40,125 nucleotides of DNA, taken from assembly GCA_023255445.1 (NCBI GenBank), contig JALRIL010000157.1, forward strand, positions 1-40,125, given 5' to 3'. A program made the position numbers and the translations under genes. The first letter of the stretch is position 1. Every line of letters starts with the position of its first letter. This document shows, piece by piece, positions 1 through 40,125 of this stretch. The stretch comes from Limnohabitans sp. GTDB lineage: Bacteria; Pseudomonadota; Gammaproteobacteria; Burkholderiales; Burkholderiaceae_C. Below the pieces are notes generated by a model. It made no database searches. It was not told the origin of the DNA and was given only the letters and a program-made list of their open reading frames with translations.

Positions 1-537
1 CAGGCCATCACGCGCTCGATCGCGGACCAGGCCCGCACGATCCGCATTCCGGTGCACATGATCGAAACGATCAACAAGATGAACCGCATCTCGCGCCAGC
101 ACTTGCAGGAATTTGGTTTTGAACCCGATGCCTCCATCCTGGCTGAGAAGATGGAGATGCCCGAGGACAAGATCCGCAAGATCATGAAGATCGCCAAGGA
201 GCCGATCTCGATGGAAACCCCCATCGGTGACGACGACGACAGCCACCTGGGCGATTTCATTGAGGACACCATCCACACCGCGCCCATCGAAGCGGCTCTG
301 CAGGCGGGTCTGCGCGATGTCGTCAAAGACATCCTGGACAGCCTCACCCCGCGCGAAGCCAAGGTGCTGCGCATGCGTTTCGGTATCGAAATGTCGACCG
401 ATCACACGCTCGAAGAGGTGGGCAAGCAGTTTGACGTGACTCGTGAGCGGATTCGTCAGATCGAAGCCAAGGCGCTGCGTAAGCTCAAGCACCCCAGCCG
501 CAGCGACAAGCTGCGAAGCTTCATGGACACCAACTGA
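1..537 (+). CDS. rpoD: RNA polymerase sigma factor RpoD, C-terminal part (5' end truncated by window)
   Basis: Frame +1 is open from base 1 ([29 protein letters not shown]...). It contains typical sigma-70 region 3/4 motifs ([50 protein letters not shown]). Confidence 0.97.
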
Positions 538-552
538 TCGTTGTCGTTTTGC

Positions 553-586
553 ATAAAAAAAGGCTCCCCGCGGGGAGCCTTTTTCA
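553..586. terminator. Bidirectional Rho-independent terminator between rpoD and the convergent methyltransferase
   Basis: Perfect 20-bp palindrome aggctccccg|cggggagcct flanked by an A-tract on the left and a T-tract on the right. Confidence 0.9.
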
Positions 587-1204
587 TGCCTCCTTGGAGG
601 CCTGTCCCCAGTAGTGGTAAGTCAAAGGGCGAGGTCCCGGTACATAACCTTGTTGCAGATCGGCAGTGTGCAGACCGGCATCACGCAGCAGCAAAGGCAC
701 ATCGCGATCAAGATGGCAGCCTCCAGCCAGTGGCATCCACAAGGGCTGCAAACGGTCTTGCCATTTGGCCACCTCAGCTTCAGGCGAGCGGCCATGCTCG
801 CAAAACAGGAATTGGCCACCCGGCTTGAGCACGCGCCGCACCTCGTGCAATGCGGCCACGGGGTCCGGGATGCTGCACAAAGTGTAGGTGCACACAACCG
901 TGTCAAAACTGTCGTCAGGCACTGGGAGCTGCTCGGCTGAAAGCCCCATCAGCTCGACTGACAAGCCCGCCTGATGGCTACGCCTTTTGGCCAGACTGTG
1001 CATCTGCAAGGCGGGATCTACACCAACCAGTTGTGTGAGCCGCGATCGGTCATAAAAAGGCAGATTGCGCCCGGTACCCATGCCAATTTCCAGCACACGA
1101 CCATGCGCCAGCGGCACCAAAGCACGGCGTTTGGACTGAACCATGGGCAGGCCACAAGCGATGTCAATCATCCAGGGCAGGATCACCCTGTCATACCAGT
1201 TCAT
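584..1204 (-). CDS. Class I SAM-dependent methyltransferase
   Basis: 206 aa; motif VLEIGMGTGRNLPFYD, and VVCTYTLCSIPDPVAALHEVRRVLKPGGQFLFCEHG. Confidence 0.9.
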   Translation of the reverse strand: MNWYDRVILPWMIDIACGLPMVQSKRRALVPLAHGRVLEIGMGTGRNLPFYDRSRLTQLVGVDPALQMHSLAKRRSHQAGLSVELMGLSAEQLPVPDDSFDTVVCTYTLCSIPDPVAALHEVRRVLKPGGQFLFCEHGRSPEAEVAKWQDRLQPLWMPLAGGCHLDRDVPLLLRDAGLHTADLQQGYVPGPRPLTYHYWGQASKEA

Positions 1205-1223
1205 GCCTGCCCTCCTTTCGGTT

Positions 1224-3269
1224 TCAGCCTTTCTTGGCCACCAGCGTCAGGATATCGTAGCTGGCCACCAACTCGCCAAGTTGGTTGGTCACCTCCACAT
1301 CCCAGGCCACCACGCCCTGGCCCACGCCGTTGGCATCTTTCTTTTGGCGGTCGATCTTGCGCTTGGCCGTCAAACGAGCCTGGATGGTGTCGCCAATGCC
1401 CACCGGCTTGACGAAACGCAGCGTGTCCAGACCGTAGTTGGCCAGCACCGGGCCGGGCGCGGGCGACACAAACAGGCCCGCAGCGGCCGACAGCACGAAG
1501 TAACCGTGCGCGATGCGCTTGCCAAAGGGCGAGTCTTTGGCTGCGATCTCGTCAAAGTGCATGTAGAAATAGTCGCCCGACAGACCACCAAACGCCACGA
1601 TGTCGGCCTCGCCCACAGTGCGGCGGTGGGTGAGCAAGCTCTCGCCGATCTGCAGGTCTTCAAAGTAACGACGGAAGGGGTGGACCTCGGTCTCGATCAG
1701 TTTGGCGCCGCGCATGTACTCGCCCGTGACGGCGGCGATCATGGTGGGTGAGCCCTGCAGCGCGGTGCGCTGCATCAGGTGCTTGACGGCGCGGATGCCG
1801 CCCAGCTCTTCACCACCGCCTGCGCGGCCGGGGCCGCCGTGTTTGAGCGGCGGCAGGGGCGAGCCGTGGCCGGTCGATTCGACCGCCGATTCGCGGTCGA
1901 GGATGTGCAGGCGGCCATGCAAGGCAGCGGCCACCGGAATCATGCGGGCCGCAGTCTGAGGGTCTTTCGTCACCAGCGTGCCGACCAAGCTGCCCTGGCC
2001 GAGTGCGGCCAGTTGCAGGGCTTCGTCGATGCCGTCGTAGGGCATGAGCGTGCTCACGGGACCAAAGGCTTCCACATCGTGCACGCTGTCGGTTTGCAAA
2101 GGTTTTTGGCACAGCAGCAGCGTGGGCGGGAAGAAGGCACCGCCCTCCACGCCCTGCCCCACTGGCGAGAAGTCGGCACCACCGCCAAACACCAATTCGG
2201 CGCTTTGGCGCAGCAGGGCCACGCGCTCGGCCACGTCGGCCTGCTGCGAATGCGAGGCCAGTGCGCCCATCTTCACGCCTTCAACAGACGGGTCACCCAC
2301 CACCACCTTGGCCAGACGGGCCTTGAGCTTTTCGGCTACAGCATCGAGGTGCTGGCGCGGCACGATGGCGCGGCGGATCGCGGTGCACTTCTGGCCGGCC
2401 TTGACGGTCATTTCGCGGGCGACCTCTTTCACGAACAAATCAAACTCTTCGTCGTCGGGCGTGACATCGGGCGCGAGGATGGCGCAGTTGAGCGAGTCGG
2501 CTTCGGCGTTGAAAGGGATGCTGTGTTTGACCACGTTGGGGTGGACACGCAGCATGGCGGCGGTGTCGGCCGAGCCGGTGAAGGTCACCACGTCCTGGCC
2601 GTTCAGGCGGTCGAGCAGGTCACCGGTGGAGCCGATCACCAGCTGGAGTGAACCGGCAGGCAGGATGCCCGATTGCTCGACCAGGCGCATCATGGCTTCG
2701 GTCAGGTAGCTGGTGGACGAGGCGGGTTTGCCAATGCAGGGCATGCCGGCCAGGAAGCTCGGCGCGAATTTTTCCAAGAGGCCCCAGATGGGGAAGTTGA
2801 AGGCGTTGATGTGCACCGCGATGCCGCCACGGGGTACCAGGATGTGTGTGCCCGCAAAACCACCCTTTTTGCCCAGCGGAAAGGCCGGACCTTCGTGGAT
2901 CAGGTTGCCACTGGGCAGTTCGTTGCTGCCCATGCTCGAATACGCAAACAGCGTGCCCGCACCGCCTTCGATGTCGACCCAGCTGTCGGCACGCGTGGCA
3001 CCGGTGTGGGCCGAAATCGCGTACAGCGTTTCCTTGTGCTCGCCCAGGTACTTGGCCAGGGCCTTGAGGCGCTGGGCGCGTTCCTGAAAGTCCAGCTTGA
3101 GCAGGTTGGGCAGGCCGACGGTGCGGGCGTAATGCACCGCGTCGCCAAAGTCGATAGCCTCGGCATGGGTCTGGGCGACGGTGGTGCCGTTGATGGCGCT
3201 GCGCAGCGACTGCGCGCCTTGCTGGCCGATCCAGCGACCGGCAATGAAACTCTGCAAAACGTGGGACAT
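1224..3269 (-). CDS. paaZ: PaaZ-type bifunctional protein (aldehyde dehydrogenase + MaoC-like enoyl-CoA hydratase)
   Basis: 681 aa from [14 protein letters not shown]-terminal ALDH domain ([15 protein letters not shown]), C-terminal MaoC-like hydratase domain ([37 protein letters not shown]). Confidence 0.93.
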
Positions 3270-3290
3270 GGAATAGGCTTTCTCAATTAA

Positions 3291-3306
3291 CCGACCAAAC
3301 GGTCGG
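3291..3306. promoter_or_regulatory. Candidate TetR-family (PaaR-like) operator upstream of paaZ
   Basis: Inverted repeat CCGACC-AAAC-GGTCGG, 22 bp upstream of the paaZ start. Confidence 0.5.
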
Positions 3307-3392
3307 GGAATTTTATGCGCATTTACCCATGCCACCCCAACAAACGGGACAGGGATTTCCCCCTGTTCCGTGATGGTTGACGCTTGTGATGC

Positions 3393-4238
3393 TCAGGCAA
3401 CTTCGAAAGCCATCAGGCCCGTCGCCGTGTTGGAAATCGGGATGTGGTAGTTGCGGTGCACTTCCTTGACGCGCGGGCCGGCGGCTGACAAAGCCGCACG
3501 CATGGCCAGCCACATCAGCAGCTCCACGCCTTGCGTACCGGTCTTTTCCACCAAGTCCAAGCTGCTGAATTGGGTCGCCCATTCAGGGTTGCTGACCAGG
3601 CTGTCCATGAACTGCAGGTCAAACGCCTTGTTGATGAAGCCAGCACGCTCTCCATCGAGCTGGTGGCTCAGACCGCCCGAGGCCAGCACGGCAACTTTTT
3701 TGTCGCTGTCCCAGGCTGCAATCGCTTCGCCCACCGCCTTGCCCAGCGCATAACAGCGTTTGGCTGAGGGCAGCGGGAACTGCACGGTGTTGATGTTGAC
3801 CGGCACGATGGTCACCGGCGCCTCGCCCTCGGGCCAAAACAACTTCAGCGGCAGGGTACAGGCATGGTCAACCAGCATTTCCTGACAAGTCACAATGTCA
3901 AAGTCTTGGGCCACCAAATGGTTGATGATCTGCCAAGACAGATCCACCTCTCCCTTGAAGGATGGCAGCGTCGGGATGCCCCAACCCTCGTCGGCGTTGT
4001 CGTACTGGGCCGCAGCGCCCACGGCGAAGGTAGGCATTTTGTCAAGGAAGAAGTTCAGGCCGTGGTCGTTGTAAAAAATGACCATCACATCGGGCTTGTG
4101 CTCGCCCAGCCACTTTTGTACGGGCGGGTAACCGGTAAAAAACGGGGCCCAATAGGGGTCGGCCTGCAGGCCCTTGTGGATGGCGCCGCCAATGGCAGGG
4201 ATGTGAGATGAGGCGAGGCCGCCGATGAGTTGTGCCAT
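3393..4238 (-). CDS. Class III extradiol dioxygenase beta subunit (LigB-like, second copy)
   Basis: 281 aa; conserved His positions in ASSHIPAIG, YNDHG and GGLSHQL, and Glu in GVELLMWL. Paired with a small LigA-like gene. Confidence 0.88.
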   Translation of the reverse strand: MAQLIGGLASSHIPAIGGAIHKGLQADPYWAPFFTGYPPVQKWLGEHKPDVMVIFYNDHGLNFFLDKMPTFAVGAAAQYDNADEGWGIPTLPSFKGEVDLSWQIINHLVAQDFDIVTCQEMLVDHACTLPLKLFWPEGEAPVTIVPVNINTVQFPLPSAKRCYALGKAVGEAIAAWDSDKKVAVLASGGLSHQLDGERAGFINKAFDLQFMDSLVSNPEWATQFSSLDLVEKTGTQGVELLMWLAMRAALSAAGPRVKEVHRNYHIPISNTATGLMAFEVA

Positions 4239-4256
4239 GGTGAGTGTTCCTTGTGA

Positions 4257-4598
4257 TCAGCCGGCGTAAGCCTTGAGCTTGGCCTTGAATGCGTCTTTGC
4301 TCATGCCCGTCTGCTGAGCGCCGATGTCCTGCATGTCCAGGCCAAAAATGCCTGCGAACTTGGCCAGGTAGTAAGCGTTTGCGCCGGCCGCGATCAACTG
4401 CAGCACCTGGCGAGAACGGATGGCGGCCTTCTGAGTCTCGGTCAGGCCGTACTGATTCATGTAGGCCTCTTCGTCATGCTTGAAGGCGGCACGATTGGCG
4501 GCCTCGTTGAACGAAAAGCACATCTTGTTGAGGGCGTAGCCCTTGCGGGCCGAGTCGCCATCAAAGGGGGTCGTGCCTTCAATGGTGCGTTTGTCCAT
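4257..4598 (-). CDS. Extradiol dioxygenase alpha subunit (LigA-like, second copy)
   Basis: 113 aa LigA-type protein (SARKGYALNKMCFSFNEAANRAAF...EEAYMNQYGLTETQKAAIRSRQ), just upstream of the LigB-like gene. Confidence 0.87.
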   Translation of the reverse strand: MDKRTIEGTTPFDGDSARKGYALNKMCFSFNEAANRAAFKHDEEAYMNQYGLTETQKAAIRSRQVLQLIAAGANAYYLAKFAGIFGLDMQDIGAQQTGMSKDAFKAKLKAYAG

Positions 4599-4658
4599 GT
4601 CTGTTCTCCGATGAGGGAATGACAGTCAGTGTGACCCCGATATTCAATCGAATCAATC

Positions 4659-4681
4659 CATGAATTACCATGATATTCATG
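4659..4681. promoter_or_regulatory. Inverted repeat in the LysR/ligA-like divergent promoter region
   Basis: CATGAAT-N9-ATTCATG perfect 7-bp arms, at the LysR-type regulator start in the divergent intergenic region. Confidence 0.4.
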
Positions 4682-5599
4682 AATAAATTCGATTGGTCAG
4701 ATCTCGATGGACGTTTGCTTCGCCTGCTGGTCACCGTGGTGGACACCGGCTCAGTGACGGCCTCCGCTCAACGTCTGGGCATCACACAGTCGGCAGTGAG
4801 CCATTTGCTGGACAAATTGCGAGGCATCACACAAGACCCCTTGTTCACTCGCTCGGGTCGAGGCATTGTGGCTACGACGCGGGCACGCGTCCTGGCAGAT
4901 CGCGCACGGGATCTACTGCTGAAGCTAGAGCGTTTTACTGAGAATGAGACCTTTGACCCCTCCCGTTGGCAAACCACCTTCACCATTGCAGCCAATGACT
5001 TCCAGCGCGATGCTTTGTTGCCCGCACTGATGCAGAGTTTGCGCACGCAAGCGCCGCAGCTGGTGCTGCGCGTCATGCCTTCCGATGTACCGCATGCCGA
5101 CATGCTGCGCCAGCAGCAATGTCAACTGATCATCAGCCCGCGTCCACCTGAAGGCACCGACGTGATGCAAAAACGATTGTTTACCGATCGCTACCGGGTT
5201 TTTTACGACGCACAAGTGCGCCGCGCCCCAGCTTCACGCAAGGAATACCTGGCAGCGGAGCACATCAGCGTGATCTACAACCCACAGCGCATTCTGGAGC
5301 TCGACCGCGTCCTGCAAGACAAAGGCGTTCATCGCAAGTTCAGGATCCTGGTCCCGGGCTTCGCCGGCCTTCCCTCCTTCATGCGCGGCACCGACTTGCT
5401 CGCCACCGTGCCAGGCTTGCTGTCCGAACACCTGATGCGCGATCTGGCACACGTGGAAGTTCCTGTGCCCTGCCCCAGTTTGCCCATGTACATGGTCTGG
5501 CATCAACGCCATCAGCACGATCAGGCACATCGCTGGTTGCGCGACCAGCTACAGGACGTGGCACAACGTGTCATTCCAGGCGCGTCTCCCTCGCGCTGA
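4679..5599 (+). CDS. LysR-family transcriptional regulator
   Basis: N-terminal HTH (LLRLLVTVVDTGSVTASAQRLGITQSAVSHLLDKLRGITQDPLFTRSGRG). Start MNKFDW at 4679 preferred over 4670. Confidence 0.93.
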   Translation: MNKFDWSDLDGRLLRLLVTVVDTGSVTASAQRLGITQSAVSHLLDKLRGITQDPLFTRSGRGIVATTRARVLADRARDLLLKLERFTENETFDPSRWQTTFTIAANDFQRDALLPALMQSLRTQAPQLVLRVMPSDVPHADMLRQQQCQLIISPRPPEGTDVMQKRLFTDRYRVFYDAQVRRAPASRKEYLAAEHISVIYNPQRILELDRVLQDKGVHRKFRILVPGFAGLPSFMRGTDLLATVPGLLSEHLMRDLAHVEVPVPCPSLPMYMVWHQRHQHDQAHRWLRDQLQDVAQRVIPGASPSR

Positions 5600-5626
5600 C
5601 AGCCAAGCTGCGGCAGAATGAGCACC

Positions 5627-6268
5627 ATGAAACTCTATAACTACTGGCGCAGCGGCACATCGCACCGCACGCGCATTGCACTTGAACTCAAGGGGCTGTC
5701 GGTCGACTATGTGGCCGTGCACCTTCTCAAGCAAGAGCATCTGCAAGATGCGTTTAAAGCCGTCAACCCACAGCAACTGGTGCCCGCTCTGGACACCGGC
5801 GAGGAGGTATTGATTCAATCACCAGCCATCCTGGAGTGGCTGGAGGAGAAATATCCAACACCAGCACTGTTGCCCCAAGACCCGCAACAACGCGCCAAGG
5901 TGCGGGCATTGGCTGCCATCATTGGTTGCGACATCCACCCCATCAACAACCGGCGTATTCTCGAATACCTTCGCCACACCTTTGGCGCAGACACCCCGAC
6001 CATCAACGTCTGGGCTGGCACCTGGATCGGCGCCGGCTTTGACGCCTACGAAGCGTTACTGGCTGCAGATACCCAACGCGGTCGTTTCAGCCACGGCGAC
6101 AGCCCCAGTCTGGCTGACTGCTACCTGATCCCTCAAATTGAAAGTGCACGTCGCTTCAAGGTGGACCTGACCCAGTGGCCTTTGATCATGGCTGTTGAAC
6201 AAGCCTGCATGCAACTGGAGGCCTTCCAAAGGGCTGCACCAAGTCAGCAGCCAGACGCTGGCAGCTGA
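5627..6268 (+). CDS. maiA: Maleylacetoacetate isomerase / zeta-class glutathione S-transferase
   Basis: MKLYNYWRSGTSHRTRIALELKG...VNPQQLVPALDTG...LIQSPAILEWLEEKYP is typical of MaiA. Confidence 0.88.
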   Translation: MKLYNYWRSGTSHRTRIALELKGLSVDYVAVHLLKQEHLQDAFKAVNPQQLVPALDTGEEVLIQSPAILEWLEEKYPTPALLPQDPQQRAKVRALAAIIGCDIHPINNRRILEYLRHTFGADTPTINVWAGTWIGAGFDAYEALLAADTQRGRFSHGDSPSLADCYLIPQIESARRFKVDLTQWPLIMAVEQACMQLEAFQRAAPSQQPDAGS

Positions 6269-7270
6269 TCAGAAAAAAGTTTCGGTATCGACTTCGCTAT
6301 TGGCTTGGGCGTTGTAACGATCACCAGCTACCGTTCGTTCGTTGATCAGCGCCTCAACACGCGACATCAAGTCTGCAGACAGGCTGACTTCCGCAGCACC
6401 GAGGTCGTCCAGCAAATGTTCAACTGACGTGGTGCCGGGGATCGGGATCAAATCTTCGCCTTTGTGCAGCAGCCAGGCCAGCGCCAGCTGCGACGTGCTG
6501 CAACCGGCCTCCTGTGCCAGCGCGTTGTAGGCAGGCAGCAGCTTGAGGTTGGCGGCGTAGTTATCGGGTGCAAAGCGCGGCATGGTCCGGCGAATGTCCT
6601 TGGCATCCAAGCCAGCAATGTCCAGCGGACCACATAAAAAGCCACGCGCCACCGGGCTGAAAGGCACAAACGTCACGCCTAACTCACGACAAGCAGCAAG
6701 CACCGCAATTTCCGGGTTGCGCGTCCACAATGAATATTCGGTCTGGACGGCCGTGATGGGGTGCTCGGCATGGGCCTTGCGCAAGGTACTCGCCGACACT
6801 TCAGACAAACCAATCGTGCGAATCTTGCCCGCACGCACCAGGTCGGCCAACGCCCCCACGCTCTCTTCAATGGGCACCTGCTTGTCCCAGCGGTGCAGGT
6901 AGTACAGGTCGATCACGTCCGTCTGCAAACGGCGCAAAGCGTCTTCGCAGGTCTGGCGGATCGTAGCGGGACGACCATCGATCACCCGCACCTTGGTGCC
7001 ATCGCCCTTGTCCACGCCCTGCATGCCGCATTTGCTGGCGAGAATGAACTTGTTGCGGTGCGGCTTCATCACCTCACCGACTAGGGTCTCGTTCGCACCA
7101 AAACCATAAAGCGCTGCCGTGTCAAAAAATGTCACACCCGCATCCAGCGCTGCGAGCAGAACGCGCTCGCCTTGCTCGCGGGAGACAGGTGCGCCATAGG
7201 CATGGCTGAGGTTCATGCAACCCAGGCCGATGGCACTGACGGTAAAGGGACCAAGTTGTCGTGTTTGCAT
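6269..7270 (-). CDS. Aldo/keto reductase
   Basis: 333 aa; GLGCMNLSHAYG, FFDTAALYGFGANETLVGE, YYLHRWD, IPIPGTTSVEHLLDDL. Confidence 0.93.
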   Translation of the reverse strand: MQTRQLGPFTVSAIGLGCMNLSHAYGAPVSREQGERVLLAALDAGVTFFDTAALYGFGANETLVGEVMKPHRNKFILASKCGMQGVDKGDGTKVRVIDGRPATIRQTCEDALRRLQTDVIDLYYLHRWDKQVPIEESVGALADLVRAGKIRTIGLSEVSASTLRKAHAEHPITAVQTEYSLWTRNPEIAVLAACRELGVTFVPFSPVARGFLCGPLDIAGLDAKDIRRTMPRFAPDNYAANLKLLPAYNALAQEAGCSTSQLALAWLLHKGEDLIPIPGTTSVEHLLDDLGAAEVSLSADLMSRVEALINERTVAGDRYNAQANSEVDTETFF

Positions 7271-7336
7271 GGGCGCATCTTAAAAGCTTTTGGCGCGATT
7301 CAAACCGTTCAAGGTGCTCTTGCGCATAATCTGGTT

Positions 7337-8119
7337 ATGTCGATCACAAGCCAAGACACAGCTACCCTGGAGCGCAAAGACTGGATTGCTGGCCTGGAAA
7401 AAGGGCTGGCCATCATTGAAGCCTTCGATGCTGATCATCCCCGGCTGACCGCCACTCAGGCGGGCAAACGTTGTGCCATGACGCGCACCGCTGCCAGCCG
7501 TTACCTCAAGACGCTTGTGCACATGGGCTATGCAGGCACAGACGGCAAGTTGTTCTGGCTGATGCCACGCATTCTCAAACTCGGTCACGCCTATCTGGAA
7601 TCGGCGCGGCTGCCCCGGCTGGTTCAACCCTACCTGCAGCGCATCACCAATGGCACCGATGAGATCGCTTATTTGGCCATCCTCGATGGTGCCGAGACGG
7701 TGTACATCGCTCGCAGCAGCAATCACAGGTATATGACCTCCGGCTACCTGCCTGGCGCACGCATCCAAGCGCAAGTCACTGCTGCCGGGATGGCCATCAT
7801 GTCAGCCATGGAGGAGCCCTTCATCAGCGGGTGGGTACAGCAGCACGAACTGCGGGCATTCACCCCCTACACCGTGGCCGACAAATCACAACTGCTGTCT
7901 GACTTGCAGCAATATCGCCGCCAGGGCTGGGCGCTTTCCGAACAGCAACTCGAGCTCAATTACCGCGGAATCGCCGTGCCTTTGCTGGACCGCAATAACA
8001 CGGTCCATGGCGCCATTGGTGTGACAATGCCCATCAACAACGAAGATGCCGATCACGCGATCAAACGCATCCTGCCCGTGTTGCAGGACGCCGTACACGT
8101 CTTACGCAACCTGATATGA
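7337..8119 (+). CDS. IclR-family regulator (PcaR/PobR-like)
   Basis: MSITSQ...IAGLEKGLAIIEAFDADHPRLTATQAGKRCAMTRTAASRYLKTLVHMGYAGTDGKLFWLMPRILKLGHAYL. The upstream ORF extension runs antisense to the AKR gene. Confidence 0.92.
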   Translation: MSITSQDTATLERKDWIAGLEKGLAIIEAFDADHPRLTATQAGKRCAMTRTAASRYLKTLVHMGYAGTDGKLFWLMPRILKLGHAYLESARLPRLVQPYLQRITNGTDEIAYLAILDGAETVYIARSSNHRYMTSGYLPGARIQAQVTAAGMAIMSAMEEPFISGWVQQHELRAFTPYTVADKSQLLSDLQQYRRQGWALSEQQLELNYRGIAVPLLDRNNTVHGAIGVTMPINNEDADHAIKRILPVLQDAVHVLRNLI

Positions 8120-8467
8120 GCTTGGCGGCACCCAGCCCGGCATCTCCAGGGCTTTGATCAACCGCGTTTCCTGCGCCACGATCAGATGCTCGGAAGCCTT
8201 GAGATAGGCCGGGAAATCCGGGTGTGTATCCCGTGCCATACACCGACGCTCGTAATCAGCCAGGCTTTCATAACGCCACAAATGCACGAACTGGTTGAGC
8301 GGACCGACCTGGCTTACATAAAAACCCGCAGGATGCTCCAGCGTCTGCATCAATATGGGCATGGCCAGTCGATTGAACACTTCCAGGAACTCGGGCATCT
8401 TGCGCAAACGAATGGTGTAGATGCGGTGATCCACCAATGGACGCTCAAGGGCTTGGATTCGATCCAT
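8102..8467 (-). CDS. NIPSNAP-family protein
   Basis: 121 aa; DHRIYTIRLRKMPEFLEVFNRL...FVHLWRYESLADYERRC, typical NIPSNAP fold sequence. Confidence 0.85.
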   Translation of the reverse strand: MDRIQALERPLVDHRIYTIRLRKMPEFLEVFNRLAMPILMQTLEHPAGFYVSQVGPLNQFVHLWRYESLADYERRCMARDTHPDFPAYLKASEHLIVAQETRLIKALEMPGWVPPSSYQVA

Positions 8468-8469
8468 GT

Positions 8470-10167
8470 CTAGGCTCCTGCCTGGTCGGCAATATGGTTA
8501 GCAGTGACGTACGCAAAGGTCATGTTCGGACCATGCGTAATGCCCGCTCCAGGGTAATTGCCCCCCATGATGCTGGCGCGATCATTGCCTGCAGCATACA
8601 GACCTTCAATTGCCGAGCCGTCGGATCGAAGCACTTGCCCATGCACGGAGGTTTGAATGCCATCAAATGTTCCCAGATCGCCCATGATGACCTTGATGGC
8701 GTAAAACGGTCCTTTGCGCACCGGCGCTACACAAGGATTGGGTTTGTGATCCGGGTCTGCCAAATAGCGATTGAAACTCGTGCGTCCGCGTCCAAATTCC
8801 GGGTCTTCGCCGCGTTCGGCATGGACGTTGTAGGCTGCAACCGTGGTCTCAAGGCCCTGTGGATCGATACCTGCTTTATGGGCCAGCTCTGCCAGCGTGG
8901 CACCCTCCATCAAATAGCCATTTCGCAGAAACGAGCCTATAGGTAGTGGCGCTGGTTTGACGTAGCCCAGACCATACTTACGCAGCGTCTGTTTGTCGCA
9001 CACCAGCCACATGGCCGTCTCGGGCAAGCTCTTGCAGGCCTCGATCATGGCCAAACCCACATCATGGTACGAGTTGGATTCATTGGTGAACCGACGACCG
9101 TTGCTGAGCACGCCAATGACGCCGGGCTTGTAGCGATCGAGCAAGTGCGGAAACACCCCGACCTCACCCCCCCCAAACTGGACTGGCGTGACAGGCATCC
9201 AGGCGGCACTGTCCACAAACCGGAGATCTACTGCCGCCCCGGCCTGCTCGGCCATGTTGACGCCATCGCCCGTATTGCTTGTTGGCGTTGGCGAAAGGTG
9301 TTGATGGCCGCGCCGCAAATGCGGGTAGGCCTGCGCAATGCGCTTGAGATCATGTGGAAAGCCCCCACTCGCCAGCACTACGCCATAGCGGGCTCGCATC
9401 AAGAGCCCAGCGCCTTCGGGCGTATGAACGCGCACGCCGGTCACGCGACCCTCGGTATGCTCCAGCGCAGTGACAGGATGAGACGTCCTGATGGGAATCT
9501 CCAGATCCAGCGCAGACTGCGCCAGACGCGCGGCCAATGCATTGCCGCTGGTCACCTGGATCGCTCGGCGATAAAGCAGCAGCTCCCGCAAATGATGGAC
9601 CAACCTGCGCGCCACATACCAAGCCGAAGTCAGGGACTTTGTGGCCCTGAAAAAGTGTTTCAAGTCGGCGTTGGATGAATTGAACATCATGCCCATGAAG
9701 GTGATGGTCTTCAAAGGAAGCTTGAGTCGAGGCATGTCCTTGCCAAGGCCACGAATATCGTAGGGCTTGGCAAGAATCGAGCGACCAATGTCCACGCCCC
9801 CACCTACGTCCGGGTGATAGTCAGGATAGAGGGTGGGTACAAACTGCATGGCTGTCTGACTCTCCAGCATGTCCACCATTTTCGGACCGTTATCAATGAA
9901 AGTCTGGACGGCATGTTCGTCATAGAAACGCCCTGTCTCATTCATCATGTAGGCATGTACGGCCTGTGCAGAATCTTGAGGGTTTTGTTTGCGCCCATGG
10001 CTGCTCAGCGGAATCCACAACACGCCACCGGACAAGGCGGTCGTCCCGCCAAACACTGCCTCTTTTTCAAGGACACACACCTTCAGTCCACGCTTTTTGG
10101 CCACGATGGCACAGGTCAGCCCCGCAGCCCCCGAGCCCACCACAATCACATCAAATTCCTGGTCCAT
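8470..10167 (-). CDS. FAD-dependent 3-ketosteroid-delta1-dehydrogenase-like / fumarate reductase-like oxidoreductase (copy 1)
   Basis: 565 aa; FDVIVVGSGAAGLTCAIVAKKRGLKVCVLEKEAVFGGTTALSGGVLWIP, and C-terminal GLYAAGNDRASIMGGNYPGAGITHGPNMTFAYV. Confidence 0.92.
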   Translation of the reverse strand: MDQEFDVIVVGSGAAGLTCAIVAKKRGLKVCVLEKEAVFGGTTALSGGVLWIPLSSHGRKQNPQDSAQAVHAYMMNETGRFYDEHAVQTFIDNGPKMVDMLESQTAMQFVPTLYPDYHPDVGGGVDIGRSILAKPYDIRGLGKDMPRLKLPLKTITFMGMMFNSSNADLKHFFRATKSLTSAWYVARRLVHHLRELLLYRRAIQVTSGNALAARLAQSALDLEIPIRTSHPVTALEHTEGRVTGVRVHTPEGAGLLMRARYGVVLASGGFPHDLKRIAQAYPHLRRGHQHLSPTPTSNTGDGVNMAEQAGAAVDLRFVDSAAWMPVTPVQFGGGEVGVFPHLLDRYKPGVIGVLSNGRRFTNESNSYHDVGLAMIEACKSLPETAMWLVCDKQTLRKYGLGYVKPAPLPIGSFLRNGYLMEGATLAELAHKAGIDPQGLETTVAAYNVHAERGEDPEFGRGRTSFNRYLADPDHKPNPCVAPVRKGPFYAIKVIMGDLGTFDGIQTSVHGQVLRSDGSAIEGLYAAGNDRASIMGGNYPGAGITHGPNMTFAYVTANHIADQAGA

Positions 10168-10180
10168 CGTTCTTCTCCTC

Positions 10181-10990
10181 TTATTTCGTCTGGTTGTAGC
10201 CGGGGCGAGGCACCATGTCCATCAACATGGACGACATGCCACCATCGACCGATATTTCTGCGCCATTGACATAGCCGGACCGATCACTGGCCAAAAAAAG
10301 CGCGACATTGGCAATGTCCACCGGCTCACCGATACGGCGACTGGCAGTGACGGCGGCACGCTTAGCCTCGAAGCCAGGTTCCTCGTAAAACCTTGCCGAC
10401 AAGGCTGTGCGGATCATGCCGGGGCAAATGGCATTGCTGCGAAGGCCCAGGGGCCCCCATTCAGCAGCCAATTGACGCGATAACAACAGCACCCCCGCCT
10501 TGCCAGCGCTGTAGGCGCCACTGTTGGACTGCGGAAAGAGAGCAGAGATGGAGGCCACATTCACAATTGAGCCTTTGGCCGCTGAAAGCATGGACTTGAA
10601 GGCGCGTGCGCACAGCAGATACCCCGTCAGGTTGACAGCAAGTACGGCGTTCCAGTCTGCAAGTGACACTTCATCAAGGCTTGCGGATCGAAGCATGCCG
10701 GCGTTGTTGATCAAGGCATTGCACTGACCCCACTGCTTTTGAACGGCCAACGCTGCAGCCTGCGTTTGCAGCTCATCGGAAATATCACAACCGACCACCA
10801 AGGCTTGTGCACCTTGTGACTGCAGGGCCGCTGCAAGCTCTACGCAACCTGCCTCGTTACGGTCTAGCAATGCCACCTTGGCGCCTGCAAGAGCCAACTG
10901 TCGCGCCACCTCAGCGCCAATGCCGCTGGCAGCGCCCGTGACTGCGCACACTTTGCCTTTCAGTCCCAACCAATCGAGTGAATGCTCCAT
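10181..10990 (-). CDS. Short-chain dehydrogenase/reductase
   Basis: TGAASGIGAEVARQLA, NNAG, YSAGK catalytic motif, CPGMIRT. Confidence 0.94.
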   Translation of the reverse strand: MEHSLDWLGLKGKVCAVTGAASGIGAEVARQLALAGAKVALLDRNEAGCVELAAALQSQGAQALVVGCDISDELQTQAAALAVQKQWGQCNALINNAGMLRSASLDEVSLADWNAVLAVNLTGYLLCARAFKSMLSAAKGSIVNVASISALFPQSNSGAYSAGKAGVLLLSRQLAAEWGPLGLRSNAICPGMIRTALSARFYEEPGFEAKRAAVTASRRIGEPVDIANVALFLASDRSGYVNGAEISVDGGMSSMLMDMVPRPGYNQTK

Positions 10991-11032
10991 GCTGTCTCCT
11001 TGTGTCCATCATTTCGATTGTGGGCATGCATC

Positions 11033-11062
11033 CTTGGATGATGTTTGACGATTCCATCCAAG
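11033..11062. promoter_or_regulatory. Candidate operator in the SDR/AraC divergent region
   Basis: CTTGGATG-N14-CATCCAAG perfect 8-bp inverted repeat. Confidence 0.35.
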
Positions 11063-11091
11063 AATTGGACAATTCGAGCCAACTCAACACC

Positions 11092-12006
11092 ATGCACATC
11101 CCTAAAGGCATACCCAACTACGACCTCTACGGTGACCAGGCGTCATCCGGGTGGAGCAATGCCTTCAACTTCGAATGGATCCCTCAGCGCTCGAGCCTGT
11201 ACAACTGGGTCATTCAACCCCATCGTCATGAGGCCTTCTTGCAGGTCCTCTACCTGACACAAGGCGAGGTCCGCTTCCTGCTCGACGATGCACGACTGCA
11301 TGGCGTAGCCCCATGCGTGCTGGTCATCCCTTCGGGTCATGTGCATGGCTTTGAATTCAGTACCGATGTCCAGGGCCCGGTGGTGACTGCTGGACAAAAG
11401 GCGCTGGAGTCTGTAGCCACCGTAGCCATGCCCGAACTGCTGGGCACTATCCGTACCCCCGTGCTGTTGCAACTGCAACAGGACATGCGTTACATGACGC
11501 AGTTGATGCCCCTGTTCCTTGCGCTTGAGCACGAATCACGCACCCACGGCATGGGCCATCAGGCGGCCGGCACAGCCTTGCTATTGGCTCTGATGATTCA
11601 GGTGCACCGAATGCGCCTGCAACTGAACCCTACACGCAACCACACCGAGCTGGCCTTGCCTCGCAAGACACGTCAGATCGAAAAATTCCGCGCCCTTCTG
11701 GACCAGGATTTCCGCGCCCATAAGTCGTTGCAACATTACGCACACGGCATGGGCGTCACCCCAGGCCAACTGTCTCGTTTATGCCGTGAGGTTCTGGGCA
11801 TGTCTGGTCTGGATGTGATCAACGGGCGGCTCATTCACGAGGCTCAGCGCGAACTGATCTATACCCATCTACCGGTCAAGCAACTGGCTGCCGAGTTGGG
11901 CTTTGAGGACGACGCCTACTTCAGTCGATTTTTTCGCAAGCACACGGGCCTGAGCCCCAAAGCCTTTCGTGCACAGGCTTTATCCACCTTGAACAACAAG
12001 ACATAA
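11092..12006 (+). CDS. AraC/XylS-family regulator (PobR-like)
   Basis: MHIPKGIPNYDLYGDQ...IQPHRHEAFLQVLYLTQGEVRFLLDD, and C-terminal AraC HTH (VKQLAAELGFEDDAYFSRFFRKHTGLSPKAFR). The start could be further upstream. Confidence 0.9.
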   Translation: MHIPKGIPNYDLYGDQASSGWSNAFNFEWIPQRSSLYNWVIQPHRHEAFLQVLYLTQGEVRFLLDDARLHGVAPCVLVIPSGHVHGFEFSTDVQGPVVTAGQKALESVATVAMPELLGTIRTPVLLQLQQDMRYMTQLMPLFLALEHESRTHGMGHQAAGTALLLALMIQVHRMRLQLNPTRNHTELALPRKTRQIEKFRALLDQDFRAHKSLQHYAHGMGVTPGQLSRLCREVLGMSGLDVINGRLIHEAQRELIYTHLPVKQLAAELGFEDDAYFSRFFRKHTGLSPKAFRAQALSTLNNKT

Positions 12007-12031
12007 AAAAAGCCGGACCCGAAGGTCCGGC
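12005..12031 (-). terminator. Rho-independent terminator of the tct operon (minus strand)
   Basis: GCCGGACC-CGAA-GGTCCGGC hairpin at 12012-12031, followed on the minus strand by a T-tract. Confidence 0.85.
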
Positions 12032-12052
12032 ACGACACTCAAAAGTGCGCCC

Positions 12053-13552
12053 TCAAGCCCCAATGCGGTCGCGCATGCGCTTCCACCACTGCGTCTGGGT
12101 AACGACCGTCATGACCAGGGCGAACAACAACACCGCGGAAACCGGTGTGGTGAAAAATCCCGTGATGAATTCGGTCACATCGTTACCGTCAGAGAGCATG
12201 GTCTGACGGTAGCTGCGTTCCATGAGCGGCCCCAGAATCATGCCCAAAATGACTGGCCCCACCTGGAATCCATACATCTTGAGGAAGTATCCCAAAATAC
12301 CAAAGCCCAGCATCCAGTAGACATCGACCGGGTTGTTGTTGATGGCATAAGCACCCACGGCCGAGAGCACCAAGATCAGGGGTAACAAAATCGGTTTGGG
12401 AGTCTCCACGATCTTTGCAAAAATCTTGATGCCTGTCAGGCCGAAGATCAACAGGAATATATTGGCCAGGCATAGCGAGCCGACCAAGAACCAGAACAGG
12501 TGCGGCGTCTCGATCATCAGCATCGGCCCCGGCTTGAGCCCGTGGATGTAGAGGGCACCAATGATCACGGCCGTCACCGCATCGCCAGGAATGCCCAAAG
12601 TCAGCATCGGAATATAGGCCCCACCGACAGCAGCGTTGTTGGCCGACTCAGGAGCAACCAGCCCTTCATAGGCACCATGCCCAAAGGGACGCGAGGGATT
12701 CTTGACTGTACGTTTGGCATGGTCATAAGCCATGAGCGCTGCAATATCACCACCCGCACCAGGCAAGGCACCCACGATGACCCCCAGCGCGGAGGTACGT
12801 GTGGCCAGCGGCAGGTATTTGCGTACCAGCCCCCAGGACGGGATGATCTTGCTCACGTTTTGTTTGACGGCCTTGAGCTTGATCTCATGAATCTGTGCGA
12901 TCACTTCGGAAACGCCAAAGAAACCAATCATGGCTGCAATGTAGGAGATGCCAGCCGATAACTGCAGACTGCCAAAGGTCAGGCGCGGTTCACCCGTCAA
13001 TTCGTCCAGTCCCACACAAGCCAGCAAGGCACCGAGGGCTCCAGAAAAAATGCCTTTTGACAAGGACTCACCGGAAAGACTGCCCACCAACAAGATGCCC
13101 CAAAGAGCCAGCAACAGGTATTCGCGCGGACCGAACTTGAGGGCGAACTCGGAGACTGCAGGTGCTGCGAGGGCCAGAACAAAAATACCGACAAAGCCGC
13201 CGAATACCGAAATCACAGTGGTCAGACCAATGGCTTGACCTGCTTCGCCCATCTTGGCCAAAGGGTAGCCGTCCATGCCGGTAGCGATGGCCGAAGGTGC
13301 ACCAGGAATGTTAAGCAAGATGGCACTGCGCGAGCCGCCATAAACACCTCCAAGGTAAATGCCGGAAATCAGAGCCAGCGCTTCGTTGACTTCCCACTTG
13401 AATGTGAAAGAAATCAGGATAGACACCGCCATGGTGACCGACAGGCCTGGAATGGCGCCAATGTAAATGCCTGCAAACGTTCCAAAGGCCGTGAGTAACA
13501 GCATCTTGATGTCCATCCAGGACATCAGAAAGTATTGAAAAGATTGCATCAT
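12053..13552 (-). CDS. tctA: Tripartite tricarboxylate transporter large membrane subunit TctA
   Basis: 499 aa, multiple TM segments; GIYIGAIPGLSVTMAVSILISFTF, VIVGALPGAGGDIAALMAYDHAKR. Confidence 0.95.
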   Translation of the reverse strand: MMQSFQYFLMSWMDIKMLLLTAFGTFAGIYIGAIPGLSVTMAVSILISFTFKWEVNEALALISGIYLGGVYGGSRSAILLNIPGAPSAIATGMDGYPLAKMGEAGQAIGLTTVISVFGGFVGIFVLALAAPAVSEFALKFGPREYLLLALWGILLVGSLSGESLSKGIFSGALGALLACVGLDELTGEPRLTFGSLQLSAGISYIAAMIGFFGVSEVIAQIHEIKLKAVKQNVSKIIPSWGLVRKYLPLATRTSALGVIVGALPGAGGDIAALMAYDHAKRTVKNPSRPFGHGAYEGLVAPESANNAAVGGAYIPMLTLGIPGDAVTAVIIGALYIHGLKPGPMLMIETPHLFWFLVGSLCLANIFLLIFGLTGIKIFAKIVETPKPILLPLILVLSAVGAYAINNNPVDVYWMLGFGILGYFLKMYGFQVGPVILGMILGPLMERSYRQTMLSDGNDVTEFITGFFTTPVSAVLLFALVMTVVTQTQWWKRMRDRIGA

Positions 13553-14079
13553 CGCAGCAACTCCGGTGTGTAGGCGCCCACCCAGGAGCCATCAGGCAAG
13601 ACGACAGAGAAGGCCGTGCGAAAAACGATGAATATTGCCGCCAGCACCAGCAGCGAAATGCCTGCATTGAACATCAGGCGTTTACTGCCCAGCACGCGCA
13701 TAGACAGCAGTAGGAAAATGTAGGATGTCAGCAAAAAACCTGTGCGCTCAAGCATGAGCATATACAGACTGACCAATCCGGCAAAAGCCACCAGTTGGGG
13801 CGGCGCCAGGCGCAAGACAAACAACTGGACCAAGGTCAAACCTTCTTCATTGTGAAGACGGCCTTTGACGGTTTGACGCAAACTCATCAAGCCCGTGATC
13901 AACATGGCTGCTGCGCAGACCATGGGGAACACGCCAGGGGCCGAAACAGACTCGAACCCAGAAATTTTGAAAGCGCTCCACAGCATAAAGGCGCTGAACG
14001 CCACGATCAAAGCCATGAAGGTCATTTCACCCGGCAAACGGGGATGACTGGTGTGCATGTGAGTTACCTTTAAAAACAA
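13549..14079 (-). CDS. tctB: Tripartite tricarboxylate transporter small membrane subunit TctB
   Basis: 176 aa hydrophobic protein between tctA and tctC, with a 4-bp overlap with tctA. Confidence 0.88.
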   Translation of the reverse strand: MFLKVTHMHTSHPRLPGEMTFMALIVAFSAFMLWSAFKISGFESVSAPGVFPMVCAAAMLITGLMSLRQTVKGRLHNEEGLTLVQLFVLRLAPPQLVAFAGLVSLYMLMLERTGFLLTSYIFLLLSMRVLGSKRLMFNAGISLLVLAAIFIVFRTAFSVVLPDGSWVGAYTPELLR

Positions 14080-14100
14080 GCGGCGAGTAGAACTCGCCGC
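14080..14100 (-). terminator. Intra-operon hairpin/attenuator between tctC and tctB
   Basis: GCGGCGAG-TTCTA-CTCGCCGC (minus strand) followed by TTGTTTTTAAAG. Confidence 0.7.
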
Positions 14101-14162
14101 CTGAAACTGGTGATCAATACCCAGCCTTATGTCCGCATGGTCATGAGGCTGGGGGATTCCAC

Positions 14163-15176
14163 TCAGGGCTTGGCAATACCCAATTCAGCAGGGTTCTTCT
14201 TGGCCACGCCAGCGCCCTGGTACAACCAGGCTGTGGTGGACTGGAACTTCTTGATGAATGCTTCAGCTTCAGCGCCGCCGATATTGAGCATGGTGGTGCC
14301 ACGGCCCGTCATCATGTCGCGGTATTGCTTGTTGTCACCGGCTTTCTTGAAAGCGGCAACCAGCTTGGCCTTAACGTCATCGGGCGTTTCCTTGCGAACG
14401 AACACACCGTACCAAGAGCCCCAGGGCAGGTATTTGGTGATGCCGCGCAGCGAACCAGCGTCGGTCATCGGAGGAATACCCTGGAAAGCCTTGTTGTCTA
14501 GAACGCCCAGTGCTTTCAGACGACCCGCCTTGATGTGCTCAATAGCTGCACCCGAGGCGATGAAACCGATGTCCACGTGACCACCTTGCATGGCGGCGAT
14601 GGCGGGGCCATCACCGGCGAAAGGCACCATCAAGGTCTGGAATTTGGTCAGCGTGCCCATCATGGCATTGACGGTGAACGGCACCGTTCCCTGGCCAGCC
14701 ATGTACTGCTTGACCTTGTTGGGGTTGTTCTCGACAAAGCTCATCAGGTCCTGGGTGGTGTTCCAAGGGGCGTCAGGGCGAGCCACCAGCAAAATGGTGT
14801 TGGCCACAGCGGCGATGTTGATGGGGTAGAACTTGTCGTAGTCGAAATCGGCCACGCCCATCACACGGAACAGGGATTGCGGCTCGGCGCCCATCAGCAA
14901 GGTGTAGCCGTCAGCGGGTTGCTGCAGTACGTAGTTGGCACCAATGGAGCCTGCAGCACCGGGCTTGTTCTGCAAGACGATTTTCTTGCCCAGGGCTTCT
15001 TCAGCGTACGGGGCATAGCCACGCATGGCCACGTCGGTACCGCCACCTGCGCCCCACTGAATGACAGCGGTCACATCGCGCGAGGGATAGTTGTCAGCCA
15101 TGGCCTGGCCTCCAACGGTCACGGCCGCAACGGCTGCCAAGGCGGCGCCGAGGAATTGGCGTTTCATTTTTTGCAT
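14163..15176 (-). CDS. tctC: Tripartite tricarboxylate transporter substrate-binding protein TctC (Bug family)
   Basis: MQKMKRQFLGAALAAVAAVTVGGQAMADNYPSRDVTAVIQWGAGGGTDVAMRGYAP: signal peptide plus Bug-family core. Start refined to 15176. Confidence 0.94.
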   Translation of the reverse strand: MQKMKRQFLGAALAAVAAVTVGGQAMADNYPSRDVTAVIQWGAGGGTDVAMRGYAPYAEEALGKKIVLQNKPGAAGSIGANYVLQQPADGYTLLMGAEPQSLFRVMGVADFDYDKFYPINIAAVANTILLVARPDAPWNTTQDLMSFVENNPNKVKQYMAGQGTVPFTVNAMMGTLTKFQTLMVPFAGDGPAIAAMQGGHVDIGFIASGAAIEHIKAGRLKALGVLDNKAFQGIPPMTDAGSLRGITKYLPWGSWYGVFVRKETPDDVKAKLVAAFKKAGDNKQYRDMMTGRGTTMLNIGGAEAEAFIKKFQSTTAWLYQGAGVAKKNPAELGIAKP

Positions 15177-15322
15177 GGTTGTCTCCATTTCAGTTTGACA
15201 AAAGTCCTCAAAACCCGGACTCGTAGGCATTGCCCGTTCAGCGAACATTGCATTGCAGACTGTAGGCCTAGACAGGCATCTACACACAATTTCCAACATG
15301 CAAAAAGATCGATCAACGAACC

Positions 15323-15347
15323 ATTTTGATCGACTATCGATCAAAAT
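15323..15347. promoter_or_regulatory. 25-bp palindrome upstream of tctC, candidate operator
   Basis: ATTTTGATCGA-CTA-TCGATCAAAAT perfect 11-bp arms; a partial copy GATCGATC lies just beside it (15307-15314). Confidence 0.6.
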
Positions 15348-15466
15348 TGGGGAAAACCAGTGGAACTTCCGACTGGTGGGTGTTTGGGTGCATTTCATTT
15401 TCAATGCGTACATCGGCAAGCAACTTCACAAATCGGGCCATGAACAGGACAAATCGTCCCAAAACA

Positions 15467-17194
15467 TCAGTGCAGACCCAACGCATGTCGTGCTGCAATA
15501 CGGGCAAAAACCAAGCCTGGACCCAAGGTGATACCTGGCGCCGGATAAGTCCCGCCCATGATCGAATGCATGTCATTGCCGACCGCATACAAGCCTGCCA
15601 TGGGCTGACCAAACTCACTCAGCAGTTGTGCGTGTTCATTGGTGGCAAACCCGGTGGAGGCGCCAATGTCCCCCGGATACAACCGAACAGCATAAAACGG
15701 GCCTTGTTTGAGTGGGCCAATATTCGGATTCTTGCCAGACCAGTTCGGGTCACCCAGGTTGTTCTGATAAGCCGTCTCACCACGGTGAAAGTCCGGGTCC
15801 ACACCCGTTTCGGCATAACGATTGATCTGCTCGACAGTGTGTTGCAGAACCTTTGCATCCATACCCAGCTTGTCAGCCAGCTGGGCCAGCGTGGCGCCTG
15901 CGGTCAGGTAACCGTCGGCCAGGAAGGGGCCCAGCCCTTTGCCACCCGGGCGCACCATGCCGATGCCGTACTTGCGCAGGGCTTCGGCATCGCACACCAG
16001 ATACGCCGGGATGCTGGGTGTGCTCTGGTGGGCTTGCTGCATGGCCAGACCGAACAGGTGGTAAGAGGTGCTTTCGTTCAGAAAGCGCTCGCCTTTGGCG
16101 TTGACGGTGATCATGCCGGGCTTGGCGCGGTCCATCACGAAGTGCGGGAACACCGCCGTGCTGCCGTCCGCTCGCGGGCGCAGCGACACCGGTGCCCAGA
16201 AAGCGTGCGACAAACCGCCCTGCCCGTACACCGCGCCCAGATGTCTGGCCAGATCGTGGGCCTGACCGGTGTGGCCCGGTGCGGCGGGCGACCATTCGCC
16301 CGGCACACCGGGCAGCATCTGCGCACGCAGCTCGGGGTGGCGGTTGAAGCCACCGCTGGCCAGCACCAGGCCTTTGTTCACACGGATGCTGCGGCGCTCG
16401 CTGCCGCACTCGAGGTCCACGCGCTCGACACCGTGCGTGCCGCGCACGATGTGCGCGACCGTGGTGTTCAGTGCGATCGTGACCTTCTCGTGCCTGGAGA
16501 GCGAATACAGCAGGCGCGCCACATGCGCATTGCCCATCACCAGACGCGTGCCGCGCGGCCAGCTCAGTCGGTCCATCGCATGGCGCAGCACGATCTTGAC
16601 CGAGTGCCTGAACGAGGCCCAGGACCGGGTCATCGCCAGCAGGTGGTTGATGTCGGTGCGGTCGACCATCATGCCGCCGATCACGGTGAACTCGGGGATC
16701 GGAGGACGCAGCAGCGCAAACAGCTCACGGCCCAGCAGACGCCCATCGAACGGCAGGGGCTCCAGCGCGCGGCCATTCAGTGTCGAGCCACCCAGGTCCG
16801 AGATGTAGTCGGGGTGCTTCGGATAGGGACGGTATTTCAGCTCCGAGCGTGATTCGACTTCATCGACCGCGGCGCGGCCATTCTGGAGAAAAGCCTCGCG
16901 CACGGCTTTGGACGTGCGATCGCCCACGGCGTTGTCCAGGTAGCGCCGGGTCTCGGCCAACGTGTCACCCGGGTTGACTTTGGCCGCATGCTTCGAGCCG
17001 GGAATCCAGCTGGTGCCGGCAGACCAGGCGGTGGTGCCGCCGACGAATTCGGTGCGTTCGACCAGCAGCACACTGGCGCCTTCCATGGCGGCAAACAGGG
17101 CAGCCGCCAAGCCGGCCCCACCGGCACCGATCACCACCAGGTCATAGGCGCTGTGTTCGTCCAGCTTTTGAATGCCGTTTTGGAGCACTTGCAT
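15467..17194 (-). CDS. FAD-dependent KSTD-like oxidoreductase (copy 2)
   Basis: 575 aa; YDLVVIGAGGAGLAAALFAAMEGASVLLVERTEFVGGTTAWSAGTSWIPGS, and C-terminal GLYAVGNDMHSIMGGTYPAPGITLGPGLVFA. Confidence 0.92.
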   Translation of the reverse strand: MQVLQNGIQKLDEHSAYDLVVIGAGGAGLAAALFAAMEGASVLLVERTEFVGGTTAWSAGTSWIPGSKHAAKVNPGDTLAETRRYLDNAVGDRTSKAVREAFLQNGRAAVDEVESRSELKYRPYPKHPDYISDLGGSTLNGRALEPLPFDGRLLGRELFALLRPPIPEFTVIGGMMVDRTDINHLLAMTRSWASFRHSVKIVLRHAMDRLSWPRGTRLVMGNAHVARLLYSLSRHEKVTIALNTTVAHIVRGTHGVERVDLECGSERRSIRVNKGLVLASGGFNRHPELRAQMLPGVPGEWSPAAPGHTGQAHDLARHLGAVYGQGGLSHAFWAPVSLRPRADGSTAVFPHFVMDRAKPGMITVNAKGERFLNESTSYHLFGLAMQQAHQSTPSIPAYLVCDAEALRKYGIGMVRPGGKGLGPFLADGYLTAGATLAQLADKLGMDAKVLQHTVEQINRYAETGVDPDFHRGETAYQNNLGDPNWSGKNPNIGPLKQGPFYAVRLYPGDIGASTGFATNEHAQLLSEFGQPMAGLYAVGNDMHSIMGGTYPAPGITLGPGLVFARIAARHALGLH

Positions 17195-17195
17195 G

Positions 17196-17990
17196 TCAGA
17201 CCTCCAGCAAAAACTGAACCATCAGGTCGCGGACACGGGCAAACATGTCGGCACCGGTCAGGGTGTTGCAGCCTTGGGCCCGGGCCGCGGCGATCATGAG
17301 TGGCACGGCAGGCGCAGTGATCACACAACCCACGAACTGCTGCGCCGTGAATTTCGTCGAATCGATCGGGTGCGGGTCGCCCTCTTTCATGCCGATCGGG
17401 GTGGCGTTGATGCAGAGGTCAAAGCCCGTGGGGTCGCTGCTGCCCGCCGAGACCTTGCCCAGGCCCAGACTGGCTAGGCGCGCCACCAGCGCGTCGCGGC
17501 GCACCACGTCGGCGTCGTGCACGGCCAGCTCTTTGACGCCGGCGGTCATCAGCGAATAGGCGATGGCCGAACCCGCACCGCCCGCGCCCACCAGCAAGGC
17601 GCGCTGGCCGCGCGGTTCACAGCCTTTGGATTTCAGCGCTTCGACATAGCCCATGCCATCGAACATGTCGCCGTGCCAGGTGCCGTCGGCGTTGCGGCGC
17701 AGGGTGTTGACGGCTTTCAGAAAACCGGCGCGGTCGGAGGTCGTGGCACACAACTCAAAGCAGGAGAACTTGTGCGGCACCGTCACGATGATGCCGTCCA
17801 CGTTCTGCGCCAGCGACACGCCTTTTGTCCAGCCCGCCAGATCGTTTGGTGCCACATGGGCCGGGATGCAGACCGCATTGCGACCTGCGTCATGGAAGGC
17901 CTGCGTCACACCGGCCGGGGATTTGACCTGGGCAATCGGGTCACCCACGATGAAATGGACGCGGGTGGCGCCGCTCAAGGCTTGCGACAT
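17196..17990 (-). CDS. Shikimate dehydrogenase (AroE) family oxidoreductase, divergent
   Basis: GDPIAQVKSPAGV, VTVPHK, GDMFDGMGY, LLVGAGGAGSAIAYSL, NATPIGM. Confidence 0.9.
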   Translation of the reverse strand: MSQALSGATRVHFIVGDPIAQVKSPAGVTQAFHDAGRNAVCIPAHVAPNDLAGWTKGVSLAQNVDGIIVTVPHKFSCFELCATTSDRAGFLKAVNTLRRNADGTWHGDMFDGMGYVEALKSKGCEPRGQRALLVGAGGAGSAIAYSLMTAGVKELAVHDADVVRRDALVARLASLGLGKVSAGSSDPTGFDLCINATPIGMKEGDPHPIDSTKFTAQQFVGCVITAPAVPLMIAAARAQGCNTLTGADMFARVRDLMVQFLLEV

Positions 17991-18063
17991 GTCTCTCTCG
18001 CAGTTCTGAAAGGGTTGGCCAGGGCCATGGCTGGCTCTGGAATGGGCGGATCATATCCAAAAG

Positions 18064-18096
18064 TGGAATACTGTTCAACTATTGAATTTTTTTCCA
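18064..18096. promoter_or_regulatory. Nested inverted repeats in the AroE-like/Gfo-Idh divergent promoter, candidate IclR operator
   Basis: TTCAA-CTA-TTGAA (18074-18086) nested inside TGGAA...TTCCA, AT-rich in a GC-rich neighbourhood. Confidence 0.45.
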
Positions 18097-18145
18097 ATTC
18101 TCACTACACTGCCTGCATTCACGCAGTTCCAACAAGACACAAAAC

Positions 18146-19183
18146 ATGTCCACCACCCGTCTGGCCTTGATCGGCGCCGGCATCATCGGCAAGACCCACA
18201 TCGACCGCATCCAGCGGCATCCCGATCTGGAACTGGCGGGCATCGCCGACCCCACGCCTGCGGGTCAAGCCCTGGCCGACAGCCTGGGCGTGGCCTGGAC
18301 GGCTGAACCCGCCGCCCTGCTCGACCAGGTGCGCCCGCAAGGCGCCATCGTGGCCACGCCCAATGTGGCGCACGTGCCGGTGGCACTCGAATGCCTTTCA
18401 CGCGGCATCCCGGCCCTGGTCGAAAAGCCCGTGGCCGACACGGTGACCGAAGCCCGCAAGCTGGCCGATGCCGTGGCACACACCGGCACGCCCGTGCTGG
18501 TGGGCCACCACCGCCGCCACAACCCGATCAACCAGCGCGCCCGCGCGCTGATTGCCGATGGGCAGCTCGGCCGCATCGTCAGCGCCACCGCGCTGGCCAC
18601 CTTCCTCAAGCCCGACCCGTATTTCGACGTGGCCTGGCGCCGCCAGGCCGGCGGCGGCCCGATCCTGATCAACCTGATCCACGACATCGACATGCTGCGC
18701 TTTCTGCTGGGCGAGGTGACAGAGGTGCAGGCGATGGACAGCCATGCGGTGCGTGGCTTTGAAGTGGAAGACACCGCCGCCGCCGTGCTGCGCTTTGCCA
18801 GCGGCGCGCTGGCCACCGTGGTCGTGTCGGACGCCACCACCTCGCCCTGGTGCTGGGACATGTGCGCTGGCGAGCAAGGCCAGTACCCGCGCCAGGACGT
18901 GGCTTCGCACCAGATCATGGGCACGCACGGTTCGCTCTCGCTGCCTGACCTGGGCCTGTGGCAGTACCGTGGCCAGCGCGGCTGGCACGACGAACTCTCG
19001 CACGAAGAAACGCGCGTCCATGCGGCCGACCCCTACACCCGCCAGCTCGAACACTTCGCCGCCGTGATCGCCAGGCAGGCCCAGCCGCTGTGCAGCGCAC
19101 TCGACGGCCTGCGTACCCTGGCCGCCACGCTGGCGGTGCACGACGCGGCGGTTTCAGGCCAATCGGTACAACTGAAAGACTGA
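18146..19183 (+). CDS. Gfo/Idh/MocA-family NAD(P)-dependent oxidoreductase
   Basis: RLALIGAGIIGKTHIDRIQRHPDLELAGIADPTP, and VEKPVADTVTEARKL (EKP motif). Confidence 0.93.
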   Translation: MSTTRLALIGAGIIGKTHIDRIQRHPDLELAGIADPTPAGQALADSLGVAWTAEPAALLDQVRPQGAIVATPNVAHVPVALECLSRGIPALVEKPVADTVTEARKLADAVAHTGTPVLVGHHRRHNPINQRARALIADGQLGRIVSATALATFLKPDPYFDVAWRRQAGGGPILINLIHDIDMLRFLLGEVTEVQAMDSHAVRGFEVEDTAAAVLRFASGALATVVVSDATTSPWCWDMCAGEQGQYPRQDVASHQIMGTHGSLSLPDLGLWQYRGQRGWHDELSHEETRVHAADPYTRQLEHFAAVIARQAQPLCSALDGLRTLAATLAVHDAAVSGQSVQLKD

Positions 19184-19184
19184 C

Positions 19185-20018
19185 ATGAACGGCGTCCTCG
19201 AACGAACCCTGGGCATCCTCGAACTGCTGTCGCAGCACGGTGAAGGCATGGAACTGGCTGCGATTGCGGACACGCTGGACATTCCGCGCAGCGCGGTGCA
19301 CCGCCTGCTGGCCGATCTGGTGCGCCTGGGCTATGTGCGCCAGGCGCGCGGCCACGGCGACTACCTGCTCACCACCAAACTGGTGTCGATGGGCCTGTCT
19401 TACCTCAGCAACACCGGCATCGTCGACATCGCCCAGCCGCTGCTCAACCGCCTGGCCGAAGTCTCGGGCGAACTGGTGCGACTGTCGGTGGTCGATGGCG
19501 ACCGCCTGACCTGGGTGGCCCGCGCACAAGGCGCGCGCCAGGGCCTGCGCTACGACCCCGACATGGGCAGCGACGCGCGCCTGTCGTGCTCCTCGTCGGG
19601 CTGGGCCTGGCTGTCCACCATGAGTGACGACGAAGCGCTGGCACTGGTCGCCAAACAGGGCATCGGCCAGCCCGAGCAGTTCGGTCCGGCCGCACCAGCC
19701 ACGCTGCAGGAGTTGCTGGCCGCCGTGCAGGCCACGCGCGAGCGCGGCTGGAGCATGACGACCGACACCTACACCGCCGGGCTCTCGGCCATGTCCGCGC
19801 CGGTGCGCTTTGCCGGCCAGCCGGCCTTTGGCGTGCTCACCATCGCCGGCCCCACCGTGCGCTTCAATGCCGAACGCATGGCCAGCCTCGGCGCCGAATT
19901 GCTGTCCACCGCACAGCAGCTGGCCGCGCTCAGTGGCGCCTCGCCCTTCTTTCAGCTCACGGCTGAAACCGGCAAGAGCGCGTCCAACGACGGCCGCAAG
20001 CCCATCTACGCGGTCTGA
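19185..20018 (+). CDS. IclR-family transcriptional regulator
   Basis: VLERTLGILELLSQHGEGMELAAIADTLDIPRSAVHRLLADLVRLGYVRQ...; 1-bp gap after the Gfo/Idh gene. Confidence 0.94.
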   Translation: MNGVLERTLGILELLSQHGEGMELAAIADTLDIPRSAVHRLLADLVRLGYVRQARGHGDYLLTTKLVSMGLSYLSNTGIVDIAQPLLNRLAEVSGELVRLSVVDGDRLTWVARAQGARQGLRYDPDMGSDARLSCSSSGWAWLSTMSDDEALALVAKQGIGQPEQFGPAAPATLQELLAAVQATRERGWSMTTDTYTAGLSAMSAPVRFAGQPAFGVLTIAGPTVRFNAERMASLGAELLSTAQQLAALSGASPFFQLTAETGKSASNDGRKPIYAV

Positions 20019-20020
20019 GC

Positions 20021-21781
20021 ATGGGTGCGCACCGCACACTGGACTGCGACCTGCTGGTCATCGGCTCGGGTGCCGGTGGCCTGTCGGCCGCTGTGACGGC
20101 CGCGCACCTGGGACTGAACGCCATCGTGGCCGAGAAGGACGCGCACTACGGCGGCACCACGGCCTGGTCGGGCGGCTGGATGTGGATTCCCCGCAACCCG
20201 CTCGCAGTCGAGGCCGGCATCCATGAGGCCATCGACAAACCCCTGTCCTATCTGCGCCACGAACTTGGCGAGCAGTTCGACGAAGCCCGCGCCCGCAGCT
20301 TTCTGGACAACGGCCCGCGCATGGTGGATTTCTTCCGCCGCAAGACGGCGCTGCAGTTCATCGACGGCAACGCCATCCCCGACTTTCACGGTCACACGCC
20401 CGATGCGGCCACCGGTGGCCGCTCGGTCTGCGCCGCGCCCTTCGATGGCCGTCGCCTGGGCGAGCGCCTGCATGACCTCAAAGCCCCGCTGCACGAGACC
20501 ACGCTGTGGGGCATGGGCATCGCCTCGGGCGCGGAGCTGCGGCACTTTCTGAACGCGCTGCACAAGCCTGCATCCTTTTGGTACGTCACGAAAAAAGTGT
20601 TACGTCACTGGCGCGACCTGCTGGTGCACCGGCGCGGCACACAGCTGGTCAACGGCAATGCGCTGGTGGCCGGTCTGGCCCGTTCGCTGCTGGACCAAGG
20701 CGGGCAGATTCTGACCAATAGCCCCGCCACGCGCCTGCTCAAGAACGACGGCCGCGTGACTGGCGCGGTGCTGCACACACCTCAGGGCGCACTGCATGTA
20801 CAAGCACGCCGCGGGGTGGTGCTGGCCTGCGGCGGCTTTCCGCACGACCCGAAACGCAAGCAGCAACTGCTGCTCCATGCCCCTACGGGTCATGAACACT
20901 GGTCGGCCGGCAACCGGGGCAACACCGGTGACGGCCTGCGCCTGGGCGAAAGCGCCGGCGGCCAGGTGGCGCGCGACCTGGTGCAGGCAGCCGCCCTCGC
21001 CCCCGTGTCGCTGGTGCCCCGAGCGAACCCTGGCAGCGAAGGCACCGTCGCGCATTTCCCGCACCTGATCGAGCGCGCCAAGCCCGGCCTGATCGCCGTG
21101 ACCGCGCGCGGCGAGCGCTTCACCAACGAGGCGAACTCTTACCACGACTTCATGCAGGGCCTGCTGGCCGCCACACCCGCAGGCCACAAGCCCGAGGCCT
21201 GGCTGCTGTGTGACCACACTTTCATCCGCTACTACGGTCTGGGCGCGGTCAAGCCCGCACCGATGCCGCTCACCCCCTGGCTGGGCAACGGTTATCTGAA
21301 GCGCGGCAACACACTGGCCGAACTGGCCCGTGCCTGCGGCCTTGACGCCGAACGCCTGCAGGCTACCGTGCAGCGCTACAACGCGCTCTGCCAGGATGGC
21401 CAGGACAAAGACTTTGCCAAGGGCGAGACGCCCTACAACCGCATCCAGGGCGATGCCATCCGCGCCACGGCGCGCGGCATGCCCAATCCCTGCATGGGTC
21501 CGCTCGCGCGCGGCCCTTTCTACGCCGTCAAGGTGGTCATGGGCAGCCTGGGCACCTTTGCCGGCCTGCGCGTGAACCCGCAAGGCCAGGTGATCGATGG
21601 GCAAGGCCAGCCGATTGCCGGCCTCTACGCCGGGGGCAACGACATGAACAGCCTCATGGGTGGCCACTACCCGGCCGGTGGCATCACGCTGGGCCCGGCC
21701 ATGACCTTTGGCTTCGTCGCGGCCCACCACCTGGCCGGTGTGGACCCGGCGCACAGCCCATTGAACTCAATAGTTAACTGA
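20021..21781 (+). CDS. FAD-dependent KSTD-like oxidoreductase (copy 3)
   Basis: 586 aa; CDLLVIGSGAGGLSAAVTAAHLGLNAIVAEKDAHYGGTTAWSGGWMWIPRN, and GLYAGGNDMNSLMGGHYPAGGITLGPAMTFGFVAAHHL. Confidence 0.93.
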   Translation: MGAHRTLDCDLLVIGSGAGGLSAAVTAAHLGLNAIVAEKDAHYGGTTAWSGGWMWIPRNPLAVEAGIHEAIDKPLSYLRHELGEQFDEARARSFLDNGPRMVDFFRRKTALQFIDGNAIPDFHGHTPDAATGGRSVCAAPFDGRRLGERLHDLKAPLHETTLWGMGIASGAELRHFLNALHKPASFWYVTKKVLRHWRDLLVHRRGTQLVNGNALVAGLARSLLDQGGQILTNSPATRLLKNDGRVTGAVLHTPQGALHVQARRGVVLACGGFPHDPKRKQQLLLHAPTGHEHWSAGNRGNTGDGLRLGESAGGQVARDLVQAAALAPVSLVPRANPGSEGTVAHFPHLIERAKPGLIAVTARGERFTNEANSYHDFMQGLLAATPAGHKPEAWLLCDHTFIRYYGLGAVKPAPMPLTPWLGNGYLKRGNTLAELARACGLDAERLQATVQRYNALCQDGQDKDFAKGETPYNRIQGDAIRATARGMPNPCMGPLARGPFYAVKVVMGSLGTFAGLRVNPQGQVIDGQGQPIAGLYAGGNDMNSLMGGHYPAGGITLGPAMTFGFVAAHHLAGVDPAHSPLNSIVN

Positions 21782-21792
21782 ATCTTCTTTGA

Positions 21793-22431
21793 ATGGACGA
21801 CACCATGTACTACGAACTCGCCACCATGACCCTGCCCTTTGGCACCGCCGGCCAGGCCGCCACGAATGTGCAGGCGTATGCCAGCAGCGCTGACGCCCAG
21901 GGCGAGCTGCTGGGCTGCTGGTTCACCGACATCGGCCAGCTCAACCAGATGGTCGTGCTGCGCGGCTTTGCCACGCTGGACGCCCTGCAGGCCGAACGCG
22001 AGCGCACGCAAAAACACGGCAGCCCCTTTGGCTGCGGCGAGATTTTCCAGAGTCTGGAGCAGCACAGCTACAAAGGCTTCCCGTGGATGAAGCCGGTGCG
22101 CCCCAGCGCCGAATCCGACATCCAGGGCCCGGTGTATGAAATCCGCACCTACGGCATCAAGACCGGTGGTGTGCAGCCCACCATCGATCTGTGGGAACAG
22201 TACGTGCCCGCCCGCCACAAGCTCTCGCCCTGCGTGGTGGCCATGGTCGCGATCGATGGCCCGCTGCGCTTCACCAACATCTGGGCCTACGAGAGCCTGA
22301 ACGCCCGCAGCCAGATCCGCGCCGACGCCGTGGCCCAGGGCATCTGGCCCCCCAAGGGCGGTCCGGCCCACCTGACCACAAACATGGTCTCCACCATCGC
22401 CATGCCCACCTCTGTGTCGCCTCTGAAGTGA
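21793..22431 (+). CDS. NIPSNAP-family protein (two-domain length)
   Basis: 212 aa; YYELATMTLPFGTAGQAATNVQAY... and VYEIRTYGIKTGGVQPTIDLWEQYVPARHKLSPCVVAM...NIWAYESLNARSQIRADAV. The start may be the internal Met at 21805. Confidence 0.85.
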   Translation: MDDTMYYELATMTLPFGTAGQAATNVQAYASSADAQGELLGCWFTDIGQLNQMVVLRGFATLDALQAERERTQKHGSPFGCGEIFQSLEQHSYKGFPWMKPVRPSAESDIQGPVYEIRTYGIKTGGVQPTIDLWEQYVPARHKLSPCVVAMVAIDGPLRFTNIWAYESLNARSQIRADAVAQGIWPPKGGPAHLTTNMVSTIAMPTSVSPLK

Positions 22432-22438
22432 TCGCGCC

Positions 22439-23245
22439 ATGAGCCGCATCTACTCCCTCGCCTACCTCACGTCGCACCGCTGCACACCCGCAGAGGCGAT
22501 CCGCATCGCCGCACAGACCGGCTACCAGTACGTGGGCCTGCGCCTGTGGCCCAATGCGCCCGGCGCTTCGCAGCAGCACCTGCTGGGCCAGCCGGCCGCC
22601 CTGCGCGAAGCACTGGCTGCACAGAAGGACACCGGCGTGGGTGTGTTCGATCTGGAGATCATCCGCATCAACGAACAGTTCGACCCGCACACCTGGGATG
22701 CGCTGTACGACGTGGGTGCGCAGCTCAAGGCCAAGGCGATTCTGGTGGCCGGTGACGACAACAACGAGGCCCGGTTGACCGAGAACTACGCCCGCCTGTG
22801 CGAGGTCATGCACCCCTTCGGCATGACGGCCGATCTGGAATTCATGCCCTGGACCGCGGTGAAAGACGCGAAGTCGGCGCTGCGCGTCGTGCAAAACGCC
22901 GGCATGCCTGCCAACGCGGGCATCCTGGTGGACGCACTGCACTTTGGCCGCTCCACCACCTCGCTGGACGACATCCGCACCATTCCGCGCCAGCTGCTGC
23001 ACTACGCGCAAATCTGCGATGCCGTGGCAGGACTGGATTTCACAACGGAAGAAATGATCCACACCGCGCGCTGCGAACGCCTGTTGCCGGGCGACGGCAC
23101 GATCGACATCCGAGCCCTGTTCGCCACCCTGCCCGCTGATCTCCCGGTCAGCGTGGAGGTGGTGAACTTTGACCGCGAAGCCCACACCCCACCCGACGCC
23201 TGGGCCGCCGAGTGCCTGGCAGCCAGCCGCCCCTTCACCCACTGA
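22439..23245 (+). CDS. Xylose isomerase-like TIM-barrel protein (sugar-phosphate isomerase/epimerase family; possible DSD-like dehydratase)
   Basis: 268 aa; metal-ligand-like positions in ADLEFMPW (E), GILVDALHFGR (D), YAQICDA (Q) and VSVEVVNFD (E). Confidence 0.85.
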   Translation: MSRIYSLAYLTSHRCTPAEAIRIAAQTGYQYVGLRLWPNAPGASQQHLLGQPAALREALAAQKDTGVGVFDLEIIRINEQFDPHTWDALYDVGAQLKAKAILVAGDDNNEARLTENYARLCEVMHPFGMTADLEFMPWTAVKDAKSALRVVQNAGMPANAGILVDALHFGRSTTSLDDIRTIPRQLLHYAQICDAVAGLDFTTEEMIHTARCERLLPGDGTIDIRALFATLPADLPVSVEVVNFDREAHTPPDAWAAECLAASRPFTH

Positions 23246-23255
23246 GAGACACACC

Positions 23256-24416
23256 ATGGATTTTTCACTCAACGACGAGCAAAAAATGCTGATCGAAACG
23301 GTGCGCCGTTTCATCGCCGAAGAATGCCAGCCACTTGAAGATGAGATCGAGCAGACCGGCGTCTTTGACAACGCCAAGGCCCAGGCCCTGCACAACAAGG
23401 CCAAGGCCCTGGGCCTGTACGGCATGAACATGCCTGAAGACCTGGGCGGCGGCGGCCTGTCCAACCTGGACCGTATCCTGTGCGAAGAGCAGTTCGGGCA
23501 CACCACCGACATCATCATCCGCCGCGCCTTCGGCAATGTGTACGAGCCGCTGCTGCACTGCAAGGGCGAGCAGATCGAGCGCTGGCTCAAGCCTTCGATC
23601 GAAGGCACGCGCACCTGCGCCATCACCATCACCGAACCGGGCGCCGGTTCGGATGCCGCGGGCATCAAGACCACCGCCGTCAAGAATGACAAAGGCTGGG
23701 TGATCAACGGCAGCAAACACTTCATCAGCGACGGCGAGTGGAGCGATTTCTTCCTGGTCTCGGCCCGAACGGGCGAAAAAGAAATTTCCATGTTCATGGT
23801 GGACAAAGGCCTGGCCGGCTTCACCGTGGGCAAGGACCAGAAAATGATGGGCCTGCGCGGCACGCCGCACCTGGAACTGTTCTTCGACAACGTGCAACTC
23901 GAAGATGCCGCTCTGCTGGGCGAAGTCGGTCAGGGTTTCAAGCTGGCCATGGGTGCGCTCAATGTGGTGCGTCTGGCCCAGGTGGGCGCCCGCGCCGTGG
24001 GCAAGGCCAGCCATGTGTGCGAAATCATGGTGGGCTGGGCCAACGAGCGCAAACAGTTCAACACGAAGATCGGCGACTTCCAGATGGTGCAGCAGATGAT
24101 CGCGGACAGCGTGATCGAGATCAACGCAGCGCGCTGGATGGTCTACCACGCCGCATGGATGCTGGACCAGGGCATGGACGCACGCGAACAGATCGCGATG
24201 GTGAAGGTGCACGCAGCCGAGACGCTGGGCCGGGTGGTGGACCGGGCGGTACAGGTGTTTGGTGGCATGGGTTTCTGCAAGGAGCTGCCGATCGAACGCT
24301 ATTACCGCGATGCGCGGATTTACCGCATCTTTGATGGCACGAGCGAGATTCACCGGGGGGTAATTGCCAAGAGCACTATGAAGAAGGGTGCTGTGCTGTT
24401 TGATGTGAACCGCTGA
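23256..24416 (+). CDS. Acyl-CoA dehydrogenase
   Basis: MDFSLNDEQKMLIETVRRFIAEECQPLEDEIEQTG...AITITEPGAGSDAAGIKTTA...YYRDARIYRIFDGTSEIHRGVIAK. Confidence 0.95.
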   Translation: MDFSLNDEQKMLIETVRRFIAEECQPLEDEIEQTGVFDNAKAQALHNKAKALGLYGMNMPEDLGGGGLSNLDRILCEEQFGHTTDIIIRRAFGNVYEPLLHCKGEQIERWLKPSIEGTRTCAITITEPGAGSDAAGIKTTAVKNDKGWVINGSKHFISDGEWSDFFLVSARTGEKEISMFMVDKGLAGFTVGKDQKMMGLRGTPHLELFFDNVQLEDAALLGEVGQGFKLAMGALNVVRLAQVGARAVGKASHVCEIMVGWANERKQFNTKIGDFQMVQQMIADSVIEINAARWMVYHAAWMLDQGMDAREQIAMVKVHAAETLGRVVDRAVQVFGGMGFCKELPIERYYRDARIYRIFDGTSEIHRGVIAKSTMKKGAVLFDVNR

Positions 24417-24442
24417 GGTTGATGGCTTGCGCCACATCGGGG

Positions 24443-24518
24443 GCCGGATAAACGGTATGGGCGGGCTCCTCATGCTGGATTACCAGAAATCGTCGCCCAC
24501 CCATACCGTTCATCCGGC
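24443..24518. repeat. Long inverted repeat / hairpin 1
   Basis: GCCGGATAAACGGTATGGGCGGGC (24443-24466) vs GCCCACCCATACCGTTCATCCGGC (24495-24518): 24-bp arms, 2 mismatches, 28-bp loop. Confidence 0.9.
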
Positions 24519-24564
24519 TGGTGCACCGAAACAGCCGGGGATCACGCTCAGTGAACCACGACCT

Positions 24565-24642
24565 CATCGGGTTTGGGGTGTGCCCCTCGGCCGATTTTCG
24601 GTACTCCGTCATGAGGCCGAGGGGCACACCCCAAACCCGATG
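24565..24642. repeat. Long inverted repeat / hairpin 2
   Basis: CATCGGGTTTGGGGTGTGCCCCTCGGCC (24565-24592) and its perfect reverse complement (24615-24642): 28-bp arms, 22-bp loop. Confidence 0.95.
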
Positions 24643-24683
24643 CAGCAAACCACAAGACCAAAGCACAAACGAGAGACGAGCAA

Positions 24684-26258
24684 ATGCAAACCAAATTCAT
24701 GACCGCCCAAGAGGCGGCACAACTGATCCAGGACGGTGACACCGTGGGCCTCATGGGCGGCGGCGGCGGTCTGATGGAAGCCACCCACATGTTCGAAGCG
24801 GTACAAGAACGGTTCCTGACCACTCAGCACCCCCGCAACCTCACCGTCATGCACGCGCTCGGCATTGGCGACAAAAAAACCAAAGGCATGAACTGCTTCG
24901 CGCACGAGGGTCTGGTCAAACGCGTGATCGGCGGCCACTGGGTCTGGTCACCCGCCATGCAGCAACTGGCGCTGGACAACAAGATCGAGGCCTACATCCT
25001 GCCCGGCGGCGTCTCCAGCCAGCTCATGCGCGAAATCGGCGCCGGCCGCCCCGGCCTCATCAGCCATGTCGGCCTGGGCACGGTATGTGACCCGCGCCAC
25101 GGCGGCGGCAAGATGAACGATGCTGCCAAAGAAGATCTGGCCGAAGTCGTCACCATCGACCACCGTGAATGGCTGCGCTACAAGCCCTTCCCCATCCATG
25201 TCGCCATCGTGCGCGCCAGCAGCGCCGACGAAGACGGCAACATCAGCTTCGAGCACGAAGCCGCCAACCTGGACGCCCAGTCGCTGGCGCTGGCCGCGCG
25301 CAACAGCGGCGGCAAGGTCATCGTGCAAGTCAAGGAACGCCTGCCCAAGGGTGCGCTCAAGGCCCGCGAGGTGCGCATCCCCTCGGCCTGGGTGGACGCC
25401 ATCGTGGTGGACCCGCAGCAGTCCACCAGCTACGCCATCCCGTTCGATCCGGCCTTCAGCGGTGAACTGACCGGTGCCGAACGATTGAGCAGCGAAGCCG
25501 AAGACCATGCCCGCGAAGTCGCGGCCGCACAGGAAGCCTTCAGCGAACGTCAGGCCGTGGCGCGCCGGGCTTACCAGGAGCTCTTCAACACCGGCAAGGC
25601 GCGCCCGGTCATCAACTACGGCGTGGGTGTGCCCGACGCCGTGGCCAAGCTGATCGCCGCGCGCAACGAACAGCACCGCATCTACCAGACCATCGAGCAC
25701 GGCACCTACGGCGGCACGCTGATGGACGGGGTGCTGTTCGGCTATGCCCGCAACGCCACCGCCATGCTCGACGCGGCTACGCAATTCGACTTTTATGGCG
25801 GCGGCGGTCTGGACATTGCTTTTCTGGGCTTTGGCGAGTTTGACGAACAAGGCTCGGTCAACGTCTCGCGCCTGGGCGGTGTGACGGTGGGCCCTGGCGG
25901 CTTCATTGACATCGCCCAGAACGCGAAGAAAGTGGTCTTCTGCGGAACGCTGGCCGCCAAGGGGGTCAAGCTGCAGACCGGCGACGGTCAGATGCGTGTG
26001 CTCGAACAGGGTGCCGTGAAGAAGCTGGTCAGGCAAGTGGACCAGATCACCTTCTCAGGCCCGCAAGGTCTGGTGCGCAATCAAGAGGTGCTGTACTTGA
26101 CCGAGCGGGCGAGCTTTCGCCTCACTGCCCAAGGCATCGAGGTGTTCGAGATCGCTCCGGGCATAGACCTGCAGCGCGACGTGCTCGAGCAGATGGAATT
26201 CACACCACGGGTCGCCCAAGGCTTGAAGGTGATGGACGCTGCTCACTTCAGCGCTTGA
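24684..26258 (+). CDS. Acyl CoA:acetate CoA-transferase (YdiF/propionate CoA-transferase type)
   Basis: 524 aa; N-terminal QDGDTVGLMGGGGGLMEATHMFEAVQERF, IEHGTYGGTLMDGVLFG around the expected catalytic Glu, and DFYGGGGLDIAFLGFGEFDEQGSVNVSRLGG. Confidence 0.92.
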   Translation: MQTKFMTAQEAAQLIQDGDTVGLMGGGGGLMEATHMFEAVQERFLTTQHPRNLTVMHALGIGDKKTKGMNCFAHEGLVKRVIGGHWVWSPAMQQLALDNKIEAYILPGGVSSQLMREIGAGRPGLISHVGLGTVCDPRHGGGKMNDAAKEDLAEVVTIDHREWLRYKPFPIHVAIVRASSADEDGNISFEHEAANLDAQSLALAARNSGGKVIVQVKERLPKGALKAREVRIPSAWVDAIVVDPQQSTSYAIPFDPAFSGELTGAERLSSEAEDHAREVAAAQEAFSERQAVARRAYQELFNTGKARPVINYGVGVPDAVAKLIAARNEQHRIYQTIEHGTYGGTLMDGVLFGYARNATAMLDAATQFDFYGGGGLDIAFLGFGEFDEQGSVNVSRLGGVTVGPGGFIDIAQNAKKVVFCGTLAAKGVKLQTGDGQMRVLEQGAVKKLVRQVDQITFSGPQGLVRNQEVLYLTERASFRLTAQGIEVFEIAPGIDLQRDVLEQMEFTPRVAQGLKVMDAAHFSA

Positions 26259-26500
26259 ACGACATCGGGCGATTCGGTGTGCGGCAAGGCCATCCGAATC
26301 GCCCCATGCGGACATCTTGGCTCGCACTTGCCGCAGGCTGTACAGCCCGGTGCATCGTGCAAAACTGCGTGTTTAACCCAATCTCGTGTCTTCAAGCTGA
26401 GCACATGCGGCCGACACACCGCCACACACCAGCCACAGCCCGTGCAACGTTCAGTGTCAATGTGCGGCAGCAACTTGGGCGTCATGGTGCCGCCTGTCAC
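26243..26500 (-). CDS. 2[4Fe-4S] ferredoxin-type protein
   Basis: 85 aa; [13 protein letters not shown] and [13 protein letters not shown] cluster motifs. Confidence 0.9.
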
Positions 26501-27585
26501 GCTGACGTTGAGGCCCCAGCGATCGCACCGCGGCGCAGCTGATCACGCTCCATGCTTTCAAACAGCGCCTTGAAGTTGCCTTCACCAAAACCCTCGTCAG
26601 CCTTGCGCTGAATGAACTCAAAGAAAACCGGGCCCAACAAGGTCTGGCTGAAGATTTGCAGCAACAGACGCTTTTCGCCGTTCGCGGTCGAGCCATCCAG
26701 CAAGATGCCGCGCGTCTGCAGCTCATTCACCGGCTCACCGTGCCCCGGAAGACGCTCGGCCAGCATCTCATAGTAAATCTCGTTGGGTGCGGTCATCAGC
26801 GGTATGCCTGCCATCTGCAACGCGTCCACGCTGGACAGCACATTGTCTGTCAGCAAAGCAATGTGCTGAATGCCTTCGCCATTGAACTGCTGCAGGTATT
26901 CCTCGATCTGCCCACCGTTTTGCCCTGACTCTTCGTTCAGGGGAATACGGATCAGCCCATCAGGCGCGGTCATAGCGCGGCTGGTCAAACCGGTGTATTC
27001 GCCTTGGATATCAAAGTAACGAATCTCGCGGAAGTTGAAAATCCGCTCGTAAAAATTGCCCCAGAAAGCCATGCGCCCTTTGTAGACGTTGTGCGTGAGG
27101 TGGTCGATGCATTTGAAACCGTGGCCCAAGGGATGGCGCTCCACCCCAGGCAACCATTCAAAGTCGATGTCATAAATGCTTTTGCCGTCCTCGAAGCGAT
27201 CAATCAGGTACAGCGGCGCACCACCAATGCCCTTGATGGCAGGTAGGCGCAGCTCCATGGGACCCGTGGGCACCTCGATGGGCTGAGCGCCCAGCTCCAG
27301 CGCACGCGCATATGCCTTGTGCGCATCGCGCACACGAAACGCCATGGCACACGGCCCTGGGCCATGCTCGGCCGCAAAAAACCCGGCCAGACTGCGCGGC
27401 TCGCGATTGACGATGAAGTTGATGTCGCCCTGCCGATACAAGACGACATCCTTGGATCGGTGTTGGGCCACACAGGTGAAGCCCAATTTTTCGAACAAAG
27501 GCTCCAGCACGCCCGACGCGGGCGATGCGAACTCCACAAACTCAAAGCCGTACAGGCCCATGGGATTGTCAAAAAGGTCTGTCAT
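26497..27585 (-). CDS. hpd: 4-hydroxyphenylpyruvate dioxygenase
   Basis: 362 aa from [22 protein letters not shown]. Fe ligand motifs [16 protein letters not shown] and FFEFIQRK, and C-terminal tail [24 protein letters not shown]. Confidence 0.93.
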
Positions 27586-27830
27586 GAACATTCTCCAGAT
27601 ACAGCAGCGCCTTGCCTCACAACGGCAGGACACCGATCCATAAAAAAAAGGGGGGAGAGAGAACAGGCTGTCTTCACGCGCACAAGCGGGAAGCGCAGCT
27701 TACAAACCTGTTGGTGGCGCACACGGTTTACCCCGCGTGCTGCGCGCAAGGTGAACACCAACAATCAACACGGAAATGGACATGGCACGATTGTCATCGC
27801 TTCATGACCATCTGACAAGTAGGAAAGAAC

Positions 27831-28709
27831 TTAAGCCTGATGCGTCCAGCTGGGCAGCGGAGCCGTGCGATGCAGCACATCCTGGTGCAACCACATGGCG
27901 CTGCAGCGTGCACGCTCGGCCACCACATCAAGCGGCAGTTGTTGGTAATCGTCGTTGAACACCTCGAAGCTGTAGTCGCCGCGGTAACCTACGCGATCCA
28001 GGCGCAAGACCAAGTCGGCCAGTTGCTCGCTGTGCACGCCCTCGCCTGGGAAAACGCGGAAGGTACGCGCGGTGGTCATGCGCTCTTCAAAAGTCGGCGT
28101 CTCCTGCCACATGAAGTCCGACAATTGCACCAGGAAAATCTTGTCGGGGTCGAGTTCCTCAATCGCATCCAGCGGCGTCTTGGCCGCAAAGATGTGAAAG
28201 GAGTCGATGCCAATACCCAGGTTCGGGCAATCGGCGCGGCACACCACATCCCATGCCGTTGTGAATTCGTTGACGGTCCGCCCCCACGACAAGCCTTCGT
28301 AGGCCACTTTGATGCCCAAGGGCACCGCCAGCATGGCCAGCTTTTTCAGGTCAGCGGCAATTGCATCCAGATCTTGGGTGCCGTGGCGCGACGTTGACGA
28401 GCACGCCAGCAACACCTTGCTGCCCGTGGCTGCGCACATTTGCAGCATGGACTTGGCAATGTCGACCTTGTAGCTGTGCAAATGGCCGGATAGCCCCTCA
28501 AAATCGCGCAGCACCTGAAAACCGGTGGGGCGCAGTCCGCTGTCATGCACGGCCTGCACAGCGGCCTCCACACCGCCGGGGTGGGTGACCAGATCGCGCG
28601 CCATCAGCATCACTTGCGAAAAACCGGCGCGCTTCATGGCAGCCAGCTTGGCCTCCAGCGTGCCTGCCATGGTGATGGTGTCCATCCCGTAGCCTGCGAG
28701 CATATTCAT
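27831..28709 (-). CDS. 3-dehydroshikimate dehydratase (QuiC N-terminal type TIM barrel, stand-alone)
   Basis: 292 aa; KVAYEGLSWGR, LGIGIDSFHI, FLVQLSDFMW and YSFEVFNDDY preserve the E-D-Q-E metal site pattern of QuiC-type DSDs. Confidence 0.88.
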   Translation of the reverse strand: MNMLAGYGMDTITMAGTLEAKLAAMKRAGFSQVMLMARDLVTHPGGVEAAVQAVHDSGLRPTGFQVLRDFEGLSGHLHSYKVDIAKSMLQMCAATGSKVLLACSSTSRHGTQDLDAIAADLKKLAMLAVPLGIKVAYEGLSWGRTVNEFTTAWDVVCRADCPNLGIGIDSFHIFAAKTPLDAIEELDPDKIFLVQLSDFMWQETPTFEERMTTARTFRVFPGEGVHSEQLADLVLRLDRVGYRGDYSFEVFNDDYQQLPLDVVAERARCSAMWLHQDVLHRTAPLPSWTHQA

Positions 28710-28720
28710 GGCCGTGCCCT

Positions 28721-29599
28721 TTATTGATGAACCAGCTCGAAAGCCACTGAGCCCAAAGTGTTGCGCGTCAACGCGCCACGGTCTTCAGGGTGCAACTGGG
28801 TGGATTCGACAAACTCCACGCCTTGCGCCTTGAGGGCGGTCACGGCAGCGGCCACATCAGGAACGCCAAATCCAATGCGCTGCAGGCATTCAGGGCTGTT
28901 ATCACCGGACTCCATCCACGGGTCAGGCTCCACCAGTTGCCACAAGAAGCTGCCACACGGACTCTTCATGAGTTTGCCTTTGGGCAGGATGCCAAAACGC
29001 TCTTCATCCGGGATACTGGTGAAGTCAAACATGTGCTCGAAGTAAGTCAGCCAATCGCTGCTGCGGCCCGCACCGATGTACTGCACCACCCCAAAGTAGC
29101 GCATGCCAGCGAGCGCGGGTGGATGCTGATCCACGGTCGGAATCGGTTTGAAATCGATGTCGTAAATCGAAAATTCCTGCCACCTGTCCACAAAGTAGAA
29201 ACGGCTGCTGCCCGGCCCATGGATGGCGGGAATGTGCAACTCCATGGCCTGCGCATGACTGGCCACGCCCCAGGCCCCCAGATCCAGACAGCGTGTGTGC
29301 GCCTTCAGGGCGTCCTGCACGCGAAAAGCGACAGCAGAGATGACGGGCTGTCCGTCCACCGTGCCCGTCACGCGGGCATCATCGGGGCTGGCATTGACCA
29401 CCAGGTTCATGCCCCCCTGGCGGTAGAGCGTAACTTCGCGCGATCGATGGCGGGCCACGGGCCGAAAGCCCATGTTCTCCAGCACTTGCCCCAGCGCCTG
29501 CGGACGGCTGGTGGCGTACTCAATGAACTCAATTCCAGCAATACCCAAACGATTGGGCATTTCAGGTACTGATTCGCGGTCGGGCTTGTTCAGCGGCAT
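28721..29599 (-). CDS. HPPD-like (VOC fold) protein resembling the C-terminal domain of QuiC1; metal ligands not conserved
   Basis: 292 aa. The N-terminal half parallels HPPD (GIAGIEFIEYATSRPQALGQVLENMGFRPVARHRSREVTLYRQGGMNLVVN), but the HPPD His motifs are replaced by MRYFGVVQYIG and CLQRIGFGV. Confidence 0.82.
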   Translation of the reverse strand: MPLNKPDRESVPEMPNRLGIAGIEFIEYATSRPQALGQVLENMGFRPVARHRSREVTLYRQGGMNLVVNASPDDARVTGTVDGQPVISAVAFRVQDALKAHTRCLDLGAWGVASHAQAMELHIPAIHGPGSSRFYFVDRWQEFSIYDIDFKPIPTVDQHPPALAGMRYFGVVQYIGAGRSSDWLTYFEHMFDFTSIPDEERFGILPKGKLMKSPCGSFLWQLVEPDPWMESGDNSPECLQRIGFGVPDVAAAVTALKAQGVEFVESTQLHPEDRGALTRNTLGSVAFELVHQ

Positions 29600-29626
29600 G
29601 GGAACTCCTGACGACTGTCTTCGGAC

Positions 29627-30460
29627 TCAATAACTCAATCGTGCCACACGTCGCAACGCTTGTGCGGTGGTGGTGGGCAGATCAAAGTATTCCAGATAGG
29701 CGGGGATCTGCTCGAACAACATGTCAGAGCCGACCTGTGTCTTGCAACCACGCGCTTGGGCTGCAGCCAAAAAGGCGGTGGTTTCGTGTCGCATGACCAC
29801 TTCACCCACAAAAGTCTCTGGCGCCAGGCGCGACACATCCAAAGGCAAAGGGTCTCCCTCGTTCATGCCCATCGGGGTAGCGTTGACCACCAGGTCATGG
29901 CCAGCGGGATCGTTGCTGCCGGTATGCACGTTGATGTGCGGATAGTGCTGACGAATGCGCTTCGCCAGGCCTTCGCAGGCTACGCCGTTCACATCAAACA
30001 GACTGATCGCGGCAATCCCTGCGCCAGCCAGTGAGGCGGCAATGGCGCTGCCCACACCGCCGCTGCCCACCACCAGCACACGCTTGGCGGTCAGGTCAAA
30101 GCCTTTGCGTTGCACACCACGCACAAAGCCCGCACCGTCGAACATGTCGCCCACCAGTCGGCCGTCGGCCAGTTTCTTGACAGCATTGCAGGCGCCAGCC
30201 ACCCGCACTGTGGGGGTGACTTCGTCCAGCAGGTCGACCACCGCGACCTTGTGCGGCATGGTGATCAAGGCACCGCGGATGTTTTCCAGTGAAAACACCG
30301 CTTTCAAAAAGGTTGTGAATTGCTCGGGCTTACAGCCCATGGGCACCACCACCGCATTGATCCCTGCCTCTTCAAAGTAGGGGTTGTAAATCATCGGCGA
30401 CTTGAAGGTGTGGGTCGGATACCCGATGTGGGCAATGAGCTCGGTGTTGCCGTTGATCAT
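29627..30460 (-). CDS. Quinate/shikimate dehydrogenase (AroE) family protein
   Basis: IGYPTHTFKSPMIYNPYFEEAGINAVVVPM, ALITMPHK, GDMFDGAGF, VLVVGSGGVGSAIAASLAGAG, NATPMGM. Confidence 0.9.
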   Translation of the reverse strand: MINGNTELIAHIGYPTHTFKSPMIYNPYFEEAGINAVVVPMGCKPEQFTTFLKAVFSLENIRGALITMPHKVAVVDLLDEVTPTVRVAGACNAVKKLADGRLVGDMFDGAGFVRGVQRKGFDLTAKRVLVVGSGGVGSAIAASLAGAGIAAISLFDVNGVACEGLAKRIRQHYPHINVHTGSNDPAGHDLVVNATPMGMNEGDPLPLDVSRLAPETFVGEVVMRHETTAFLAAAQARGCKTQVGSDMLFEQIPAYLEYFDLPTTTAQALRRVARLSY

Positions 30461-30525
30461 GTCAGTCCATCACAAATGAGGTGAACAGGTGGCGGCGCCA
30501 AGCACCACCACCTCTAAACAAAAGC

Positions 30526-30547
30526 GCTGACCTCAGGGGAGGTCAGC
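30526..30547 (-). terminator. Putative terminator downstream of dctP (minus strand)
   Basis: GCTGACCTC-N4-GAGGTCAGC hairpin followed on the minus strand by a T-rich stretch (GCTTTTGTTTAGAG). Confidence 0.7.
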
Positions 30548-30557
30548 ACCAGGCGCA

Positions 30558-31553
30558 TCACTTGCGCAGCTTGGTCAGCTCAGCTTGAAGCTCGGCCACA
30601 GTACCGGCGATTTCAGCACCGTGCTTGGCAATCACGGGCTTCATTTTTTCGCGTAAAACTGCCATTTCGGAAGCGGGCAGCGTGCTCACTTGCATGCCGT
30701 TTTTCTTCAGGTTGTCCAGCAGGCTGGCTTCAAGTTCACGGGCCTTGGAACGCTGGAACTTGGCCGACTCAGCCACAGCGTCAGCCACGATCTTTTGTTC
30801 GCTGGCAGAGAGCTTGTCCCAGAACTTCTTGCTCATCACCACGGACTGGGGGTTGTACTGGTGACCAGTCAGGGCCAGATGCTTTTGCACTTCGTAGAAC
30901 TTGGCACCATTGATGGTGGCCACAGGGTTTTCCTGGCCGTCAACGGCTTTTTGTTCCAGTGCGGCGTACACCTCGGGCCAAGGCAGCGGTGTGGGGTTGG
31001 CGCCCAACGCTTTGACCCAGTCCACGTTGATGGCGTTAGGAATCACGCGCAGCTTCAGACCTTCAACGTCAGACACTTTGGTGATGGGATGCTTGCTATT
31101 GGTGATGTTGCGGAAACCCAGCTCGTAGTAACCCAGACCCACAATGCCTTTGTCCTGCAGTTTGGCATGCATCATCTTGCCGAAGGCGCCATCAACCACG
31201 GTGTCAGCTTCTTTGCCGTTGGCAAACATGAAGGGGAAATCGAACACGGCGAAGTCTTTGATCTGCGAAGCAAAAATACCCGAGTTCATGGACGCCATTT
31301 CCAGGGTGCCTGCTTGCAGGCCAGTCACGTTGGCCTGATCGCTGCCCAGCGTGCCGCCGGGGAACACATTGACTTTGAGTTGTCCACCGCTGTTTTTCTC
31401 AACGATTTCCTTGAATTTTTCCATGCCCAGAATGATGGGATGGCCGGCGGCGTTCTGGTTTGCGAACTTGATGGTCTTGACTTCAGCGCTGGCAATGCCA
31501 GCAGCAGCCAGGGCCACGGTGGCCAGAACGGTCTTGATGAACACACGTTTCAT
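30558..31553 (-). CDS. dctP: TRAP transporter solute-binding subunit DctP
   Basis: MKRVFIKTVLATVALAAAGIASAEVKTIKFANQNAAGHPIILGMEKFKEIVEKNSGGQLKVNVFPGGTLGSDQ. Confidence 0.95.
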   Translation of the reverse strand: MKRVFIKTVLATVALAAAGIASAEVKTIKFANQNAAGHPIILGMEKFKEIVEKNSGGQLKVNVFPGGTLGSDQANVTGLQAGTLEMASMNSGIFASQIKDFAVFDFPFMFANGKEADTVVDGAFGKMMHAKLQDKGIVGLGYYELGFRNITNSKHPITKVSDVEGLKLRVIPNAINVDWVKALGANPTPLPWPEVYAALEQKAVDGQENPVATINGAKFYEVQKHLALTGHQYNPQSVVMSKKFWDKLSASEQKIVADAVAESAKFQRSKARELEASLLDNLKKNGMQVSTLPASEMAVLREKMKPVIAKHGAEIAGTVAELQAELTKLRK

Positions 31554-31643
31554 GGGTTTGTCTCCAGTAAAGGATCGGGACGCCAGCAAGTTTGAGCGGC
31601 AGGCGGCGGCATCCACAAGGAACCGCCTGCTTCATGAAAAATG

Positions 31644-32924
31644 TCAGTGATAGAACCAGTGCAAAGGCGCCAGAACCAACTGTGGGAACGCCACCAACAG
31701 AAACAGCACAATGATTTGCGCACACATGAAGGGCAGCACGCCACGCGCAACCTGGTCAATCTTCATCTTGCCCACACCCGCAACCACATTGAGCACCGTG
31801 CCCACAGGAGGAGTGGTCAGACCAATGGCACCGTTCATCACAAACAGCACGCCAAAGTAAATGGGGTCAATACCGGCAGCCTTGACCACAGGGATCAGCA
31901 CAGGGGCCAGGATCAAGATGGTGGGCGTCAAGTCCATGGCCATGCCGATCAACAAGATCAGCACCATGATGATCACCAGCAACAAGGTCGGACTGTCCAT
32001 GAAGGGTTGCAGCAGCTCGATCAATTGCGTGGGCAACTGCGCCACGGTGATCAACCAGGCACTCACCGCAGCGGCTGCCACCAGGAACATGATGATCGCG
32101 GTGGTCTTGCTGGCCGCCACCATCACCTCGTAGAGCTGATGCAGTTTGAGTTCGCGGTACACCACGGTCGACACAAACAGCGCGTACACAGCGGCCACCA
32201 CAGCCGCTTCGGTTGGCGTGAAGATCCCCATCTTGAGACCGACCAGCACGATCACCGGCAGCACCATGGCCCAGGTGGATTCGCGCAGCGCTTTGAGGCG
32301 CTCTGCACGAGTAGCCTTCGGGGGCGTCTGCGCACCCTCACGTCGTGCGACGAGCCACCAAGTCAGAGCAATTGAAACACCCATCATCACACCAGGCACG
32401 ATACCGGCCAGGAACAGTTTGCCAATCGACAGGTTGCCAGCCACGCCAAAAATCACAAACGGAATCGAAGGCGGAATGATCGGGGCGATGATGCCCGCCG
32501 AGCCAATCAGGCCACCTGCACGGCCTTTGTCGTGCCCAGCCTTGACCATCATGGGCAGCAACAACGCCGCCAGCGCGGCCGTGTCGGCCACGGCAGAGCC
32601 CGACAAGGATGCCATCATGACCGCAGCAAGAATCGTCACGAAGCCCAAACCGCCCTGCACATGGCCTACCAAGCTGAGCGCCAGGTTCACGATACGCTTG
32701 GACAGGCCACCCACATTCATGATCTCGCCGGCCAGCATGAAGAAAGGTACGGCCAGCAAGGGGAAGCTGTTGGCCCCTTCGAGCACGTTTTGCGCCAGGA
32801 TCTGGGCATCAAACATGTCCAGGTGCCACATCAGTGCCACACCGGACAAGAGCAGGGAATACGCGATGGGAATACCTATCGCAATGGCAGCGATCAGGGC
32901 ACCCAGAAAAATCAGAATCGTCAT
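31644..32924 (-). CDS. dctM: TRAP transporter large permease DctM
   Basis: 426 aa hydrophobic; LLAVPFFMLAGEIMNVGGLSKRIVNLA, DLTPTILILAPVLIPVVKAAGIDPIYFGVLFVMNGAIGLTTPPVGTVLNVV. Confidence 0.96.
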   Translation of the reverse strand: MTILIFLGALIAAIAIGIPIAYSLLLSGVALMWHLDMFDAQILAQNVLEGANSFPLLAVPFFMLAGEIMNVGGLSKRIVNLALSLVGHVQGGLGFVTILAAVMMASLSGSAVADTAALAALLLPMMVKAGHDKGRAGGLIGSAGIIAPIIPPSIPFVIFGVAGNLSIGKLFLAGIVPGVMMGVSIALTWWLVARREGAQTPPKATRAERLKALRESTWAMVLPVIVLVGLKMGIFTPTEAAVVAAVYALFVSTVVYRELKLHQLYEVMVAASKTTAIIMFLVAAAAVSAWLITVAQLPTQLIELLQPFMDSPTLLLVIIMVLILLIGMAMDLTPTILILAPVLIPVVKAAGIDPIYFGVLFVMNGAIGLTTPPVGTVLNVVAGVGKMKIDQVARGVLPFMCAQIIVLFLLVAFPQLVLAPLHWFYH

Positions 32925-32933
32925 GTCTTGTCC

Positions 32934-33482
32934 TCAATCCTTACGCTGCAGATGTTGTTGAAGCTCCAGCTCGGGAGCCTCCAATCCGCTGGGCAAATGT
33001 TCAGCGCCCGGCAAGGGCTTGCCCGACACCAACGCCCACAGGTCCAGCAACAGCAGCACACCCGAGGACGCAGCAAACACCAGACCGCTGCTCATGGCCC
33101 AAGCTGTGGAAAAACCAGACACTGGCGCTATGTCCCCTACGCTCAACTGCGTCTGGATCCAGCTGCCCTTGAGCATCAGCCAAGTGACCCACAGCATCAG
33201 CAGGTGGGAAATCACCAGCACCGCACGTTGTGCGGGTTTGGGCAACTTGACCAGCAGCATGTCGGTGCCCATGTGTGCACGCTCTCGCACCGCAATCGTT
33301 GCACCCAGGAACACCACCCACAGGAAAAACCAGCGCGACAACTCTTCGGACACGGTGATACCCGTGTTGAAGCCATAGCGCAGCACCACGTTGCCAAACA
33401 CCATGACCACCATCACGGCCAAACACACCACCATCAGCACCGACAGGGCTTTGCAGTAGCGATCAATCCAACGATCCAACAT
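32934..33482 (-). CDS. dctQ: TRAP transporter small permease DctQ
   Basis: 182 aa; VMVFGNVVLRYGFNTGITVSEELSRWFFLWVVFLGATIAVRERAHMGTDML. Confidence 0.93.
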   Translation of the reverse strand: MLDRWIDRYCKALSVLMVVCLAVMVVMVFGNVVLRYGFNTGITVSEELSRWFFLWVVFLGATIAVRERAHMGTDMLLVKLPKPAQRAVLVISHLLMLWVTWLMLKGSWIQTQLSVGDIAPVSGFSTAWAMSSGLVFAASSGVLLLLDLWALVSGKPLPGAEHLPSGLEAPELELQQHLQRKD

Positions 33483-33505
33483 GGATACCTCCAGAATTTC
33501 TGTTA

Positions 33506-33525
33506 ATGTACTAACTGGTTAGTTT
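33506..33525. promoter_or_regulatory. Candidate TetR operator upstream of the TRAP operon
   Basis: ATGTACTAACTGGTTAGTTT containing the inverted repeat ACTAAC-TG-GTTAGT (33510-33523). Confidence 0.6.
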
Positions 33526-33587
33526 TTCTGATCAAGGGTTTACCCTGAACAAGGACCCTCCAAGGGACTACCTGCTATAGCGTTTTG

Positions 33588-34232
33588 TTATTGCTTGCAG
33601 TACGCCAGAATGAGATCAACCACTTGCTGTCGCCGCAGGATCTGCGCCTTCTGTGTGGTGTGCTCACGGTCAAAAATGACGCCAAAGGTGTGACGGTTGG
33701 CCACGTTGAACACGGTCAAGGCCGAGATGGCCGCATGGATGTCCACAGGGTCCAGGCCCTTTCGGAACACCCTGTCTGTGACCCCCCGCTCGTAGAGTTC
33801 GCGAATTGCATCAATGGCTTTGACGTTGAGTTGCCGGATGCTCTTGCTCTGACGCAGGTAGTGAGCGCGATGAATGTTTTCACTGCTGACCAGGCGAATG
33901 AAGTCTTCGTTATCGCGATGATGGTCGTAGGTGAACTCCACCAGACGCTGCAAGGCTTGGGCCGGCGGCAAATCCCCCAGGTGCAGATCGGCCTCGATGC
34001 TGCGCATGCGTCGATAGGCCTCCTCCAACGCAGCCAGGTACAAACCATCCTTGCTGCCGAAGTAGTAATAGATCATGCGCTTGCTGGTGCGGGTGGCTGC
34101 GGCAATTTCATCAATACGTGCCCCCGCTAGCCCCTTGTCGGCAAACTCGTGCGTGGCCACCACCAGGATCTCCGCCATGGTGCGGGCAGGATCGTTGGTG
34201 CGCGCTTCGCGTTCAGTGCTGACTTTGCTCAT
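33588..34232 (-). CDS. TetR-family transcriptional regulator
   Basis: N-terminal HTH: MAEILVVATHEFADKGLAGARIDEIAAATRTSKRMIYYYFGSKDGLYLAALEEAYR. Confidence 0.95.
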   Translation of the reverse strand: MSKVSTEREARTNDPARTMAEILVVATHEFADKGLAGARIDEIAAATRTSKRMIYYYFGSKDGLYLAALEEAYRRMRSIEADLHLGDLPPAQALQRLVEFTYDHHRDNEDFIRLVSSENIHRAHYLRQSKSIRQLNVKAIDAIRELYERGVTDRVFRKGLDPVDIHAAISALTVFNVANRHTFGVIFDREHTTQKAQILRRQQVVDLILAYCKQ

Positions 34233-34242
34233 GATGGCCCAA

Positions 34243-34262
34243 ATGTACCAGTTGGTTCATTT
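34243..34262. promoter_or_regulatory. Second copy of the candidate TetR operator at the tetR promoter
   Basis: ATGTACCAGTTGGTTCATTT matches the 33506 site at 15 of 20 positions. Confidence 0.5.
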
Positions 34263-34341
34263 GGGAAGTATAGGAGAAGCCACCACCGATTTTTGGAGGC
34301 ATGCAGCTCTGGGCTGGTGTTCGGTGAAACAATCGATACCC

Positions 34342-35091
34342 ATGCACCTGTCATATGAATTCGTCTTGTTGTCACTGGCCGCATGGTTGGTCGGATTGTC
34401 CAAAGGTGGCTTGCCCACCATCGGCATGTTGGCTGTCCCCCTGCTTTCCCTGATGATGCCCCCCATGCAGGCGGCTGTGCTGCTGCTGCCGATCTACATC
34501 CTGTCGGACATGGTGGGCATTTACCTCTATCGCAAAGCCTTCAGTGCAGCGCATTTGCGGATTTTGATTCCCGCCGGGCTGGTCGGCATTGGTGTAGGTT
34601 GGGCCACCGCCTCGCGCATTTCCGACGCGGCATTGGCAATGCTGGTTGGCCTGATCGGTATTGGGTTTTGTCTGAACAGCTGGCTGCGCGCCTCTCCCAA
34701 CTCAGTAACCCGTCAGCCTCACAAAGCGTGGGGGCGATTTTGGGGGGCCCTTTCGGGCTTTACCAGCTTCATCTCGCACGCAGGTGGGCCACCGTTTCAG
34801 GTGTACATGCTGCCGCAAAAACTGCCCAAACTGGTGTTTGCAGGCACATCCACCTTGTTCTTTGCCGTGGTGAATGCAGCCAAGCTGGTGCCCTACCAAT
34901 TCATTCGCCCCTACACCAGCGACAGCCTGTCCAAGGCTGCATGGCTGGTGCCTGCAGCTTTGCTGGGAACCGTGATGGGCGCATGGCTCACCAAGCGCCT
35001 GGCAGATGCCTGGTTTTTCCGTCTGGTGCAAATCGGCTTGTTTGGGGTGTCACTCAAGCTGGTGTGGAGCGCCCTGCCCGGCCTGCTCTGA
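34342..35091 (+). CDS. TauE/SafE (TSUP) family membrane transporter
   Basis: About 249 aa hydrophobic; LVGLSKGGLPTIGMLAVPLLSLMMPPMQAAVLLLPIYILSDMVGIYLYRKAF, FTSFISHAGGPPFQVYMLPQKL. Confidence 0.92.
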   Translation: MHLSYEFVLLSLAAWLVGLSKGGLPTIGMLAVPLLSLMMPPMQAAVLLLPIYILSDMVGIYLYRKAFSAAHLRILIPAGLVGIGVGWATASRISDAALAMLVGLIGIGFCLNSWLRASPNSVTRQPHKAWGRFWGALSGFTSFISHAGGPPFQVYMLPQKLPKLVFAGTSTLFFAVVNAAKLVPYQFIRPYTSDSLSKAAWLVPAALLGTVMGAWLTKRLADAWFFRLVQIGLFGVSLKLVWSALPGLL

Positions 35092-35103
35092 GGTCGACGC
35101 TAC

Positions 35104-35937
35104 TCAGATCAAGGGCACGGTCAACTGTGCAATGACCGCCGAGGTATCAGGCCGCACACCGCGCCACCACACAAAAGCCTCGGCCGCCTGCTCAGCCAGC
35201 ATGCCCACTCCGTCAGCAAGCCGCGTGACACCGGCTTGCTGGGCCAGTTTGAGGAACGGCGTGAGGCCTTTGCCGTAAGCCAGCTCGTACGCCAAAGCAC
35301 CAGGCGCAAACACGCTGGCAGGCAGCGGTGGTAACTCGGCTGTCAGGCTGGCCGATGTCGCGTTGAACACCACATCAAACTGCTGGCCCTGCAACTGGTC
35401 GTAGCCCAGTCCTTGCACCGGGACCCGACCAGGTTGATGTTGCTCGGCCAACTGCGCCAGCTCCTGCGCCTTGCTCAAGGTGCGGTTGACCACCACCAGC
35501 TGCGACGGCTGCTCTGCCAGGAAGGGCAACAAGGCACCACGCGTGGCACCGCCTGCACCCAGGATCAGCACGCGTTGCCCACGCAGCGGGCACCCCAGGT
35601 TGTGCACCACATCACGCACCAACCCCACACCATCGAAGTTTTCGGCGTAAACCCGATCCGCCTCGAACTTCAACGCATTGACGGCACCGGCCATCTTGGC
35701 ACTGGGTGCCAGATCGGTGGCATAGGCAAAGGCGTCGAGCTTGAACGGCGCGGTCACATTCATGCCCTTGCCGCCTGCCGCTCGAAAGGTGTCCACCGCC
35801 GCTGCAAAACCACCCAAAGGACCCAGCACCTTGCTGTAGTCGATGTCTTGGCCCGTCACCTGCGCAAACGCCATGTGGATGAAGGGGGACTTGCTTTGTT
35901 CGATGGGGTTGCCGATCACGGCGTAGCGGTCAGTCAT
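35104..35937 (-). CDS. aroE: Shikimate dehydrogenase, canonical AroE-like
   Basis: MTDRYAVIGNPIEQSKSPFIH (SKSP), GMNVTAPFK, NFDGVGLVRD, VLILGAGGATRGALLPFL, NATSASL. Confidence 0.9.
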   Translation of the reverse strand: MTDRYAVIGNPIEQSKSPFIHMAFAQVTGQDIDYSKVLGPLGGFAAAVDTFRAAGGKGMNVTAPFKLDAFAYATDLAPSAKMAGAVNALKFEADRVYAENFDGVGLVRDVVHNLGCPLRGQRVLILGAGGATRGALLPFLAEQPSQLVVVNRTLSKAQELAQLAEQHQPGRVPVQGLGYDQLQGQQFDVVFNATSASLTAELPPLPASVFAPGALAYELAYGKGLTPFLKLAQQAGVTRLADGVGMLAEQAAEAFVWWRGVRPDTSAVIAQLTVPLI

Positions 35938-36020
35938 GGGGCCAGCCAAATACGTAATAAGGAAAGCGCAAAGTGTACCTGCGCTGCCTTCCACTATGAT
36001 GAGTGTCCACAGGAGGAGAC

Positions 36021-36485
36021 ATGGACAAACACAAGCGCAACTTGCTCGGTCACATGGCCACGGGCGCCTCTGTTTTACTGGCCAGTAACGCCGCGAACGC
36101 CAGCACGCCCATTGCGGATGGCCCTCGCCACAAAGTGGTGTACCAAATCAACAAGGCTGAACCCGAACACATCGAGCACATCCTCAACTCGATCTCGGCC
36201 ATGCTCTCCAAGTATGTAGACGATGTACAGATCGCCATCGTGGCCTTTGGACCCGGCATCCACCTGCTGGCCACACAACCGGGCCGTCCCATGCCTGAAT
36301 TGTTGCGTCAACGTGTACGCGGGCTGGCCGACAACTACGGGGCCGAACTGGTCGCCTGCGGCAACACCATGAAAACCCTGGGCTGGGGCCGCAAGGACAT
36401 CATTGCCCAGGCCCGCATCGAAGAGGTCGGCGCCGCCGCGCTCATGGACATGCAGGAGCGCGGCTACGCCTATATCGCTTGGTGA
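36021..36485 (+). CDS. DsrE/DsrF-like family protein with N-terminal signal-like segment
   Basis: MDKHKRNLLGHMATGASVLLASNAANA..., then KVVYQINKAEPEHIEHILNSISAMLSKYVDDVQIAIVAFGPGIHLL...VACGNTMKTLGW. Confidence 0.8.
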   Translation: MDKHKRNLLGHMATGASVLLASNAANASTPIADGPRHKVVYQINKAEPEHIEHILNSISAMLSKYVDDVQIAIVAFGPGIHLLATQPGRPMPELLRQRVRGLADNYGAELVACGNTMKTLGWGRKDIIAQARIEEVGAAALMDMQERGYAYIAW

Positions 36486-37436
36486 TCAGGCGTTGAGCTG
36501 CTGCTCCAGCTGGTGCAGCACCTGGTAGCAGGGCAGCACCTGGGCCAGGCTGGAGTTGGGCTCGCGCCCTTCGCGGATGGCGGCGAAGAATTCGCGGTCT
36601 TGCAGCTCGATGCCATTCATGCTCACGTCCACCTTGCTCACATCGATCTGCTCGTCCTTACCGGTAAACAGGTCGTCGTAGCGGGCGATGTAGGTGCCGG
36701 TGTCGCCGATGTAGCGGAAGAAGGTACCCAGCGGGCCGTCGTTGTTGAAGGACAGGCTCAGCGTGCAGATCGCGCCATTAGCGGCTTGCAGCTGGATGCT
36801 CATGTCCATGGCAATGCCCAGGTCCTTGTGGATCGGGCCCTGGATGGCGTTGGCCTTGACGATGGGGCTGCCCGCCTGGTAGGCGAACAGGTCCACGGTG
36901 TGGGCAGCGTGGTGCCACAGCAGGTGGTCGGTCCAGCTGCGGGGCTGGCCCAGCGCGTTCATGTTGGTGCGGCGGAAGAAGTAGGTCTGCACATCCATCT
37001 GCTGGATGTTGAATTCACCGGCGGTGATCTTCTTGTGCACCCACTGGTGGCTGGGGTTGAAGCGGCGGGTGTGACCACACATGGCGACCAGGCCGGTCTG
37101 CTGTTGCAGGGCCAGCACTTCTTCGCCTTCTTTGAGCACATCGCACAGCGGGATCTCAACCTGCACGTGCTTGCCCGCTTCCAGGCAGGCCTTGGTCTGC
37201 GCAGCGTGCATCTGCGTAGGCGTGCACAGGATCACAGCGTCCACTTCCTTGATGGCCAGGCTGTCGGCCAGATCGGTGGTGACGTGCTTGATACCGTACT
37301 TTTCGGCGACTTCGCGGGTTTTATCCAGATCGCGGCTGATCAAGGACACAACTTCAACGCCGTCGATGTTCTTGATGCCGTCCAGGTGTTTGATGCCGAA
37401 GGCGCCGGCGCCGGCAAGGGCTACTTTGATGGTCAT
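36486..37436 (-). CDS. pmdC: 4-carboxy-2-hydroxymuconate-6-semialdehyde dehydrogenase (LigC/PmdC)
   Basis: 316 aa Gfo/Idh-type; MTIKVALAGAGAFGIKHLDGIKNIDGVEVVSLISRDL, downstream of ligAB. Confidence 0.92.
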   Translation of the reverse strand: MTIKVALAGAGAFGIKHLDGIKNIDGVEVVSLISRDLDKTREVAEKYGIKHVTTDLADSLAIKEVDAVILCTPTQMHAAQTKACLEAGKHVQVEIPLCDVLKEGEEVLALQQQTGLVAMCGHTRRFNPSHQWVHKKITAGEFNIQQMDVQTYFFRRTNMNALGQPRSWTDHLLWHHAAHTVDLFAYQAGSPIVKANAIQGPIHKDLGIAMDMSIQLQAANGAICTLSLSFNNDGPLGTFFRYIGDTGTYIARYDDLFTGKDEQIDVSKVDVSMNGIELQDREFFAAIREGREPNSSLAQVLPCYQVLHQLEQQLNA

Positions 37437-37489
37437 GGTTTTACTCCAGTTGGGGACAGAGCTAAAGGTTTGTCCCGAAAGATGTTTGA

Positions 37490-38794
<1,305 letters not shown>

Positions 38795-38808
<14 letters not shown>

Positions 38809-39742
38809 CTAAGACCTCCTCGGGCCAATAGAGTTTCATGGGGTTGTCCACCAGCAATTTTTGCTGCAGTTCGGCCGTGGGCGCGATGTGCGGGATGAAG
38901 TCCACCAGCAAGCCATCATCGGGCATGTGGTCTTTCAGGTTGGGGTGCGGCCAGTCGGTGCCCCAGAGCACGCGGTCGGGAAACTCTTCGACCACGCGAC
39001 GGGCAAAAGGCACCACATCTTTGTAGGCTGCCTGCTCGCCGTTCAGCGCCTTGGGGCCCGTCACGCTCAGGCGCTCGGGGCAAGACACTTTGCTCCATAC
39101 GTTTTTGTGCTCGCGCATGAACTTCAGGAACAGTTCAAACTCGGGGCCGTCAATGGGCTTGCTCACGTCGGGGCGACCCATGTGATCCACCACCACGGTC
39201 GTGGGCAGTGCGGTGAAGAAGTCCCACAACTCGGGTAGGTCCACCGCCTCAAAGTAGATGACCACATGCCAGCCCAGCTTGGCAATGCGATCGGCAATCT
39301 CCATCAACTCGTCCTTGGGCGTGAAGTCCACCAAGCGCTTGACGAAGTTGAAGCGCACACCGCGCACACCGGCGTCGTGCAGAGCTTGCAGCTCATCGTC
39401 GGTCACGCTGCGCTTGACCGTGGCCACGCCACGCGCCTTGCCGCCACTGGAGCGGCACGCATCCACCATGGCGCGGTTGTCCGCGCCGTGGCAAGTGGCC
39501 TGCACCACCACGTTGCGCGCAAAGCCCAGATGGTCGCGCAGCGCGTACAGCTCGTGCTTGCTGGCGTCACAGGGTGTGTACTTGCGCTCGGGCGCATAGG
39601 GGAACTCGGCGCCTGGGCCAAACACGTGGCAGTGCGCATCCACCGCACCAGCGGGCAGTTTGAATGTGGGCTTGCTAGGGCCGGTGTACCAGTCCATCCA
39701 GCCAGGGGTTTTGGTGAAGTCACCCGAAGTCGGTTTGCTCAT
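38795..39742 (-). CDS. pmdD: 2-pyrone-4,6-dicarboxylate lactonase (LigI/PmdD)
   Basis: 315 aa amidohydrolase; LPAGAVDAHCHVFGPGAEFPYAPERKYTPCDASK, VDHMGRPDV, VLWGTDWPHPNL. Confidence 0.94.
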
Positions 39743-39753
39743 GTTCGCTTCCT

Positions 39754-40125
39754 TCAGTCGATGTACTTGAGGCCCGCCGCCGCCAGCGGCTCGCGCATCT
39801 TGTACATGTCCAGACCCAGCACCCCGCTGGCCAATTTTTCGCGCTTCTCACCTTCATTGGCTTCGCGGGCCAAAGCGGTGGCCAGCGTTTTGGCAGCCAT
39901 GGCCTTGGGCACGCACACCACACCGTCGTCGTCGGCCACGATCACGTCGCCAGGCGTCACATACGCGCCTGCGCAGACGATCGGAATATTGACCGAACCG
40001 GGCGTGGCCTTGATGGTGCCCTTGGACGACACGTACTTGCTCCACACCGGGAACTTCATCTCTCGCAGAAACTTGGTGTCGCGCACACCCGCTTCGATGA
40101 TCAGGCCGCGTGCGCCACGCGACAT
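39754..40125 (-). CDS. pmdF: 4-carboxy-4-hydroxy-2-oxoadipate aldolase (LigK/PmdF, RraA-like), truncated by window end
   Basis: [69 protein letters not shown]; continues beyond the window. Confidence 0.9.

Follow-up and report, generated by a model that had tools for sequence, protein, structure and literature searches.

The stretch of contig JALRIL010000157.1 from Limnohabitans sp. analysed here (40,125 nucleotides, hereafter the window) carries a gene of the 3-dehydroshikimate dehydratase type, DSD, next to a gene for a metal-less relative of 4-hydroxyphenylpyruvate dioxygenase (HPPD), VOC. The locus raises the question of what an HPPD relative that has lost its iron site does beside a dehydratase, and whether the two genes are a split form of QuiC1. 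The pair consists of:

28721–29599, minus strand: VOC, HPPD-derived metal-less protein, 292 aa (PF14696, E 2.4e-44; TIGR01263, 80 bits)
27831–28709, minus strand: DSD, single-domain TIM barrel of the 3-dehydroshikimate dehydratase type, 292 aa (matching the N-terminal half of QuiC1, the N-domain of PDB 5HMQ, with E 4.7e-39)

VOC lies upstream and DSD downstream, the VOC stop codon and the DSD start codon ATG being separated by 11 bp; the initial annotation had correctly described a separate HPPD-like gene directly upstream of a barrel with an intact E-D-Q-E metal set. The four metal residues of DSD (E138, D169, Q195, and E249) are all present in the alignment, and so are R68, H172, and R218 from the list of QsuB/QuiC1 active-site residues (PMC7442255), the single change being Ser to Ala at position 214. 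The active-site string RLELWDHQARE is identical in 117 of 130 relatives. DSD belongs to the class of TIM-barrel dehydratases without a fused HPPD domain, and its reading frame is separate from that of VOC in the loci examined. The QuiC1 profile NF042435 assigned the two genes scores of 157 and 77.5 bits, below its cut-off of 1200. By description rather than by sequence, DSD resembles the lone TIM-barrel dehydratase subunits AsbF, fungal Qa-4, and QuiC2, for which an HPPD-like partner gene goes unmentioned in PMC9324987.

The genes surrounding the pair indicate the pathway in which it operates:

26497–27585, minus strand: true HPPD with a complete ligand set, 245 bp downstream of the pair (TIGR01263, 379.5 bits)
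29627–30460, minus strand: shikimate-dehydrogenase-family (SDH) protein, next upstream of VOC (PF08501; aroE-type models below cut-off)
30558–31553, minus strand: TRAP solute-binding protein DctP (PF03480)
31644–32924, minus strand: TRAP large permease DctM (PF06808)
32934–33482, minus strand: TRAP small permease DctQ (PF04290)
33588–34232, minus strand: TetR-family regulator, recurrent near VOC–DSD loci (PF00440/PF17938)
37490–38808, minus strand: protocatechuate 4,5-dioxygenase beta and alpha subunits (NF009903, NF009917, and TIGR02792 over cut-off)

Protocatechuate 4,5-dioxygenase catalyzes the step downstream of the DSD product. An SDH-family gene occurs within about 9 kb of the pair in 42 of 52 loci and a type II dehydroquinase nearby in 26 of 52; other recurrent neighbours are shikimate-type MFS transporters, TRAP or Liv-type ABC uptake systems, PcaR-type regulators, and 4,5-dioxygenase genes. 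A genuine HPPD gene beside the pair was not seen in the relatives examined. The VOC–DSD loci are catabolic clusters leading from quinate and shikimate to protocatechuate, and this context supports the predicted dehydratase function of DSD.

The window has several further features. A 12-bp terminator-like hairpin (30523–30550, minus strand) lies between the DctP gene and the SDH–VOC–DSD genes. Three SDH-family genes are present (17196–17990, 29627–30460, and 35104–35937, minus strand), only the last of which passes the aroE cut-off. The protein encoded beside VOC carries GDMFDG where AroE usually has the NTDG motif, so its substrate may differ. Two different alpha/beta sets of the protocatechuate 4,5-dioxygenase type occur, at 3393–4598 and 37490–38808 (minus strand). 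A second TIM barrel (22439–23245, plus strand; PF01261, no NCBIfam match) agrees with DSD at the positions of the active site, where it reads RLEMWDHQARE. Clustered with it, apart from the pair, are genes for an FAD oxidoreductase, a NIPSNAP protein, an IclR regulator, and a Gfo/Idh/MocA protein; relatives of this barrel adjoin the VOC–DSD pair in Curvibacter. Of three FAD_binding_2 flavoproteins (8470–10167, 15467–17194, and 20021–21781), the last is similar to dehydrogenases of 4-oxocyclohexene-carboxylate and 3-ketosteroids, which hints at degradation of alicyclic acids.

The pair is conserved well beyond this strain. VOC orthologues share about 50–91% identity and are set apart by a clear gap from HPPD, at about 36–45%. 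They are carried by 42 of 60 genomes of the genus, by 67 of 201 genomes in a sample of the family and, own genus included, by 11 of the 120 genera sampled across the order, while no further orthologue was found beyond the order among 274 genomes of the class. Limnohabitans, Rhodoferax, Curvibacter, and Delftia acidovorans are among the named carriers. VOC and DSD are neighbours in all 67 VOC-positive genomes of the family, the barrel in G134 being cut by a contig end. Counted by locus, some genomes giving more than one, DSD follows VOC on the same strand in 187 of 189 cases; the two exceptions are a contig end and a junction deletion in a MAG. The spacing is mostly between −4 and about +100 bp, with 4-bp overlaps in 17 loci, and an SDH-family gene is inserted between the two in four genomes. 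No natural fusion of VOC and DSD was seen among the 189 loci. Long open frames considered as such proved to be run-on frames or fused QuiC1, and the candidate L092, from a MAG, results from a deletion at the junction that is out of frame.

The two domains of VOC have had different fates. The N-domain is HPPD-like and intact, matching the HPPD N-terminal domain PF14696 with 151 bits (gathering score 27), and sequence identity to HPPD is about 40% over the N-terminal part. VOC also has the HPPD fold (PDB 1CJX and 7X8E; Foldseek E 2e-26). With the full-length HPPD model TIGR01263, VOC stays below the cut-off of 277 bits, its C-terminal domain being matched weakly. This C-domain lacks the iron site, at which three codons are of interest:

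29090–29092, minus strand: G170, replacing the first HPPD iron His (alignment)
28877–28879, minus strand: R241, replacing the second HPPD iron His (alignment)
28736–28738, minus strand: E288, the retained HPPD iron-ligand Glu (alignment)

The corresponding HPPD ligands, which we take to be His161, His240, and Glu322 in P. fluorescens numbering, align with G170, R241, and E288, respectively. The His/His/Glu set is present in all 40 HPPDs examined; Gly-Arg-Glu is invariant in all 152 distinct VOC homologues from Burkholderiales, as well as in a VOC retrieved later from a Massilia plasmid, which bears out the earlier reading that both iron histidines are missing and the final Glu is kept. Across the 152 homologues the C-domain contains no invariant His. 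The sole invariant His of VOC is H51 of the N-domain, common to HPPD, so that VOC has no conserved replacement for the two-His site. The C-terminal helix segment of HPPD is also absent from the VOC alignment, and among the HPPD substrate residues Ser201 is replaced by Gly and Asn216 by Ile or Val, while Gln225 is deleted. On both annotated plasmid records checked (L277 and L278; NZ_CP022424.1 and NZ_CP019037.1) VOC is labelled 4-hydroxyphenylpyruvate dioxygenase. This name is likely a misannotation, since VOC very probably does not have that activity.

The former active site has not simply been emptied. Of the alignment columns that are fixed in HPPD and likewise in VOC, all 9 in the N-domain keep the same residue, and of the 13 in the C-domain 5 are identical and 8 have switched (Fisher p 0.006). 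The eight switches from HPPD to VOC are D to F, H to G, T to V, H to Q, S to G, P to Q, H to R, and I to V; as placed by alignment, they fall on ligand-bearing strands or at substrate-contact positions, for the most part within or next to the former active site. VOC is under purifying selection, with pairwise dN/dS of about 0.03–0.12 in most intact lineages. Judged from these patterns, the pocket does not look like a merely decayed site but like one rebuilt with fixed residues, which makes ligand binding or a new activity likelier than a plain scaffold. The initial annotation had suggested a pseudoenzyme, scaffold, or regulatory subunit; pseudoenzyme holds as far as dioxygenase chemistry is concerned, while a plain scaffold loses ground to the invariance of the pocket residues.

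The explanation that we tentatively prefer is that VOC serves as a metal-free ligand-binding partner of the single-domain DSD. In this quinate/shikimate catabolic cluster, which belongs to a betaproteobacterium of the Limnohabitans type, DSD would act as a single-domain dehydroshikimate dehydratase producing protocatechuate, which the 4,5-dioxygenase encoded nearby would cleave. VOC derives from a bacterial HPPD, its iron site having disappeared before its family diversified, and its former active site has been refitted with the fixed residues Q173, Q221, R241, and E288, of which R241 could supply the positive charge formerly provided by iron. The refitted site may bind a carboxylate of the pathway, either 3-dehydroshikimate or protocatechuate, and through a putative association with DSD the protein could stabilize or tune the dehydratase. 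Adjacency, the catabolic setting, the conserved active site of DSD, the fixed pocket residues and purifying selection on VOC, and the trees speak for this explanation. Against it count the failure of the structure prediction described below to give an interface, the loss of DSD metal ligands in about four lineages with VOC intact, and the genome G255, in which a stop interrupts VOC and DSD is intact.

The main rival, which we consider rather unlikely, holds that VOC itself catalyses a new reaction, independent of metal, on an intermediate of quinate/shikimate breakdown, for instance as an isomerase, epimerase, or lyase acting via R241, E288, and Q221, and that DSD is only its neighbour in the pathway. 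The fixed replacements in the former active site would suit such an enzyme, as would the unequal decay of the two genes. Most lineages retain the full DSD metal set; it is altered in Curvibacter, in the related genera represented by G112/G227 and G082/G209, and in G077 and G407, corresponding to about four losses on the tree, and the VOC signature is kept in every one of these lineages. In informative pairs from them, dN/dS is 0.37–0.56 for DSD, still below 1 and with the frame open, against 0.11–0.31 for VOC, although in the intact pair L208/L158 it is also high in both genes. Since VOC remains intact where the metal ligands of DSD have been lost, its role cannot be confined to aiding catalysis by that barrel. 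The barrels of G082/G209, only about 35% identical, were considered as a possible partner swap, but this was rejected because they branch, on a long branch, within the VOC-linked clade.

Retention of VOC in genomes that already have QuiC1 likewise favours a new activity. As a raw association, DSD loss is found in 8 of 13 cases with QuiC1 and 2 of 68 without it (Fisher p 1.6e-6). The proposal that DSD decays only where QuiC1 is present was nevertheless kept as suggestive only, because about four losses on the tree are too few for independent pairs to become significant, and a plasmid of Massilia putida with both QuiC1 and an intact DSD is a counter-case. In G255 (L197) it is VOC that carries a premature stop, an in-frame TAG near codon 136; DSD is intact and QuiC1 is also encoded in the genome. 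Against an independent enzyme stand the fact that VOC was never found apart from its barrel neighbour, not even in lineages with a probably dead barrel, the lack of any missing pathway step calling for it, and its failure to match a known metal-free VOC enzyme. It is likewise unlikely, though compatible with the same pattern, that the HPPD-family dioxygenase has lost its metal and gained a new pocket, Arg standing in for iron, with a ligand or activity of its own in quinate/shikimate catabolism, and that the barrel partner, a dehydratase at first, has turned into a non-catalytic subunit in some lineages, so that VOC would be the essential half of the pair.

That VOC is purely a scaffold for DSD is improbable. 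Strict adjacency would fit such a role, and there is a precedent in QsuB, which without its HPPD-like domain passes from an octamer to a monomer, Km falling twofold and kcat threefold (PMC7442255). A scaffold, however, has no need for an invariant set of new residues at the former active site, and structure prediction gave no interface. The pair was modelled with AlphaFold as one chain, using loci with both genes in one frame and reading the stop codon as Gly, which amounts to an artificial tether. The model folds each half well (mean pLDDT 86), with PfHPPD and 5HMQ as the best PDB matches, but the tethered 1:1 model shows no confident VOC–DSD interface. Its pTM is 0.58 versus 0.90 for a QuiC1 control chain, which was based on only 21 sequences and was favoured, as 5HMQ, released in 2016, predates the AlphaFold2 training cut-off. 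The prediction thus offers no support for 1:1 packing like that of QuiC1 and is compatible with higher assemblies.

Fission of QuiC1, the origin implied by the initial annotation in calling the pair an unfused QuiC1, is very improbable. Like the pair, QuiC1/QsuB (NF042435, PDB 5HMQ) combines a DSD TIM barrel with an HPPD-family protein in quinate/shikimate catabolism, and DSD is homologous to the QuiC1 N-domain, with about 33–35% identity. QuiC1, however, is a single polypeptide in the order DSD–HPPD, whereas here two genes stand in the reverse order and the HPPD relative is of other origin. In two trees VOC forms one clade (support 100) on a long branch (about 1.5 changes per site) that joins the bacterial HPPDs, and the C-domains of QuiC1 form another (support 100); these trees are rooted by midpoint only and long branches meet in them, which leaves some room for fission. 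The barrel tree also places the VOC-linked DSDs and the QuiC1 N-domains in separate clades. Moreover, both systems coexist in 14 genomes, 11 from one survey plus three further ones of Curvibacter, and on one Massilia plasmid. Separate clades, reversed order, and coexistence fit two separate recruitments better than fission, and by these comparisons an HPPD relative seems to have been paired with a DSD a second time, independently of QuiC1. What stands of the earlier claim is that DSD is paired, in a conserved cluster, with a separate HPPD-like protein unable to bind iron as HPPDs normally do.

The HPPD-like domain of QuiC1, unlike VOC, keeps the first His in 22 of 22 sequences, the second in 17 of 22, and the Glu in 21 of 22. 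The second His is Gln in the remaining five (L165, L172, L173, L268, and L262), and in L173 the Glu is Gly, so this metal site also appears to be relaxing in places.

Finally, that VOC is a decaying, functionless HPPD duplicate hitch-hiking in the operon, as loss of the iron ligands and C-terminal helix might suggest, is refuted by its conservation, with dN/dS well below 1 and invariance across 152 sequences from several families of the order, and is hardly credible.

In practical terms, annotation as 4-hydroxyphenylpyruvate dioxygenase, as on both plasmid records, is very probably wrong for this protein, which provides a case of an iron site replaced by a fixed set of non-metal residues. A literature search, whose coverage extended to neither the 2017 QuiC1 structure nor the 2020 QuiC2 papers, found nothing on a VOC/DSD pair or on a VOC pseudoenzyme in the quinate/shikimate pathway. 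The role of the HPPD-like domain in QuiC1/QsuB is itself an open question (PMC7442255), and the two-gene version allows the association to be tested simply by omitting one protein. If HPPD relatives came together with a DSD on two independent occasions, once as a fusion that kept the metal site and once as a separate metal-less protein, the association itself would have been selected.
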